In this document: in pieces, positions 1-64,000 of the stretch
Numbering within the stretch: position 1 is the first letter of the stretch
Layout of the letters: the number at the start of each line of letters is the position of its first letter
Assembly: GCF_016406085.1 (NCBI RefSeq)
Contig: NZ_JAEHFJ010000002.1
Location: forward strand, 598,091-662,090
Source: Aureibaculum flavum
Lineage (GTDB): Bacteria > Bacteroidota > Bacteroidia > Flavobacteriales > Flavobacteriaceae
Direction: 5' to 3'
Length of the DNA: 64,000 nucleotides
Translations under genes and position numbers: made by a program
The notes under the pieces: model-generated
The model's database searches: none
Seen by the model: the letters and a program-made list of their open reading frames with translations, nothing else
What the model was told of the DNA's origin: nothing

Positions 1-2197
1 GTACTAAACTTTTATCTTTTTTAACTAATTCAGTTTTTATAAACCTATAATTTCCTGATAAGCCTAAATCATATTCTTTAAACCTTTCTACTCCTGCTTC
101 TGCTGTAATTTCATAAACAAAAGTAAGTCTATATTTACCTCCACCTTCTGCATATCTTAATACTATGGCATCATCTAACAATATGTTATATCCATAATTA
201 TTAGTCTGTATTTTATTTCTATTTGTTGCTATATAATTATAAAGATCTTTTATATGCTGCTCTTCTATAACGTCTTTGGTATTAGTCAAATCATGTATCT
301 TTTTACGAATACTATTATTACCACTATCATAAGACAACGATTTTTTATAAAACCTAATGGCTTCATCTTTCTTTCCTTGCTGCACTAAAATATCAGCCTT
401 TAATCTTAAAGCTTCAAATGAATAATTATAATTCTCAATAGCCTTATTAACAAAAAATAATGCTTTGTCATATTTTTGATAACTAATTAATTTTTTCACA
501 AGTTTGATGATTGAATAATTATCGAAACTGAAATTTTTATAAATAGCTTCGTACAATTCAATTACCTTTTCTTTCTCGTTTAATTTTTCATATTTATTAG
601 CAAGTAAAGTTATAGTTGCATCATCAAAATAGTTCGCATTAATATTCTCTAAAATATTTATTGTTTTTTTATCATCGCTTAAAATTGTTGAATAAAAACT
701 ACCATAAAGTCGTTGCATATATACCCAATCATTCGAAACTTTCATTATTCTATCAAGTGAACTTCTAATGGCTGTTTTGTCCATTTCTCTAGATTCTAAT
801 ATTAAGTTACTTGATAATTTTAATATTTCGTAATTAGTAGCCTTTGAAAATTTATCTAAAAACAACTGTAAATCATCTATAGATAAACTAGAAAGTTTAT
901 TATTGTCTTGCAAATCAAACATTAACGACATATAATAATCAGGATCATCTAAAATCATGTTCTTTTTTAGATTATTAACCGTTGTAATATCATTCTCTAG
1001 TGTATACGCCTGGATAAGGTCTTTTCTTATAAAAGAACTCTTTATATACTTTTCATTAAGAGGTAATAACAACTTTTTTACTTCAGTGTATTTCCCATTT
1101 CTAATATAGAATGACATTAGTGCATATTTATATAGAAAATCAGAAGGATGTTCCTTTATTTTTTTCTTAAAAAAAGCTTCTACTGGATGTTCCAGTAATT
1201 TTGCATCTAAATTTACTAAAGTAGATTTGTTGTATTTACTATAATCACTTTTGTCCGTGATATTACTTAATGTTTGCCCTTGCATGTCGGTAATCCTGGC
1301 AATCAAATATGTAGAGGAAGAACTTTCTGCATTTTTTATCAAGAGTCTATTTACTCCTTTAGATAAATTAAATTCAATATTATAAGCGTCCAAATCAGTA
1401 TTAACATCATTCGTATTCTCAAGAATTAAGACATCATTTACCCATACTTTAAAGGCAGAAGAATTACCTAGTTTCAATATTACTCTTTGATTAATTTCAG
1501 AGGTAATAAATGTTTGTGCATAATGAACTCCAGCTCCATATTCAGAGTGGTTAGACATAAACTGGTAAGATTCTTTCCCAATATTTTTAGGCGTATACCA
1601 ATTTATTTTACCATTACTATTTGCATCAAAGTCCAATTCACTATACGGAGTCGTTTCAGGAGCATAAATCACATCTAAACCACTTTGATTTAAATTTTCA
1701 AAAACACCACAATATTGCCATCTTTTTAAAGCTGGTATATCATCAATGTACGTTTGATATGTATTAAAATCTCGTTTCTCTCTGCTAACAATTGCTTTTA
1801 AATAATTGACTGCATTTTTAATTGTAGGTGTGCTAATTGTAGTCGTGTTAATTTGTTTCAGAAACCCTCTCGTGGAACTATCAAATCCAGAATGTAAATA
1901 ATTTTTAAAGAAAAAGTTTTTATTCCAAAAAGCATAGAGATAATATTCATAATTGTTTTTCTTTAAAATTTCACTTAAGAATTCTTGGTCATTCTCTAAT
2001 CCTCCATTCTCCAGAGAAATTATTCTTTTTAGTAATAAACTTTCAATATTACTAACTTCAGTGCCCTTATTATAACTATTTAAAGCTTCTTGTCTCTCAT
2101 TATTTAATATTTGTTTCCATTCCTGAGAAAGCTCTAATTCTTGTGCATTGACAGCTATTGAAAGTAACAATATGACGATACTAAAATATTTCTTCAT
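1..2197 (-). CDS. Large exported TPR protein, probably DUF3857/transglutaminase type (3' end beyond window)
   Basis: The reading frame stays open from an ATG at 2197 (another ATG lies at 2203) to the left edge, so about 730 residues are visible and the C-terminus is missing. The start is MKKYFSIVILLLSIAVNAQ, a clear signal peptide ending in NAQ. Next comes a beta-rich region with a WVNDVLI-type segment that looks like a PA14/carbohydrate-binding fold, then alpha-helical tetratricopeptide-like repeats (for example YEKLNEKEKVIELYEAIYK). The last visible part (GGGKYRLTFVYEIT and following) resembles the start of a DUF3857 domain, which is often followed by a transglutaminase-like domain; that part cannot be seen. 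It is probably a periplasmic or surface protein of unknown function. It lies downstream of coxA on the same strand, beyond a hairpin, and is probably a separate unit. Confidence 0.7.
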   Translation of the reverse strand, partial: MKKYFSIVILLLSIAVNAQELELSQEWKQILNNERQEALNSYNKGTEVSNIESLLLKRIISLENGGLENDQEFLSEILKKNNYEYYLYAFWNKNFFFKNYLHSGFDSSTRGFLKQINTTTISTPTIKNAVNYLKAIVSREKRDFNTYQTYIDDIPALKRWQYCGVFENLNQSGLDVIYAPETTPYSELDFDANSNGKINWYTPKNIGKESYQFMSNHSEYGAGVHYAQTFITSEINQRVILKLGNSSAFKVWVNDVLILENTNDVNTDLDAYNIEFNLSKGVNRLLIKNAESSSSTYLIARITDMQGQTLSNITDKSDYSKYNKSTLVNLDAKLLEHPVEAFFKKKIKEHPSDFLYKYALMSFYIRNGKYTEVKKLLLPLNEKYIKSSFIRKDLIQAYTLENDITTVNNLKKNMILDDPDYYMSLMFDLQDNNKLSSLSIDDLQLFLDKFSKATNYEILKLSSNLILESREMDKTAIRSSLDRIMKVSNDWVYMQRLYGSFYSTILSDDKKTINILENINANYFDDATITLLANKYEKLNEKEKVIELYEAIYKNFSFDNYSIIKLVKKLISYQKYDKALFFVNKAIENYNYSFEALRLKADILVQQGKKDEAIRFYKKSLSYDSGNNSIRKKIHDLTNTKDVIEEQHIKDLYNYIATNRNKIQTNNYGYNILLDDAIVLRYAEGGGKYRLTFVYEITAEAGVERFKEYDLGLSGNYRFIKTELVKKDKSLV

Positions 2198-2219
2198 TCT
2201 CATAAGGTTATTTATAACA

Positions 2220-2249
2220 AATCAGCCCTAGTAAAAACTAAGGCTGATT
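2220..2249 (-). terminator. Hairpin after coxA
   Basis: Arms AATCAGCCCTAGT (2220-2232) and ACTAAGGCTGATT (2237-2249) pair with one mismatch around a 4-base loop. It lies just 3' of the coxA stop. The T-tract on the minus strand is poor, so it may terminate weakly or only protect the mRNA end. Confidence 0.5.
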
Positions 2250-2274
2250 ATATAATTAAATATTATATTCATTT

Positions 2275-4044
2275 CTAAAATTCTTCTTCGCCATCGCGAA
2301 TTGGAACTGTTTGTGGTGTAAAATCTTGTCCACCCCATAGGTCTCCGTTTTCATCAATTTTACTATAGTCATATGGCCAACGGTGCACTGCTGGTATCTC
2401 ACCTGCCCAGTTACCATGGATGTGGTCTACTTCAGTAGTCCACTCTAATGTATTTGCATGCCAAGGGTTTTTAGGAGCTCGTTTTCCTTTGTAAATACTA
2501 AAGAAAAAGTTTGCTAAAAATATAATTTGTGCCAATCCACCAATAATAGCAAAGATGGTCATTACTTTATTAATGTGTAATAAATCATCAAAAATTGGGA
2601 ATGCGGTATTGTTATAATAACGTCTTGGTAAACCTGCTAGACCAATAAAATGCATTGGAAAAAACACTCCATAGGCAGAAATTGCTGTTAACCAGAAATG
2701 TAAATAACCCAAGTCTTTATTCATCATTTTTCCATACATTTTAGGAAACCAATGATACACACCAGCAAACATTCCAAAAATAGCAGATACACCCATTACT
2801 AAGTGGAAGTGAGCTACTACAAAATAAGTATCATGCACGTTAATATCAATAGCACTATCTCCAAGAATTAATCCTGTTAGCCCTCCTGTAATAAAAGTAG
2901 AAACAAAACCAATAGAATACAACATGGCAGGGTTCATCCGTAAATTACCTTTCCAAATCGTGGTTATCCAGTTAAATGCTTTTACAGCAGATGGTATGGC
3001 AATTAATAAGGTTGTAAATGTAAACACAGAGCCCAAGAATGGATTCATACCTGTTACAAACATATGGTGACCCCAAACGATTGTAGATAAAAATGCAATT
3101 GCGATTATAGAAATAATCATCGCTCTATATCCAAATATTGGTTTACGTGAATTCGTTGCTAATACTTCAGACACAATACCCATTGCAGGTAAAATTACAA
3201 TGTATACTTCAGGGTGCCCTAAGAACCAAAACAAGTGTTCAAACAAAACTGGAGAACCTCCTTTATAATGTAATACTTCACCCGCTATATATATGTCTGA
3301 TAAAAAGAAGGAAGTACCAAAACTTCTATCCATTATTAATAATAATGCTGCTGACAATAATACTGGAAATGAAACCACACCAATTATTGCAGTAACAAAA
3401 AATGCCCAAATGGTTAATGGTAACCTTGTCATTTTCATTCCAATAGTTCTCAAATTTAATACCGTTACGATATAGTTTAATGCTCCCATTAAAGATGAAG
3501 CAATAAAAATAGCCATAGATACTAACCACATCGTCATACCTAATCCAGAACCTGATATTGCCTGAGGTAATGCACTTAATGGAGGATAGATTGTCCAACC
3601 AGCATTAGCCGGTCCTGTTTCAATAAACAATGACAACAACATGATTACACTCGATAAAAAGAATAACCAATATGATAACATATTAAGAAATGGAGATGCC
3701 ATATCTCTAGCACCAATTTGAAATGGTATTAAGAGGTTACTAAAAGTACCACTCAATGCTGCCGTTAATACAAAAAATACCATAATGGTACCATGTATTG
3801 TAACTAAAGATAAATACATATCTGGTGTCATAACACCACCTTCACCAGCTCTACCCAAAAAAGCTTCTATTATGCTAAAAGATTGTTCCGGATACGCTAA
3901 TTGTAAACGAAACAACATAGACATAAACACGCCTATACAACCCATAACAATACCTGTAATTAGATACTGCTTAGAAATCATTTTATGATCTTGACTAAAG
4001 ATGTACTTCGTTACAAAAGTTTCTTTATGATGATGATCTGACAT
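2275..4044 (-). CDS. coxA: Cytochrome c oxidase subunit I (aa3 type)
   Basis: Catalytic haem-copper subunit of the terminal oxidase; it reduces O2 to water and pumps protons in the inner membrane. At 589 residues it has the usual length and about 12 membrane helices. Visible ligands are H84 (haem a), H277 and Y281 in GHPEVY (CuB and its cross-linked tyrosine), H326-H327 (CuB), H412 (haem a3) and H414 (haem a) in AHFHLVM. It is the last gene of the act-cox operon, 22 bases after coxB. Subunits III and IV are not in the window. An actABCDEF-coxBA arrangement fits the ACIII-aa3 supercomplex known from Flavobacterium johnsoniae. Confidence 0.97.
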   Translation of the reverse strand: MSDHHHKETFVTKYIFSQDHKMISKQYLITGIVMGCIGVFMSMLFRLQLAYPEQSFSIIEAFLGRAGEGGVMTPDMYLSLVTIHGTIMVFFVLTAALSGTFSNLLIPFQIGARDMASPFLNMLSYWLFFLSSVIMLLSLFIETGPANAGWTIYPPLSALPQAISGSGLGMTMWLVSMAIFIASSLMGALNYIVTVLNLRTIGMKMTRLPLTIWAFFVTAIIGVVSFPVLLSAALLLIMDRSFGTSFFLSDIYIAGEVLHYKGGSPVLFEHLFWFLGHPEVYIVILPAMGIVSEVLATNSRKPIFGYRAMIISIIAIAFLSTIVWGHHMFVTGMNPFLGSVFTFTTLLIAIPSAVKAFNWITTIWKGNLRMNPAMLYSIGFVSTFITGGLTGLILGDSAIDINVHDTYFVVAHFHLVMGVSAIFGMFAGVYHWFPKMYGKMMNKDLGYLHFWLTAISAYGVFFPMHFIGLAGLPRRYYNNTAFPIFDDLLHINKVMTIFAIIGGLAQIIFLANFFFSIYKGKRAPKNPWHANTLEWTTEVDHIHGNWAGEIPAVHRWPYDYSKIDENGDLWGGQDFTPQTVPIRDGEEEF

Positions 4045-4066
4045 ATTCTAAAATATTTATTTTTTA

Positions 4067-5113
4067 TTATTTATTTTTTATTTGGGCAAAAGTATTTTGA
4101 GTTGCTAACCATTTATTAAAATCAGCCTCTTCATCAACAACTATTTTCAATTGCATATTGTAATGTGAAGATCCACAAATTTTATTACATAAAATTAGAT
4201 AATCAAATTCTACAGCTTCTTCACCTTTTTCCTTTCTAAGTTCGTTGATGGCTTCGAACTTCGCCTTAGTATCCTCATTCAAACGCATTTCAGCAGTTGT
4301 TACTACTGGTGTAAAAGCGATTTCAGTTACCATACCAGGTACAGCATTCATCTGAGCTCTAAAGTGAGGCATAAAAACAGAATGCAATACATCTTGAGAA
4401 CGAATTTTGAATATTACTTTTCTTCCTTTTGGAACATGAAGTTCTTTTACAAACTTACCTTCATTTACAACCAACGGAATATCATCGGCAGAATTCTTAT
4501 CAGTCATATCAACACCCATAGTGTTTGTTCCTTCGATAAAACGAACATTCGCAGAACCTAATTGGTTATCTTTTCCAGCGTAACGTGCATCCCATTGAAA
4601 TTGCTTACCGTATAATTCTATAAATATTGGATCTTTTGCATCTGACGAATCCATAACATTATTCCATGTCCAAATACCATAGATGATTAATCCTGAAAGT
4701 ACAATCGTGGGTATAACTGTCCAAATCGTTTCTAATTTATGGCTATCAGCAAAGAAAAAAGCTTTTCTATCGTCAATTCCTCTATACTTAAAGCTAAAGA
4801 AAAATAACAAAAATTGCATTATAAATTGAACAACCAAAATCAATGTCATGGTCATTACAAACAAGTTGTCTATATGATACCCTTCTTCTGATGCCGATGC
4901 TCTTGGTAACAATACATCTTTAGCACCATACATGCTATATATCATTAACCCATAAATAAAGCCCATAAGGCCCAACATTAACCATCCGTTAATGTTATTT
5001 TCTTTTTCTGTAGCTGTTTGATTATCAACTTTCGTTAAGCCTAATAATTTTACAAATTGCCAACAAGCAACAATTAAAACTACAAAAATGATAATAAAAA
5101 ATAGTGCCTTCAT
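4067..5113 (-). CDS. coxB: Cytochrome c oxidase subunit II (CuA subunit)
   Basis: Carries the CuA centre that accepts electrons from the cytochrome c or ACIII side and passes them to subunit I. The CuA motif is intact near the C-terminus: C309, C313, H317 and M320 in CNKICGSSHYNM, with the upstream histidine in DVLHSVFM. The usual Glu between the cysteines is replaced (CNKIC), which is tolerable because that residue binds through its backbone. Four hydrophobic segments (about 3-20, 43-62, 85-110, 132-150) precede the cupredoxin domain, two more than in classic subunit II. It lies 19 bases after actF and 22 before coxA. Confidence 0.95.
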   Translation of the reverse strand: MKALFFIIIFVVLIVACWQFVKLLGLTKVDNQTATEKENNINGWLMLGLMGFIYGLMIYSMYGAKDVLLPRASASEEGYHIDNLFVMTMTLILVVQFIMQFLLFFFSFKYRGIDDRKAFFFADSHKLETIWTVIPTIVLSGLIIYGIWTWNNVMDSSDAKDPIFIELYGKQFQWDARYAGKDNQLGSANVRFIEGTNTMGVDMTDKNSADDIPLVVNEGKFVKELHVPKGRKVIFKIRSQDVLHSVFMPHFRAQMNAVPGMVTEIAFTPVVTTAEMRLNEDTKAKFEAINELRKEKGEEAVEFDYLILCNKICGSSHYNMQLKIVVDEEADFNKWLATQNTFAQIKNK

Positions 5114-5132
5114 CTGTTATGCTTGATATTTT

Positions 5133-6530
5133 TTAATAATGGAAAACTTCACTTTCTTTAATAAATGGATTCTCTTTAGGAAGCAACGGTGCTTTTGTAA
5201 GTGAATTAAACACTACAAAAATAAACAATCCTGCAAAGAATAATAATGCTCCTATTTCAGGAATGCCAAAATGCCAATGACTACCTACTGTACCTGGTGC
5301 AACCATTACAAACACATCTAAATAATGACCTGTTAATATAATTAAACCTGCCAATACAACAAACCATGGAATTCTTTTGTAATCACTATTCATTAATACT
5401 AAAATAGGAAATACAAAATTCATAATTAACATACCAATAAATAAGGGTTGGTATTCGCCTAATAATCTAGGATAAAAATACGTTGCTTCTTCTGGAATAT
5501 TTGCATACCACTGTAACATAAACTGTGCATACCAAAGGTATGTCCAGAAAATACTAAAGGCAAACATATATTTTGCTAAATCATGAATATGACTATCATT
5601 AACTTGAGGTAAAAAACCTCTAGACCTTAGATAAATCGTTACTAATGCTATTACAGTGATTGCTGAAACAAACATACTTGCAAAAACATAGAATGAATAT
5701 AATTGACTAAACCAGTGATGATCAATAGACATTAACCAGTCAAATGCCATAAATAATTCTGACACTAAGAATACCACTAGGAATACTACAGAAAGATTAA
5801 AACTCCTTTTGAAATATTTTAAATCACCAGACTCATCTTGTAATCTAGAATTTTTAAGGATAAAATGTCTAAAACCAATCCAGATTGAAACGTAAATAAC
5901 AGCACGTATTAAAAAACCTGGTATGTTTAACCACCAATCTTTTGTTTCCATAGCAAAATCAAAATTTGCCGCTGTTGGGTCTGCACTAGCATACATCCAT
6001 GCAAACATGTGATTACCATGCATTGCTGATGCTACTAAAAAGGCTAGTACTATTAATGAACCAATCCCTATATAGCCTGTAACACCTTCCATAACTCTAA
6101 ACAATAATGGCGACCAACCTGCACTTGCTGCTCTTTGAATGGCATAATACACCAACGCACAAACACTGATCAGTAAAAAGAAAATCATAGGTACATAAAT
6201 AGCAGTCCAAGGTCTATTCTGAGCCTGCATTAATACATGTTCGTAATGTCCAGCATCATCACCATGCTCACCTGCAGCTTCATGATCGTTCTCTGTGGCA
6301 TGTTCGCCTTTTATTGCACCCGTTACTTCATGAACATCTTTGGAAGCATGGTCGTCAACTTCTGTATGCTCTGCAGTGGCAGCTCCATGCGAATCTTCCG
6401 CATTATGCATCATTGCTTTTACGTCATCAACGGTTTTTGGTGCTGTGAAAAAGCCATAACCTATACCTAAAGCACCAATAATAATTAGTACTAATGAAAA
6501 GGTCTTTAATCTACTTGAAAATGTGTACAT
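5133..6530 (-). CDS. actF: Alternative complex III, integral membrane subunit ActF
   Basis: NrfD-like membrane subunit of the quinol:cytochrome c/oxidase oxidoreductase that replaces bc1 in Bacteroidota. It has 465 residues and about ten membrane helices, with the first at about 11-28. A charged loop follows (about 35-100) holding ten histidines (42, 48, 55, 61, 67, 77, 83, 89, 95, 98) among many Asp and Glu. This loop is far more His-rich than the rest of the protein and could bind metal ions; that is inference. The gene lies 26 bases after actE and 19 before coxB, inside the operon. Confidence 0.93.
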   Translation of the reverse strand: MYTFSSRLKTFSLVLIIIGALGIGYGFFTAPKTVDDVKAMMHNAEDSHGAATAEHTEVDDHASKDVHEVTGAIKGEHATENDHEAAGEHGDDAGHYEHVLMQAQNRPWTAIYVPMIFFLLISVCALVYYAIQRAASAGWSPLLFRVMEGVTGYIGIGSLIVLAFLVASAMHGNHMFAWMYASADPTAANFDFAMETKDWWLNIPGFLIRAVIYVSIWIGFRHFILKNSRLQDESGDLKYFKRSFNLSVVFLVVFLVSELFMAFDWLMSIDHHWFSQLYSFYVFASMFVSAITVIALVTIYLRSRGFLPQVNDSHIHDLAKYMFAFSIFWTYLWYAQFMLQWYANIPEEATYFYPRLLGEYQPLFIGMLIMNFVFPILVLMNSDYKRIPWFVVLAGLIILTGHYLDVFVMVAPGTVGSHWHFGIPEIGALLFFAGLFIFVVFNSLTKAPLLPKENPFIKESEVFHY

Positions 6531-6556
6531 ATCTTTTAATTCTTGCTAAATCAATA

Positions 6557-7150
6557 TTATTTTAACAAATCTTTTCTTAATTGTTCAACATAGGCTGTAA
6601 CTTGCCAACGCTCTTTCTCATTTAACTGTGAAGAATGCGATCCCATTAAGTTTCTACCGTACATAAGTACATGGTAAATACTTCCTTCTGTAACTTCTCT
6701 ATCTTTATAGTTAGGAACACCTAAAAACTTCTCATTTTGCACAAGTACACCCTGACCATCACCTTTTGTTCCATGACAACTTGCACAATAGATACCATAA
6801 AGATATTTACCTTGTTTCAAATTGTTTTCAGAAATGCGTACTATTGAATCTGTAGATGCTTTTTCCCATAATGGTGAGCGAACAGAATCTTTTGCATACT
6901 GATAACCAATTTCAGAATTTGGAACATCATAAGTACTTTTACCTCTTGCGATAGTTCCATCAACCGGTAACTGAGCAGATATACCATTCTTAAACACAGG
7001 GTTTGTAGAATAGGTTTCATATGATACCGCGTTATACATGTCAGTATCACCCATATATTGAACTTGTCTACTTCTTTTACTATCACCAGCACAAGAAACC
7101 ATCAGCACTAGTAGAGTTACAATTGAAGTATATTTTATAAAGCTTTTCAT
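6557..7150 (-). CDS. actE: Alternative complex III, mono-haem cytochrome c lipoprotein ActE
   Basis: Periplasm-facing c-type cytochrome of ACIII, 197 residues. The N-terminus has a lipoprotein signal ending at C20 (LMVSC). The haem site is C122-C125-H126 (CASCHG). A methionine in the MYGRNLMGSH region is the likely sixth ligand. It would carry electrons from ActB/ActA haems to the oxidase. It is preceded by a 96-base gap after actD, which shows no second gene. Confidence 0.94.
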   Translation of the reverse strand: MKSFIKYTSIVTLLVLMVSCAGDSKRSRQVQYMGDTDMYNAVSYETYSTNPVFKNGISAQLPVDGTIARGKSTYDVPNSEIGYQYAKDSVRSPLWEKASTDSIVRISENNLKQGKYLYGIYCASCHGTKGDGQGVLVQNEKFLGVPNYKDREVTEGSIYHVLMYGRNLMGSHSSQLNEKERWQVTAYVEQLRKDLLK

Positions 7151-7246
7151 GTATTTATATTTATAATTTTTTAACGGTCACATGCTGTTCGCAAATAATC
7201 ATTCTTTTGAGGGATAAAATTTTTAACATGCTCGTTTCATCTTATA

Positions 7247-7771
7247 TTAATGTTTTTCCTTTACTGATATTTCTTCAGCACCTGTTTTTTCTAATAATGC
7301 AATTAGTGCATCTTCATTTCCGTCAACTGCAACTTCCATTAAAAACTTATCATCAGTAGTTCTAGGATCTGGATTGTCAGCTGTTTGAAATGGCCAAATT
7401 TTACTTCTCATATAGAAAGTAATCACCATTAAGTGAGCCGAAAAGAATACAGTCATCTCAAACATTACAGGCACAAAAGCCGGCATGTTTTCTAAAAAAC
7501 TAAAACTAGGCTTACCACCTATATTCTGTGGCCAATCTACTATCATTATATTATTTAAAAACCATATAGAAAAGGCTAAACCCGTTACCCCGAATATAAA
7601 TGCCATTATAGCCAATCGCGTAGGTGGTATACCCATTGCTTTGTCTAAACCGTGTACTGGAAAAGGTGTATAAACCTCATCAATATGATGGTGTGCTGCT
7701 CTTACCTCTTTTACGGCATTTAAAAGCACATCATCATCATCGTATAATGCATGTATTACTTTAGAACTCAT
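7247..7771 (-). CDS. actD: Alternative complex III subunit ActD (DUF3341)
   Basis: Small membrane subunit of ACIII, 174 residues. It has a cytoplasmic N-terminal domain (typical opening with the VYTPFPVHGLDKAMG segment) and two membrane helices at about 52-76 and 98-121. The family has no known catalytic role and helps hold ActC and ActF together. The ATG is 3 bases after the actC stop, so the two are probably translationally coupled. Confidence 0.94.
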   Translation of the reverse strand: MSSKVIHALYDDDDVLLNAVKEVRAAHHHIDEVYTPFPVHGLDKAMGIPPTRLAIMAFIFGVTGLAFSIWFLNNIMIVDWPQNIGGKPSFSFLENMPAFVPVMFEMTVFFSAHLMVITFYMRSKIWPFQTADNPDPRTTDDKFLMEVAVDGNEDALIALLEKTGAEEISVKEKH

Positions 7772-7773
7772 AA

Positions 7774-9522
7774 TTACGATTTAAGTTTATTAGCCTGTCC
7801 TGCCCAATCATCTCTTTGTGCTCTTCCTGGGAAAGAACCCGTGATTGAATCTAACAAGTCATATTCTTTATTTGTCATTTTGCTAACCTGTGCAAAGGTG
7901 TAAATACCTATTTGATTTAGCGTTTTCTCCATTACTGGACCAATACCGCTGATCTTTTTAAGATTATCTGCCTTATCTTTTGCAGCATCAAAAGTACCTA
8001 AACTTTCAAGTAAGCTATTTGTTTTAGCTTGTTTATCATCTACATCAACTATTGGTTTCTCAATAATTTTTTCTTCTTTAACAATTTCTTGTTTGATGAC
8101 AACTGGTTCTTTTTTAACTTCAGTTTTTACAGCACTAGGATTATCTCTTTCTCTTTTAAAATTATTACCTGATGATTTTAAGATAGACTTAACCTCTGCT
8201 TGTGCAATGACTGGGAACGTTCTAGCATACAATAAAAACAGTACAAAGAAAAATCCTATAGTTCCTACAAAAATACCGATATCGACAAATGTTGGTGAAA
8301 ACTGTGTCCATGATGATGGCAGATGTCCTCTACTCAAGTTGATCACAATAATATCAAAACGTTCAAACCACATACCAATATTAATGAAAATAGCTATTAT
8401 GAATGTCCATATATAATTTCTTCTAATTTTCTTAAACCAAAATAGTTGCGGAATAATAGAATTACAAATTATCAATGACCAGAATGCCCACCAATATGGT
8501 CCTGTTGCAGCACCTACCGATAAATACACAAAATCTTCATAACTACTACCTGTATACCAACCCACAAAAAGTTCTGATAAATAAGCAACCGTAACAATAC
8601 CTCCAGTTACTAAGATTACTTTATTCATGTTTTCAACATGTACTCTTGTAATATAGTCTTCTAAGTTACTTACTTTACGCATAATTAATAATAGCGTCTG
8701 TACCATTGCAAAACCAGAGAATACTGCACCTGCAACAAAGTAAGGTGGATACACCGTACTATGCCAACCTGGTATTACCGAAGTAGCAAAATCAAATGAT
8801 ACAATTGTATGTACAGAAAGTACTAATGGAGTTGCTAAACCTGCTAACACTAAAGAAACTTCTTCAAAACGTTGCCAGTCTTTAGCTTTACCGCTCCATC
8901 CAAAACTTACCAAACTGTAAATCTTCTTTTGAAATGGTTTCGTAGCTCTATCTCTAATCATAGCGAAATCAGGTAACAAACCTGTCCACCAGAATACTAA
9001 TGATACTGATAAATACGTAGAAATAGCGAATACATCCCATAATAATGGCGAGTTAAAGTTTACCCATAACGAACCTAAAGGATTTGGTACTGGTAAGGTA
9101 TAAAACCCATTCCAAATTCTACCCATGTGTATTAATGGGAACAAACCAGCTTGAAAAACCGCAAAGATTGTCATTGCTTCAGCAGAACGGTTAATACCCA
9201 TTCTCCATTTTTGACGGAATAATAAAAGTACCGCAGAAATTAATGTACCAGCATGACCGATACCTACCCACCATACAAAGTTGGTAATATCCCAAGCCCA
9301 GTTAATTCTGTTGTTTAGACCCCAAACACCAATACCTGTACCTATGGTATAAGCGATTGATCCAATACCCCAAAGAAAGGCTATCAATGCAATTGTAAAA
9401 GCTATATACCAACTTTTATTGGCTTTACCTTCAATTGGAGCGGCTACATCTAAAGTAATATCATGGTAACTTTTGTCTCCAGTGATAATTGGCTCTCTAA
9501 TAGGTGCTTCGTAATGACCCAT
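7774..9522 (-). CDS. actC: Alternative complex III quinol-binding subunit ActC, with C-terminal helix-hairpin-helix tail
   Basis: NrfD/PsrC-type membrane protein that binds and oxidises menaquinol and passes electrons to the ActB iron-sulfur clusters. The first 450 or so residues form about ten membrane helices with family segments such as WVGIGHAGTLISAVLLLFR. After them comes a Lys/Glu-rich linker and a small domain (about 521-582) with KKISGIGPVMEKTLNQIGI, a helix-hairpin-helix motif of the kind found as an add-on in other proteins. Total length is 582, longer than plain ActC. The tail is cytoplasmic by topology; its role is unknown. Confidence 0.94.
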   Translation of the reverse strand: MGHYEAPIREPIITGDKSYHDITLDVAAPIEGKANKSWYIAFTIALIAFLWGIGSIAYTIGTGIGVWGLNNRINWAWDITNFVWWVGIGHAGTLISAVLLLFRQKWRMGINRSAEAMTIFAVFQAGLFPLIHMGRIWNGFYTLPVPNPLGSLWVNFNSPLLWDVFAISTYLSVSLVFWWTGLLPDFAMIRDRATKPFQKKIYSLVSFGWSGKAKDWQRFEEVSLVLAGLATPLVLSVHTIVSFDFATSVIPGWHSTVYPPYFVAGAVFSGFAMVQTLLLIMRKVSNLEDYITRVHVENMNKVILVTGGIVTVAYLSELFVGWYTGSSYEDFVYLSVGAATGPYWWAFWSLIICNSIIPQLFWFKKIRRNYIWTFIIAIFINIGMWFERFDIIVINLSRGHLPSSWTQFSPTFVDIGIFVGTIGFFFVLFLLYARTFPVIAQAEVKSILKSSGNNFKRERDNPSAVKTEVKKEPVVIKQEIVKEEKIIEKPIVDVDDKQAKTNSLLESLGTFDAAKDKADNLKKISGIGPVMEKTLNQIGIYTFAQVSKMTNKEYDLLDSITGSFPGRAQRDDWAGQANKLKS

Positions 9523-9547
9523 AATTATATACTATTCTTAATTATTA

Positions 9548-12500
9548 TTATGATTCGTTTGTGTTTCTAATATCCACTTGATAGAATACATTAGGTTGTG
9601 TACCTACAAAATCCAATAAATGGAAAGTTCTATCATCTTCTTTAATATGTGCTACTTTACTATCTTTATCATTAACATCTCCAAACACCATGGCACCAGT
9701 ACTACATGCATTAACACACGCTGTAGTAAACTCTCCATCCTTAACAGGTCTTCCTTCTTTTTTAGCTTTTAATATGGTAGCTTGAGTCATTTGAATACAC
9801 ATAGAACATTTCTCCATTACCCCTCTAGAACGTACTGTAACATCTGGGTTAAGTACCATTCTACCTAGGTCATTGTTCATGTTATAATCAAACTCGTTAT
9901 TATCAAAATATTTAAACCAGTTAAATCTACGTACTCTATAAGGACAGTTATTTGCACAATAACGAGTACCAATACAACGGTTATATGCCATCTGGTTTTG
10001 ACCTTGACGACCATGAGATGTTGCTGCAACCGGACAAACTGTTTCACATGGTGCGTGATTACAATGTTGACACATTACAGGTTGGAAAGTAACATTAGGA
10101 TTATCAGAAGGATGCGTTTGAGCATTAAAATACGTACCCGTACCAAAAATACCTTCTTCTTTCCCTCTCTCTTCAGTCATATCAGAAGAATAATATCTAT
10201 CAATACGCAACCAGTGCATATCTCTACTCTTTCTGATTTCATCTTTACCAACAACAGGAACATTATTTTCTGCATGACATGCTACAATACATGCCGCACA
10301 ACCAATACACGTAGCTAAATCTATTGAAAGGTTAAATTTCGTACCTAAAGAATCATCAAATCTTTCCCATAAATCTACTTTCTCCAATGAAACATTTTGA
10401 TGGTCTAATTGAACATGAGGTTCAGGATTCCAATCGTGTTTTGGCTTATTAACAAAATCATCTAGAGTTGTTTCTCTAATAATTTCATCTCTACCCATTA
10501 AGGTATGTTGTAACTGAATACATGCAAATTCATGTTCACCAGCAACCTTTTCAATAGTTACTGATTGATGATTTGAAAAATTTTGATATAAAGGATAGGC
10601 ATTAACACCTACTTGTAAATCTTTTTGAACTGCAGCAGATTTTCTACCATAACCTAGAGCTAAACCAATACTACCAGGTGCTTGTCCCGGTTGAATATAT
10701 ACGGGTACATTTTCTAAGGATACCCCATTTACGGTTATGTTTGCTAAATCGCCATTTAAGGCTCCATTAGAAACTGTTCTATTGGTAATCTCTTTTGCAA
10801 TAGCATCAACTCTAGAGATGGTAATATAATTATCCCATGAAGTTCTAGTAATTGGATCTGGCAATTCTTGTAACCAAGGATTATTAGCCATTTGTCCATT
10901 ACCCATACTCGTTTTAGTATATAATTCCAACTCTAAATCAGCAGGTTTTATAGAAGCTGCCAAAGCCGTTAATGCTCCTTGAACTGAAACTGTTTCCGGA
11001 GAAATTTGACTTGGAATCTCTTCATCAAAAATAGCAGTTTCAACAGCATCAGCTACTGTACCAATATGACGAACACCATCGTGTAATGTATTGTTCCATG
11101 AAAGTCCTTTTAATACGTTAGACTTCCAATATGCTTTTAAATAATCGTGGTATGATAGTGAACTACCATTCCATTTTAACAATGTATCTTGAAACTGACG
11201 TGTATTAAATAAAGGTCTGATTGTTGGTTGTGTTAAACCAAAATGACCTTTCTTAATTCTTACATCACCCCAAGATTCTAAATAATGAGGAACTGCTCCT
11301 ACATACTGAGCTGCAGATGCCGTTTCGTCATCTCCCATAGAAAAAGCTATAGAGAGTTTTACTTTTTTAAGTGCTTCAACAAAATCAGCACTGTTGGCTA
11401 ATGTATAAGCTGGATTGGTAAGATAGGTAATCAATCCACCAACTTTACCTGCTTTCATATCCTCAATTAATTGAGACACTTTAGCATCGCTACCACTTCT
11501 TACATATTTTGGAGCTACTGTATTTACAGCTTCACTACCAATTGCCTTATTAATAGCCAATGCCAATAATTGAGCATTTTTATCTTGTATTCCAGTTACA
11601 ACCACTGCTTTTTTACCAGCAGCTTGCAATTGTTTTATCGTTTGCTTTACCCCCTCTTCAATTGAAGTAGATTTTGTTGAACCTCCACCAACTAAAGCGT
11701 TATAAACATTTAATAATACTTGTTTTTGTTCTGATGGCTTCACCATATAACGCCTATCTGCGTTACTACCTGTTAGCGATAAGTTAGACTCAATCTGCAC
11801 ATGGCGAGACATTTTTCCGTGATTTGGAATTCTGCTTTTTGCATACCCTACTTCAAAACCTCCACCTTGCCAATCTCCTAAGAAATCTGCACCAATACTT
11901 ACAATTACCTCAGCTTTAGAAAAATCATAGTCTGGTAATGCTCTCTCTCCGTATAATGTCTCAAACGCATCTAAAGCAGCAGATTCGGAAACTGCATCAT
12001 AAGCGATATGCTTAACATTAGCATAAGATGCTTTAAAATCTTGTATTAGTTGATTTGTTGTTGGACTCGCTGTAGTACCTGTTAAAAATACAATAGTTTC
12101 ATTATTGGCTTTTAACGCATTTAACTCAGCCATTGTAGCTTTATCAAAAGTACTCCAATTTACAGGCTCTCCTTTAGCTCTAGGATTTTGTAAACGGTTA
12201 TTATCATATAAAGCTAAAATCGAAGCTTGTACCCTTGCATTGGTACCCCCTTGATTTCCAGCTAATTTATTTGGTTCAATTTTAATAGGACGTCCTTCAC
12301 GAACTTTCACTAGTAAGTTGGCGAAATCGTATCCGTTTGCCATTGATGTCGCATAATAATCTGCTACACCTGGTGTAACTTCATCAGGCTTTATTACGTA
12401 AGGAATAGATTTAACTACTGGCCCCTCACAAGCTGCCAATGACGCTGCTGCTGTTGTAAAACCAACATATTTTAAAAAGTCCCGTCTTGAAGTTGAAGAA

Positions 12501-12640
12501 GATTCTAATGCTTCCTTATCACCAAGAAACTCATCTGTTGGTAAATCTTCAGCAAATTCTGATGTTTTTAGCTTTTCAACAATAGAGCTGTTTTCATTAA
12601 GCTCTTCAACACCTCTCCAGTATTTCTTGTTTGACGCCAT
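9548..12640 (-). CDS. actB: Alternative complex III molybdopterin-like/iron-sulfur subunit ActB
   Basis: Large peripheral subunit of ACIII, 1030 residues. The N-terminus carries a Tat-like stretch (TSRRDFLKYVGF) and then SLAACEG, which could be a lipidated cysteine. The N-terminal two thirds resemble a molybdopterin oxidoreductase; in this family that part has no cofactor. The C-terminal third is ferredoxin-like with four cysteine clusters starting at CIGCAACIVAC, CQHCNHAPCETVC, CIGTRYCANNC and CSMCIQ...CVNAC, giving three [4Fe-4S] and one [3Fe-4S] centre by family knowledge. It relays electrons from ActC to the haems of ActA and ActE. A 153-base gap separates it from actA. Confidence 0.95.
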   Translation of the reverse strand: MASNKKYWRGVEELNENSSIVEKLKTSEFAEDLPTDEFLGDKEALESSSTSRRDFLKYVGFTTAAASLAACEGPVVKSIPYVIKPDEVTPGVADYYATSMANGYDFANLLVKVREGRPIKIEPNKLAGNQGGTNARVQASILALYDNNRLQNPRAKGEPVNWSTFDKATMAELNALKANNETIVFLTGTTASPTTNQLIQDFKASYANVKHIAYDAVSESAALDAFETLYGERALPDYDFSKAEVIVSIGADFLGDWQGGGFEVGYAKSRIPNHGKMSRHVQIESNLSLTGSNADRRYMVKPSEQKQVLLNVYNALVGGGSTKSTSIEEGVKQTIKQLQAAGKKAVVVTGIQDKNAQLLALAINKAIGSEAVNTVAPKYVRSGSDAKVSQLIEDMKAGKVGGLITYLTNPAYTLANSADFVEALKKVKLSIAFSMGDDETASAAQYVGAVPHYLESWGDVRIKKGHFGLTQPTIRPLFNTRQFQDTLLKWNGSSLSYHDYLKAYWKSNVLKGLSWNNTLHDGVRHIGTVADAVETAIFDEEIPSQISPETVSVQGALTALAASIKPADLELELYTKTSMGNGQMANNPWLQELPDPITRTSWDNYITISRVDAIAKEITNRTVSNGALNGDLANITVNGVSLENVPVYIQPGQAPGSIGLALGYGRKSAAVQKDLQVGVNAYPLYQNFSNHQSVTIEKVAGEHEFACIQLQHTLMGRDEIIRETTLDDFVNKPKHDWNPEPHVQLDHQNVSLEKVDLWERFDDSLGTKFNLSIDLATCIGCAACIVACHAENNVPVVGKDEIRKSRDMHWLRIDRYYSSDMTEERGKEEGIFGTGTYFNAQTHPSDNPNVTFQPVMCQHCNHAPCETVCPVAATSHGRQGQNQMAYNRCIGTRYCANNCPYRVRRFNWFKYFDNNEFDYNMNNDLGRMVLNPDVTVRSRGVMEKCSMCIQMTQATILKAKKEGRPVKDGEFTTACVNACSTGAMVFGDVNDKDSKVAHIKEDDRTFHLLDFVGTQPNVFYQVDIRNTNES

Positions 12641-12793
12641 TCTTTGTTTTAGTTATTTGTTATTTAGTTATGGTTATTCGATTAACTCTGAAACCAATTC
12701 TAAACTTTTAATTTTAATTCTTTTTTTACTTCGTTTCAGCTACTTCTAAATCCTCTCTCATTTACACATAAATCATTATGTCTACATGCGGAA

Positions 12794-14323
12794 TTAATAG
12801 TGACACTTACCACATTCCATACCACCCATTTGTGCTACGGTAACTTTTTCAACACCATATTTCTTGGACAACTCATCATGTATTTTAGCATAATATTCGT
12901 TATCTTCAACTTTAACTTCAGTTTCTCTATGACAATTGATACACCATCCCATTGTTAATGGAGAAAACTGTTCTACTTCTTCCATTTCCTCTACAGGTCC
13001 ATGACATTTTTGACAAGCTACACCTCCAACAGTTACGTGTTGCGAGTGATTAAAATATGCGAAATCTGGTAAGTTATGGATACGTATCCATTCGATAGGT
13101 CTTTGTTCATAACCTGCTATATATGCATTTGCCTCTTTATCCCATCCTACAGCATCATAAATTTTCTGAATTTCACCATCGTAAAAAGCCTTATCATTTT
13201 CAACAGTTACAGGACCGTTATATTCTGAAATACCTTTATGACAATTCATACAAACATTTACTGAAGGAATACCTGAAGTCTTACTATGCTTTGCTGAAGA
13301 GTGACAATATTGACAATCAATTTTATTATCTCCGGCATGTATTTTATGTGAAAAAGCGATGGGTTGCACTGGCTTATACCCTTGGTCGTTACCTATACTC
13401 ATCATACCCCAATACGCTAAATAACCTACTACTAATAATAAAGCAATTGTTGTAACCAATTTTAGGAATTCGTTTTTACTCATAAAGTAAACCCAAACTA
13501 CAGCAATAGCTAAAACAAGCATCACCAAATAGGTTGCCCAAGGAATTGGTGTTGTTTCCGCTACTGAACTAACTTCTTCTCCACCTATCTTTTTAGCCTC
13601 TAAAATTGACGAATGTTTTGTGTATAATAAAATAGCATCGATATCTGCATCTGACAATTGAGGAAAAGCGGTCATCGGTGACCCACCATATTCATCAAAA
13701 ATAGCAATTGCATCAGCATCACCGCTAGCTCTTAAAGCTGCATTATCTTTAATCCATGAATGTAACCATTCATCTGATCGTCTATCTTGTACTTTCGCTA
13801 AAGCAGGCCCAATCAATTTTGAATCTAATTTATGACACGCCGCACAATTGGCATTAAAAGTCTTTTTACCTTTAATTACTTCTAAAGAATCAATACCCAA
13901 AGAAGCTGCAGTTACAAAAGCAGCATCACCACCTTCAACCTTTTCAACAGGCTTATCATCTGTATACGCTAAAACATCTTTAATATCTTGATCTGAAAAT
14001 TGAGGATATGCCACCATTGGCATTTTATTATACTCTTCATAGATTGCTATTGCATCAGCATCTCCAGTAGCTCTAAGAGCTGCGTTATCTTTAATCCATG
14101 CAATTAACCAATCCTGCTCTCTTCTCTCAGTAACACCTTTTAACGGCGGTCCTATTAACTTACTATCCAATTTATGACAAGCAGCACAATTAGCATTGAA
14201 TATTTTTTTACCATTATCAAGATTAGCCTCTTGAGCAAATATCTGTGATGTAAAAAGTAAAACAAAAGTAAGACTAGAAACGAGTATTCTTAAGATTTTA
14301 CGGTGTTGATTCACACTTTTCAT
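12794..14323 (-). CDS. actA: Alternative complex III cytochrome ActA with two extra cytochrome c domains (seven haem sites)
   Basis: First gene of the operon. I use ATG 14323 (MKSVNQHRK) because a signal sequence ending in IFAQ follows directly; the frame can be extended to 14389. With 509 residues it has two tandem class I cytochrome c domains (haems at C46/C49/H50 and C160/C163/H164, both FNANCAACHK). Two membrane helices follow (about 261-280, 290-308), then the pentahaem domain (CQYCH, CMNCH, CQKCH, CINCH, CGKCH). The two N-terminal domains are close copies of each other. The classical ActA role is electron relay at the periplasmic face; the added domains may pass electrons on to the oxidase or a soluble carrier. 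Confidence 0.93.
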   Translation of the reverse strand: MKSVNQHRKILRILVSSLTFVLLFTSQIFAQEANLDNGKKIFNANCAACHKLDSKLIGPPLKGVTERREQDWLIAWIKDNAALRATGDADAIAIYEEYNKMPMVAYPQFSDQDIKDVLAYTDDKPVEKVEGGDAAFVTAASLGIDSLEVIKGKKTFNANCAACHKLDSKLIGPALAKVQDRRSDEWLHSWIKDNAALRASGDADAIAIFDEYGGSPMTAFPQLSDADIDAILLYTKHSSILEAKKIGGEEVSSVAETTPIPWATYLVMLVLAIAVVWVYFMSKNEFLKLVTTIALLLVVGYLAYWGMMSIGNDQGYKPVQPIAFSHKIHAGDNKIDCQYCHSSAKHSKTSGIPSVNVCMNCHKGISEYNGPVTVENDKAFYDGEIQKIYDAVGWDKEANAYIAGYEQRPIEWIRIHNLPDFAYFNHSQHVTVGGVACQKCHGPVEEMEEVEQFSPLTMGWCINCHRETEVKVEDNEYYAKIHDELSKKYGVEKVTVAQMGGMECGKCHY

Positions 14324-14405
14324 ATTATAAAATATATTATCTGGTGTCGTTTTGGTACGATTTTTTCTATTCAAGAAATGAAAACGCATTCTTAGAAAGA
14401 TTTGA

Positions 14406-14435
14406 CAAAAATAACATTATTTGGATACAAGCAAA
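14406..14435 (-). promoter_or_regulatory. Promoter of the act-cox operon
   Basis: On the minus strand TTTG (14432-14435), an 18-base spacer and TATTTTTG (14406-14413) match the Bacteroidota sigma-A pattern TTTG-N18-20-TAnnTTTG. Transcription would start near 14400, about 75 bases before the chosen actA ATG. Confidence 0.7.
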
Positions 14436-14511
14436 ATCTAAAAATAATGTTAAATGCAATTTATAATGGTTCTAAATAACGAATGATATGTTAAAGCTAA
14501 AAACAAAATTT

Positions 14512-14519
14512 TAAATTTG
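14512..14519 (+). promoter_or_regulatory. -7 box of the SPOR-protein gene
   Basis: TAAATTTG is an exact TAnnTTTG match. The predicted start point, a few bases downstream, lies just before ATG 14538 and argues against the earlier TTG at 14517. No good -33 element is seen. Confidence 0.5.
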
Positions 14520-14537
14520 CCAAAACAAAAACCTATA

Positions 14538-14945
14538 ATGAAATCATTTTTAAACAGATACAGCATAGCAATCTTTATAATATCACTATTAAGTACTAAC
14601 CTTATCATGGCACAGCAAGAAGGGAACTTAAAAATAGTAAGCAGTGAAAGTATAAAAAACATCGTAGCTAAAAAAAGAGCACATAATAAAAACACAACAA
14701 AAGTTAAAGGGTACAGAATTCAGATATTTTTTGGAAGTGAGCAGGGAGCCTATAAGGCTCGTGAGGAATTTAACACCTTATTTCCTGATGCCTACTTAAA
14801 GATTGAGAATTTTCCACCGGATTGGAAAGTACGTGTTGGAAACTACAAAACACAACTAGCGGCAGATAGAGCTCTCGTTGAAATTAAAGAAAATTTTGGT
14901 GGAGCAATTGTGTTAGCCGAGCTAATTGATGTGCAAAGAGACTAA
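14538..14945 (+). CDS. Exported SPOR-domain protein
   Basis: A protein of 135 residues with a signal peptide (ends IMAQ). The C-terminal half (about 60-135) reads as a SPOR domain: GYRIQIFFGSEQGAYKA, then a second repeat with WKVRVGNYKTQLAADRAL. SPOR domains bind denuded glycan strands of peptidoglycan at division or remodelling sites, so a periplasmic cell-wall role is likely. It stands alone, divergent from the act operon and ahead of ruvB. No catalytic domain is present. Confidence 0.8.
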   Translation: MKSFLNRYSIAIFIISLLSTNLIMAQQEGNLKIVSSESIKNIVAKKRAHNKNTTKVKGYRIQIFFGSEQGAYKAREEFNTLFPDAYLKIENFPPDWKVRVGNYKTQLAADRALVEIKENFGGAIVLAELIDVQRD

Positions 14946-15041
14946 AGTAATTTAACCTTATAGTTCTATTTACGAGAAAATAAATAATTAACGATTTTTG
15001 AATTTTATAATTTGTGAATCAAAATAACTTATTTTTGTTCA

Positions 15042-16064
15042 ATGAATGAAAACCTAAATCCTTCCGATGAAAATTTTTCAAATGAAGAAATTGACGTTGA
15101 AAAACAATTACGACCGTTAAATTTTAATGATTTTACTGGACAGGAGCAGGTTCTTGAGAATCTAAAAATTTTTGTTGAAGCAGCCAACCTTAGAGATGAA
15201 GCTTTAGACCACACTTTATTTCATGGACCTCCAGGATTAGGAAAAACTACATTAGCTCATATTTTATCAAACGAACTCAACGCAAACATTAAAGTTACTT
15301 CTGGTCCTGTGTTAGATAAACCAGGTGACTTAGCGGGGCTTTTGACCAATTTAGGAGAACGTGATGTCTTATTTATTGATGAAATACATCGTTTAAGTCC
15401 TATAGTAGAAGAATACCTCTACTCTGCCATGGAAGATTATAAGATTGATATTATGATCGAATCTGGGCCAAATGCCCGAACTGTTCAAATCAACTTAGAA
15501 CCGTTTACACTAATAGGTGCAACAACAAGATCTGGTTTATTAACCGCTCCAATGCGAGCTCGTTTTGGAATTAACAGCCGTTTAGAATACTATCAAACTG
15601 ATTTACTAACAACAATTGTACAACGAAGTGCCACTATTTTAGATGTACCTATATCTATGGAAGCCGCAATTGAAATTGCTGGAAGAAGTCGTGGTACACC
15701 TAGAATTGCAAATGCCCTTTTACGAAGAGTTCGCGATTTTGCCCAAATAAAAGGTGATGGTACTATTGATATTGGTATTGCAAAATTTGCTCTAAAAGCG
15801 TTACACGTAGACGCTCATGGTCTAGATGAAATGGATAATAAAATTCTTATCACCATTATCGATAAATTTAAAGGTGGCCCTGTAGGAATTACAACACTCG
15901 CTACTGCAGTTAGTGAAAGTGCCGAAACTATTGAAGAAGTTTATGAACCCTTTTTAATTCAGCAAGGTTTTATTATGAGAACTCCTCGAGGCAGAGAAGT
16001 AACTGAACATGCTTATAAACATTTAGGCAAAATTAAAGGAAGTGTTCAAGGTGGTCTTTTTTAA
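15042..16064 (+). CDS. ruvB: Holliday junction branch-migration ATPase RuvB
   Basis: AAA+ motor that, with RuvA, drives branch migration during recombination repair. It has 340 residues. The Walker A motif is GPPGLGKTT (62-70), Walker B is DEIH (113-116), and the sensor region includes GATTRSGLL. The C-terminal winged helix ends with [13 protein letters not shown]. ruvA is found in this window at 20.8 kb but in a separate unit, the normal split arrangement in Flavobacteria. A TATTTTTG sequence at 15030-15037 lies too close to the ATG to be a convincing promoter. Confidence 0.98.
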
Positions 16065-16080
16065 CGATAATTGGGTAATT

Positions 16081-16133
16081 CCCTTTTAAAAAAGGGTATA
16101 AACCCCTTTGTTATTTAAGGGATAAACCCCTTG
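16081..16133 (+). repeat. Hairpin and short direct repeats downstream of ruvB
   Basis: CCCTTTT-AA-AAAAGGG (16081-16096) forms a hairpin. It is followed by two near-identical tracts, GGGTATAAACCCCTTT (16094-16109) and GGGATAAACCCCTTG (16119-16133). The first hairpin may end ruvB transcription. The direct repeats overlap the promoter region of the next gene, so they could also be a control site. Confidence 0.4.
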
Positions 16134-16161
16134 ACAACTGATAATTAGCATTGTAGTTTTA
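16131..16161 (+). promoter_or_regulatory. Promoter of the 75-residue membrane-protein gene
   Basis: TTG (16131-16133), a 20-base spacer and TAGTTTTA (16154-16161) match the Bacteroidota consensus with one deviation in the -7 box. The start point would be about 5 bases before the ATG, giving a very short leader. Confidence 0.45.
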
Positions 16162-16172
16162 CAACAAAAACT

Positions 16173-16400
16173 ATGAAAACTTCTGCTTTCCTGATTATCT
16201 TAATTTTATGCAACACCTCTGCACTACTTTCAGAATCGATTTCACATTTAGTTAGGGATGTAAATCCATGGCTATTTGTTGCCTTGGAAATATTGCTTGT
16301 ACTTGGCTATTATTTCAATAAAGCAATAAAAGAAATTAGACAAACATTAGATTTTGACCGTAACCATTTAAACTTGCTTGTCACAAAATCTAAAAAATAA
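16173..16400 (+). CDS. Small membrane protein, unknown
   Basis: A 75-residue product that I do not recognise. Two hydrophobic segments are visible (about 4-22 and 32-48), followed by a charged tail (KAIKEIRQTLDFDRNHL). The first segment could instead be a signal peptide. A promoter-like sequence sits right upstream and the codon use is ordinary for the window, which supports a real gene. It stands alone between ruvB and a convergent DUF2141 gene. Confidence 0.55.
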   Translation: MKTSAFLIILILCNTSALLSESISHLVRDVNPWLFVALEILLVLGYYFNKAIKEIRQTLDFDRNHLNLLVTKSKK

Positions 16401-16486
16401 ATTGAAAATGTTGGTTTGAATAAACTTTTTATTTACTTGTTCATAAATCAACATAAGTTAACGACATCTTGAAAACATATTATTCT

Positions 16487-16903
16487 CTAGTTACTTAGCG
16501 TTACTTCAACGGTACGGTCTTCCGCCAATGAAAATTTGCAAGACTCATAAGAAGGTGCCGAAAATTTTGGTTTTACATTATTTGAAAACCCATAAGGTTC
16601 TTTGGGAATTCCAAGGAAATTAAGGTTAAATTCATCATCAGAATTTTCATCATGAAACATCGAAAAAGCATAATCACCTTTTGGCAAATCATTGATTTTT
16701 ATAATTTCTGTAGTATTTTTAACTGTTATATAATAATGCTTTATTGCGGCTTCTCGTTTTAAAAAATTTTCCCCCTTATTAAAAACCCCAATTCTAATTC
16801 TCCCTTCAAGTATTCCAATATTTTCTATCTGAATAGTCAACTCAGGATTTTCATAAGAATCATTGCTTGTTAAAAGGATAAAACATATTAGTAAGTAGTT
16901 CAT
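16487..16903 (-). CDS. DUF2141 family exported protein
   Basis: I take ATG 16903 (MNYLLICFILLTSND), which begins directly with a signal-like segment; the open frame extends to 17017 through low-complexity sequence that looks non-coding. The 138-residue product matches the DUF2141 pattern: an early beta-rich IENIGILEGRIRIGVFN, a central LPKGDYAFSMFHDENSDDEF and a late GIPKEPYGFSNN. The family is exported, probably beta-sandwich, of unknown function. It is convergent with the small membrane gene. Confidence 0.8.
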   Translation of the reverse strand: MNYLLICFILLTSNDSYENPELTIQIENIGILEGRIRIGVFNKGENFLKREAAIKHYYITVKNTTEIIKINDLPKGDYAFSMFHDENSDDEFNLNFLGIPKEPYGFSNNVKPKFSAPSYESCKFSLAEDRTVEVTLSN

Positions 16904-17299
16904 TATTGAAGTATTTAAATTATAAAAGGTCAATTTGTTTTGCAATATACTCAATAAAAGTTTGATAATTTTATTAATAACTAAACTATCCAATATCAAT
17001 AGTATTAAAAACAACACAAGAAACCTATTTTCTTAAACTTACAATAAGTAAACTCTAATCAATATCCAATATACTTGTTCAATAGGTATCCATTCCGATA
17101 CTTCTATAGTTTTAGACATAAAATGTGTTGTTATAGAACCTGCATTTTTATTATTAAATTGCATTTTTAAAAAATAAAGTACCTTTAAAAAATAATAAAA
17201 TATTATGTTAATAACTTTGACTTAAAGAAGAGCAAATAACTTGAAACAGACTTAAGTGAAATCTTTTTTGTCATTTCATAAATAAACAGATTTTCAAAT
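16904..17299. other. Intergenic region before queG
   Basis: About 400 very AT-rich bases. The only coding candidate is a 41-residue minus-strand frame at 17039-17164, listed separately. No RNA gene or strong hairpin is seen. Confidence 0.4.
17039..17164 (-). CDS. Possible 41-residue ORF or gene remnant
   Basis: ATG 17164 to TAA 17039. The product opens MQFNNKNAGSI and contains SKTIEVSEWIPIEQVYW. Its composition (Trp, mixed charges) is more protein-like than random AT-rich sequence, but I do not recognise it and see no ribosome-binding site or promoter. It may be a small protein or the tail of a decayed gene. Confidence 0.22.
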   Translation of the reverse strand: MQFNNKNAGSITTHFMSKTIEVSEWIPIEQVYWILIRVYLL

Positions 17300-18235
17300 T
17301 TGATATCAATAAAAAATAATGCCACAACGTGGTCATCACTCATTAAAGCAGAAGCTAAACGTCTTGGCTTTCTTTCCTGTGGCATTAGCAAAGCTGAATT
17401 TCTTGAAGCTGAAGCTCCTCGATTAGAAAAATGGTTAAACCAAAATATGAATGGTGAAATGTCCTATATGGAAAACCATTTTGACAAACGGCTTGACCCA
17501 ACAAAATTGGTAGAAGACTCTAAATCGGTAATTTCTTTACTCCTTAATTATTATCCCGAAAAAGAACAAGTTGATCATACTTTTAACATCTCTAAATATG
17601 CCTATGGCACAGATTATCATTTTGTAATAAAAGACAAACTAAAAAATCTACTTACCTTTATTCAAACTGAAATTGGAGAAGTAAACGGTAGAGCTTTTGT
17701 TGATTCCGCCCCTGTATTAGATAAAGCCTGGGCTGCAAAAAGTGGCTTAGGGTGGATTGGCAAACACAGTAACCTGTTAACCCAACAAGTGGGTTCCTTT
17801 TATTTTATTGCAGAACTTATTATTGACCTCGACTTAAATTATGATGCACCAACAACTGATCATTGTGGCACTTGCACGGCATGTATTGACGCCTGCCCTA
17901 CTCAAGCAATTACCGATCCCTATGTTGTAGATGGCAGTAAATGCATTTCCTATTTTACGATTGAATTGAAAAATGAAATCCCCAATTCTGTCAAAGGTCA
18001 ATTTGACGATTGGATGTTTGGTTGTGACATCTGTCAAGATGTATGCCCATGGAATCGCTTTTCAAAACCACATCAAGAACCGCTTTTTAATCCACACCCC
18101 GAACTCTTGGAAATGACAAAAAAAGACTGGACTGAACTCACTGAAGATGTATTTAAAAGAGTATTTAAAAAATCAGCCGTTAAGCGAACAAAATTTACAG
18201 GTTTGCAACGCAATATTAGATTTTTAGACGAATAG
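17300..18235 (+). CDS. queG: Epoxyqueuosine reductase QueG
   Basis: Performs the last step of queuosine tRNA modification, reducing epoxyqueuosine with a cobalamin cofactor and two [4Fe-4S] clusters. It has 311 residues. Cluster cysteines are C189, C192, C195, C199 ([11 protein letters not shown]) and C215, C242, C245, C249 (CDICQDVC); D135 in FVDSAPVL is the likely proton donor. The best start is TTG at 17300, since the conserved opening ([21 protein letters not shown]) begins only about 14 residues later and no in-frame ATG precedes it. It is a stand-alone gene, followed by maeB on the same strand. Confidence 0.95.
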
Positions 18236-18301
18236 TACTAAATTTGTAAGCTTATATCAAACTGGCCTAACCAGTTTGTTCGTTTAATCAAATCTTTTTT
18301 T

Positions 18302-20581
18302 ATGGATAGTCGCAAGAAAAAAAATGAAGCTTTAAAATACCATGCTTTCCCAAAACCCGGAAAAATAGAAGTGGTACCAACAAAAAAATATGCAACACAA
18401 CGTGATTTATCATTAGCCTATTCTCCTGGAGTTGCTGAACCTTGTTTAGCCATTGAAAAAAATCCATCTGACGCTTATAAATATACATCAAAAGGAAATT
18501 TAGTTGCAGTTATCACGAATGGAACTGCTGTTTTGGGATTAGGAAATATTGGCCCCTTAGCCTCTAAACCTGTAATGGAAGGAAAAGGCTTACTTTTTAA
18601 AATTTTTGCAGATATTGATGTATTTGATATAGAAGTTGACGCTACTGATGTAGATAAATTTGTAGAAACTGTCAAAGCTATTGCTCCAACTTTTGGAGGA
18701 ATTAACTTAGAGGACATAAAGGCTCCAGAAGCATTTGAAATAGAAAGAAGATTAAAAGAAGAACTGGATATTCCAGTAATGCATGATGATCAGCATGGAA
18801 CTGCCATTATTTCTGCTGCAGCATTAAAAAATGCCATTGAAATTGCTAAAAAAGACATAACGAAAATACATATTGTTGTTAGTGGAGCAGGTGCTGCTGC
18901 GGTCTCATGTACGAGACTCTATATTAAATTAGGTGCAAATCCTAAAAATATAGTCATGTTAGATAGTAAAGGAGTAATTCGTAAAGATAGAGGAACACTG
19001 ACTACTGAAAAAGCCGAATTTGCTACGGATAGAGACATACACACTCTAGAAGAAGCTATGAATGCAGCCGATGTATTTATCGGCTTGTCTCAACCAGGTA
19101 TTGTAACTCCAGCTATGATTAAATCAATGGCAGATAACCCAATTGTTTTTGCATTAGCTAATCCAATTCCTGAAATTGATTACAATTCAGCAGTAAAAGC
19201 TCGTAAAGACATTATAATGGCAACAGGTAGATCTGATAATCCGAACCAAGTAAATAATGTATTGGGTTTCCCATTTATTTTTAGAGGAGCTTTAGACGTA
19301 CGTGCCACTAAAATTAACGAAGAAATGAAATTGGCTGCAGTACATGCATTAGCTAATTTAGCCAAACACCCAGTTCCTGAGCAAGTAAACATTGTTTATG
19401 ATGAAGTTAGTTTAACTTTTGGTAAAGAATATATAATACCTAAACCTTTTGACCCTAGGTTAATCTATGAAATACCACCTGCAGTTGCCAAAGCGGCGAT
19501 GGAAAGTGGAGTTGCTACGGAACCTATTAAAGACTGGGATAAGTACAGAGACGAATTAATGGAACGCTTAGGTACTGGAAGCAAAGTAATTCGCTTATTA
19601 CACAACAGAGCAAAAAGCAATCCTAAAAAAGTAGTCTTTGCAGAAGCTGATCATTTAGATGTTTTAAAAGCAGCTCAAATTGTATATGATGAAGGTATAG
19701 GTACTCCTATTCTTTTAGGAAGAAAGGAAACCATTTTAGGTCTTAAACGAGAGATTGGTTTTTCAGGTGATGTTGAAATTATTGACCCAAAAACTGATGA
19801 AGAAGTAACGAGAAAAAATAGATTTGCCAAAAGTTATTGGAAAGCAAGACAACGAAATGGCATTAAGCTATTAGATGCTCAAAAATTAATGAGAGAACGA
19901 AATTATTTTGCTGCTATGATGGTAAATGAAGGTGAAGCAGATGCCGTAATTACGGGGTATTCTAGAAATTACTCTTCCGTTGTAAAACCAATATTAGAGT
20001 TAATTGGAATGACAGATGGAGTAACGAGAGTAGCCGCAGCCAATTTAATGTTGACGAAAAGAGGTCCAATATTTTTAGCAGACACTACCATTAATCTAGA
20101 TCCAACTGCTGAGCAATTGGCAAAAATATCCCAGCTAACAGCATCACTAGCTAAAATATTTCATATTAAACCAAATATTGCCATGCTTTCGTATTCAAAT
20201 TTTGGATCATCTGACAACCAAAATGCAACCAAAATAGCAAAGGCAATTGAATACATTCACAAAGAATATCCTAATGTGGTTATCGATGGTGAAATACAAG
20301 CTGACTTTGCCTTAAACCCAGAAATGCTTAAAAAAGAATTTCCATTTTCTAAATTAGTAGACAAAAAAGTAAACGTATTAATTTTTCCAAATTTGGATTC
20401 AGCAAACATTACCTATAAATTAATGAAAGAATTATATAATGCCGAATCTATTGGTCCAATAATGCTAGGTCTTAAAAAACCTGCTCATATTATCCAATTA
20501 GGAGCGAGCGTAGACGAAATGGTAAACATGGCAGCAGTTGCAGTTATTGACGCTCAGGAATGTGAGAAAAGAAAATGCTAA
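18302..20581 (+). CDS. maeB: NADP-dependent malic enzyme with phosphotransacetylase-like domain (MaeB type)
   Basis: Oxidatively decarboxylates malate to pyruvate and supplies NADPH. The N-terminal half (about 1-425) is a malic enzyme: SLAYSPGVAEPC, the NAD(P)-binding VVSGAGAAAVSC and the catalytic segment MHDDQHGTAI. The C-terminal half (about 430-759) is a phosphotransacetylase-like domain (KKVVFAEADHLDVLKAA ...), which in this family is regulatory, sensing acetyl-CoA, rather than catalytic. The length of 759 residues is standard for the two-domain form. A strong terminator follows. Confidence 0.96.
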   Translation: MDSRKKKNEALKYHAFPKPGKIEVVPTKKYATQRDLSLAYSPGVAEPCLAIEKNPSDAYKYTSKGNLVAVITNGTAVLGLGNIGPLASKPVMEGKGLLFKIFADIDVFDIEVDATDVDKFVETVKAIAPTFGGINLEDIKAPEAFEIERRLKEELDIPVMHDDQHGTAIISAAALKNAIEIAKKDITKIHIVVSGAGAAAVSCTRLYIKLGANPKNIVMLDSKGVIRKDRGTLTTEKAEFATDRDIHTLEEAMNAADVFIGLSQPGIVTPAMIKSMADNPIVFALANPIPEIDYNSAVKARKDIIMATGRSDNPNQVNNVLGFPFIFRGALDVRATKINEEMKLAAVHALANLAKHPVPEQVNIVYDEVSLTFGKEYIIPKPFDPRLIYEIPPAVAKAAMESGVATEPIKDWDKYRDELMERLGTGSKVIRLLHNRAKSNPKKVVFAEADHLDVLKAAQIVYDEGIGTPILLGRKETILGLKREIGFSGDVEIIDPKTDEEVTRKNRFAKSYWKARQRNGIKLLDAQKLMRERNYFAAMMVNEGEADAVITGYSRNYSSVVKPILELIGMTDGVTRVAAANLMLTKRGPIFLADTTINLDPTAEQLAKISQLTASLAKIFHIKPNIAMLSYSNFGSSDNQNATKIAKAIEYIHKEYPNVVIDGEIQADFALNPEMLKKEFPFSKLVDKKVNVLIFPNLDSANITYKLMKELYNAESIGPIMLGLKKPAHIIQLGASVDEMVNMAAVAVIDAQECEKRKC

Positions 20582-20623
20582 TTGATTAAAAACAAAAGCA
20601 AATCTTTAAAATACAAATAGTAA

Positions 20624-20660
20624 AAAGACTGATTTCTATAAATGAAATCAGTCTTTTTTT
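20624..20660 (+). terminator. Rho-independent terminator of maeB
   Basis: Arms AAAGACTGATTTC (20624-20636) and GAAATCAGTCTTT (20644-20656) pair perfectly around a 7-base loop, followed by a T-run. Confidence 0.9.
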
Positions 20661-20839
20661 TACATGAGGATCATTATTAATAAAAATTCCAGGCAACCTT
20701 GCCTCAATCAATCTTAAAACCTAAAATTCTAATATTATTAAACGTTAAACTCTCAATCGTTTCAACAAATTTTTCGTCATTCGAAATTTAAAAACTACAT
20801 TTACGGATTGAATTATGAACGCTAACTACTTAATCTAAA

Positions 20840-21421
20840 ATGATTACTCATCTTAATGGAAAATTAGTAGAAAAGAATCCCACTTATGTTATTATTGAAT
20901 GTAATGGTGTTGGTTATTTTCTAAACATTTCTTTAAACACTTACTCCAAAATTCCCGATGCGGAAGCCTTAAAACTATATACCTATTTATATATAAAAGA
21001 AGATTCTCATACGCTATTTGGTTTTGCTGATAAAGTTGAACGTGAAATATTTAAATTGCTTATTTCTGTTTCTGGTGTTGGACCAAGTATTGGTAGAACC
21101 ATGCTCTCTTCAATGACTCCAGAACAAATACAGCACGCCATTGCTTCTGAAGATGTTGCCACCATTCAATCCGTAAAAGGAATAGGTGCTAAAACGGCAC
21201 AACGTGTAATCATAGATTTACGCGATAAAATTGTTAAAACTTACGAAATTTCAGAAGATTCTGCATTCAGCCACAATACTATTAGAGATGAAGCGTTATC
21301 TGCTTTAGAAGTACTCGGGTTTTCGCGAAAACAAGTGGAAAAAATAGTACAAAAAATAATTCAAGAAGCCCCTAACACCTCTCTTGAAAATATCATTAAG
21401 CAAGCGTTAAAAATCTTGTAA
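20840..21421 (+). CDS. ruvA: Holliday junction DNA-binding protein RuvA
   Basis: Binds four-way junctions as a tetramer and recruits RuvB. It has 193 residues. Domain I is an OB fold (MITHLNGKLVEKNPTYVIIECNGVG begins it). Domain II has two helix-hairpin-helix motifs (LLISVSGVGPSIGRTML and SVKGIGAKTAQRVIIDL). Domain III, which contacts RuvB, is at about 145-193. The stop at 21421 lies only 4 bases before the sprA start, a pairing seen in other Flavobacteria. Confidence 0.97.
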   Translation: MITHLNGKLVEKNPTYVIIECNGVGYFLNISLNTYSKIPDAEALKLYTYLYIKEDSHTLFGFADKVEREIFKLLISVSGVGPSIGRTMLSSMTPEQIQHAIASEDVATIQSVKGIGAKTAQRVIIDLRDKIVKTYEISEDSAFSHNTIRDEALSALEVLGFSRKQVEKIVQKIIQEAPNTSLENIIKQALKIL

Positions 21422-21425
21422 AACT

Positions 21426-24400
21426 TTGAAAATCAACTTAAAAAAGACATATAGTCTATTTTTATTATTATTGTTCTTTGCATCAACCCCCATTTTTGCA
21501 CAAAGACCCCCTTCTGCCCCAAACCCAAAAGACACAACTAAAGTAATCGCCTCAAAACCAGTCACTAAAACTGTTGAGAGTGTAAATAGAGATACTTTAC
21601 CTGATTTGCCATACAACTTTAAGCGTGATCAGAAAGGTAGTCTTTTCCTTGATAACTTATCAGAATACGAAATTCTTTATGACGCCGAATCAAAACAATA
21701 TATTTTTGTAAAAAAAGTTGGTGATTATTATGTAAAGCACCCATCATACATGACTGAAGATGAGTACAAAGAGTACCGTCTAAAGAAAGATATGATAGAT
21801 TACTTTAAAGAAAAAGTAAGTGCAGTAAGTGGTCGAAATAAGGATAGTGATGCTCAAAAGAACTTAATGCCAAGGTATTATGTAAAATCAGATCTTTTTG
21901 AAAATATTTTTGGTGGAAATACTATCGAAGTAAACCCACAGGGTTCTGTCTTGGTTAAAATGGGTGTTTTATTTCAAAAAGTTGAAAACCCTCAATTGTC
22001 TGAACGCAATCGTCAAAGCACAACGTTCGATTTTGATGCAGAAATTAATGCAAGTCTAAATGCAAAAGTAGGAAATCGACTTCGTGTAAATGCGGCTTTT
22101 GATACGCAATCAACATTTAACTTTCAAAATCAAATAAAACTAGAATATACACCTACTGAAGACGATATAATTCAAAAAATTGAAGTTGGTAATATTAGTA
22201 TGCCTATTCAGAATTCATTAGTAAGTGGTGCACAAAATCTTTTTGGTTTTAAGACTCAGTTACAATTTGGTAAAACAATGGTAACAGGCGTCTTCTCGCA
22301 ACAAAAATCACAAACTACCTCGGTTGCAGCTGAAGGTGGTGCTACCATTTCTGAGTTTGAAATGAGTGCTAGTAATTATGATGATAACCGACATTTCTTT
22401 CTATCGCAACGCTTCCGTGACGACTTCAATAATGCTATGGCTAGAGTACCGTTAATAAGTAGCTCAAAACAAGTTACGCAAATTGAAGTTTGGGTTACCA
22501 ACAAAAATAACACCACTGAAGATGTTCGCAGTATAGTTGCCTTAGCCGATTTGGGTGAAAATGACCCTACAAATATTCACTCTAGTTTAGTAAGTGCTGC
22601 GGCTGGTAAAAAAGACCCTTCCAATGATGCCAACAGTATTATTAATTTTTTAACACCTAATGGAGGTATTAGAGATATTTCAACTGTAAGTTCTACTCTA
22701 GCCGGCTATCAACAAGGTACCGATTATACCATTTTAGAAAATGCTAGAAAGTTAGTTCTCGGAATAGATTTCACATTAGATCCGCAACTCGGATATATTA
22801 CGTTAAACAGAAGATTGGCAGATAGTGAAATATTAGCTGTAGCTTTTGAATATTCAGACAGTAACATAGCAGGTGAAAATGTTTTCCGTGTTGGTGAACT
22901 CTCTACCGATGGTGTTACTGCTCCAGCCAATTTAGTGGTAAAATTATTACGTAGTGAGATTGTGAATACCACAATACCGATGTGGGATTTAATGATGAAA
23001 AATGTTTATGCATTACCAGGGGCATATCAATTAAACGCAGACGGATTTAGACTTGAATTAATGTATCAAGATGATGAAGAAGGTGTTCCTTTAAATATAT
23101 TGCAGCACGCAACTACTCCAGGTGTAAATGATAAAACATTGCTAAACTTAACAAGACTTGACCGTTTAGATCAATCAAATGACCCAGTTCCTAATGGTGA
23201 TGGTTTATTTGATTTTATTGAAAGTCTAACTATAAATTCTCAAGATGGGTATGTTATATTTCCAACTGTAGAACCTTTTGGAAACAGTAATACCTCTAAC
23301 GCTAACAACCCTGGCGAGTTAGGCGAAATATTAACTGACGCTGCCGACAACCAATATGTGTTTACAGAATTGTATGACAGAACAAAATCACAAGCACAAA
23401 ACGATTTTCAATACAAAGATAAATATGTAATTAAAGGTTATTTTAAAACAGAAAATGATAGAGGGATTCCTTTAGGAGCCTTTAACGTAACAAAAGGTTC
23501 AGTTACGGTTACTTCAGGCGGAAGAGAATTGCTAGAAGGTGTTGATTATGTGGTGGACTACATTTCTGGTTCTGTTCAGATTATTAATCCAAATTTGACA
23601 GCATCTAATGCTCCAATTAATGTATCTGTAGAAAATAATAACGGATTTAATCAACAACAACGTAGTTATCTAGGTGTTGACATACAACATGTTTTTTCAG
23701 AAAATTTTGCAATAGGTGGTACGCTGATTAATATGAGCGAAAGACCATATGGTAAAATGCAATTTGGCCAAGAATCGGTAAACAATACACTTGCTGGATT
23801 CAACTTGAGCTACCAAACCGAAGTCCCTCAATTTACAAAGTGGGTAAATAAACTACCCAATATTGATACGGATGTAACTTCAAATTTTTCTATTCGTGCA
23901 GATGCTGCTTATTTAATGCCAGGTACCGCTACAAATAAAAATGGGGGGATTGAAGGCGAAAACGCATCCTATATAGATGACTTTGAAGCTTCACAAATCC
24001 CATTAGATATTAGTTCTTACAGACAGTGGTTTTTAGCCAGTGTACCTCAGAATCAGAACACGCCTGATTTGCAGTTTTATAATGATGCTGATACAGACCA
24101 ATTAAAATATGGTAAAAAAAGATCACAACTATCATGGTACACCATTGATAGATTGTTTTATGGCAATTCATTAAAACCGAGTAACATTGACGAATCCGAG
24201 CTATCAAGAGCAGAAGTTCGTCAAGTAGGCTATAATGAACTATTCCCTGAGTTAGACTTAGACATTACACAATCAAATATTGTAAATACATTAGATTTAG
24301 CGTATTTCCCTGAAGAGCGTGGTTCTTATAATTTCGATACTCAAAATGTACTCAACGGAAAATTTACAGATCCTGAGAACCGTTGGGCAGGTATTATGCG

Positions 24401-27400
24401 TTCCTTAAACACTACAGATTTCCAACAAGCCAATGTAGAATATATTCAATTTTGGTTAATGGATCCTTACGAAAATTATTCCATAAAGCCTGAAGAAGGA
24501 GGACCTTCAAATGTAAATGCAGGTGACTTTGGTGGAGAGCTGTATTTCAATTTAGGTAATATATCTGAAGATATTTTAACAGATAACCGCAGAATGTATG
24601 AAAACGGTTTACCTGAAGATGGCGTTAAAATTGCGAAACCTAATATCGGAGCTAATGTTGACGAAACTGCTTGGTCAGATATTCCTGTAAAACAATCATT
24701 GATCTATGCTTTTACAGAAAAAGATAACGAAAGACCTAATCAAGATTTAGGTTTAGATGGATTAAAGGACGATGAAGAAGCAACTCGTTTTGGAACACAA
24801 TTTGGCCCTGATCCTGCTAATGATAACTATAACTTTTTTAGAGGTAGTGATTTAGATGCTTCAGATGCATCCATAATAACGCGTTATAGAAATTTCAATA
24901 AAACACAAGGCAACTCACCTACTATTAATAACTCGACAGAATCATACCCAACAGCCGCAAGTTCTTTTCCTGATATTGAAGACATTAATAAAGATCAGAC
25001 CATGAGTACGGTTGAAGGCTATTTTCAATACAAGGTAAATATAGATCCATCTAACTTTATAGTTGGTCAAAATAATATTGTAGATGAAAAAATTGTAGCA
25101 GTTACTTTAGCTGATGGTACACAACAACAAACAAAGTGGTATCAGTTTAGAATCCCAATAACTACACCAGACGAAACTGTAGGTAATATTTCAGATTTTA
25201 ATTCCATCCGCTTTATGAGGATGTTCTTAACTAAATTTAAAGTGCCTGTTGTACTGCGTTTTGGTGAGTTAGAATTGGTTCGAGGTGACTGGAGAAGGTA
25301 TACAAAAACATTAGATGACAACATAAACCCTCCACAAGAATTAACTGAAGCTGAAAACAGAAACTTTGAAGTAGGTGTAGTCAATGTTCAAGAAAACGAA
25401 GGTAAAACACCTATCCCATATGTATTACCTCCAGGATTAGAACGCGAACGTTTACAAGGTACTACAACCTTGCAAGAACAAAATGAACAGTCATTATTAG
25501 TTAGAGTAAATGACTTATTACCAGGTGAAACAAGAGCTGTTTATAAAAACACGCAGTTTGATATGCGAATGTTTAATACCTTAAAAATGTTTGTACATGC
25601 CGAAGCTATAGCTGGGCAATTAGGACTTAATGATGATGACGTTGTTGCTATAATAAGAATGGGTAGCGATACCGATGACAACTATTATCAATATGAAATC
25701 CCTTTAAAAATAACACCTTTTGGTGCTAGTTTTGATGAAGAAATTTGGCCAGAAGAAAATGAAATCATAGCTGACTTAAAAGCGTTTGGACAATTAAAAA
25801 TTGAGAGAGTATCAACGTCTACATCAGTAACGGATGTATACCCTAGTGAAACTGCGGAACCTGATGCTAGGTTACGTATGAAAGGAAATCCGAATTTAGG
25901 AAATATAAAAACCATAATGATAGGTCTAAAAAACAGATCTAACATGTCTAAAAGTGCAGAATTGTGGTTTAATGAATTACGGGTTACTGATTATGATAAT
26001 GAGGGCGGTTGGGCAGCTGTAGTAAATGCGGATGCCAATTTTGCAGATTTTGCAGACTTTTCGGTTTCAGGTAGAGCCAACTCTCAAGGTTTTGGTTCGC
26101 TCGAACAAACAGTTAATGAACGAAGTCAAGAAAATTCTAAACAATATGACGTTATCAGTAATATTAATGTAGGCCAATTATTACCTAAATCTGCAGGAAT
26201 TAAAATTCCATTAAACGTGAGTTATGGTGAAGAATTTGCAGATCCAAAATGGAATCAGAAATATCAAGATGTTCGCTTCAGTAAAAATGATGCCGAAGCT
26301 GAAAGTTCAAGAGATTATACCAAACGAAGAAGTTTAAATCTTATTAACGTAAGAAAAGAACGCACAAATCCTGAAAAGAAAACTCGTTTTTATGATGTTG
26401 AAAATTTATCCGTTTCATATGCATATAATGATACCTACCATAAAGATTATGTAGTAGAAAAATTCTTAGATCAAAATGTGAGAGCTGCGGCTAATTATAA
26501 TTATGCATTTAAGCCAATAGAATTTGAACCTTTTAAAAATTCACAATATTTAGAAAAAAATAGCCTTTTCAAATTTGTAAAAGATTTTAATCTAAATCCG
26601 TTACCAACTTCAATATCGGTAAATTCAAACATTATAAGAAGCTATAATCAACAAGCTTCAAGAGCTCTAGTATCTGGATTTGACCCCATAGAGTTTACAC
26701 AACGGAGATTTCTATTTGATTGGGACTATAATATTGCTTATGACCTTACTAAATCATTACAATTTAGCTTTAGAGCAGCCACAAGTTACATTAATGATTT
26801 AAAAGATGAAGACACACAGGAGGTGCTTACTGACCGTTTATTCGATAATTTCTTCAGTATTGGCAGGCCTAATCAATACCATCAAACTTTAGATGCTACT
26901 TATAAAATACCGCTAAGTAAAATATCTTGGTTCGATTTTTTAAACGGAACCTATAGCTATACCGCTGATTTTGATTGGCAAGCCTCTGCACAAGAATATG
27001 TAGATGAAATAGGGAATACGGTTCAAAATGCCAATACACATACTTTTTCTGCAGATTTAGACATGACCAAGTTATATAAAAGAACAGGTCTATTAGATTT
27101 AGCTAAGAAAAAAACCAAGAGACCTAAAAGAGTTAAAAACTCTAAAAAACACGATTCGACCACAAAGAAAATAGCTGCTCCAAGAACAAGAAGAAAGGTG
27201 ATCAACACTAAAAACAAAACTGGAGGACAAAAAGCTCTTCAAGGACTTGTAGATGTGGTTACTTCTGTTAAGAAAATAAGAATTGCATATTCAGAACAAA
27301 ATGGTACCGTTTTACCTGGCTATACACCTGAAATAGGTTTTCTTGGAAGAGATAGATATAATGGTAGCCTCGCTCCTACTTTTGGTTTTGTATTTGGTAG

Positions 27401-28592
27401 CCAAAGTGACATAAAAGACTTAGCTGCGGCTAACGCATGGTTAGTATCAAGAGACACTTCAACTGCTGGCGGCCGTGTAGCTGACCCTTATTACAGTAAA
27501 ACATTTACCAATACACACTTAAGCAAACTAGATATTAACGCTGATGTTAGGCCTTTTAAAGATTTTAATATAGAACTATCCGCAAATAAAATTTATACAA
27601 GTAACAAATCGCAACAAATAGATGTTATAAATGGCGAACTAACAGATCAACCTTTTAATGAAGTTGGAAATTTTAGTATCAGTCATTTTATGTTAGGTAA
27701 AGCTTTTGATGGTGATGGCGATGCTACTTTCGATGAATTCAAAGCAAATAGAGCCATCATTCAACAAAGATTAGCACAGCAATCTGGTGCAAATGTTGCA
27801 GGCTTTGGCGAAAACAGTCAACAAGTTTTGATTCCTGCTTTCTTAGCTACCTATTCCGGCCGAGATGCTAGTAAGGTAAAACTAAGTGCTTTTAGAGATA
27901 TTCCTATTCCCAATTGGAGATTAAGCTATAAGGGATTCATGAAATTCAAATGGTTTAAAAAGCATTTCAGAAGTTTTATTGTTGAGCATGAATACAATTC
28001 AAGTTATCAAGTTATAGGGTTTAATAACAATCTTTTGCGTAGTGAGACGAACAAGTATTCAGAACTTGATGATAATGGAAACTATAGACCTGAAAAAATA
28101 TTTTCTGGTATAAACTTAGTTGAAGAGTTCAATCCATTAATAAAAGTGGATATGCGTATGAAAAACTCTTTCTCAGTTAGAGCAGAACTAAAACAAGACA
28201 AAACATTGAACTTAAACGTTAGTAACAATACCATCACTGAGATAAGAGGAAAAGAATATGTCTTAGGATTGGGTTACCGTTTAAAAGATGTGAAATTAAA
28301 AATGAGAACAGGTAATTCAATTACTAGTTTTAAAGGTGATATAACCTTGTCTGGAGATGTTAGCATCCGTAATAATTCTACTACTATTCGTTCTATTGAT
28401 GTTTTAAACAATCAAGTAACAGGTGGGCAACGTTTACTTTCATTTAAATTTAAGGCTGATTATGCGTTAAACAAGAACTTATTGGCCTCTTTTTATTATG
28501 ATCAGAATAGTTCACGCTTTTTAATTTCAACCACTTTCCCAAGAAAATCAGTTAGTGCTGGTATACAAATTCGTTACACTATTGGTAACTAA
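21426..28592 (+). CDS. sprA: Type IX secretion translocon protein SprA
   Basis: Giant outer-membrane barrel that forms the protein-conducting channel of the T9SS; also needed for gliding. It has 2388 residues. The signal peptide (LLLLFFASTPIFAQ) is followed by long beta-strand-rich sequence with family segments such as NTIEVNPQGSVLVKMG and NGGIEGENASYIDDFEASQ; the C-terminus ends in an aromatic-rich barrel strand (SAGIQIRYTIGN). The start is TTG at 21426, 4 bases after the ruvA stop, so translation is probably coupled. A basic, low-complexity stretch (about 1890-1935, many Lys/Arg) interrupts the C-terminal third. The gene is intact with no frameshift. Confidence 0.97.
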   Translation: MKINLKKTYSLFLLLLFFASTPIFAQRPPSAPNPKDTTKVIASKPVTKTVESVNRDTLPDLPYNFKRDQKGSLFLDNLSEYEILYDAESKQYIFVKKVGDYYVKHPSYMTEDEYKEYRLKKDMIDYFKEKVSAVSGRNKDSDAQKNLMPRYYVKSDLFENIFGGNTIEVNPQGSVLVKMGVLFQKVENPQLSERNRQSTTFDFDAEINASLNAKVGNRLRVNAAFDTQSTFNFQNQIKLEYTPTEDDIIQKIEVGNISMPIQNSLVSGAQNLFGFKTQLQFGKTMVTGVFSQQKSQTTSVAAEGGATISEFEMSASNYDDNRHFFLSQRFRDDFNNAMARVPLISSSKQVTQIEVWVTNKNNTTEDVRSIVALADLGENDPTNIHSSLVSAAAGKKDPSNDANSIINFLTPNGGIRDISTVSSTLAGYQQGTDYTILENARKLVLGIDFTLDPQLGYITLNRRLADSEILAVAFEYSDSNIAGENVFRVGELSTDGVTAPANLVVKLLRSEIVNTTIPMWDLMMKNVYALPGAYQLNADGFRLELMYQDDEEGVPLNILQHATTPGVNDKTLLNLTRLDRLDQSNDPVPNGDGLFDFIESLTINSQDGYVIFPTVEPFGNSNTSNANNPGELGEILTDAADNQYVFTELYDRTKSQAQNDFQYKDKYVIKGYFKTENDRGIPLGAFNVTKGSVTVTSGGRELLEGVDYVVDYISGSVQIINPNLTASNAPINVSVENNNGFNQQQRSYLGVDIQHVFSENFAIGGTLINMSERPYGKMQFGQESVNNTLAGFNLSYQTEVPQFTKWVNKLPNIDTDVTSNFSIRADAAYLMPGTATNKNGGIEGENASYIDDFEASQIPLDISSYRQWFLASVPQNQNTPDLQFYNDADTDQLKYGKKRSQLSWYTIDRLFYGNSLKPSNIDESELSRAEVRQVGYNELFPELDLDITQSNIVNTLDLAYFPEERGSYNFDTQNVLNGKFTDPENRWAGIMRSLNTTDFQQANVEYIQFWLMDPYENYSIKPEEGGPSNVNAGDFGGELYFNLGNISEDILTDNRRMYENGLPEDGVKIAKPNIGANVDETAWSDIPVKQSLIYAFTEKDNERPNQDLGLDGLKDDEEATRFGTQFGPDPANDNYNFFRGSDLDASDASIITRYRNFNKTQGNSPTINNSTESYPTAASSFPDIEDINKDQTMSTVEGYFQYKVNIDPSNFIVGQNNIVDEKIVAVTLADGTQQQTKWYQFRIPITTPDETVGNISDFNSIRFMRMFLTKFKVPVVLRFGELELVRGDWRRYTKTLDDNINPPQELTEAENRNFEVGVVNVQENEGKTPIPYVLPPGLERERLQGTTTLQEQNEQSLLVRVNDLLPGETRAVYKNTQFDMRMFNTLKMFVHAEAIAGQLGLNDDDVVAIIRMGSDTDDNYYQYEIPLKITPFGASFDEEIWPEENEIIADLKAFGQLKIERVSTSTSVTDVYPSETAEPDARLRMKGNPNLGNIKTIMIGLKNRSNMSKSAELWFNELRVTDYDNEGGWAAVVNADANFADFADFSVSGRANSQGFGSLEQTVNERSQENSKQYDVISNINVGQLLPKSAGIKIPLNVSYGEEFADPKWNQKYQDVRFSKNDAEAESSRDYTKRRSLNLINVRKERTNPEKKTRFYDVENLSVSYAYNDTYHKDYVVEKFLDQNVRAAANYNYAFKPIEFEPFKNSQYLEKNSLFKFVKDFNLNPLPTSISVNSNIIRSYNQQASRALVSGFDPIEFTQRRFLFDWDYNIAYDLTKSLQFSFRAATSYINDLKDEDTQEVLTDRLFDNFFSIGRPNQYHQTLDATYKIPLSKISWFDFLNGTYSYTADFDWQASAQEYVDEIGNTVQNANTHTFSADLDMTKLYKRTGLLDLAKKKTKRPKRVKNSKKHDSTTKKIAAPRTRRKVINTKNKTGGQKALQGLVDVVTSVKKIRIAYSEQNGTVLPGYTPEIGFLGRDRYNGSLAPTFGFVFGSQSDIKDLAAANAWLVSRDTSTAGGRVADPYYSKTFTNTHLSKLDINADVRPFKDFNIELSANKIYTSNKSQQIDVINGELTDQPFNEVGNFSISHFMLGKAFDGDGDATFDEFKANRAIIQQRLAQQSGANVAGFGENSQQVLIPAFLATYSGRDASKVKLSAFRDIPIPNWRLSYKGFMKFKWFKKHFRSFIVEHEYNSSYQVIGFNNNLLRSETNKYSELDDNGNYRPEKIFSGINLVEEFNPLIKVDMRMKNSFSVRAELKQDKTLNLNVSNNTITEIRGKEYVLGLGYRLKDVKLKMRTGNSITSFKGDITLSGDVSIRNNSTTIRSIDVLNNQVTGGQRLLSFKFKADYALNKNLLASFYYDQNSSRFLISTTFPRKSVSAGIQIRYTIGN

Positions 28593-28814
28593 CAACAAGA
28601 AGAAACTTAATTAATAGGTATAAAAAAGAAAGAACACCAATTAATCATCAAGCACTTTCCATTTTACATCATCTTCTTATTATCGTTATTCAATATAAAT
28701 AATTATGGAATTTATCAGCTCTAATAAGATTAAATATTTAATGCCAAAAACATAATAAATATTTTAGGTATAATTTTAGTAAACAAATGATTTTAGGATA
28801 CCCTATTTATTTAC

Positions 28815-28822
28815 TAACTTTG
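28815..28822 (+). promoter_or_regulatory. -7 box of gcvH
   Basis: TAACTTTG is an exact TAnnTTTG match, 22 bases upstream of the gcvH ATG. The -33 position holds only a T-rich sequence. Confidence 0.55.
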
Positions 28823-28844
28823 TTTTCTAATTAATATATATTAT

Positions 28845-29225
28845 ATGAATATTCCTGCAGAATTAAAATACACTAAAGACCACGAGTGGGTTAAAATTGA
28901 TGGTGACATTGCTACCGTTGGTATAACTGATTTCGCACAAAGCGAGTTAGGCGACATCGTTTATGTTGATGTTGACACACTAGACGAAACTGTTGATAAG
29001 GACGAAGTTTTTGGTTCTGTTGAGGCTGTAAAAACGGTATCAGATTTGTTTATGCCTTTGTCTGGTGAAGTAATTGAATTTAATGAAGACTTAGAAGACA
29101 GCCCTGAAAGTGTAAATTCAGATCCATATGGAGATGGATGGATGATTAAACTTAAAATTAGCGATTCTTCGCAGATTGATAATTTATTAGATGCTGAAGC
29201 ATATAAAGCAGTTATTGGAGCGTAA
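28845..29225 (+). CDS. gcvH: Glycine cleavage system H protein
   Basis: Lipoyl carrier that shuttles the methylamine group between the P, T and L proteins of glycine cleavage. It has 126 residues, the usual length. The lipoylated lysine is K63 in [11 protein letters not shown]. The conserved opening is KYTKDHEWV. The other gcv genes are not in the window. A VanZ-like gene overlaps its 3' end. Confidence 0.97.
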
Positions 29226-29574
29226 CGCCTTAATCGTTGCCATTTTTATAACCCTTCTAGTTACCCTTCTAAGTCTAATATCTTTAAAAGGGGTAGCTAA
29301 GATAAATGTCAGTAATTCTGACAAGTACGGTCACTTTATAGCCTACTTTACTTTAGGAGTAAGTTGGCTTTATGCCTTTAGGTCACGATTTAAGAGATGG
29401 CTTCATATTGTTGCATTACTTATTATTTTCGGCATGGTTCTTGAAGTACTTCAGGGAACTTTAACCACATATCGAACTGCTGATTGGCATGACGAAGTTG
29501 CAAACGCTTCAGGTGTTATTTTAGCATATTTAGTGTCTTACTTGTGGTTTATAAAACGAGAGAATTTAAAATAA
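29191..29574 (+). CDS. VanZ-like membrane protein
   Basis: A 127-residue membrane protein with about four helices. It shows the VanZ-type signature: [14 protein letters not shown] near residues 43-56 and [24 protein letters not shown] later. The family is broad and its function in Flavobacteria is not known. ATG 29191 overlaps gcvH by 35 bases; TTG at 29215 (giving [11 protein letters not shown]) would shorten the overlap and is equally possible. It is probably co-transcribed with gcvH. Confidence 0.82.
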
Positions 29575-29631
29575 TTCTTGTATAAGTAAATTTATTTATT
29601 AAATTAGCAAAGAAATTAACACTATCTATCC

Positions 29632-30351
29632 ATGGAAACTAAAAAAAGCCCAAAAGCAAATTTAGAAAATTACAGCAAGCTGTTTGTACAGTTAGGTCTG
29701 GTATTAGCATTACTTATTGTTTATGTAGGTATAGAATATAAAACGTTTGAAAGAGATATCGACGAATTAGGTATTCTTAACATGGGTGAAGAAGAAGTAG
29801 AAGATATTCCAATTACTGAACGTATAGAACAAATAAAACCACCTCCACCACCTCCACCAGCACCTGAAGTGATTGAGGTTGTAGAAGATGAAGAAGAAGT
29901 TGAAGAAACCATGTTAGAGTCAACAGAAACTGATGAAAATGAAGTGGTTGAAGTTGAAGAAATTGTAGAAGTTGTAGAGGCTGAAGAAGTTGCTGAAGAT
30001 GTTCCTTTTGCTATTATTGAAGATGCTCCCATTTTTCCAGGTTGTAAAGGAAGTAAGGCTGAATTAAAAAAATGCCTTCAAAAATCTATCGAGAAACATG
30101 TTGGTAGAAAATTTAACACAAGCCTAGCTGGAGATTTAGGTTTAGATCCTGGTAAGAAGAAAGTTTATGTTGTTTTTAAAATTGATAAATCTGGTAACAT
30201 TGTAGATGTAAGAGCTAGAGGACCTCATGCTAGATTAGAAAAAGAAGGAATTAGTGTTGTTAATTCTTTACCAAAAATGATTCCTGGAAAACAACGTGGT
30301 AGACCAGTCGGCGTAAAATACACATTACCAATTACATTATTGGTAGAGTAG
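29632..30351 (+). CDS. Energy transducer TonB (first of three paralogues)
   Basis: Couples the proton-motive force (through ExbB/ExbD) to outer-membrane TonB-dependent transport. It has 239 residues with one membrane anchor (about 16-34). A spacer follows with seven consecutive prolines (70-76), then a Glu/Val-rich acidic stretch (80-122). The C-terminal domain begins at VPFAIIEDAPIFPGC and has two cysteines (C138, C148) typical of the flavobacterial subfamily; it ends GVKYTLPITLLVE. The next two genes in line are close relatives. No exbB or exbD is nearby. A strong hairpin follows. Confidence 0.9.
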   Translation: METKKSPKANLENYSKLFVQLGLVLALLIVYVGIEYKTFERDIDELGILNMGEEEVEDIPITERIEQIKPPPPPPPAPEVIEVVEDEEEVEETMLESTETDENEVVEVEEIVEVVEAEEVAEDVPFAIIEDAPIFPGCKGSKAELKKCLQKSIEKHVGRKFNTSLAGDLGLDPGKKKVYVVFKIDKSGNIVDVRARGPHARLEKEGISVVNSLPKMIPGKQRGRPVGVKYTLPITLLVE

Positions 30352-30373
30352 TAAACATATTATAATTATTAAG

Positions 30374-30405
30374 AAAGACCAACTTTAGCTTAAAGTTGGT
30401 CTTTT
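30374..30405 (+). terminator. Terminator of the first tonB paralogue
   Basis: AAAGACCAACTTTA (30374-30387) and TAAAGTTGGTCTTT (30391-30404) pair perfectly around GCT, followed by T. It isolates this paralogue from the next two. Confidence 0.88.
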
Positions 30406-30755
30406 TGTTTTCATAAAAGTAACATAATATTGTAAATTTTGAATCCACTTAAGCAGATTACAACCTTCATTTTTAGTTAATGTACAAAAATGCACACTTA
30501 TTAAAGAGAAAATAAAAAACAATATTTATAATAGAATTTTTAATTTTCAAACTTTATATCAATCAAATTCGTAAAACATTGATATATTTCATTGGTTTTT
30601 AATTTTCTTATAAATTTTTCATCAAAATGCTACTTAGTTTATGATATGATATTTATCATTCTTTTTTTACCTAATAATTAAGACCTTAGTACTGTTATAA
30701 AGAAGTAGTTATTTAGCTACTTATAAAATTAGTATTAAACTTAAATATATAAATT
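30406..30755. other. Long AT-rich leader region before the second tonB paralogue
   Basis: About 350 bases with no ORF or clear RNA. TAAATTTTG near 30440 resembles a -7 box but has one base too many. I find no convincing promoter or structured leader. Confidence 0.35.
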
Positions 30756-31487
30756 ATGGAAGTTAAAAAGAATCCCAAAGCTGCATTAGAGAATTACACT
30801 GGGTTATTTTTACAATTAGGTTTAGCACTTTCTTTACTCATTGTATACGTTTCCATACAACATCGAGTATATGAAAGATCATTATCTGACCTTGGAACTC
30901 TTATAGTAGAAGAACAAATTGTAGAAGACATACCTATTACAGAACGAATAGAACAAATAAAACCACCTCCACCTCCCCCACCTGCACCAGAGGTTATTGA
31001 AGTTGTAACAGATGAAGCGGAAGTTGAAGAAACAATGCTTGAATCAACAGAAATTGATCAAGATGATAAGGTTGAAGTTGTTGATATAGATCAAGTAGAA
31101 GAAGTTGTTGAAGAGGAAGTAATATTAGATGATGTTCCATTTGCAATTATCGAAGACGCTCCTATTTTTCCTGGATGTAAAGGTAATAAAGCTGCATTAA
31201 AAAAATGTTTACAGGAAAAAATAATGGGCCATGTAGGTAAAAATTTCGACACCAATCTTACAAACGAATTAGGATTAGAAGCTGGTAAAAAAAGAGTAAT
31301 TGTACTATTTAGTATCGATCGTAACGGAAATATAAGCAAAGTACAAGCCAGAGGACCTCATGCAAGATTAGAGAAAGAAGCAATAAGAGTTGTGAACTCT
31401 CTACCTAAAATGATTCCTGCAAAACAACGTGGTATTCCAGTAGGGGTAAAATATACATTACCAATTACTTTAGAAGTAAGAATATAA
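30756..31487 (+). CDS. Energy transducer TonB (second paralogue)
   Basis: A protein of 243 residues with the same plan as the gene at 29632: membrane anchor (about 16-34), identical PITERIEQIKPPPPPPPAPE spacer, acidic stretch, and C-terminal domain starting VPFAIIEDAPIFPGCKG with the second cysteine in LKKCLQ. The two proteins agree throughout the anchor and C-terminal domain, so they stem from a tandem duplication, now clearly diverged. It probably serves different TonB-dependent receptors or is expressed under different conditions. The third paralogue follows after 79 bases. Confidence 0.9.
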   Translation: MEVKKNPKAALENYTGLFLQLGLALSLLIVYVSIQHRVYERSLSDLGTLIVEEQIVEDIPITERIEQIKPPPPPPPAPEVIEVVTDEAEVEETMLESTEIDQDDKVEVVDIDQVEEVVEEEVILDDVPFAIIEDAPIFPGCKGNKAALKKCLQEKIMGHVGKNFDTNLTNELGLEAGKKRVIVLFSIDRNGNISKVQARGPHARLEKEAIRVVNSLPKMIPAKQRGIPVGVKYTLPITLEVRI

Positions 31488-31566
31488 AGCATACGTTAAT
31501 TACATGATTTCAATCTTGGTATGTTTATTGATGTTAACATAGTTTTAACACTTTAAACATACCATT

Positions 31567-32322
31567 ATGAATTTTTCAAAACAAACCAAAAAAAATCAAC
31601 CACCAACCGAGAAATTCTACCGTAGTTCAGCTCTTTTTATGCAGCTAGGCTTGGTATTAGCATTACTAATTGTTTATATCTCATTAGAGTATACCTCAAC
31701 CAAAACGGTATTTTTATTAGATGATGTTGCACCTGATGACGGCACCACTTATGTGTTCAGTGCACCTCCAGATATTCGAATTGAGCGAAATAAAGAACCT
31801 CAAGAAAAACAAGTACCAAAAAAAGCTCCACTCGTTGATATTAAGGTAGTTCCTAATGACACAAAAAATCCTGAAATTTTAGATTTACCCGATAACCCTG
31901 ATAATCCAGAGAAATTAAATATTAGTGATATTGTTGAGATTGTCGAAGAAGGACCTATTCCTGAAGGACCTATTCCGTTTACAATTTTAGAAGAAGCCCC
32001 CATCTTTCCAGGATGTGAAGATTTTAAAAATGAAGAAGCGAAAGCTTGTTTTACCAAGCAAATGACCAAATTTGTAAATAGAAAGTTCGATGCAAGTATT
32101 GCTGAGGGATTGAATTTATCTGGTAAACAAAAAATTTATGCTCAATTTACTATTGGTAAAAATGGATTAGTAACTGATATTAAAATTAGAGCACCTCATA
32201 AAAGCTTAGAGAAAGAAGCTTTACGAGTTATAGAAAAGTTACCCGAAATGATCCCTGGAAAGCAACGTAAAAAAGCAGTTCCTGTAAAATATACGTTACC
32301 CATAGTTTTCCAAATTGAATAA
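31567..32322 (+). CDS. Energy transducer TonB (third, divergent paralogue)
   Basis: A protein of 251 residues. The membrane anchor (AGLVLALLIVYISLEY-like, about 22-42) and the C-terminal domain (PFTILEEAPIFPGCEDF ... VKYTLPIVFQIE) match the two upstream paralogues. The spacer is different: the run of prolines is lost and replaced by a Lys/Pro/Asp-rich stretch with LDLPDNPDNPEKLN. A changed spacer may alter reach across the periplasm. It ends at a strong palindromic terminator. Confidence 0.9.
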   Translation: MNFSKQTKKNQPPTEKFYRSSALFMQLGLVLALLIVYISLEYTSTKTVFLLDDVAPDDGTTYVFSAPPDIRIERNKEPQEKQVPKKAPLVDIKVVPNDTKNPEILDLPDNPDNPEKLNISDIVEIVEEGPIPEGPIPFTILEEAPIFPGCEDFKNEEAKACFTKQMTKFVNRKFDASIAEGLNLSGKQKIYAQFTIGKNGLVTDIKIRAPHKSLEKEALRVIEKLPEMIPGKQRKKAVPVKYTLPIVFQIE

Positions 32323-32340
32323 TCATTATTTAAAAATATA

Positions 32341-32378
32341 CAATAATAAATCCCACAACATTGTGGGATTTATTATTG
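32341..32378. terminator. Terminator after the third tonB paralogue
   Basis: An 18-base arm (32341-32358, ending CCCACAA) and its exact complement (32361-32378, starting TTGTGGG) flank CA. AT-rich ends allow it to work on either strand. Confidence 0.85.
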
Positions 32379-32417
32379 TATTAAAATCGCTATTTTTGCA
32401 TATTAAATAAATATCAA

Positions 32418-33161
32418 ATGAACATTAATGAACACTTAGACTCTACCTATCTTAAAACTGCCATACAAGCAGGTATTACAGAAGATGAAACGCGTAAAAA
32501 CGTAATTAAACTAATTGAGGAAGCTATTACAGAGAATTTCAAATTAGTTATGATAAGACCAAAGTTTGTTTCACTTGCCAAAGAATTGATTACTGAGGCT
32601 AACAGTGATGTTCAAGTGGGTACAGTAATCGGGTTCCATGAAGGTACTTTTGCTATTGAAGAAAAATTGAACGAAGCCAAAGAAGCAATTGAAAATGATG
32701 TTGATGAATTAGACTTTGTAATTAATTATCCTGCATTTTTAAATGGTAATATCAATCTGATAAAAAGTGAGGTTTTTAAATGCTCAAAACTTGGCTTAGA
32801 AAATGGCAAAATTGTAAAGTGGATTATTGAAATAGCGGCATTATCAGACAATGAAATTGTTGCCATCACGCAAATTATTAGAGATGTGATCTTAAGTAAT
32901 TTCGGTAAAGAAAAGGCCTCAAGTGTTTATGTTAAATCGTCAACAGGCTTTTTTAAAACAAGTGATAATAAACCTTCTGGTGCTACATTCGAAGGTATGA
33001 AATTGATTGTAGAAAATGCCAAACCCTTACAAAGTAAAGCCGCCGGTGGAGTAAAAAATTATGAAGATGCGGTTAAAATGATTAATTTAGGTGTAAACAG
33101 AATAGGTACTTCCGCTGCGAAAAGTATTGCTGACGGAGGTTCAACTAACGATAATTATTAA
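32418..33161 (+). CDS. deoC: Deoxyribose-phosphate aldolase
   Basis: Splits 2-deoxyribose 5-phosphate into acetaldehyde and glyceraldehyde 3-phosphate in deoxynucleoside catabolism. It has 247 residues, a TIM barrel. The Schiff-base lysine is in YVKSSTGFF and the second active-site lysine in KAAGGVKNYEDA. The conserved aspartate pair is in NDVDELDFVINY. The acyltransferase gene begins 3 bases after the stop. Confidence 0.95.
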   Translation: MNINEHLDSTYLKTAIQAGITEDETRKNVIKLIEEAITENFKLVMIRPKFVSLAKELITEANSDVQVGTVIGFHEGTFAIEEKLNEAKEAIENDVDELDFVINYPAFLNGNINLIKSEVFKCSKLGLENGKIVKWIIEIAALSDNEIVAITQIIRDVILSNFGKEKASSVYVKSSTGFFKTSDNKPSGATFEGMKLIVENAKPLQSKAAGGVKNYEDAVKMINLGVNRIGTSAAKSIADGGSTNDNY

Positions 33162-33164
33162 TTT

Positions 33165-33746
33165 ATGGAAAAATCAGATTATTTTGCTCATAAGACTGCC
33201 GTTATAGATGACAATTGTAAAATTGGTAATGGAACAAAAATTTGGCACTTTAGCCATATCATGTCTAATTGTGTTATCGGTGAAAACTGTAGTTTTGGAC
33301 AAAATGTTGTAGTGTCCCCAGATGTCATTTTAGGTAGTAATGTAAAAGTTCAGAATAACGTTTCAATTTACACTGGCGTTATTTGTGAAGATGACGTTTT
33401 TTTAGGTCCTTCAATGGTTTTTACCAACGTTATTAACCCTAGAAGTGCAATTGCTAGAAAAGATGAATACAAAAAAACTATAGTAAAAAAAGGAGCTAGT
33501 ATCGGAGCAAATGCCACTATTGTTTGTGGAAATTCTATAGGTGAGTTCTCACTTATTGGAGCTGGTAGTGTTGTAACTAAAGAAATTCCTGCATATGCTT
33601 TAGTAGTAGGTAATCCCTCTAAACAAATTGGTTGGGTGAGCGAATATGGTCATCGCTTGAATTTTGATGCAAAAGGTTTTGCTATCTGCCCTGAGAGTAA
33701 AGAGAAATATCAGTTAAATAATAATAAGGTAGCCAAAATATATTAA
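33165..33746 (+). CDS. Left-handed beta-helix (hexapeptide) acyltransferase
   Basis: A protein of 193 residues built of hexapeptide repeats (KIGNGTKIWHFSHIMSN, VIGENCSFGQNVVVSP, GASIGANATIVCGNSIGEFS). It resembles the WlbB/WbpD group of N-acetyltransferases that act on UDP-amino-sugars for surface polysaccharide. H46 in WHFSHI is a candidate catalytic histidine. It follows deoC with a 3-base gap although the functions are unrelated. The exact substrate cannot be told. Confidence 0.85.
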   Translation: MEKSDYFAHKTAVIDDNCKIGNGTKIWHFSHIMSNCVIGENCSFGQNVVVSPDVILGSNVKVQNNVSIYTGVICEDDVFLGPSMVFTNVINPRSAIARKDEYKKTIVKKGASIGANATIVCGNSIGEFSLIGAGSVVTKEIPAYALVVGNPSKQIGWVSEYGHRLNFDAKGFAICPESKEKYQLNNNKVAKIY

Positions 33747-33754
33747 TACCTTTG
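33747..33754 (+). promoter_or_regulatory. -7 box of the TonB-domain/beta-barrel gene
   Basis: TACCTTTG is an exact TAnnTTTG match and starts right after the stop codon of the acyltransferase gene. It implies a leader of about 110 bases before ATG 33870; the leader holds a small GTCC-AGAAA-GGAC hairpin and a CCAACC/GGTTGG pairing. Confidence 0.5.
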
Positions 33755-33869
33755 CCAAAATTTACTAAAATTAGTATTGAATAAGCGTCCAGAAAGGACA
33801 CTTAGTTAAAATTACAAATTCCAACCCATAGCATTTAGAAAAAAAATAGGTTGGTGAAAATAAATTTAA

Positions 33870-35984
33870 ATGAAATATCTCATTATAGTTATCCTTCTTA
33901 TCTCTTCAAACGTCTTGCTTGGACAAGAAGATATTTACCCTATTTATAAGGGCTGCGATGCTGCTAGCGAAACTACTTTAGCCTCTTGTTTTAATCAAAA
34001 CTTGACTAAAGATGTATTAGCAGAATTTAAAGTTCCTAATAGTGTAACATCCGATAATTATAAAGGTACAATTAACGTAATATTTTTAGTTACAAAAACA
34101 GGAGAATTTGAAGTTTTATACGTTCGTTCTGCATATAAAGAATTAGAAGCCGAAGCTAAAAGAGTTTTTGCTCTTTTACCAAAAGCTCAGCCAGCTACTT
34201 ATAATGGTAGAGCTATAGATATGCGATTTGGACTACCCATTCAAATACCATTAGGTTCACAGCCAACTCCTGGTAAAATTACCAAAGAAGTTACCAAAGA
34301 AAATGTCGTAGTAAATACACCAACAACATCCGTAACTCCGCCGACAACTCCAATCCCACTCAATTCAAATACTCAAAAGAAAGACATACAAACCGCTGTG
34401 GTAAGTACTTATTTTCCGGAACATCAAAGTGAACTTAACATTCCATTTTCGCATAGTACCTATGATGAGTTAAGTTATTACTTCGATCAAAACGAAAACT
34501 CACATACAGGTTTTAAACCCTTTTTATATAGTGAAACCTCTAAATATGTTGACTTAGACCTTCAAAAAACGAGTTTGTTTAAAAAGAAATCGTCAAAATG
34601 GGGTAAGAAATTATGGAATGAACATTTTTTCAAAGTACAAAAAGAAGATTATTGGTTTACTATTGACCCACTTTTTGATTTGCAAATTGGCAAAGACAAT
34701 TCAAACGATGTTGATTATACCTACAACAATACTAGAGCCATTCAAATTCAAGGTGGTTTGGGTAAAAACTTCAACTTTTCAGCTTCTATTTACGAAAGCC
34801 AAGGCCGCTTTGCAGATTATGTAAATGACTTTGCAAGAGCTAACAAACCTACTGAATCTTATGGCTTAGTGCCAAGCCGCGGTAAGGCTAAGATTTTTAA
34901 AACCAATAGTTTTGACTATCCTGTTGCAGAAGCCTATTTAACCTATACTCCGAGTAAATTTTTTAATTTCCAATTTGGACATGGTAAAAATTTTGTTGGT
35001 GATGGATATCGTTCCTTAATGTTATCAGATGCGGCATCTTCTTATCCTCATTTAAAAATTAGCACGCAATTCTGGAAAATAAAATACACCAATACATGGA
35101 TGTGGCTTGATGATGTGAGACCTTCAGTAAATGTAGATAATATAAGTGCTAGGAAATTTGTAGCCATGCACCATCTAAGTTATAATGTTACCAAAAGATT
35201 AAATGTGAGCTTATTTGAAGCTGCCATTACTAAAAAAAGTGAAAATAACGGATTTGACATCAACTATTTTAATCCTATTATTTTTTACAGAGCCGTAGAG
35301 TTTTCAAGAGGATCAAGAGGTGGTAACGCTATTATCGGATTAGGTACAAAATATAAAGTTTCTGATAATTTTTCTACCTATACACAATTCGTATTAGATG
35401 AATTAACGATTGGGAAAATATTTGATGGAAGTGGCTATTGGGCTAATAAATTTGGGATACAAGTGGGTGCAAAATATTATAATGCCTTTAATGTAGATAA
35501 CCTATACTTACAAGGTGAATTTAACGTAGTTAGACCATATACCTTTTCTCATAAAGACCCTATCTTAAATTACGCCCATTACAATCAACCCTTAGGGCAT
35601 CCTTGGGGAAGCAATTTTTGGGAATTTGTTGCCATTGCACGCTATAAAAAAGACAGATGGTTTGGTAGTGCTAAAATAAACATGGGGAATAAAGGTTTTG
35701 ATATTAATGGTTTAAACTATGGTGGTAACATTTATCAAAGTTATGAAGACAGAACTGGTGATAACGGAATAGAATTGTTACAAGGTAATAATACCAGAAT
35801 TTTTATTGCAGACTTACAAGGTGGATACTTAGTGAACCCAGCAACTAATACAAAATTATTTGCAGGAATTACCTTTAGAAAATTCAATCCGGCCCAGGCT
35901 ATAACAGATACGGCCATTGATAATTCAACGTGGTTTACTTTTGGATTAAAAGCAGACTTATTTAATTGGTATTTCGATTTTTAA
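33870..35984 (+). CDS. Outer-membrane beta-barrel protein with N-terminal TonB-like domain (Wzi/RemB-like, tentative)
   Basis: A protein of 704 residues. A signal peptide (ISSNVLLGQ) is followed by a TonB C-terminal-like domain (about 20-130) with the same two-cysteine pattern as the TonB genes upstream (YKGCDAASETTLASC). A Thr/Pro linker (about 135-175) leads to a long region of aromatic-rich strands typical of an outer-membrane barrel. The barrel part resembles capsule-assembly Wzi proteins and, from memory, proteins called RemB in gliding Flavobacteria; I am not certain of that name. The next gene, another barrel, starts 2 bases after its stop, so they form an operon. Confidence 0.7.
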   Translation: MKYLIIVILLISSNVLLGQEDIYPIYKGCDAASETTLASCFNQNLTKDVLAEFKVPNSVTSDNYKGTINVIFLVTKTGEFEVLYVRSAYKELEAEAKRVFALLPKAQPATYNGRAIDMRFGLPIQIPLGSQPTPGKITKEVTKENVVVNTPTTSVTPPTTPIPLNSNTQKKDIQTAVVSTYFPEHQSELNIPFSHSTYDELSYYFDQNENSHTGFKPFLYSETSKYVDLDLQKTSLFKKKSSKWGKKLWNEHFFKVQKEDYWFTIDPLFDLQIGKDNSNDVDYTYNNTRAIQIQGGLGKNFNFSASIYESQGRFADYVNDFARANKPTESYGLVPSRGKAKIFKTNSFDYPVAEAYLTYTPSKFFNFQFGHGKNFVGDGYRSLMLSDAASSYPHLKISTQFWKIKYTNTWMWLDDVRPSVNVDNISARKFVAMHHLSYNVTKRLNVSLFEAAITKKSENNGFDINYFNPIIFYRAVEFSRGSRGGNAIIGLGTKYKVSDNFSTYTQFVLDELTIGKIFDGSGYWANKFGIQVGAKYYNAFNVDNLYLQGEFNVVRPYTFSHKDPILNYAHYNQPLGHPWGSNFWEFVAIARYKKDRWFGSAKINMGNKGFDINGLNYGGNIYQSYEDRTGDNGIELLQGNNTRIFIADLQGGYLVNPATNTKLFAGITFRKFNPAQAITDTAIDNSTWFTFGLKADLFNWYFDF

Positions 35985-35985
35985 G

Positions 35986-37104
35986 ATGAAGTATAAAATA
36001 GTAACAGGTATACTATTTTTTATGATTAACTTAACATTGTGGGCTCAAAAAGAAGGGCACACTTCTTTGCATCTCGAGTATTTCTATGGTACTATTCTTA
36101 AGCACAAGAATAAAGTTTCACATCTGGCAATTACCAATCCAGATGGGTTTATTTTAAGTTACAATCATAAAACAACTCCGAAGAACAACAACTTGGCAGC
36201 GTATAATTTTCCGGATTGGGGTATTTCTTTTATCTATCATAATTTTGACAATGCGGTATTGGGTACAACATTTACAACTCAACTTAATTATTCGTTATAT
36301 TTTGGTAATAGAGCTCGTAAAAATCTATTTTATATAAAGCTAGGACAAGGCATTGCGTATAATACAAATCCTTTTGATTTAGAAACCAATAATAAAAACA
36401 TCGCTTTTGGTTCTCATTTATTAGCGAACACAACACTCGGTATTCATTATAAACATAAAAGGGTTTTTAAGACCTTTGACGCCACCCTCGGCTTGATGCT
36501 TTCACATTATTCTAACGGAACCATAAAGTCTCCTAATTTAGGACTTAACACACTTTCACTTACAACGGGAATTAGTTATAATTTTGACGCAAATAACCCT
36601 ATTGATTATAGTCAATCAATTGATTTGAATAACAGCAGCTATAAAGAAGGTATAAAACTTAATTTACAATTAAGTGGTGGTATAAATAGTGCAGGAAATT
36701 TAGGCACAAAACAATTCCCGTTTTATGTTGGAACTGTTTATCTGGATAAAAGACTTAATAGAAAAAGCATACTGCAATTTGGTAGTGAACTATTTATTTC
36801 AAAATTTTTAAAAGAATTGATTGCCTATAACGCAGTGGCATTTCCTGAATTTCCAGAGGAAGATGGAAATTCAGATTATAAGCGTGTAAGTTTGATGATT
36901 GGGCATGAATTAGACATCGATAATTTTTCGATAATTACACAGCTAGGATACTATGTATATTATCCCTACAAATACGAAACTAGATATTATGAGCGTATAG
37001 GTGTTAAAAAATATTTTGGACAAAAATGGTTTGCAACGGCCTCTATAAAAGCTCATTTGTTTTTAGCAGAATCTATTGATTTAGGAATTGGAATTAGACT
37101 ATAA
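35986..37104 (+). CDS. PagL-like acyloxyacyl hydrolase family outer-membrane protein
   Basis: A protein of 372 residues with a signal peptide (NLTLWAQ). The family cleaves acyl chains from lipid A. The PagL active-site region is recognisable as HYSNGTIKSPNLGLN: H174 and S176 match the catalytic His and Ser, but the position of the catalytic Glu is N188. The C-terminal 170 residues form further barrel-like strands. It may be a divergent lipid A hydrolase or a non-catalytic relative. It starts 2 bases after the preceding barrel gene. Confidence 0.8.
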   Translation: MKYKIVTGILFFMINLTLWAQKEGHTSLHLEYFYGTILKHKNKVSHLAITNPDGFILSYNHKTTPKNNNLAAYNFPDWGISFIYHNFDNAVLGTTFTTQLNYSLYFGNRARKNLFYIKLGQGIAYNTNPFDLETNNKNIAFGSHLLANTTLGIHYKHKRVFKTFDATLGLMLSHYSNGTIKSPNLGLNTLSLTTGISYNFDANNPIDYSQSIDLNNSSYKEGIKLNLQLSGGINSAGNLGTKQFPFYVGTVYLDKRLNRKSILQFGSELFISKFLKELIAYNAVAFPEFPEEDGNSDYKRVSLMIGHELDIDNFSIITQLGYYVYYPYKYETRYYERIGVKKYFGQKWFATASIKAHLFLAESIDLGIGIRL

Positions 37105-37187
37105 TCCTTAGAATTGAAAGTAGTGTCTGAAAATTATTTTTATCTGAGATTATAAATGAATTCTCATGTTTGATATATTATACAATA

Positions 37188-37928
37188 ATGAAAAAACAGA
37201 TTTTAAGTATTGTAATTTTTCTACTCACTACAGGATGCTCTGATAATACTTCTGACTGTTTATCATCGTCAGGAACGGAAGTTACTAAATTGGTAAATTT
37301 ATCGAGCTTTTCTAAGATAATTGTCCATGAAGGAATTCGTTTAGAAATAAAACAAGGGTTAGAAAATACACTTCAAATAAAGTATGGCAAAAACCTAATC
37401 GATAACATTTCGACGACAATAAACGATGGTGTATTATCGATTGAAAACAGTACCTGTAATCTGTTTAGAGACACCAGCCCTGCTCAACTGACATTGACTG
37501 CTATTGATATTAATGAAATTAGAAACGCATCACAATTTACAATTTCAAGCACAGAAACTTTAAAGTTCAACTCTCTTACGTTGTTTTCTGAAGACTATTA
37601 TTTACCAACCGAAAATGTTGGCGATTTTGACCTTATTATTGACAATAACAATTTAAATATTATATCTAATAATGTATCCAATTTCACTGTAAAAGGTAAA
37701 ACAAATAATTTGTTTGTAGGTTTTTATGCTGGTGAAGGAACGTTTAACGGTGACTCATTAATTGCTCAAAATGTCGATGTTTTTCATAGAGGTATTAATT
37801 CCATGATTGTTAATCCCATTCAGAAACTTAGTGGAGAAATACGTGGTGTTGGCAACTTAATCTCAGTGAACAGACCACCTTTAGTTGATATTGAAGCTTA
37901 TTATACTGGTAAGCTGGTCTTTAAATAA
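37188..37928 (+). CDS. DUF2807 (GIN-domain) lipoprotein
   Basis: I choose ATG 37188 (MKKQILSIVIFLLTTGC), which places a lipobox cysteine (LTTGC) where it should be; the frame also runs back to a TTG at 37170. The 246-residue product has the beta-helical DUF2807 pattern: SFSKIIVHEGIRLEIKQG near the start and repeated short strands with Asn/Ser turns. Such proteins are anchored in the outer or inner membrane; function unknown. Confidence 0.82.
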   Translation: MKKQILSIVIFLLTTGCSDNTSDCLSSSGTEVTKLVNLSSFSKIIVHEGIRLEIKQGLENTLQIKYGKNLIDNISTTINDGVLSIENSTCNLFRDTSPAQLTLTAIDINEIRNASQFTISSTETLKFNSLTLFSEDYYLPTENVGDFDLIIDNNNLNIISNNVSNFTVKGKTNNLFVGFYAGEGTFNGDSLIAQNVDVFHRGINSMIVNPIQKLSGEIRGVGNLISVNRPPLVDIEAYYTGKLVFK

Positions 37929-37954
37929 CCTATAACGCTTTATTATTATAAACC

Positions 37955-40438
37955 TTAGAAATAAAATCCAAATCCACCTTTTACAGCAAACTTCGTTGCT
38001 CCAGGCATGTCTAAATAATTTCCTCTAAACACAAAGTCAATTCTTATAAACTTAAAAATATTATCAACGCCAACAAAATATTCATAATACGGTTTTGTAG
38101 GAGCTTTACCCTGCAAATCAAAAGCACTTAAAGCTATGTTTTTGTCAGATAGATTTCCAATGACCGTCCGTGCCCCAACAATTTCTCTCCAATTCAATTT
38201 ACGCATTAAGGGTATTCTAGAAAACAATCTACCATTAAAATTATGCTCTATATGCAATGCGGCATATTCATCAGTTACAAAATCATAATAATTAAGCAAA
38301 TCAAAAGTCCGGGGTGCTGTAAATATGGCTTGATTACCAGGAACTACATCTAACATTGTCAAAGGTACCTGCCCAAAAGTTTTACCCACTTCTAAAAAGT
38401 ACTTTAACTTACCAAAACCACCCATCAAAACCCTATGTCTATAATACAACTGGAGCTTATCATAATCAAAATCACTGTCTAAAAATCCTTTTAAGCCTTT
38501 GGTATAACTTAAATATACGGTAGGATATCGACCTTCATTACTAACATTCCGTTCTACTCCGAATCCCGCCGTCTTACGTCCTGGGGTATAAGTAATACCA
38601 ACATCCAATTCTGTTTGTTTTATTTTAGCTTGTTCAAAACCATTTTTATCAAAGTAGCTAACATTAAATAGGGAGTCTGGTGCGGCAGAACTCAAAGTTT
38701 TGTAGGTTGCCCCAAGTCTAAAGTTTAAATTCTTTATGGGTTCAACATCAACAGCTAAATTCGTAAGATTTACATTGGTTAAACTATAATTATCGCCTCT
38801 AGAAAAGAACGAGGATGAAGCAAAGCTACGACTGAGAACATCATTTGCCGTTGTTAAACTTACTCCTGTTTGTTCAATATCTCGCCTATTACCCAGCGAT
38901 AAAATTATTCTATTTCTTTTATCAACTAACCACTTACCTGATATACCGTATTTAACTTTATCATCTTTAAAACCATAAGCTGCATATCCTTGAATACGCC
39001 ATGTGTCATTCTGACTAAAATAGGTTCTCCCTCCTACTCTAACCCTAAAACCTTCAATATCATTACTACCAAAGGAGGAAAACAGTGGTCCATAGTCAAA
39101 ACCATCAAAGATTTGCCAATACCCCGTGGCTAATGTAGCCCCAACATTATATAACTGTTTAAATTTCCGAACGGTTTTTAAGGTATCTAACATCTTATAT
39201 ACCCCTACTTCATCTTTGTTGAGTTTCTCCATTCGATTGTCACTCCAAAATTCATCTGGTTTATTGTATATTTCTTCCTCATAAGAACTTACTTTTGCTT
39301 TATACACATCATCATCTCGTTCTTTTTCGAATTCATAATTGTTAAAAAGCGTCGTTCTTCGACCATAAACTCCTTTTGACTTATCCTTAGAATTAAAAGA
39401 AAAGTCAGACATCATATGATCTCGTTTCAAAAGAAAAACCGAATCACTTAACACTTCAAATTCTTGAGCTACATAAATTTCTTTTACCCAGTTTATATTG
39501 GCACTTCGCGTAGCATTCATTTCAATTTCTTGAATAGCAAACGTGGTATCGTTCACCCAAAAGTCACCTTTAAAAGTAAGTTCATTTTTCCGTCTTGGAT
39601 AAAAAACAATATTATAACACCATTTATTACCAAGATAAGCACTATCTGCCAATACATAATTATAGACCGAAACTCCTGTTCTTGAAAGTGGACTCGTAAA
39701 ACTTTTATCAAAGAATTTTAGATAATTGTCGTAAATATTATAATCTACATATAATTGTTTTACAAACTCAATTAATTCTTGGTTACTATCAAAACCTGAG
39801 TTTTTATTAGCAATTAAGGTTTCATTTGATTTTTGAGAAGGTTTATTTTTACCATATACCTTATACAAAGCTTCATTTATAAAAATTGGTAAATAAGGTT
39901 TCCCTGTGATGTTAGAAGTATCAATTTCTTCAAACACAAACTCCATTCCTTTAAAAAGTCGTTTTTTCTTAAACTTTTCATCAATATTATTAAGATCGAA
40001 TTCTATTTTTTCATACTTATCATATTCATATTGCTTGTAAAGACGTAAACCATTTTGACGCTTTTTGGCCCATATTTTCTTTAAAATCTCAACAGCTGGA
40101 TTTCCTTTTTTCTTTGTTTTACCAGAATAAAGCATAACCTCATCTAAGGCAGCAGCATCTTCTTTTAGTACGATTTTAAGATCAAAATTTCTCGCTTTTA
40201 GCGGGATTATTTTGGTTTCAAAACCAAGAAATGAAATCATTAATTCAGTATACGTATTTTCTGATTCAATATAAAATTTTCCATTCTCATCAGACACACC
40301 ACCTTCTGTGGAGCCTTTAAAAATGATATTAGCAAAGGGTATAGGTTCCCCTTGCTCATCTACAATATTACCACCTACTTTAACTTGCGAAAAAGCGAAC
40401 GAGGTGAATAATAAAAAAAAGATTATTAAATATTTCAA
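37955..40438 (-). CDS. DUF5686-type outer-membrane protein with carboxypeptidase-like regulatory domain
   Basis: A protein of 827 residues. The signal peptide (LLFTSFAFSQ) is followed by a carboxypeptidase-D regulatory-like beta-sandwich (about 20-95; VGGNIVDEQGEPIPFANI), a mixed central domain, and a C-terminal region of amphipathic strands ending in GGFGFYF, typical of an outer-membrane barrel. The layout matches the DUF5686 family widespread in Bacteroidota; its role is unknown, though the plug-like N-terminal domain recalls TonB-dependent receptors. It is convergent with the DUF2807 gene. Confidence 0.85.
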   Translation of the reverse strand: MKYLIIFFLLFTSFAFSQVKVGGNIVDEQGEPIPFANIIFKGSTEGGVSDENGKFYIESENTYTELMISFLGFETKIIPLKARNFDLKIVLKEDAAALDEVMLYSGKTKKKGNPAVEILKKIWAKKRQNGLRLYKQYEYDKYEKIEFDLNNIDEKFKKKRLFKGMEFVFEEIDTSNITGKPYLPIFINEALYKVYGKNKPSQKSNETLIANKNSGFDSNQELIEFVKQLYVDYNIYDNYLKFFDKSFTSPLSRTGVSVYNYVLADSAYLGNKWCYNIVFYPRRKNELTFKGDFWVNDTTFAIQEIEMNATRSANINWVKEIYVAQEFEVLSDSVFLLKRDHMMSDFSFNSKDKSKGVYGRRTTLFNNYEFEKERDDDVYKAKVSSYEEEIYNKPDEFWSDNRMEKLNKDEVGVYKMLDTLKTVRKFKQLYNVGATLATGYWQIFDGFDYGPLFSSFGSNDIEGFRVRVGGRTYFSQNDTWRIQGYAAYGFKDDKVKYGISGKWLVDKRNRIILSLGNRRDIEQTGVSLTTANDVLSRSFASSSFFSRGDNYSLTNVNLTNLAVDVEPIKNLNFRLGATYKTLSSAAPDSLFNVSYFDKNGFEQAKIKQTELDVGITYTPGRKTAGFGVERNVSNEGRYPTVYLSYTKGLKGFLDSDFDYDKLQLYYRHRVLMGGFGKLKYFLEVGKTFGQVPLTMLDVVPGNQAIFTAPRTFDLLNYYDFVTDEYAALHIEHNFNGRLFSRIPLMRKLNWREIVGARTVIGNLSDKNIALSAFDLQGKAPTKPYYEYFVGVDNIFKFIRIDFVFRGNYLDMPGATKFAVKGGFGFYF

Positions 40439-40466
40439 TAGTCAAAATTTAGAGTATTAATAAAAA

Positions 40467-40496
40467 AAACCTTTTACAACTAGTTGTAAAAGGTTT
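40467..40496 (-). terminator. Terminator of pdhB
   Basis: A perfect 30-base palindrome: AAACCTTTTACAACT (40467-40481) and its complement (40482-40496). On the minus strand it is followed by a run of T (A-run 40462-40469), so it ends pdhB. Confidence 0.88.
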
Positions 40497-40518
40497 GATT
40501 ATTACAAATTTAATGCCA

Positions 40519-41499
40519 TTATTTTACATAAAGAACATACTTAACTGCTTTTATCACATCGTCAGAGTTAGGTATCCACTCTTTTAATAGGACCGGCGAA
40601 TATGCAGCTGGCGTATCTGCCGTAGTAATTCTTTGTATTGGAGCATCTAAATAATCAAATGCTTGTTCTTGTACTTGATATGTAATTTCAGATGATACAC
40701 TAGCAAAAGGCCAAGCTTCCTCTAAAATCACTAATCTATTTGTTTTCTTTACAGATTTAATTATTGTGTCATGATCCATCGGTCTTACCGTACGTAAATC
40801 AATAATTTCTACTGAAATATTTTCCTTTTCTAATTCTTCTGCTGCTTTATAAGCTTCTTTTATTATTTTTCCAAAAGAAACAATAGTAACATCTGTACCT
40901 TCTCTTTTAATTTCTGCAACACCAATTGGTAAAACGTATTCACCATCAGGTACTTCACCTTTATCACCATACATTTGTTCAGATTCCATGAAAATTACAG
41001 GATCATCATCTCTAATAGCAGCTTTTAATAAACCTTTAGCATCATATACGTTTGATGGTACAATTACCTTCAAACCTGGAGTATTTGCAAACCAGTTCTC
41101 AAAAGCTTGAGAGTGTGTTGCTCCTAACTGACCTGCTGAAGCTGTTGGTCCTCTAAAAACAATAGGGCAATTAAACTGCCCTCCAGACATTTGTCTGATT
41201 TTTGCTGCATTATTTATAATTTGGTCTATACCTACCAAAGAGAAATTAAAGGTCATATATTCTACAATAGGTCTGTTACCATTCATTGCAGATCCAATAG
41301 CAATCCCAGCAAAACCAAGCTCAGCAATTGGTGTGTCTATAACACGTTTCGCACCGAATTCATCTAACATACCTTTGGAAGCTTTGTAAGCACCATTATA
41401 TTCTGCGACCTCCTCACCCATTAAATAAATAGATTCGTCTCTACGCATTTCTTCGCTCATTGCTTCGCAAATAGCTTCTCTAAATTGAATTGTTCTCAT
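40519..41499 (-). CDS. pdhB: Pyruvate dehydrogenase E1 component, beta subunit
   Basis: Thiamine-diphosphate-dependent E1 beta subunit that makes acetyl-CoA from pyruvate together with E1 alpha. I take ATG 41499 (MRTIQFREAICEAM); the frame extends to 41523 but the shorter form matches the family start. It has 326 residues with family segments EVAEYNGAYKASKGM, DTPIAELGFAGIAIGSAM and a transketolase C-terminal domain. The alpha subunit and E2 are not in the window, as usual for Flavobacteria. It is divergent from etfBA, with a palindrome between. Confidence 0.95.
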   Translation of the reverse strand: MRTIQFREAICEAMSEEMRRDESIYLMGEEVAEYNGAYKASKGMLDEFGAKRVIDTPIAELGFAGIAIGSAMNGNRPIVEYMTFNFSLVGIDQIINNAAKIRQMSGGQFNCPIVFRGPTASAGQLGATHSQAFENWFANTPGLKVIVPSNVYDAKGLLKAAIRDDDPVIFMESEQMYGDKGEVPDGEYVLPIGVAEIKREGTDVTIVSFGKIIKEAYKAAEELEKENISVEIIDLRTVRPMDHDTIIKSVKKTNRLVILEEAWPFASVSSEITYQVQEQAFDYLDAPIQRITTADTPAAYSPVLLKEWIPNSDDVIKAVKYVLYVK

Positions 41500-41512
41500 A
41501 TTGGTTATAAAA

Positions 41513-41590
41513 TTACTATGCAAAAATAGAAAATTAAGGCTAGTTTATAAGATTATCAATCAAATATTTTACTATGCACGCATAGTAAAA
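41513..41590. promoter_or_regulatory. Palindromic operator candidate between pdhB and etfBA
   Basis: A 24-base inverted repeat (41567-41590) has arms TTTTACTATGC and GCATAGTAAAA around AC. A third copy of the half-site TTACTATGC lies at 41513-41521, just upstream of the pdhB ATG. This suggests a dimeric regulator acting on both divergent units. A TAACTTCG sequence (41605-41612), close to the -7 consensus, follows the palindrome in front of etfB. Confidence 0.65.
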
Positions 41591-41639
41591 CGAAAAAAAA
41601 GTAGTAACTTCGCCTTAAATAATTAAAATAGTTTAAAAA

Positions 41640-42386
41640 ATGAAAATATTAGTGTGTATAAGTCACGTTCCTGATACAACCTCAAAGATAAATTTTACCG
41701 ATGGTGATTCTAAATTTGATTCCAATGGTGTTCAGTTTGTAATTAATCCATACGATGAATTTGTTTTAACAAGAGCCATGTGGTTTAAGGAAAAACAGGG
41801 AGCATCCGTAACTGTTGTTAGTGTAGGTACTTCCTCTACGGAACCAACTTTACGTAAAGCATTGGCCATAGGGGCTGATGAAGCTATTCGTATTAATGCC
41901 GAAGCCACTGATGGTTATTTCGTTGCTAAGCAATTGGCTGAAGTGGCAAAAAATGGAAATTATGACCTTATACTAGCTGGTAGAGAATCTATTGATTACA
42001 ATGGAGGAATGGTTCCTGGTATGTTGGCTGCTATTTTAGATTTTAACTTTGTAAATGCGTGTATTGGTTTAGAAGTTGAAGGTGATAATGCAACGGTTAT
42101 AAGAGAAATTGATGGAGGTAAAGAAACCTTAAGCACAAGCTTACCATTGGTAATTGGAGGTCAAAAAGGAGTTGTAGAAGAAAAAGACCTGAGAATTCCG
42201 AATATGAGAGGAATTATGATGGCTAGAAAAAAACCGTTAAATATTGTAGAGCCAATTTCTTTTGAGGCAACTACGGAATCAAAAAGTTTTGAAAAACCAG
42301 AAGCCAAAGGTGCTGTTAAGTTAATTGATGCCGATAATGTTGGTGAATTGGTTGATCTGCTGCATAATGAAGCTAAAGTGATTTAA
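41640..42386 (+). CDS. etfB: Electron transfer flavoprotein, beta subunit
   Basis: AMP-binding subunit of ETF, which collects electrons from acyl-CoA and other dehydrogenases. It has 248 residues. The opening MKILVCISHVPDTTSKI, the central LAGRESIDYNGG and the late RGIMMARKKPL are typical of the family. The alpha subunit gene follows after 41 bases, and the pair is expressed as one unit. Its short leader sits next to the palindrome shared with pdhB. Confidence 0.97.
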   Translation: MKILVCISHVPDTTSKINFTDGDSKFDSNGVQFVINPYDEFVLTRAMWFKEKQGASVTVVSVGTSSTEPTLRKALAIGADEAIRINAEATDGYFVAKQLAEVAKNGNYDLILAGRESIDYNGGMVPGMLAAILDFNFVNACIGLEVEGDNATVIREIDGGKETLSTSLPLVIGGQKGVVEEKDLRIPNMRGIMMARKKPLNIVEPISFEATTESKSFEKPEAKGAVKLIDADNVGELVDLLHNEAKVI

Positions 42387-42427
42387 GTTCACACAATCAA
42401 GAAAAGTTTAATATCTAAAAAAAAAAT

Positions 42428-43396
42428 ATGTCTGTACTCGTATACGCAGAATCCTCTGAAGGAAAATTTAAAAAAATCGCTTTTGAAGCAGTTTCTTATG
42501 GCAAAAAAGTTGCCGAACTATTAGGAACCAATTTGAGCGTGCTTACTATAAATGCTGAGAACACTTCAACGTTGTCAGATTATGGTGCTGAAAAAATTAT
42601 AAAAGTAAACAATGAAAAGCTCAGTAATTTCAATGCTAAAGCCTACGCTGATGTAATAAAGCAAGGTGCAGAAAAAGAAAATGCTGACATTATCATAATT
42701 GATTCAAGTAATGATGGTATTTACTTAGCTCCGCTATTGGCTGTAAATTTAGAAGCAGGTTATGCTTCAAATGTAGTCGAAGCTCCCAGCTCAGTTTCTC
42801 CATTTACGGTAAAGCGAAAAGCTTTTTCTAATAAAGCTTTTGATAATACAGAAATTAAAACGGCTCGAAAACTAATAGGATTGGCAAAAAATTCTTTTGG
42901 CTTGGTAGAAAATAAAACTTCTGCTACTGAAGAAGATTTCACTCCTGCACTTGCTGAGGGTGATTTTAACATTACTTCAACTTCAATTGATAAAGCAAAA
43001 GGTAAAGTTACAATAGCAGATGCCGATATTGTTGTTTCTGGTGGTCGTGGATTAAAAGGTCCTGAAAACTGGGGAATGATTGAAGAATTAGCTGATGTTT
43101 TAGGTGCAGCTACGGCCTGTTCTAAACCTGTTTCCGATTTAGGTTGGAGACCACATAGTGAACATGTTGGTCAAACAGGAAAGCCAGTAGCCGCCAATTT
43201 ATATATTGCTATAGGAATTTCAGGTGCGATACAACATCTGGCTGGAATCAATTCTTCAAAGGTAAAAGTGGTTATAAATACTGACCCAGAAGCACCGTTT
43301 TTTAAGGCTGCTGATTATGGTATTGTTGGTGATGCATTTGAAGTTGTACCAAAATTAATAGAAAAGTTAAAAGAATTTAAGGCTCAAAACGCATAA
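42428..43396 (+). CDS. etfA: Electron transfer flavoprotein, alpha subunit
   Basis: FAD-binding subunit of ETF, 322 residues. The C-terminal FAD domain is clear: VSGGRGLKGPENWG, then HVGQTGKPVAANLYIAIG and INTDPEAPFFKAADYGIVGD. It forms a heterodimer with EtfB and passes electrons to ETF:quinone oxidoreductase, so it feeds the ACIII-aa3 chain coded at the left of the window. A hairpin with T-run follows. Confidence 0.97.
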   Translation: MSVLVYAESSEGKFKKIAFEAVSYGKKVAELLGTNLSVLTINAENTSTLSDYGAEKIIKVNNEKLSNFNAKAYADVIKQGAEKENADIIIIDSSNDGIYLAPLLAVNLEAGYASNVVEAPSSVSPFTVKRKAFSNKAFDNTEIKTARKLIGLAKNSFGLVENKTSATEEDFTPALAEGDFNITSTSIDKAKGKVTIADADIVVSGGRGLKGPENWGMIEELADVLGAATACSKPVSDLGWRPHSEHVGQTGKPVAANLYIAIGISGAIQHLAGINSSKVKVVINTDPEAPFFKAADYGIVGDAFEVVPKLIEKLKEFKAQNA

Positions 43397-43422
43397 TTTT
43401 AGTAAATTGTGCCCTTCAAAGG

Positions 43423-43469
43423 CTGTCTATATTTTGGATACTTAAGTCCTTTATTAGACAGTTTTTTTT
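43423..43469 (+). terminator. Probable terminator of etfBA
   Basis: CTGTCTA (43423-43429) and TAGACAG (43455-43461) pair across a 25-base loop and are followed by eight T. The long loop makes it weaker than the others. Confidence 0.55.
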
Positions 43470-43481
43470 ATTTTTTAATTT

Positions 43482-44084
43482 ATGAGTTTAGTCCGCCTCA
43501 ACATAAAAGGTATATCATATAGTCAGACACAAAGCGGTGCTTACGCACTGGTTTTAAGTGAGGTCGATGGCGAACGAACGTTGCCTATTATTATCGGTGC
43601 TTTTGAAGCACAATCTATAGCCATTGCTCTAGAAAAGGAAATAAAACCACCTAGACCGCTAACACATGACCTCTTTAAAACTTTTTCTGACCGTTTTAAC
43701 ATTAAAGTGAAACAAGTAATCATTCATAAATTAGTTGATGGCGTGTTTTATTCAAGCCTCATCTGTGAACGTGATAAAATTGAAGAAATTATTGATGCTA
43801 GAACTTCTGATGCTATTGCATTGGCAACTCGTTTTAATGCACCAATTTTCACTTACGAAAATATTTTAGACAAAGCAGGCATCTTTTTAAAGATAAAAGA
43901 TGAGCCTAAATTAACACAAACTAAAATAGAAGTTGAAGAAATGGCTATTGAACTTGCCGAAGAATCTTCATTAAAGGAAATTTCCATAAAAGAATTAAAT
44001 AAACAGTTGAATGAGGCCGTTGCAAATGAAGATTATGAATTGGCCGCCAAATTAAGAGATGAAATCTCTAAAAGACAAAAATAA
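43482..44084 (+). CDS. Bifunctional nuclease family protein (DUF151) with UVR motif
   Basis: A protein of 200 residues. The N-terminal 135 residues form the DUF151 domain (LPIIIGAFEAQSIAIALE, PRPLTHDLF, RTSDAIALATRF). The C-terminus has a UvrB/UvrC motif (LNEAVANEDYELAAKLRDEI), a helical hairpin for protein contact. Some plant and bacterial members show nuclease activity; the cellular role in Bacteroidota is not settled. It is followed after 21 bases by a nucleoside transporter. Confidence 0.88.
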   Translation: MSLVRLNIKGISYSQTQSGAYALVLSEVDGERTLPIIIGAFEAQSIAIALEKEIKPPRPLTHDLFKTFSDRFNIKVKQVIIHKLVDGVFYSSLICERDKIEEIIDARTSDAIALATRFNAPIFTYENILDKAGIFLKIKDEPKLTQTKIEVEEMAIELAEESSLKEISIKELNKQLNEAVANEDYELAAKLRDEISKRQK

Positions 44085-44105
44085 AAGACCAACCCTCACA
44101 AGCAT

Positions 44106-45890
44106 ATGACTCGTAATTTCGTTATTTTTATTTTAGTCTTATTTAGTTTAAATACTAATATTTCAGCTCAAGAAACACTAACGGATTCAATTTCCTTCGC
44201 TGAAACAAAAAGTGCAGCACCTAAACAAGATTCTATAATAAAATACTGGCAATTATCTAACCATATTCTGTATAAAAAATATCCCGATAGTATAAAATCA
44301 GATGTTGAGTTTATAAAAAGTAAAGAGTTTTTATCTTTAAGTGAAAACGGGGAATATACCTCAAAACTAAACAACACTTCTGGTTCTGGTTTTTGGTTAA
44401 AAAATCAAAACCTATTATTATTCCAACAGAAAACACCAGCAAAAGTTGATTTTTACTATCAAATTATAGAAATTTCTGACAATCATTTAAAGTTAAAAAA
44501 TGGTAATGATGTTTTTACTTTTATTGCTGATACACACGACAATTTTATCAACCAACAAGTTTCCGAAGATCAATTAATTCCCAGCCAAGGATTTTCTTTT
44601 AATTCGTTATGGAGAGGAGTTTTAGGGATGATTGCACTGTTATTGATTGCCTACTTTTTTAGCAGTAACAAAAAAGGTATTAAGTGGAAAACAGTTGGTA
44701 TTGGATTGCTCTTTCAATTAATTATTGCTATTGGGGTTTTAAAAATCCCTTTTATTCAAAAAGGATTTGAATTTGTGGGGGGAATTTTTGTAAGTATTTT
44801 GGATTTTACAAGAGCAGGTAGTAAATTTTTATTTGAAGGACTGGTTGTAGATATGGATACCTTTGGTTTTATTTTTGCATTTCAAGTATTGCCTACAATT
44901 ATATTCTTTTCAGCGTTAACGTCAGTTTTATTTTACTTAGGTGTCATACAGAAAGTAGTTAAACTTATGGCGATGCTACTAACGAAACTATTGGACATCT
45001 CAGGAGCCGAAAGTTTATCGGTAGCGGGTAATATTTTTCTTGGCCAGACAGAAGCTCCACTGCTTATAAAAGCATATTTAGAAAAAATGAATAAGTCTGA
45101 AATGCTACTTGTTATGATTGGCGGTATGGCTACTGTGGCTGGTGCTGTATTAGCAGCTTATATTGGCTTTTTAGGTGGTGATGACCCTGTTTTACGATTA
45201 ATGTATGCAAAACATTTATTGGCAGCTTCAGTTATGGCAGCTCCTGGTGCCATTGTGGTTTCTAAAATACTTTATCCACAAACGGAAAGTGTAAATACGG
45301 ATGTAAATGTATCTTCAGAAAAAATAGGTTCAAATATTTTAGACGCTATTGCTAATGGTACAACAGAAGGACTAAAACTAGCCGTAAATGTCGGAGCAAT
45401 GCTCTTAGTATTTGTAGCTTTTATCGCTATGATCAACGGTCTTTTTGGTTGGCTAGGCGAAATCACATCACTTAACAGTTGGATGGCTATTAATACTCCT
45501 TATCCTAAATTTTCTTTAGAAGCCGTATTAGGGACAATTTTTGCTCCATTAATGTGGTTAATTGGAGTTGCGAAAGAAGACATGATGTTAATGGGACAAC
45601 TTTTAGGGATAAAATTAGCGGCCAGTGAATTTGTAGGTTATATTCAATTAGCAGATTTAAAAAATATTGCCAATGCCACACACTTAAACTATCAAAAATC
45701 TATTATTATGGCGACATACATGCTATGTGGCTTTGCCAACTTTGCCTCTATAGGAATTCAAATTGGTGGTATTGGTTCATTAGCACCAGGACAACGTAAA
45801 ACGTTATCTGAATTCGGTATGAAAGCCTTAATTGGAGGTTCTATAGCTTCTTTAATTTCTGCTACCATTGCTGGGATGATTATTGGATAG
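44106..45890 (+). CDS. Concentrative nucleoside transporter (CNT family) with exported N-terminal domain
   Basis: The last 425 residues are a CNT transporter: NupC-like helices with SGAESLSVAGNIFLGQTEAP and the conserved GFANFASIGIQIGG. It imports nucleosides with an ion gradient. The first 165 residues are unusual: a signal peptide (FSLNTNISAQ) and a soluble domain (about 45-150; KYWQLSNHILYKKYP, then beta strands) that looks lipocalin-like, before the first transporter helix at about 168. Total 594 residues. The extra domain would lie in the periplasm and might gather substrate. Neighbours (thyA, folA, deoC) fit nucleoside metabolism. Confidence 0.88.
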   Translation: MTRNFVIFILVLFSLNTNISAQETLTDSISFAETKSAAPKQDSIIKYWQLSNHILYKKYPDSIKSDVEFIKSKEFLSLSENGEYTSKLNNTSGSGFWLKNQNLLLFQQKTPAKVDFYYQIIEISDNHLKLKNGNDVFTFIADTHDNFINQQVSEDQLIPSQGFSFNSLWRGVLGMIALLLIAYFFSSNKKGIKWKTVGIGLLFQLIIAIGVLKIPFIQKGFEFVGGIFVSILDFTRAGSKFLFEGLVVDMDTFGFIFAFQVLPTIIFFSALTSVLFYLGVIQKVVKLMAMLLTKLLDISGAESLSVAGNIFLGQTEAPLLIKAYLEKMNKSEMLLVMIGGMATVAGAVLAAYIGFLGGDDPVLRLMYAKHLLAASVMAAPGAIVVSKILYPQTESVNTDVNVSSEKIGSNILDAIANGTTEGLKLAVNVGAMLLVFVAFIAMINGLFGWLGEITSLNSWMAINTPYPKFSLEAVLGTIFAPLMWLIGVAKEDMMLMGQLLGIKLAASEFVGYIQLADLKNIANATHLNYQKSIIMATYMLCGFANFASIGIQIGGIGSLAPGQRKTLSEFGMKALIGGSIASLISATIAGMIIG

Positions 45891-45992
45891 TACACCAAAC
45901 CTTCGTTAATAAACTCTTAATAAAATAGAAATTCAATTCCATTTAAATCTAACACTTTTCAGTATTTTGCTGATTCAAATTAATAGACAAAA

Positions 45993-46817
45993 ATGAAGCA
46001 ATATCACGAATTAGTAAAACATGTTTTAGAAAACGGAAACGAAAAAGGTGATCGTACAGGTACGGGTACTAAAAGTGTTTTCGGACATCAAATGCGATTT
46101 GATTTGTCTGATGGTTTTCCAATGGTGACTACAAAAAAGTTGCATTTAAAATCGATTATTTACGAATTACTTTGGTTTATAAATGGTGATACTAACATAA
46201 AGTACTTACAAGAAAACGGTGTACGAATTTGGAATGCTTGGGCGGATGAAAAAGGTGATTTAGGCCCTGTATATGGACATCAATGGAGGAATTGGAACAG
46301 TGATGAAATTGATCAACTTACAGACGTTATAGACACATTAAAAAACAACCCTAATAGTAGAAGAATGATGGTTTCTGCATGGAACCCATCTGTACTTCCA
46401 GACACATCAAAGTCTTTTAGCGAAAATGTAGCCAATGGTAAAGCTGCATTACCACCTTGTCATGCCTTCTTTCAATTTTATGTAGCCGATGGTAAATTGT
46501 CTTGTCAACTTTATCAAAGAAGTGCTGATATTTTTTTAGGTGTACCCTTTAACATAGCTTCTTATGCGTTATTTACAATGATGATTGCACAAGTTTGTGG
46601 ATATGAAGCGGGAGAATTTATTCATACATTTGGAGATGCTCACATTTACAACAACCATGTAGAACAACTAGAATTACAATTATCTAGAGATGTTAGACCG
46701 CTTCCAAAAATGAAAATAAACACCGCAATAAAAAGCATTTTTGACTTTAAATTTGAAGATTTTGAATTATTAGATTATAATCCACATCCCCATATTAAAG
46801 GTGCTGTAGCTGTATAA
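45993..46817 (+). CDS. thyA: Thymidylate synthase
   Basis: Methylates dUMP to dTMP with methylene-tetrahydrofolate, producing dihydrofolate that FolA (2 kb downstream) reduces again. It has 274 residues, slightly longer than the E. coli enzyme. The catalytic cysteine is C156 in [30 protein letters not shown] and [11 protein letters not shown] are family signatures. A strong terminator follows. Confidence 0.98.
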
Positions 46818-46820
46818 CAT

Positions 46821-46860
46821 AATAAATCCCAAAATCCACTAAAGGATTTTGGGATTTATT
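46821..46860. terminator. Bidirectional terminator between thyA and the CBM-like gene
   Basis: Arms AATAAATCCCAAAATCC (46821-46837) and GGATTTTGGGATTTATT (46844-46860) pair perfectly around a 6-base loop. It serves the two convergent genes. Confidence 0.9.
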
Positions 46861-46879
46861 ATGTTTAATAGTTGACTTC

Positions 46880-47179
46880 CTATAATTCTAAAACAGAATT
46901 TTCAGTACCAGCAAATTCGTTAAATGCATAACTATCTGCTTGCTCATCATTTTTGTACGCCCCATCAACTAAATATCTAAATTGATATGAAGCACCTTTT
47001 TCTAAATCGATAGTTCCTTTGAAGTTACCATTTTTTAGTTTTTTTAACTCATATTTTTTTGTAGGTTTCCAATTGTTGAAATCTCCAACAACTGCAACTT
47101 TTTCAGCCTCAGCTTCAGGTAAAGTAAAAGTTACCTTACAAACTGGTTTTGTTTTTAAATAATTCTTAGTAATTGCCAT
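46880..47179 (-). CDS. Isoamylase/AMPK-type early set (CBM48-like) domain protein
   Basis: A single-domain protein of 99 residues. It shows the glycogen-binding fold seen at the start of branching enzymes and AMPK beta: VCKVTFTLPEAEAEKVAVVGDFNNW, then KKLKNGNFKGTIDLEKG and FRYLVDGAYKNDEQAD. There is no enzyme domain and no signal peptide, so it is cytoplasmic and may bind storage glycan or a partner enzyme. It stands alone. Confidence 0.85.
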   Translation of the reverse strand: MAITKNYLKTKPVCKVTFTLPEAEAEKVAVVGDFNNWKPTKKYELKKLKNGNFKGTIDLEKGASYQFRYLVDGAYKNDEQADSYAFNEFAGTENSVLEL

Positions 47180-47481
47180 AATTTTGTGTTTTTTAAATTA
47201 GAGCAAAATTAATTAAGTTTTTCTACATCTCATCGCTAATCCATTGATTATTAAGTCGATTTAACAATAATTTAATTTTAAATAACAAAAAAATGAAAAA
47301 CTCAAAATTCATCGTTAAATATTATATAATTATTATTTTTAAATTCTTTTTTTTGAATAAAAATTGTAAATTTATAACCATTTTACTATAAAAATGCCCT
47401 TATTAAATAGTTATAACCTACCTATTTGATAAATAAGGTATTAAATAATTGCACCAGAGAAACTCTAAATAATAAAGTATC
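47180..47481. other. AT-rich intergenic region
   Basis: About 300 bases of very AT-rich sequence between divergent genes. TAAATTTA (47367-47374) is close to a -7 box but has no properly spaced -33 partner. No ORF or RNA is seen. Confidence 0.4.
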
Positions 47482-47673
47482 ATGAAAAAAGAAGATTTAA
47501 AAAAAGATTTAATTGACCGTATTAATGAAATTGATGATGAAAATAAGCTGACTGCCATTCAGACTATTTTAAATACACTTGAAAGTGAACACATCGAATT
47601 TGACAATAAAAACAACGCCTTAGAACCTGAAGATTTTGGTGGTTATATTAAAGAATGGTTAAAAAGCATGTAA
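47482..47673 (+). CDS. Small acidic protein, unknown (antitoxin-like?)
   Basis: A 63-residue product that I do not recognise firmly. The N-terminal half is helical (KKEDLKKDLIDRINEIDDE), the second half acidic, and it ends in EDFGGYIKEWLKSM. The layout recalls small antitoxins of addiction modules, but no toxin gene follows; the next gene, 40 bases on, is a TonB-domain protein. It could be an orphan antitoxin or an unrelated small protein. Confidence 0.55.
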   Translation: MKKEDLKKDLIDRINEIDDENKLTAIQTILNTLESEHIEFDNKNNALEPEDFGGYIKEWLKSM

Positions 47674-47713
47674 AAAAAGGATAAAACATGTTTTATCTAA
47701 ACACACAATTCAT

Positions 47714-48214
47714 ATGATTAGAATTTTCATTTGTACATTATTTACCTTTAGTTCATTATTACTTTTTAGTCAAGAGATTGAAGTGGTCAATGGATCAGAT
47801 GAGGGTGAAGAGGTTCCTTTCGCTATAATTGAAGATGTTCCAACTTTCCCAGGCTGTGAAGAATTGGAAAAACATCTTCAAAAAAATTGCTTTCAAACTA
47901 AAATTCTAAAACATGTTGTTAAGAATTTTGATGCTAATTTGGCAAATGAGCTGGGACTCCCCTCAGGTAAAACTCGAATAGTTGTTATGTTTACAATTGC
48001 ATCTGAGGGCGTAGTTACAGACATTAGAGCTCGAGGAGCACATGAAAGACTAGAACTTGAAGGAATAAGAGTTATTAATGCACTTCCTAAGATGAAACCT
48101 GGAAAATTAAAAGGTAGACCTGTTAATGTAAAATACACATTGCCGATTACCTTATTGGTTGAAAAAACAACAAAAAATGAAGAAACCAAAGAGGAGGTAA
48201 TTAATAAAAATTAG
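47714..48214 (+). CDS. Secreted TonB C-terminal-domain protein without membrane anchor
   Basis: A protein of 166 residues. It begins with a signal peptide (TFSSLLLFSQ) instead of the TonB anchor, has no proline spacer, and goes straight into the C-terminal domain: VPFAIIEDVPTFPGCEELE, second cysteine in KNCFQ, and VNVKYTLPITLLVEK. The domain is close to those of the tonB genes at 29.6-32.3 kb. Free in the periplasm it cannot transmit force by itself; it might bind TonB boxes or peptidoglycan. The 2TM gene begins only a few bases downstream. Confidence 0.82.
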   Translation: MIRIFICTLFTFSSLLLFSQEIEVVNGSDEGEEVPFAIIEDVPTFPGCEELEKHLQKNCFQTKILKHVVKNFDANLANELGLPSGKTRIVVMFTIASEGVVTDIRARGAHERLELEGIRVINALPKMKPGKLKGRPVNVKYTLPITLLVEKTTKNEETKEEVINKN

Positions 48215-48219
48215 ATGTG

Positions 48220-48603
48220 ATGGAAAAAGAACAAATTGAAATATATGAAAAAGCCCGGAAAAGGGTAAGGCAAAAAAAGAGATTATATTATCATTTTATT
48301 GTATTTTTAGTTGGTTCTCTATTTATAATAGTATTAAACACTTTTTTTAAAGTTGGAAGCCAATATGGTGAATGGTTTAAATATGTGGTTGCCCTTTGGC
48401 TTTTAATATGGATATTTCATTTTATTAATGTTTTTGTTACTAATAAGTTTTTTGGAAAAGAATGGGAACGTATTGAAACTGAGAAATTAATGGACAAACA
48501 CGAAATGAAATCGGATAAATTAGAAAGAGAACTTATTAAACAGGGAGTTATAACTCCTAATGATAAAATTTCTGGTTCAGAAAAAAAAACTCTAAACCAT
48601 TGA
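48220..48603 (+). CDS. 2TM domain membrane protein
   Basis: ATG 48220 is preferred over the GTG three bases earlier. The 127-residue product has a basic helix (YEKARKRVRQKKRLYYH), two membrane helices (about 25-44, 56-75), and a charged tail. This is the 2TM domain common in Flavobacteria and found fused to histidine kinases elsewhere; its function alone is unknown. Its TGA stop overlaps the TTG start of folA. Confidence 0.8.
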   Translation: MEKEQIEIYEKARKRVRQKKRLYYHFIVFLVGSLFIIVLNTFFKVGSQYGEWFKYVVALWLLIWIFHFINVFVTNKFFGKEWERIETEKLMDKHEMKSDKLERELIKQGVITPNDKISGSEKKTLNH

Positions 48604-49079
48604 TAACTGTTATTGCCGCAATTGGCAAAAATCGGGAACTAGGAAAGAATAATGAATTAATTTGGCACTTGCCGGATGATTTAAAACGTTTTAAGAAAGT
48701 AACTTCTGGACATGATGTAATTATGGGTAGAAAAACTTTTGAATCATTAGGTAAAGCCTTACCGAATAGAACAAATATTGTAATTACTAGAAACAAGAAC
48801 TATAAAGCAGAAAATTGTGTTGTAGTCAACTCCATTGAAGAAGCTATTAAAATTTCTACTGATACGAACCCTTATATTTTAGGTGGAGCTCAAATTTATT
48901 CTCAAGCTATTAAAATAGCCGATGAACTTGATTTGACTTTTGTAGATGCTTCATTTGATGCTGATGCTTTTTTTCCTGAAATAGATACTACTATCTGGAA
49001 AGAAAAACATCGTGAAGATTTCTTAGCAGATGAAAAACATAAATATAATTATAGTTTTATTCTTTATAATAGGAAGTAA
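48600..49079 (+). CDS. folA: Dihydrofolate reductase
   Basis: Reduces dihydrofolate to tetrahydrofolate, closing the cycle with ThyA. It has 159 residues. The start is TTG 48600, overlapping the previous stop (CATTGA), which gives the conserved opening ITVIAAIGKNRELGKNN. Other signatures are WHLPDDLKRFKKVTSG, GRKTFESLG and YILGGAQIYSQA. Translation is probably coupled to the 2TM gene. Confidence 0.96.
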   Translation: MITVIAAIGKNRELGKNNELIWHLPDDLKRFKKVTSGHDVIMGRKTFESLGKALPNRTNIVITRNKNYKAENCVVVNSIEEAIKISTDTNPYILGGAQIYSQAIKIADELDLTFVDASFDADAFFPEIDTTIWKEKHREDFLADEKHKYNYSFILYNRK

Positions 49080-49090
49080 TTAGACATAAA

Positions 49091-49118
49091 AAAAAGTGAG
49101 CCACTACACTCACTTTTT
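49091..49118. terminator. Terminator, first secreted-protein gene (copy 1)
   Basis: AAAAAGTGAG (49091-49100) pairs with CTCACTTTTT (49109-49118) around CCACTACA. A and T tracts on both sides let it serve folA and the convergent gene. Confidence 0.85.
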
Positions 49119-49169
49119 ACTCAAACTAACTAATCAAATATCTATGATATTAACTTATCATAAATTTCT

Positions 49170-49748
49170 TTATATTTTAATTTCTTTTTCAAATGACATA
49201 TCCTTATTTGAGAGTACAACTCTATATTTCCCAGCTATACTTGAAGAAAAATCATATACTTTATTAAATATTTGGTCATTTTCAATTTTCTCAGAATAAA
49301 CCAAATCTCCATTTTCATAAAAAATACTTAAGCCTAAGAATTCAGAGTCTAAAATTGTTTTTTGAACTGTTAAGAGTCCATCGTTGTTTACAACTGAAGG
49401 CTTAAAAAAGATAGATTCATTTTCTTTATCAAAAACAACCTTATTCTTAGTTACATCAAATGGAATTAATTTAATTTGATACTCCTTATCTAATTCAAAA
49501 ATATAATTACCGTCTGGTAATGCTGTTAAATCAAATTTCTTTGAATAATTTCCATTAATTTGAATTGTCTCTTTGTAAAGAATCAAACCATTATTGTCTT
49601 TTATACTCAATACAGAACCTTCTGTTACATCATTTAATGTTACGTTAGTAACATCATCATTTTCGTTAGTTACAATTTCATTTGCATAACTAATCATAGT
49701 AGTACATAATACTACTAATACTAAACTTTTTTTGATCACGTTTTTCAT
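49170..49748 (-). CDS. Small secreted protein A, copy 1 (two T9SS-tail-like repeats)
   Basis: A protein of 192 residues of unrecognised family. A signal peptide (LVVLCTTMISYA) is followed by two similar beta-sandwich-like halves, about 45-99 and 138-192. In both, LSI...NG.(I/L)(L/V)Y.E.I is followed by an FDL or YDF segment and then G.Y.(F/V).L. This pattern recalls the C-terminal sorting domain of T9SS cargo, but there is no passenger domain. The protein is identical to copy 2 at 51019. It has its own promoter and terminator. Confidence 0.85.
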   Translation of the reverse strand: MKNVIKKSLVLVVLCTTMISYANEIVTNENDDVTNVTLNDVTEGSVLSIKDNNGLILYKETIQINGNYSKKFDLTALPDGNYIFELDKEYQIKLIPFDVTKNKVVFDKENESIFFKPSVVNNDGLLTVQKTILDSEFLGLSIFYENGDLVYSEKIENDQIFNKVYDFSSSIAGKYRVVLSNKDMSFEKEIKI

Positions 49749-49778
49749 GTTTTTATTTTTTTAGAATTAATTACACTA

Positions 49779-49848
49779 CAAATGTATGGGGACTTCTACT
49801 TTTAGAAAACATCAATATTAATACATATCTGTAGTATATTAACACAAT
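49779..49848 (-). promoter_or_regulatory. Promoter and conserved upstream element of protein A copy 1
   Basis: On the minus strand TACATTTG (49779-49786) is an exact -7 box about 30 bases before the ATG. A 45-base element (49804-49848), containing TACATATCTGTAGTATATTA on the plus strand, covers the -33 region and beyond. It recurs before all four genes of the family. Confidence 0.65.
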
Positions 49849-50009
49849 ACAAGTCGCAAATAAATATACTTGTTAATTTAGTATATATTCAGGTTAACTT
49901 TCCGTAGTTTCATAAAATTATGATTTGAATAGAAATAAGTTATTATGCATTACTCAACCTAAAGCTTGTTCCAATTCTTTTAAACCATAGTGTTGATTTT
50001 TAAACAAAA

Positions 50010-50037
50010 AAAAAGTGAGCCACAACACTCACTTTTT
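50010..50037 (-). terminator. Terminator, protein B copy 1
   Basis: AAAAAGTGAG (50010-50019) and CTCACTTTTT (50028-50037) around CCACAACA; same stem as at the other family genes. Confidence 0.85.
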
Positions 50038-50087
50038 ACTCAAACTAACTAATTAAATATTTATGAATTTTATATCACAAATGTCAT

Positions 50088-50669
50088 TTATAGATTTATT
50101 TCTTTTATAAATGTTCTATCTTCAGTTGATAACAACACTTTATATTTACCATTTAAACTTTTCGAAAAATCATACGTCTTATTTATTAACTTTTCATTGT
50201 TAAATTTCTCTGAATGCACTAAGTCTCCATTTTCAAAATAAATTTTTATGTTCAATCCCTTTTCAGAATTTAGAATCGTTTTTTGGATTCTTAACATATT
50301 ATTTTCAAGAACCATCGCTGGTTTAAAAATTACTGTTTGATTTTCATCATTAAGATTTACAACATTACGTTTTACATTAAAGGGTATAGATTTAATTTCA
50401 AAATCTTTATCCAATTCAAAAATATAAGTTCCATCAGGCAATGAAGTCAAATCAAACTTCTTTGAATAATCACCACTTACTTTTATAGTTTCTTTATAAA
50501 GAATTAAACCATGAACATCTTTTATACTCAATACAGAACCTTCTGTTACATCATTTAATGTTACTTTAGTAGCATCATCATTTTCGTTAGTTACAATTTC
50601 ACTTGCATAACTAAACATAGTAGTACATAATACTACTAATACTATACTGTTTTTTATTATTTGTTTCAT
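50088..50669 (-). CDS. Small secreted protein B, copy 1 (paralogue of A)
   Basis: A protein of 193 residues. It shares signal peptide, spacing and both beta repeats with protein A, and parts are identical (VTLNDVTEGSVLSIKD; the LPDG.Y motif), but the second half has diverged (KGLNIKIYFENGDLVHSEKF). So B arose from A, or the reverse, by an older duplication. It is identical in sequence to copy 2 at 51937. Function unknown; secretion and small size suggest a periplasmic or surface role. Confidence 0.85.
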   Translation of the reverse strand: MKQIIKNSIVLVVLCTTMFSYASEIVTNENDDATKVTLNDVTEGSVLSIKDVHGLILYKETIKVSGDYSKKFDLTSLPDGTYIFELDKDFEIKSIPFNVKRNVVNLNDENQTVIFKPAMVLENNMLRIQKTILNSEKGLNIKIYFENGDLVHSEKFNNEKLINKTYDFSKSLNGKYKVLLSTEDRTFIKEINL

Positions 50670-50698
50670 CTTTTCTTTTTTTAGAATTATTTACACTA

Positions 50699-50768
50699 CA
50701 AATGTATGAGGGCTTCTACTTTTAGAAAACATCAATATTAATACATATCTATAGTATATTAACACAAT
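50699..50768 (-). promoter_or_regulatory. Promoter and conserved upstream element of protein B copy 1
   Basis: TACATTTG on the minus strand (50699-50706), then the 45-base element (50724-50768) with one change from that of protein A (A for G in TACATATCTATAG). Confidence 0.65.
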
Positions 50769-50939
50769 AAAATCAACATAGGATAAGTAAAGTTAATTTA
50801 ACATATATTAAGGTTAACTATCCGTAGTTTTCTTAAAATTGGAATTGAATAGAAATAGATTCATTTAATAATACTTATCCCTAAAACCTATCGTCCGTTG
50901 TTAATTAATTTAACCATGGAATTCACTTTTAAACACAAA

Positions 50940-50967
50940 AAAAAGTGAGCCACTACACTCACTTTTT
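50940..50967 (-). terminator. Terminator, protein A copy 2
   Basis: Same hairpin as at 49091-49118: AAAAAGTGAG and CTCACTTTTT around CCACTACA. Confidence 0.85.
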
Positions 50968-51018
50968 ACTCAAACTAACTAATCAAATATCTATGATATT
51001 AACTTATCATAAATTTCT

Positions 51019-51597
51019 TTATATTTTAATTTCTTTTTCAAATGACATATCCTTATTTGAGAGTACAACTCTATATTTCCCAGCTATACTTGAAGAAAAA
51101 TCGTATACTTTATTAAATATTTGGTCATTTTCAATTTTCTCAGAATAAACCAAATCTCCATTTTCATAAAAAATACTTAAGCCTAAGAATTCAGAGTCTA
51201 AAATTGTTTTTTGAACTGTTAAGAGTCCATCGTTGTTTACAACTGAAGGCTTAAAAAATATAGATTCATTTTCTTTATCAAAAACAACCTTATTCTTAGT
51301 TACATCAAATGGAATTAATTTAATTTGATACTCCTTATCTAATTCAAAAATATAATTACCGTCTGGTAATGCTGTTAAATCAAATTTCTTTGAATAATTT
51401 CCATTAATTTGAATTGTCTCTTTGTAAAGAATCAAACCATTATTGTCTTTTATACTCAATACAGAACCTTCTGTTACATCATTTAATGTTACGTTAGTAA
51501 CATCATCATTTTCGTTAGTTACAATTTCATTTGCATAACTAATCATAGTAGTACATAATACTACTAATACTAAACTTTTTTTGATCACGTTTTTCAT
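51019..51597 (-). CDS. Small secreted protein A, copy 2
   Basis: The 192-residue product is identical to that at 49170. The DNA differs at two silent positions (51103, 51259). Signal peptide and two beta repeats as described for copy 1. It has its own -7 box and upstream element. Keeping two identical copies could raise dosage, or the duplication may simply be very recent. Confidence 0.85.
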   Translation of the reverse strand: MKNVIKKSLVLVVLCTTMISYANEIVTNENDDVTNVTLNDVTEGSVLSIKDNNGLILYKETIQINGNYSKKFDLTALPDGNYIFELDKEYQIKLIPFDVTKNKVVFDKENESIFFKPSVVNNDGLLTVQKTILDSEFLGLSIFYENGDLVYSEKIENDQIFNKVYDFSSSIAGKYRVVLSNKDMSFEKEIKI

Positions 51598-51627
51598 GTT
51601 TTTATTTTTTTAGAATTAATTACACTA

Positions 51628-51697
51628 CAAATGTATGGGGACTTCTACTTTTAGAAAACATCAATATTAATACATATCTGTAGTATATTAACACAAT
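51628..51697 (-). promoter_or_regulatory. Promoter and conserved upstream element of protein A copy 2
   Basis: TACATTTG on the minus strand (51628-51635) and the 45-base element (51653-51697), identical to copy 1. Confidence 0.65.
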
Positions 51698-51858
51698 ACA
51701 AGTCGCAAATAAATATACTTGTTAATTTAGTATATATTCAGGTTAACTTTCCGTAGTTTCATAAAATTATGATTTGAATAGAAATAAGTTATTATGCATT
51801 ACTCAACCTAAAGCTTGTTCCAATTCTTTTAAACCATAGTGTTGATTTTTAAACAAAA

Positions 51859-51886
51859 AAAAAGTGAGCCACAACACTCACTTTTT
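51859..51886 (-). terminator. Terminator, protein B copy 2
   Basis: Same hairpin as at 50010-50037. Confidence 0.85.
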
Positions 51887-51936
51887 ACTCAAACTAACTA
51901 ATTAAATATTTATGAATTTTATATCACAAATGTCAT

Positions 51937-52518
51937 TTATAGATTTATTTCTTTTATAAATGTTCTATCTTCAGTTGATAACAACACTTTATATTTACCA
52001 TTTAAACTTTTCGAAAAATCATACGTCTTATTTATTAACTTTTCATTGTTAAATTTCTCTGAATGCACTAAGTCTCCATTTTCAAAATAAATTTTTATGT
52101 TCAATCCCTTTTCAGAATTTAGAATCGTTTTTTGGATTCTTAACATATTATTTTCAAGAACCATCGCTGGTTTAAAAATTACTGTTTGATTTTCATCATT
52201 AAGATTTACAACATTACGTTTTACATTAAAGGGTATAGATTTAATTTCAAAATCTTTATCCAATTCAAAAATATAAGTTCCATCAGGCAATGAAGTCAAA
52301 TCAAACTTCTTTGAATAATCACCACTTACTTTTATAGTTTCTTTATAAAGAATTAAACCATGAACATCTTTTATACTCAATACAGAACCTTCTGTTACAT
52401 CATTTAATGTTACTTTAGTAGCATCATCATTTTCGTTAGTTACAATTTCACTTGCATAACTAAACATAGTAGTACATAATACTACTAATACTATACTGTT
52501 TTTTATTATTTGTTTCAT
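51937..52518 (-). CDS. Small secreted protein B, copy 2
   Basis: The 193-residue product is identical to that at 50088, and I saw no DNA difference in the coding region. It is the copy nearest the AraC-type regulator and divergent from it. Its upstream region departs from that of copy 1 right after the -7 box, yet the 45-base element is kept, with one change. Confidence 0.85.
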   Translation of the reverse strand: MKQIIKNSIVLVVLCTTMFSYASEIVTNENDDATKVTLNDVTEGSVLSIKDVHGLILYKETIKVSGDYSKKFDLTSLPDGTYIFELDKDFEIKSIPFNVKRNVVNLNDENQTVIFKPAMVLENNMLRIQKTILNSEKGLNIKIYFENGDLVHSEKFNNEKLINKTYDFSKSLNGKYKVLLSTEDRTFIKEINL

Positions 52519-52547
52519 CTTTTCTTTTTTTAGAATTATTTACACTA

Positions 52548-52617
52548 CAAATGTATAGCGATATATAACTCTAGAAAACATCAATTTTAATACATATCTA
52601 TAGTATATTAACACAAT
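52548..52617 (-). promoter_or_regulatory. Promoter and conserved upstream element of protein B copy 2
   Basis: TACATTTG on the minus strand (52548-52555). The next 17 bases differ from the other copies, but the element at 52573-52617 is preserved (CATCAATTTTAATACATATC in part). Conservation inside diverged sequence points to selection on the element. Confidence 0.65.
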
Positions 52618-52696
52618 TAACTCACACAACAATCAAAAATGTTAAAATAGAACACAATATTGTTAAATGTCTATAGGTTTACCAAATAATATCTCG

Positions 52697-52704
52697 TAAT
52701 TTTG
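52697..52704 (+). promoter_or_regulatory. -7 box of the AraC-type regulator gene
   Basis: TAATTTTG is an exact TAnnTTTG match ending 17 bases before ATG 52722. No matching -33 element is seen, which would fit a weak or activator-dependent promoter. Confidence 0.5.
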
Positions 52705-52721
52705 TAACAATAATATATAAT

Positions 52722-53606
52722 ATGACAATGATTAAGAAACCAACTTTTGAAAAGATAAGTCCAAATTTTGGAAGTTCTGTTTTGGTAATGCAGCATACGA
52801 AAAAAATAAAAAACAAGAACTCCGCATTTTGGCACTTTCACCCAGAAATAGAATTAGTATATGTTGATAAAGGAAAAGGAAAGAGACATATAGGTAATCA
52901 CTTGTCATATTTCAATAACAGTCAACTCATATTAATTGGATCTAACTTACCGCATAATGGATTTGCAGATCGTCTTACCACCAGAGGTACAGAAACAATT
53001 GTGCAATTTAAACCGGATTTCTTAGGAGAAAACTTTTTTAAGATTCCAGAAATGAATGCGATCGATTTATTGTTAGAAAAAGCTAAAAAAGGATTACTAT
53101 ACAGACCTGAAACAAAAGAAATTGTTGGACCCAAAATTCAACACTTAATTGATTTAAAAGGGTTTGAGAGGATAAGCCTATTACTTGAAATCTTAAACGA
53201 TTTAGCCAAAGCAGAAGATTATACATTACTAAATGTAGATGGCTTTTCTTTTGAAACAGAGGCTCAAGACAGTGCTAAAATTGATATGATTTTTAAGCAT
53301 ATCAATACCAATTTTCAACGACCGATTCCATTAGACGAAATAGCAGATAAAGTAAGTATGACTGTACCTGCATTTTGTAGGTATTTTAAAAAAGCTACGG
53401 GTAAAACTTTTACAAAGCTAGTAAATGAATATCGAGTTGTACACGCAACCAAATTACTCTCAGAAAGTCAATCAAGTATAACAGACATCTGTTTTGAGTG
53501 TGGTTTTAATAATTTTTCACACTTCAACAAATTATTTAATGAGATTACAGGAAAAAGTGCCTCTAAATATAGAAGTGAAATAAAACACTTAATCAAGCAA
53601 GGCTAA
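52722..53606 (+). CDS. AraC-family transcriptional regulator with cupin sensor domain
   Basis: A protein of 294 residues. The N-terminal cupin-like domain (about 25-110; FWHFHPEIELVYVDKGKGKRHIG) would bind a small ligand. The C-terminal AraC DNA-binding domain (about 190-288) has two helix-turn-helix motifs, IPLDEIADKVSMTVPAFCRY and SITDICFECGFNNFSHFNKL. It is divergent from the four secreted-protein genes, so it is their likely regulator; the 45-base element upstream of each is a candidate binding site. Its stop abuts that of the convergent sppA. Confidence 0.9.
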   Translation: MTMIKKPTFEKISPNFGSSVLVMQHTKKIKNKNSAFWHFHPEIELVYVDKGKGKRHIGNHLSYFNNSQLILIGSNLPHNGFADRLTTRGTETIVQFKPDFLGENFFKIPEMNAIDLLLEKAKKGLLYRPETKEIVGPKIQHLIDLKGFERISLLLEILNDLAKAEDYTLLNVDGFSFETEAQDSAKIDMIFKHINTNFQRPIPLDEIADKVSMTVPAFCRYFKKATGKTFTKLVNEYRVVHATKLLSESQSSITDICFECGFNNFSHFNKLFNEITGKSASKYRSEIKHLIKQG

Positions 53607-55367
53607 TTATTTAATTTTTAACTCAAACGGCATTCTCGCTTGCACACCCTCTAGAGTTGAAAACTCTTTTATGCTTTTATAAATCCGATAATTTTCAACT
53701 CCCAATTCTTCTTTTAAAATACTTTCTTTACTCATTCTAATAAAAGAAAGCGGATTAAATGTATCTTTAAAATCAGTTTTATAACGTGGGTAATTGGTAA
53801 TACCAAAATCAGTTATTTCTGCTAACTCTGCTGCCCTATTAACTGCGTCATTTAAACTTCCTAACTTATCTACTAAACCATTTTCTAAGGCTTCTACCCC
53901 TGTCCAAACTCTTCCTTGAGCTATACTATCAACCGCTGCTTCTGTCATATTTCTACCTTGAGCAACACGGCTTACAAAAGTTTTGTAAATACCTTCTACA
54001 CCCTCCTTAGCAACATTATAAAATTCGTCAGTCATCGGTTTAAAAGGACTGTAAGTAAATGAATTTTTATTAGTACCAACTTGTTCTGCATTAACACCGA
54101 TTTTTTTTGTTAATTCACTAAAATTGGGCATAATTCCAAAGACTCCAATAGAGCCAGTAATCGTAGTAGGCTCCGCTATAATTTCATTAGCATTACACGA
54201 AATATAATATCCTCCAGATGCAGCATAATTACCCATAGACACCACAAGAGGCTTTTCTTTTTTGGTTAATTCTAACTCTCTCCACATTAAATCAGAGGCT
54301 AAAGCACTACCACCTGGTGAATTCACTCTTAAAACTATCGCTTTAATTTTGTTATCTTTTCTTGCTTTTGTTAAGGCTTCAATAATTTTTTCTTGTCCAA
54401 CAACCTCTAGTGTTCCTTTACCGTATATTATTTCACCCTGTGCGTAGATAATGGCAATTTTATCAGATGCTGATGATTTTATTCTCCCCTTTCCTGTCGA
54501 TATATAATCAGAAATTGACAAGCTATTTAGTTTCTTATCATTTTCAATTCCAACCAAACTCTTCAATTTATCTGTATACTCATCGTTGTATAACTCATCA
54601 TCAACCATATTGTTCTCTATGGCCAACTGCGGAGTTCTTGCTAATAAGTCATCAGCGATAGCATTTATTTCTTCTACTGTTTTATTTCTACTTTCGGCAA
54701 TATCTACTACGATTTCATTCCAAATAGAATTCAAAAAAGAAGAAACTTGCTCTCTATTTGCTTCACTCATTTCATTGGCTAAAAACGGCTCAACTGCACT
54801 TTTATACTTACCATGACGAATAACCTCCATTTTTACACCTGACTTTTCTTGTAAGTCTTTGTAATATAAAATCTCCGTTGACAAGCCTCTAAAATCAACT
54901 TCTCCAACAGGGTTCACAAAAATAGAATCAGCCACTGAACTTAAATAATAATTACTTTGTAAGTAATAATCAGCATAGGCTGTTATAAATTTACCTGATT
55001 TCTTAAAATCTAATAATTTATCTCTAATAGCTTGTATTTGAGCTGTTCCTGCATTTACAAATAATGTATGAATACTTATTCCCTTAATTTTGTCGTCCGT
55101 TTCTGCATTTTCAATGGCATTTAAAATTTCTTGCAAACCCATCTTACCTCCGTCCATATCAAATATTTCAGCAAATGGATCACCACTTTTAGGAGCATAA
55201 TCTAATATTTGACTTTCTAAATTTAACTCCAACACAGAATTGCTTTTAACTGAAACAGCTGTATCTTCAGTAGAGGCTGATATAATAACCACCAATATTA
55301 CAAACATTAAACCTACTGCAATAAAAACTCCTAATATTGCTGCTAATAATTCCCTTAAAAATTTCAT
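53607..55367 (-). CDS. sppA: Signal peptide peptidase SppA, 67K type
   Basis: Inner-membrane serine protease that degrades cleaved signal peptides. It has 586 residues with an N-terminal membrane helix (about 8-30) and two peptidase S49 domains. The nucleophile serine is in NYAASGGYYIS of the second domain, and the general-base lysine is in RHGKYKSAVEPF of the first, as in the E. coli enzyme. It is convergent with the AraC gene. A candidate promoter lies about 200 bases upstream. Confidence 0.93.
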   Translation of the reverse strand: MKFLRELLAAILGVFIAVGLMFVILVVIISASTEDTAVSVKSNSVLELNLESQILDYAPKSGDPFAEIFDMDGGKMGLQEILNAIENAETDDKIKGISIHTLFVNAGTAQIQAIRDKLLDFKKSGKFITAYADYYLQSNYYLSSVADSIFVNPVGEVDFRGLSTEILYYKDLQEKSGVKMEVIRHGKYKSAVEPFLANEMSEANREQVSSFLNSIWNEIVVDIAESRNKTVEEINAIADDLLARTPQLAIENNMVDDELYNDEYTDKLKSLVGIENDKKLNSLSISDYISTGKGRIKSSASDKIAIIYAQGEIIYGKGTLEVVGQEKIIEALTKARKDNKIKAIVLRVNSPGGSALASDLMWRELELTKKEKPLVVSMGNYAASGGYYISCNANEIIAEPTTITGSIGVFGIMPNFSELTKKIGVNAEQVGTNKNSFTYSPFKPMTDEFYNVAKEGVEGIYKTFVSRVAQGRNMTEAAVDSIAQGRVWTGVEALENGLVDKLGSLNDAVNRAAELAEITDFGITNYPRYKTDFKDTFNPLSFIRMSKESILKEELGVENYRIYKSIKEFSTLEGVQARMPFELKIK

Positions 55368-55711
55368 GTATCTATATATTTATTTTTTTCAATTATAACA
55401 TGTGCTTTACAACTTATCATTCTCATCAAAATCATAATTTAACATGTTGATTCATTTTTCTTAATTACTTCTGAACCAAATCATCAATTTTACTTTCCTA
55501 ATAGGTCTTTTAAAGTTTTAAAATGTTACATCAAAATACTATTAACATTTTAAAATGTTTATAAATTGAGCGGCAAAGATAATCTTTTATCTAATGATTT
55601 TATTTTTCTTTGTACCACTTTCATGTGTTTTTATTTATAATTCTTTTCTGACACATGTTGATCGCCATTAATCTGTCGTTAAAATGACACTATTCTTTAT
55701 ATGCTCGTTAC
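55368..55711. other. Intergenic region between divergent sppA and folK fusion
   Basis: About 340 AT-rich bases. It holds the likely sppA -7 box at 55574-55581 and direct copies of TTTTAAAATGTT (55516-55527, 55548-55559) within 45 bases. No ORF or RNA gene is seen. Confidence 0.4.
55574..55581 (-). promoter_or_regulatory. -7 box of sppA
   Basis: TATCTTTG on the minus strand is an exact TAnnTTTG match. It implies a leader of about 200 bases before the sppA ATG. Confidence 0.45.
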
Positions 55712-56854
55712 ATGAAAATTCAAAGAACCACATATTTATCATTGGGTAGTAACGTTGGAAATCCATTAGAAAATCTACAATTAGCCATTAATTCAATTGC
55801 TAAAAACGTAGGTAGGGTTACCAAAATATCTTCTATATACAAAACAGCTTCGTGGGGTTTTGATAGTGATGATTTTTTAAATATTTGTATTGAAGTTTCT
55901 AGTCACTTAAATCCCGAAAATTTATTAGAACGTGTTTTAACAATTGAAACGGAACTTGGTAGAAATAGAGGTACCTCCACAGCATATAAAGCAAGAATAA
56001 TTGATATTGACGTGCTACTATTTGATGATGAAGTTATTTTTTACAACAACTTGACAGTACCACATCCACGCATGTTAGACCGTAAATTTGTTTTAGTGCC
56101 TTTGGCTGAAATTGCTCCGTTACTTAAACACCCTATAGCCAAAGAAACAATCACTAAATGTTTGGCCCATTGTGATGATACCTTAGAAATTAAAAAGACC
56201 AGTCTAATTCTAACACGACCTATTTCAATTATTGAAAAATACAATTACATAGCTATTGAAGGAAATATTGGTGCTGGTAAAACGACCTTAGCAAAAATGA
56301 TAGGTGACGATTTTAACGCAAAACTAGTATTAGAACGTTTTGCCGACAATCCGTTTTTACCCAAGTATTACGAAGACATGGAAAAATATGCTTTTCCATT
56401 AGAGATGAGTTTTTTAGCAGATAGATACCAACAACTTTCAGATGATTTAGCTCAGTTTGACTTATTTAAAAACTTTATTGTTTCCGACTATTATATTTTC
56501 AAATCTCTCATTTTTGCTCAAGTTTCTTTATCTAAGGAAGAATATAAATTATATAGACGCATTTTTGATGTAATGTATAAAGAAATAACCAAACCCGATT
56601 TATATGTTTATCTTTATCAGAGTATTGAAAGTCTGCTTGAAAACATTAAAAAAAGAGGTCGAGCATATGAACAAAACATAAAACCTGAATATTTAGAACA
56701 AATACATCAAGGCTATGTTAACTTTATTAAAACAGAGCAAAATTTAAATACATTAATAATTGATGTCTCTGAAATGAATTTTGAGAAAAACATCGAAGAT
56801 TACCATAGTGTTATTGATATGATTAATAATAACAAAGGTATGGTCAAAGCATAG
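55712..56854 (+). CDS. folK: Fusion of hydroxymethyldihydropterin pyrophosphokinase (FolK) and deoxynucleoside kinase
   Basis: A protein of 380 residues with two enzymes. Residues 1-160 are FolK (YLSLGSNVGNPLENLQLA; IIDIDVLLFDDE; VPHPRMLDRKFVLVPL), which makes the pterin pyrophosphate for folate. Residues about 175-380 are a deoxynucleoside kinase with the P-loop GNIGAGKT (184-191), the LVLERFADNPF segment and KKRGRAYEQ, which phosphorylates salvaged deoxynucleosides. The fusion links folate synthesis and dNTP salvage. I believe it also occurs in other Bacteroidota. Neighbours thyA, folA and the nucleoside transporter fit. Confidence 0.93.
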   Translation: MKIQRTTYLSLGSNVGNPLENLQLAINSIAKNVGRVTKISSIYKTASWGFDSDDFLNICIEVSSHLNPENLLERVLTIETELGRNRGTSTAYKARIIDIDVLLFDDEVIFYNNLTVPHPRMLDRKFVLVPLAEIAPLLKHPIAKETITKCLAHCDDTLEIKKTSLILTRPISIIEKYNYIAIEGNIGAGKTTLAKMIGDDFNAKLVLERFADNPFLPKYYEDMEKYAFPLEMSFLADRYQQLSDDLAQFDLFKNFIVSDYYIFKSLIFAQVSLSKEEYKLYRRIFDVMYKEITKPDLYVYLYQSIESLLENIKKRGRAYEQNIKPEYLEQIHQGYVNFIKTEQNLNTLIIDVSEMNFEKNIEDYHSVIDMINNNKGMVKA

Positions 56855-56903
56855 ACTTACCGTTTACTGTCTCAAAAAAAGATCTAAGTACCGTAAAACG
56901 ATA

Positions 56904-57239
56904 CTATTTCTCTAATAATTCCAATTTCTCAGCAAAGTAGTCGCAAAAATCTCGCATTGTTGCTGTCATTTTTTCATCATTGGTAGCACGATAAAATGTA
57001 TCTGACATAGAAAGTAATGTTTGATGAAAAAAGTGTTGCATTTCATCAAGAGGCATATCTTTTGTCCATAAGTCCATCTTCAAAGTTTCCTTCTTCTTAT
57101 CATCCCAAACAGAAATTAAAACCGCCTTTGTAGGTTCATTATCAATTCCTCCATCTTTGGCATCCCAAGATAATTTTTCAGGAATTTTATTTTCGTCTAG
57201 TTCTACAGTAAATTTTATTTCGGAATTATGTTTTGACAT
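56904..57239 (-). CDS. gldC: Gliding motility protein GldC
   Basis: A protein of 111 residues, cytoplasmic by sequence (no signal or membrane segment). Typical start KHNSEIKFTVELDENKIPE and central WDAKDGGID. Needed for efficient gliding in Flavobacterium johnsoniae; biochemical role unknown. It is downstream of gldB on the same strand (81 bases). Confidence 0.93.
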   Translation of the reverse strand: MSKHNSEIKFTVELDENKIPEKLSWDAKDGGIDNEPTKAVLISVWDDKKKETLKMDLWTKDMPLDEMQHFFHQTLLSMSDTFYRATNDEKMTATMRDFCDYFAEKLELLEK

Positions 57240-57320
57240 AGTTTTAATATATTAGTGACAGTAATTTAATAGTATTTATAATCTATTTCGTTTAGGTAAT
57301 TAAAAATACCCAATTGAATA

Positions 57321-58280
57321 CTATTTACTTGGCTTATATTTCGATTTTTTAAATATCTCGTCGTTTTTCATTTGTAACATCTCTTGTAAAGATGTGTCCG
57401 TATTTTGCATAAATGCTCTTACAATCTGCCAGCCAAACCACACTCCAATACTTCCGGGTGTTTCATTATCATTGGCTCTGTAAAATTTTGAAAATGGAGC
57501 ATTATCAATAAACCGTCGAGAAAGTTCTTGCTCAGTACTAAATAATATTTTGTTTTCAATAAAATATTTCCAAACTTCTTCATCATTATACTCTGCCCAT
57601 TCTATTTGCTCTTGGGTATACCCTATCTTCTCAGCATCACTAAGTTTTGGTACATACGCATCAAGCAAATACAACTTTTTACCTTGCTGTACCATTCTAG
57701 ACACAAAAGTTCTATCCGTTGAAAATAATATTTGAACATTTGTAATTGCATTTGCTACATCAACAATTAAATGCTCTTTTGTGAAATTTTGCTTTATATA
57801 ATTAGGGTAATCCTGATATATTTTATTATCCTTTCCTAAATAAACATCTAGCGAAACAAATAACAAACTATCTGCATAAACTACTTTAGTTTCATAATCA
57901 ACATTAGATAATAAAGTAATTACTTTGGGCGATTTAAAATTTGGATAATAGAATTTAATATGTTTAAACAACGTTTCTATTTGTTCTTTTTCAGATGAAA
58001 AATCACTAAATACTTTCTGAGTTTCAGCATATAATTCTTGCTCATCTGTGTCTTCTATTTTCTGTAACCAAATACTGTCATGATTTTGAGCTGGGAACAA
58101 ATAAGGATATTTACTTTTTAACTCAGGCAACTTTTCTGAAGTTGACGTGTAAAACTCTTGATCAAAGCGGTTTACATCAAATTTAACGGAGATATCAGAA
58201 ATGTCAATATCCGACTTTTCTTTTTTTGTACAATTTATTAAAGCTAATAGTAAGATTAAAAAAGAAACGTATTTATACAT
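57321..58280 (-). CDS. gldB: Gliding motility lipoprotein GldB
   Basis: A protein of 319 residues with a lipoprotein signal (LLLALINC, cysteine about residue 17). The family region includes VDVANAITNVQILFSTDR and ETPGSIGVWFGWQIVRAFM, which recalls a zincin-like fold without confirmed activity. Essential for gliding and T9SS function in F. johnsoniae. It forms a unit with gldC and is divergent from nadE, an arrangement known in Flavobacteria. Confidence 0.93.
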   Translation of the reverse strand: MYKYVSFLILLLALINCTKKEKSDIDISDISVKFDVNRFDQEFYTSTSEKLPELKSKYPYLFPAQNHDSIWLQKIEDTDEQELYAETQKVFSDFSSEKEQIETLFKHIKFYYPNFKSPKVITLLSNVDYETKVVYADSLLFVSLDVYLGKDNKIYQDYPNYIKQNFTKEHLIVDVANAITNVQILFSTDRTFVSRMVQQGKKLYLLDAYVPKLSDAEKIGYTQEQIEWAEYNDEEVWKYFIENKILFSTEQELSRRFIDNAPFSKFYRANDNETPGSIGVWFGWQIVRAFMQNTDTSLQEMLQMKNDEIFKKSKYKPSK

Positions 58281-58367
58281 TTATTAAAATTTAGTATTTT
58301 CGCTAAAACGTTTTTATAATTATAGCGTAAGGATTTACGTGCGACAAAACTACTAAATTGTTTTACA

Positions 58368-59159
58368 ATGCAAACAGAAAAAGTAACAAAACATATTGTT
58401 AAATGGCTAAAGGATTATGCGACTAAAGCTGGAGTCAAAGGATTTGTAATCGGAATTTCTGGTGGAATTGACTCTGCTGTTACCTCTACACTTTGTGCCG
58501 AAACGGGTTTAGAGTTGCTTTGCTTAGAAATGCCAATACATCAAGCTGAAAGTCAAGTTACAAGGGCTCAAGAGCATATTGCACAACTCAAAGCACGTTA
58601 CCCGAAAGTAAGCTCTAAAAACATAAACTTAACCTCTGTTTTTGATGCATTTGACGATTTGTTACCTGATGAAGCTGCGAATGATAAAGTAGATTTATCT
58701 ATGGCAAACACCAGAGCACGCTTAAGAATGAGCACACTGTATTATTTTGCAGGTATACACAGTCTGTTGGTTTGTGGTACTGGCAATAAAGTAGAGGATT
58801 TTGGTGTAGGCTTCTTTACTAAATATGGTGATGGTGGTGTAGATTTAAGTCCAATAGCCGATTTAATGAAATCTGAAGTTTATAAAATTGGAGCCCATTT
58901 AAAAGTACCTGAATCTATATTAGTTGCAAAACCTACAGACGGTTTATTTGGTGACTCTAGAACGGATGAAGATCAAATTGGTGCGAGTTATGATGAATTA
59001 GAATGGGCTATGAAAATGATTGCTCAAGGTAAAACATTAAAGGATTTTGACGGACGAGCAAAACGTGTTGTTGAAATTTATTTGGAACGCCACAGAGCTA
59101 ATAAACATAAAATGGTGGCAATACCAGTTTGTGAGATCCCAGAAGATTTGATTAGTTAA
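58368..59159 (+). CDS. nadE: NAD synthetase (ammonia-dependent)
   Basis: Amidates nicotinate adenine dinucleotide to NAD. It has 263 residues, the short ammonia-using form without a glutaminase domain. The ATP-binding PP-loop is SGGIDS (31-36). Other signatures are TRARLRMSTLYYFA and VCGTGNKVEDFGVGFFTKYGD. Its stop overlaps the 3' end of convergent dnaG by 4 bases. Confidence 0.96.
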   Translation: MQTEKVTKHIVKWLKDYATKAGVKGFVIGISGGIDSAVTSTLCAETGLELLCLEMPIHQAESQVTRAQEHIAQLKARYPKVSSKNINLTSVFDAFDDLLPDEAANDKVDLSMANTRARLRMSTLYYFAGIHSLLVCGTGNKVEDFGVGFFTKYGDGGVDLSPIADLMKSEVYKIGAHLKVPESILVAKPTDGLFGDSRTDEDQIGASYDELEWAMKMIAQGKTLKDFDGRAKRVVEIYLERHRANKHKMVAIPVCEIPEDLIS

Positions 59160-61132
59160 ACCACCCTATTCAACCTATCGTAAAGAAGTTTTTTAAGCTT
59201 TGTGTAATTCACTATCATCTCTAACATAGAATGTCGGTCGTCATCAGGAGTTTCTTCGATAAGCTCCTTGATTTTTAATTCAATTAAAATGCGACGTAAA
59301 TTTAAAATGGCATCCATAACCAATTTAGAAAGACTTTTCTCTTTTGTACGAACATATATTTCTTTACTTTCCCAATCGCTTAATGCATATTTCTCATCGT
59401 CCATTAAAATATCAGTAACCACCCTACCCAATTCAGGATCTTCATGATTAATAAACCCGTCTGAAGTTATCTTTTCATCTTGATTCAACTGATGAATAAC
59501 ATCAAAATATATTTTTTTAAAAGTAGCATTGCTAAACTCAATCTCATCGTCTTGTAAATGCAAATAGATTTCACTAGCTATCTTATTTTGATAATTCTCT
59601 TTAACCAATTTAGTTCTACCCTCTTCATCTTCAACCTCGACATAATCCTCAAAATCAATTTCTTTATTACCATAAAGCAAGAGAATTTCTATCAATTGCC
59701 TTTCTAATTTATTTAATTGATCTGTTTTTTTAAACGCTACAGCTTCCGTTTTTACAACCGTAAAAGATTCTTGTTGATCATCTTTAGGGCGTTTACTGGC
59801 TTCTCGTTCTTCATTTTTTGATAATTGTGCCAATTCACTAAACAACACGCGTTCAGAAATATCCATAATCTTAGCACATTCTTGGACATATATTTCTCGT
59901 TGAATCTGATTCGGAATTTTAGAAATAGTAGCGACAATGTCTCTAATCAATCCTGCTTTTTTTACCGGATCATCTTTAACTTCATCCATCAGAATAGACA
60001 CCTTAAAACGAATAAAATCTTGAGCATTCGCATCTAAATAAGCTTCTAATTTTTCTAATGAATTTTTCTTTGCAAAACTGTCAGGATCTTCGCCATCAGG
60101 AAACATGACTACCTTAACATTCATACCTTGTTCTAAAATCAAATCAATACCTCGTATTGAGGCTCTCAGACCTGCTGCATCACCATCAAATAGCACCGTG
60201 ATATTAGGCGTTAACCTATTTATCAAACGAATCTGATCTGACGTTAATGCCGTACCAGAAGAAGCCACTACATTATGTATTCCTCTTTGATAAAATGAGA
60301 TAACGTCTGTATAACCCTCTACCAAATAACAATTGTCTTTTTTGGCAATACTCTGCTTGGCATTGAATATACCGTAAAGCACTTTACTTTTATGGTATAA
60401 CTCGCTTTCGGGTGAATTAAGGTATTTAGCTGCTTTTTTATCGGAAGTTAAAATTCTACCTCCAAAACCAAGTACACGACCTGCCATACTATGTATAGGA
60501 AAAAGTACACGTCCTTTAAAACGGTCAAATTTTTTGCTTTGAGTAGGGTCTAATTGATTTTCCTTAACGATGGTTAACCCAGTTTTTTCTAAAAAATCTA
60601 ATTGATATCCTTTCTTTAAAGCAGCATCTGTAAAAGCAGACCATTCATCTAAAGCATATCCCAATTCAAATTTTTTAATCGTTTCATCAGTAAAGCCACG
60701 TTCTTTAAAGTAACTTAACCCAATAGCCTTTCCCTTTTGAGTATTTAATAAAACATCATGAAAATAATTACGGGCATATTCAGAAACCAAATACATACTT
60801 TCACGCTCACTTGCCTGCACCTTTTGCTCGTCAGACTGCTCCGTTTCATCAATTTCTATATTGTATTTTTTCGCCAAGTAACGTATGGCCTCTGGATATG
60901 TATAATGCTCATGCTCCATAATAAAGGAAATAGCATTTCCACCTTTACCAGAACTAAAATCTTTCCAGATTTGCTTAACAGGACTCACCATAAAGGATGG
61001 TGATTTTTCATTAACAAAAGGACTTAACCCTTTAAAGTTACTTCCTGCTTTTTTTAATTGAACAAAATCACCAATAACTTCCTCGACACGAGCCGTTTCA
61101 AAAACTTTGTCTATGGTGTGTTGCGTTATCAT
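59156..61132 (-). CDS. dnaG: DNA primase DnaG lacking the zinc-binding residues
   Basis: Makes RNA primers at the replication fork. It has 658 residues. The CHC2-type N-terminal domain is present by fold (GLSPFVNEKSPSFMVSP ... GKGGNAISFIMEHE) but the four zinc ligands are replaced: S37, V40, D58 and S61 stand where Cys, His, Cys, Cys are expected. The catalytic core is intact, with TOPRIM motifs VEGYTDVISFYQ and VLFDGDAAGLRA. The C-terminal helicase-binding part (about 440-658) is divergent. I recall similar loss in other Flavobacteria, so it may be a lineage trait. Confidence 0.95.
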   Translation of the reverse strand: MITQHTIDKVFETARVEEVIGDFVQLKKAGSNFKGLSPFVNEKSPSFMVSPVKQIWKDFSSGKGGNAISFIMEHEHYTYPEAIRYLAKKYNIEIDETEQSDEQKVQASERESMYLVSEYARNYFHDVLLNTQKGKAIGLSYFKERGFTDETIKKFELGYALDEWSAFTDAALKKGYQLDFLEKTGLTIVKENQLDPTQSKKFDRFKGRVLFPIHSMAGRVLGFGGRILTSDKKAAKYLNSPESELYHKSKVLYGIFNAKQSIAKKDNCYLVEGYTDVISFYQRGIHNVVASSGTALTSDQIRLINRLTPNITVLFDGDAAGLRASIRGIDLILEQGMNVKVVMFPDGEDPDSFAKKNSLEKLEAYLDANAQDFIRFKVSILMDEVKDDPVKKAGLIRDIVATISKIPNQIQREIYVQECAKIMDISERVLFSELAQLSKNEEREASKRPKDDQQESFTVVKTEAVAFKKTDQLNKLERQLIEILLLYGNKEIDFEDYVEVEDEEGRTKLVKENYQNKIASEIYLHLQDDEIEFSNATFKKIYFDVIHQLNQDEKITSDGFINHEDPELGRVVTDILMDDEKYALSDWESKEIYVRTKEKSLSKLVMDAILNLRRILIELKIKELIEETPDDDRHSMLEMIVNYTKLKKLLYDRLNRVV

Positions 61133-61157
61133 ATAAGTTTGGGTAGATAAATAAAAG

Positions 61158-61188
61158 AAACCTCACAGGTTTAAAACTTGTGAGGTTT
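61158..61188. terminator. Terminator between clpX and dnaG
   Basis: AAACCTCACA (61158-61167) and TGTGAGGTTT (61179-61188) pair perfectly around an 11-base loop. On the minus strand it ends clpX. Confidence 0.75.
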
Positions 61189-61196
61189 TAATAGGA

Positions 61197-62438
61197 TTAA
61201 GAAACCGCTTTTAATTTACTTAAGGTAGATTTTTCCATTTTACCTTCTGCATAGCTTCTAGTCACTCTTAATTTTTTCTCCTCGCCACCAGGTAATTCAA
61301 ACATGGCATCGGTTAAGATAGCTTCACATAAAGAACGTAAACCACGTGCTCCAAGTTTATATTCAACAGCTTTTTGAACAATATAATCTAAGGCTTTTTC
61401 ATCTATTGAAAAATCAATACCATCCATTTCAAAAAGCTTTTCATATTGCTTCATTATGGCATTTTTTGGCTCTGTTAAAATAGCTCTTAACGTTTTAGCA
61501 TCTAACGGATTCAAATAAGTTAGCACAGGTAAACGACCAATAATTTCCGGAATTAACCCAAAATCTTTTAAATCTTTTGGTATTACATATTGCAACAAGT
61601 TTTTATCATCTACTCGTTCTTCATTCTTTGATGCACTGTAACCAACAGCCTGCATATTTAAACGCTTACTTATGATTCTATCTACACCATCAAATGCTCC
61701 ACCAGCAACAAATAAGATGTTACGTGTGTTTACCTCTACAAATTTTTGATCTGGATGTTTTCTACCTCCTTTTGGTGGAACATTAACAATTGTTCCTTCT
61801 AACAATTTAAGTAGAGCTTGTTGAACACCTTCACCAGAAACATCTCTAGTTATTGAAGGATTATCGCTTTTTCTTGCAATTTTATCAATTTCATCAATAA
61901 AAACAATTCCTCGTTCTGCTTTTTGAACATTATAATCTGCAGCTTGTAATAAGCGTGTTAAAATAGTTTCTACATCTTCACCAACATATCCTGCTTCTGT
62001 TAATACAGTAGCATCTACTATAGCGAAGGGTACATTTAACATTTTAGCAATGGTTCTAGCCATTAATGTTTTTCCTGTACCTGTTTCACCCACCAACATA
62101 ATATTACTTTTCTCTATCTCAATATCATCTTCATTTTTTGTATCTGGTTGTAACAATCGTTTATAGTGATTATATACAGCAACCGACAACACTCTTTTTG
62201 CCTGATTTTGTCCAATGATATACTGATCTAAAAAACTTTTTATTTCTTGTGGCTTCTTTAGTATTAATTCAGCCGACAATCCTGAATTTTTAGATTCAGA
62301 AAGTTCTTTGACTACTAAACCATGTGCCTGCTCTATACATCTATCGCATATATGACCTTCTAACCCTGCAATCAGCATATCGGTTTCCGATTCTTTACGC
62401 CCACAAAATGAGCACTCTAACTCTTTCTTCTCTGCCAT
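61197..62438 (-). CDS. clpX: ATP-dependent Clp protease ATP-binding subunit ClpX
   Basis: AAA+ unfoldase that feeds tagged proteins to ClpP. It has 413 residues. The zinc finger is C9, C12, C31, C34. Walker A is GETGTGKTL (117-125), and Walker B is FIDEIDK. The pore loop (GYVGED) is present. It lies 57 bases after clpP and is most likely co-transcribed. Confidence 0.97.
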
Positions 62439-62495
62439 AATCTTTTTACTTACTTGAAATCTTTTTACTAAATAGCTTTAATTAAATAGGATCTA

Positions 62496-63173
62496 TTATG
62501 AATTTCTAATTAAAACTTCATCTATCATACCATATTTTTTTGCCTCGTCTGCTTTCATCCAATAATCTCTATCAGAATCATCATGTACTTTTTTAATATC
62601 TTGTCCTGAATGACTTGCAATTATTTGATACAATTCATCTTTCAATTTCAAAATCTCTCTTGCAGTAATCTCGATATCAGACGCTTGCCCTTGAGCCCCA
62701 CCTAATGGTTGGTGAATCATAATACGTGAGTGCGTTAAAGCAGAACGCTTCCCTTTTGCACCTGCACACATTAATACTGCTGCCATAGAAGCTGCAATAC
62801 CTGTACAAATTGTGGATACATCTGGTTTAATAAATTGCATGGTATCGTAAATACCTAAACCTGCATATACTCCTCCACCTGGGGAGTTTATGTAAATTGA
62901 AATATCTTTCGAAGCATCTGTGCTTTCTAAAAACAACAATTGAGCTTGAATAACATTAGCAACATAATCGTCAATACCTGTTCCTAAAAAGATAATTCTA
63001 TCCATCATTAGACGTGAAAAAACGTCAAAAATGGCAATATTCATTTTACGTTCCTCAATAATATTTGGGGTAAGGTTCGTAGGATACATTGCACTAATCA
63101 TCTTATCATAGTACATGCTATTAATTCCTTGGTCCTTTATAGCAAATTTTTTAAATTCTTCTCCGTAATTCAT
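62496..63173 (-). CDS. clpP: ATP-dependent Clp protease proteolytic subunit
   Basis: Serine protease subunit, 225 residues. The catalytic triad is S129 ([10 protein letters not shown]), H154 ([10 protein letters not shown]) and an Asp in the DDSDRDYWM segment. It is first in the clpP-clpX unit. A near-consensus -7 box lies upstream. Trigger factor, often the gene ahead of clpP, is not present here. Confidence 0.97.
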
Positions 63174-63469
63174 TATGCTTTATTTTAAATGGTTCTTGAA
63201 TAAGACGGTAAATATACTAACTAATTACGAATTTATTTAATAGTTATGGGCTCTAAAAATATTTTGCCCTGAATGTTTTTTGAATTATAAAATTAATTAC
63301 TTTTACTATAGCAAATTTTAATATTTATGAAGGACTAATTTTAACACTTCCGCACGAAGCTATTTCACTTTTAACATAAGTCTATTTTATAGCTTTTAAC
63401 ATGACTGTAATTACAGCTTGTTTTCGAAAAAAAATTACCTGAAAAAAATTTAACATAAATATTAAAAAG
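63174..63469. other. Intergenic region between clpP and the 109-residue gene
   Basis: About 300 bases between divergent genes. On the minus strand TATATTTA (63209-63216) is one base off the -7 consensus and may drive clpPX. No ORF or structured RNA is seen. Confidence 0.4.
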
Positions 63470-63799
63470 ATGAAAAAAATTGCAATTCTAGTTTTAGTAC
63501 TAGTATCCTATACCAATAGTTTCGCACAAGATATTCATAGTTTTACTGGAACTTTTTCCGGTTTAACAGAAGATTATTATTTTGAATTTAAAGACAATAA
63601 CAATAAAATGACTGTTTTTAACGAAATAGATAATGAAGTTACTGTTGACTTGTTTGACGAGGAAGCTATTGGCAAAAAGTTTGAAATAACATGGAAAGAC
63701 ATAACGATAGAATTAACCGACGAAAATGGAGACCCTACTGGGGAAACTCAAGCTGGAAAACATATCGTTACAATGACTGAAGTACCCATAAAAAAATAA
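63470..63799 (+). CDS. Small secreted protein, unknown
   Basis: A 109-residue product that I do not recognise. The signal peptide (LVLVSYTNSFAQ) is followed by a short beta-rich, acidic domain (HSFTGTFSGLTEDYYFEF, KKFEITWKDITIELTDENGD). No cysteines or catalytic motif. The terminator right after it and a signal peptide like those of the window's other exported proteins support a real gene. The IS3 element starts about 50 bases downstream. Confidence 0.7.
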   Translation: MKKIAILVLVLVSYTNSFAQDIHSFTGTFSGLTEDYYFEFKDNNNKMTVFNEIDNEVTVDLFDEEAIGKKFEITWKDITIELTDENGDPTGETQAGKHIVTMTEVPIKK

Positions 63800-63808
63800 T
63801 AAGCATAA

Positions 63809-63840
63809 AAAAATCCCGAAATTTTAATTTCGGGATTTTT
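63809..63840 (+). terminator. Terminator of the 109-residue gene
   Basis: AAAAATCCCGAAA (63809-63821) and TTTCGGGATTTTT (63828-63840) pair perfectly around a 6-base loop, with a T-tract. Confidence 0.88.
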
Positions 63841-63852
63841 ATTTACATAAGC

Positions 63853-64000
63853 TGTCCCGTCCTGAAATAGCGATACACTAAAACTATAGTGTAATGAAAA
63901 CAATAGCAAAGACGGGTTACGTCAAGCGTAGCCAAAAAGATTATTCGCTTTCTTTCAAGCTTCAGTTGGTTGAAGAAATTGAATCTGGCCAACTTAATAG
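63853..64000 (+). mobile_element. Left end of an IS3-type insertion sequence (cut by window edge)
   Basis: The sequence TGTCCCGTCCTGAAATAGCG (from about 63853) resembles terminal repeats of flavobacterial IS3 elements and lies 41 bases before a transposase OrfA start. The other end and any target-site duplication are outside the window, so the boundary is approximate. Confidence 0.7.
63894..64000 (+). CDS. IS3-family transposase OrfA, N-terminal part
   Basis: ATG 63894 opens a frame running off the window (35 residues seen: MKTIAKTGYVKRSQKDYSLS, then FKLQLVEEIESGQLN). This matches the start of the helix-turn-helix OrfA of IS3-type elements (YS.SFKLQ.V.EIE.G). OrfB would follow by a frameshift outside the window. 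Confidence 0.8.
   Translation, partial: MKTIAKTGYVKRSQKDYSLSFKLQLVEEIESGQLN

Follow-up and report, generated by a model that had tools for sequence, protein, structure and literature searches.

In regulation of the AraC/araBAD type, the target promoter diverges from the regulator gene, repeats with a 21-bp period lie beside this promoter, and a second site is located further upstream. We analyzed a locus in a window of 64,000 nucleotides from Aureibaculum flavum, which is a marine flavobacterium, and found that it resembles this type in the HTH_18 domain of the regulator, the divergent target, the promoter-adjacent repeats with a 21-bp period and the second upstream site. It differs in that the target consists of tandem one-gene cassettes with their own predicted operator pairs, which in some genomes are dispersed as well. 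In A. flavum, four such cassettes of ~0.92 kb follow each other in the order B2-A2-B1-A1, all on the minus strand, flanked on one side by the divergent AraC-type regulator and on the other by a convergent gene that we take from its sequence to be folA, encoding a dihydrofolate reductase-like protein (Table 1). The basic repeat is the one-gene cassette, and a unit of 1.85 kb corresponds to two cassettes. Each of the four has its own -7 box, a predicted op1, a predicted op2 and a terminator-like hairpin; four such hairpins were found in 48900-52800 compared to 0.3 expected. The array is probably built of repeated modules, each with its own promoter, a predicted double site for the AraC-type regulator, a gene for a predicted exported protein and a hairpin, in which a likely recent copying of two cassettes would raise the output.

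Table 1. Features of the cassette array and its flanks; positions are those of the window.
Feature	Position	Strand	Basis
AraC-type regulator, HTH_18 at C-terminus, divergent from array	52722..53606	+	PF12833 E 4.4e-21
B2, cassette 1 gene, 193 aa, predicted exported two-domain protein	51937..52518	-	ORF; DNA-identical to B1
A2, cassette 2 gene, 192 aa	51019..51597	-	ORF; two silent differences vs A1
B1, cassette 3 gene, 193 aa	50088..50669	-	ORF
A1, cassette 4 gene, 192 aa	49170..49748	-	ORF
Repeat copy I, A1 terminator to B1 -7 box	49088..50707	-	base-by-base comparison
Repeat copy II, A2 terminator to B2 -7 box	50937..52556	-	base-by-base comparison
229-bp spacer between repeat copies, holds predicted operators of B1	50708..50936	-	sequence comparison, motif scan
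Predicted op1 of B2, 38 bp, 19 bp above -7 box	52575..52612	-	matrix scan
Predicted op2 of B2, 33 bp, 21-bp period	52641..52673	-	matrix scan
-7 box TACATTTG of B2	52548..52555	-	consensus TAnnTTTG (excerpted text of PMC6847099)
Predicted op1 of A2	51655..51692	-	matrix scan
Predicted op2 of A2	51721..51753	-	matrix scan
-7 box of A2	51628..51635	-	motif scan
Predicted op1 of B1	50726..50763	-	matrix scan
Predicted op2 of B1	50792..50824	-	matrix scan
-7 box of B1	50699..50706	-	motif scan
Predicted op1 of A1	49806..49843	-	matrix scan
Predicted op2 of A1	49872..49904	-	matrix scan
-7 box of A1	49779..49786	-	motif scan
Terminator-like hairpin after B2	51859..51886	-	fold z -3.59
Terminator-like hairpin after A2	50940..50967	-	fold z -3.42
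Terminator-like hairpin after B1	50010..50037	-	fold z -3.83
Terminator-like hairpin after A1	49091..49118	-	fold z -3.69
folA (presumed), dihydrofolate reductase-like, convergent flank	48600..49079	+	ORF; same flank in L007, L043-L048, L053

According to the excerpted text of PMC6847099, flavobacterial promoters have the -7 consensus TAnnTTTG, and the -33 element is weak in F. johnsoniae, a point against the model preferred below. A scan of the locus for sigma-70 promoters gave 28 found compared to 34 expected, and the TAnnTTTG box fits instead. The predicted op1 of 38 bp sits 19 bp above each -7 box and the predicted op2 of 33 bp a further 28 bp up. Within the A. flavum genome, the 38-bp op1 pattern, with up to two mismatches allowed, was found at the four cassettes and nowhere else. 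An op1 matrix derived from 22 promoters of genomes other than Aureibaculum matched 56 of the 59 cassettes in 24 loci, with a lowest score of 12.7 compared to a maximum of 8.9 in the control of 2950 pair-shuffles. The TAnnTTTG box was positioned 19 bp below op1 in 52 cassettes and 18 bp below it in one, and was absent in three. For op2, 32 of the 40 cassettes that are interior or dispersed scored at least 10, and the site lay 28 bp (26 cassettes), 29 bp (3) or 17 bp (3) above op1; its control is weaker than that of op1 (99% at 5.3, maximum 15.0 of 2240). The training and test sets overlap in the first copies of L050 and L053 for op1, and in these plus L008 for op2; near-identical cassettes, namely the window's own and the first copies of L051 and L052, were counted singly. 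No op1 was found in the cassette of L009, in the second copies at L054 and L055, or in L128 and L129, and the op1 score was below 10 in 6 of 20 distant loci. Eight of the ten dispersed copies examined had kept op1. L130 was left out of this count because it lies near the end of contig G088:C49; the L131 array reaches the end of another contig, and the two may belong together. The conserved arrangement suggests that op1 and op2 are likely AraC-type operators for the adjacent regulator.

The C-terminus of this regulator matches HTH_18 (PF12833) with 75.4 bits compared to a cut-off of 33.6, while its N-terminus is unassigned, with weak cupin-like matches below cut-off (AraC_binding, E 0.018; Cupin_2, E 0.044). 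Its structure model is poor, with a pLDDT of 59.6 and residues 1-95 under 50. A. luteum has a protein of 100% identity and A. algae one of 99%, and dN/dS between the three Aureibaculum species is ~0.005-0.017. Among the matches listed, regulator and cassette lie divergently and at most 3 kb apart in 88 of the 91 genomes of the same family that have both, a count based on the best matches, which cover 94 of 145 genomes with a cassette and 149 of 159 with regulator matches. Nine of the 17 Aureibaculum genomes carry the regulator, and the same nine carry a cassette. A cassette homologue adjoins the regulator in four of the five loci examined from another family of the order. No adjacent cassette was found at six regulator loci (L118, L119, L121-L124), and none within 1.5 kb of the L145 regulator. 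These comparisons indicate that the regulator and its predicted target form a pair that is kept across the family and also occurs in one further family of this order.

The first-pass annotation had described a nearly perfect 1.62-kb tandem duplication with two silent differences, and base-by-base alignment of the two copies, which are offset by 1849, confirmed it: 1618 of 1620 positions are identical, which is not chance. The only differences within copy I, at 49254 (A/G) and 49410 (G/T), affect gene A codons 165 and 113, whereas B1 and B2 are identical at the DNA level. Mismatch resumes directly outside the repeat, at 49087 and 50708, and a whole-genome DNA search with the repeat returned two matches, the two window copies themselves. 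The identity ends inside the promoter of B, as had been noted, 1 bp past its -7 box; the other end of the repeat lies in the T-tract of the terminator-like hairpin of A. The 229-bp spacer is likewise present, and the A2-B1 intergenic stretch containing it shares 80% identity with the A-B intergenic region. A and B are the older duplicates they were taken for, their proteins being 64% identical. With two silent differences in 1620 bp compared to a dS of 0.24-0.30 at araC and sppA nearby (A. flavum versus A. luteum and A. algae), the data point to recent duplication or homogenisation.

A repeat of this kind could also result from an assembler duplicating one B-A pair, given that the genome is a draft of 40 contigs and that the near-identical 1.62-kb repeat is longer than short reads. 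However, the spacer lies outside the repeat, abuts a repeat end on either side and contains an operator-promoter region, so that its junctions need at least two copies. The two differences in gene A and the four cassettes in the one-contig genome of A. algae further argue against such an error, which we consider highly improbable. Judged from the sequence, misassembly of a single copy is therefore unlikely, and the number of units may be above two.

The array is similar to bacterial tandem gene duplications and amplifications by homologous recombination in its direct repeat, its recency and the copy-number differences between relatives. In contrast to these, the exchange points sit in promoter and terminator modules belonging to each gene, so that every copy would remain under the regulator. 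The terminator and promoter sequences shared among cassettes would allow unequal exchange or gene conversion, which may add, remove and homogenise cassettes. Recombination between cassettes predicts both the end of identity 1 bp past the -7 box of B and a mosaic first promoter. The first promoter of the array is indeed like the first promoters of relatives above the -7 box and of the interior form just below it; this signal of two bases below the box supports the exchange at repeated promoter sequence that had been proposed. The number of cassettes at the same place differs between close relatives, with three in A. luteum (B-B-A), four in A. algae (B-B-A-A) and two in A. marinum. Starting from an ancestral B-B-A order like that of A. 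luteum, duplication of B-A and replacement of the transcribed part of the first cassette may have produced B-A-B-A. Orthology of the 229-bp spacer with the B-B spacer of A. luteum is weakly supported, with a few shared sites and a support of 0.44. We found 1 to 6 cassettes at the locus among the loci fetched. Among the matches listed, the number per locus was at least one in 59 genomes, at least two in 18, at least three in 8, at least four in 1 and at least five in 2. Some arrays are stable, since G100 and G306 retain orthologous cassette copies; the cassette tree comprised 56 of 59 cassettes after three short or startless ones had been dropped.

The cassette products are predicted to be exported proteins of two beta-sandwich domains, which resemble DUF3244 and type IX sorting domains; existing annotation lists them as hypothetical or as type IX targets. 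The cassette protein is predicted to have the beta-sandwich fold of solved DUF3244 members and differs from proteins such as BT_3571 and BT_1867 of Bacteroides thetaiotaomicron in having two domains in tandem. Neither protein reaches the DUF3244 (PF11589) cut-off of 25 bits (B, 22.7; A, 13.6), and precomputed annotation assigns PF11589 to 2 of 34 homologues, not to A or B. A fold search with the B model retrieved many unrelated Ig-like domains, a likeness of domain-level fold only that barely covers domain 1, and the cassette alignment had no matches to sequences of solved structures at E up to 1. The table passages on DUF3244 in PMC10434189 hold no link to this locus.

A sorting domain of type A in the type IX secretion system (T9SS) has a PNP-like motif at its start. 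Automatic annotation as 'T9SS C-terminal target domain' implies that the cassette products are cargo of this system, and precomputed annotation, which assigns PF18962.8 to both A and B, adds weight to this. The proteins do share the beta-sandwich fold and a weak profile similarity with type A sorting domains (Por_Secre_tail, PF18962/TIGR04183; E <= 0.01 in 21 of 28 homologues). SprA is encoded in the genome, which shows the presence of T9SS genes only. Nevertheless, no profile score reached a curated cut-off (17.1 for A and 22.4 for B versus 27 bits; in a second search 14.9 versus 23 for A and none for B), and the best-matching Por_Secre_tail stretch lies in the N-terminal domain. The domain border has a PNP-like motif in none of 28 homologues and Lys-Pro in all 28, and no separate cargo domain was found. 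Type IX cargo is a possible but less probable assignment.

The earlier reading as a whole was partly supported: the data agree with the recent duplication, the older A/B duplicates and the promoter exchange, but not with its suggestion of antigen-like variation. It had missed the one-gene cassettes with their predicted AraC-type operators. An antigen-like or phase-variable array, in which copies diverge and exchange sequence so that an exposed product varies, would agree with the predicted export of the proteins that this recombining array encodes, with the lower conservation of domain 2 (3 of 19 invariant columns) compared to domain 1, and with the young B pair of A. algae, which shows seven non-synonymous differences and one synonymous. 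Yet the window duplicates encode identical proteins, dN/dS of the cassettes between species is ~0.1-0.43, and none of the four copies lacks a promoter box; neither diversifying selection nor silent donor copies were found. We regard this explanation as very unlikely. The divergence of the cassette family is indicative of purifying selection, and together with the identical duplicate proteins this suggests that the benefit of the duplication, if any, is one of dose; dosage is the better inference of the two. Alternatively, the regulon might be real and the duplication a neutral drift in copy number that brings no benefit. Relatives vary in cassette number, and for 59 of 88 genomes a single cassette is listed at the locus, which is a minimum. 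The codon usage of the cassette genes also leans only mildly toward that of ribosomal-protein genes (more than in 36 to 41 of 45 genes of the window), a bias set aside as a mark of high expression. Against drift, sites and hairpins are kept in all four window cassettes and multi-copy arrays are retained in both G100 and G306; we see drift as a possible but less probable explanation.

In the dosage model that we prefer, the regulator would likely sense a signal and bind two predicted sites at every cassette: op1, immediately above the -7 box in the place expected for a -33 element, and op2, a constant distance upstream of op1. Each cassette would be transcribed separately and end at its own hairpin, and its product, with a pair of predicted beta-sandwich domains, would function beyond the cytoplasm. 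The recent copy of two cassettes would then raise the dose of the same protein and leave the protein unchanged. The open-access papers searched suggest that this module of AraC-type switch and cassettes is undescribed. The chances are about even that it represents a new AraC switch in two families of the order, serving a single family of exported Ig-like proteins and no other target, in which cassette number sets output and is tuned by unequal exchange with regulator and protein untouched. An anonymous repeat becomes a testable regulon of one strongly conserved regulator, one predicted operator pair and one exported-protein family. If true, these bacteria would have a dedicated switch whose site is searchable in any genome, and the arrays of 1 to 6 cassettes would provide a natural series for studying whether dose depends on the number of tandem copies.

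Compared base by base at an offset of 1849 bases, the two segments match over 1620 bases except at 49254 and 49410 (codons 165 and 113 of gene A), where both changes are silent, while B1 and B2 are identical at the DNA level. The first-pass annotation, which had described two near-identical segments with only these two silent differences, is right in this observation. When the entire 4.75-Mb genome (40 contigs) was searched at the DNA level, the repeat gave two matches, namely the two copies listed below. The genes are transcribed in the order B2, A2, B1, A1, and the A and B proteins share 64% identity. The 229-base spacer already noted between the copies is present; it does not belong to the repeat, abuts a repeat end on either side and contains the operators predicted for B1. 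Since such junctions cannot derive from a single copy, they make a simple single-copy misassembly unlikely; the array could hold more than two units.

Features of the array and of other genes in the window
Feature	Position	Strand	Remark
Repeat copy	49088-50707
Repeat copy	50937-52556
A1	49170-49748	minus
B1	50088-50669	minus
A2	51019-51597	minus
B2	51937-52518	minus
AraC-type regulator	52722-53606	divergent from array	HTH_18 match
folA	48600-49079		far flank of array; gene name presumed
SprA homologue	~21669-28583		TIGR04189, 2466 bits; G000:C12:619759-626673
Seeming fusion gene	55712-56854		single ORF

The same window also holds a homologue of SprA, a component of type IX secretion and gliding. 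Judged by eye, the seeming fusion gene joins folK-like and deoxynucleoside-kinase-like parts.

The real repeat unit is a single-gene cassette of ~0.92 kb, comprising one gene for a small predicted exported protein with its own -7 box, predicted operators and terminator-like hairpin. Four such hairpins (fold z -3.4 to -3.8) lie within 48900-52800, one 3' of each gene, compared to 0.3 expected. Each of the four genes has the -7 box TACATTTG; TAnnTTTG is the flavobacterial -7 consensus according to PMC6847099 and PMC9723704. One end of the 1.62-kb repeat lies 1 bp past B's -7 box and the other in the T-tract of A's hairpin; the repeat thus includes two transcribed units together with the operators predicted for A, whereas those of B fall outside it. 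The locus had been read as a tandem duplication of a gene pair; the duplication is real, but its frame is an array of one-gene cassettes under one predicted regulator.

In an alignment of 33 regulator-to-first-gene intergenic regions, a conserved block stood out above the -7 box, separated from it by 19 bp. From 22 of these regions, all from outside Aureibaculum, we built a matrix of 38 positions for this predicted operator, op1. Sites scoring at least 12.7 were found in 56 of 59 cassettes (24 loci), two of the 56 being also training rows, against a maximum of 8.9 in 2950 pair-shuffles. Of these 56, 52 have TAnnTTTG 19 bp below op1 and one has it at 18 bp; three lack it. Op1 was not found in the remaining three scanned cassettes (L009 and the second copies of L054 and L055). 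The latter two are degenerate cassettes in which neither a start codon nor an operator is clear; they occupy matching array positions in two genomes of the same genus.

Above op1 lies a second predicted site of 33 bp, op2, in which TTAnC recurs with a period of 21 bp. Among first copies at 19 loci, 18 have both sites, 28 bp apart in 17 and 49 bp in one. The 40 other cassettes, interior or dispersed, have op1 in 38 cases, 35 of these with a -7 box at 18-20 bp, and op2 scoring at least 10 in 32, spaced at 28 bp in 26, 29 bp in three and 17 bp in three. The control for op2 is less clean than that for op1 (2240 shuffles, 99% below 5.3, yet a maximum of 15.0), and its constant spacing is the better argument for it. 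The spacings of 28 and 17 bp differ by 11 bp, about one helix turn. The best op2 lies 17 bp above op1 in L060 (three copies), L059 copy 3 and L057, the score of L060 copy 2 (4.6) falling inside the control range. We also considered that op2 might serve only the regulator's own promoter; most interior cassettes, which have no adjoining regulator gene, retain it, which argues against this reading.

In the window's genome, the op1 pattern matched the four cassettes with one mismatch each and one other site with three mismatches, compared to 11 matches with three or fewer mismatches for a reversed control pattern. As the pattern was partly derived from these very promoters, the information lies in the absence of other sites. 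Op1 is present at eight of ten dispersed cassettes (L051, five in L056, L057 and L120; not L128 and L129), which points to putative action of the regulator in trans. L051 and L052 are two cassettes ~41 kb apart on one contig (G184:C1) with identical protein and identical op1, only one of them adjoining the regulator.

Among 299 genomes of Flavobacteriaceae (assigned by named members), 145 had a cassette match and 159 a regulator match (E <= 1e-90). Among the matches listed (94 cassette and 149 regulator genomes), at least 91 genomes have both; in 88 of the 91, the regulator and a cassette are no more than 3 kb apart, divergent in every case and with a gap of 202-247 bp in 60. The exceptions are G188, in which array and regulator each lie near contig ends, and G030 and G147, with cassettes ~267 kb and ~108 kb from the regulator. 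Within Aureibaculum (17 genomes), the same nine have both and eight have neither, five of these eight being less than 90% complete; a partial match in G012 (E 7e-4) was left out of this count.

A cassette-like gene (E 2e-8 or better) also adjoins the regulator in all of 20 further loci with regulators of 51-57% identity, 14 of which had a cassette among the matches listed and six none; op1 scores at least 10 in 14 of the 20. The cassette protein has one domain in six of them. One-domain proteins of 110-147 aa stand beside distant regulator orthologues at L112-L117 and L125. Internal duplication may have given rise to the two-domain form; alternatively, the one-domain form may reflect loss. Ten more loci were chosen as exceptions, for want of a close match among those listed, or as comparison; a cassette adjoins at L125-L127 and L131, and none at L118, L119 and L121-L124. 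Across the wider order, 49 of 246 genomes had a regulator match (E <= 1e-85), 27 in Flavobacteriaceae and 22 in a second family. Of twelve loci from these genomes (seven and five, respectively), 11 carry a cassette homologue divergent from the regulator, with profile E-values of 1.7e-12 or better, and one, L145, carries none; the best op1 sites scored 9.5-31.1, with the -7 box 19 bp below in 8 of the 11.

Copy number in relatives, which the first-pass annotation had proposed to count, differs at the same site: the array between regulator and folA is B-B-A in A. luteum (L007) and B-B-A-A in A. algae (G001, one contig; FF125_03240, FF125_03245), and it comprises two cassettes in A. marinum (G003). 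Sister copies show dS of 0.036 (A) and 0.009 (B) in A. algae and 0.018 (A) and 0 (B) in the window, compared to 0.24-0.30 for araC and sppA among the three species. For the window and for A. algae, the protein tree pairs A with A and B with B inside each genome, and copies from G268, G188 and G030 likewise cluster by genome. The B copies of A. luteum, in contrast, are not each other's partners, and G100 and G306 copies pair across genomes, hence such turnover is not universal. The first promoter region of the window shares 89-91% identity with the A. luteum and A. algae first promoters and 70-74% with interior promoters; past the -7 box, however, its sequence is the interior form GTAGTGTAAAT, as opposed to GTAGCATAAAT in the relatives' first promoters. 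This switch, of only two bases, may mark an exchange point beside the end of the 1.62-kb identity. The present array could be derived from a B-B-A ancestor in which B-A was duplicated and the first B lost or converted; spacer trees did not settle the order of exchange events (support 0.44). The A. luteum folA (L007:7591-8070) stands at a dS of ~0.67 from its counterparts in the window and in A. algae, against 0.24 between those two; this gene beside the array was possibly replaced.

In between-species comparisons, gene A has dN/dS of 0.10-0.15 and gene B of 0.24-0.43, and the regulator has dN of 0.001-0.004 at dS of 0.24-0.28. The young A. algae B pair shows seven non-synonymous differences and one synonymous difference, too few to weigh. 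The selection pattern fits conserved function and dose rather than antigen variation. Codon usage is mildly ribosomal-gene-like, with 36 to 41 of the 45 window genes ranking lower than the cassette genes. Between the two explanations initially offered, dosage selection agrees with the low dN/dS, and antigen-like variation fits less well. Overall, the sequence data strongly predict that the cassettes form a regulon under one regulator, and dosage is a reasonable reading of the role of the duplication.
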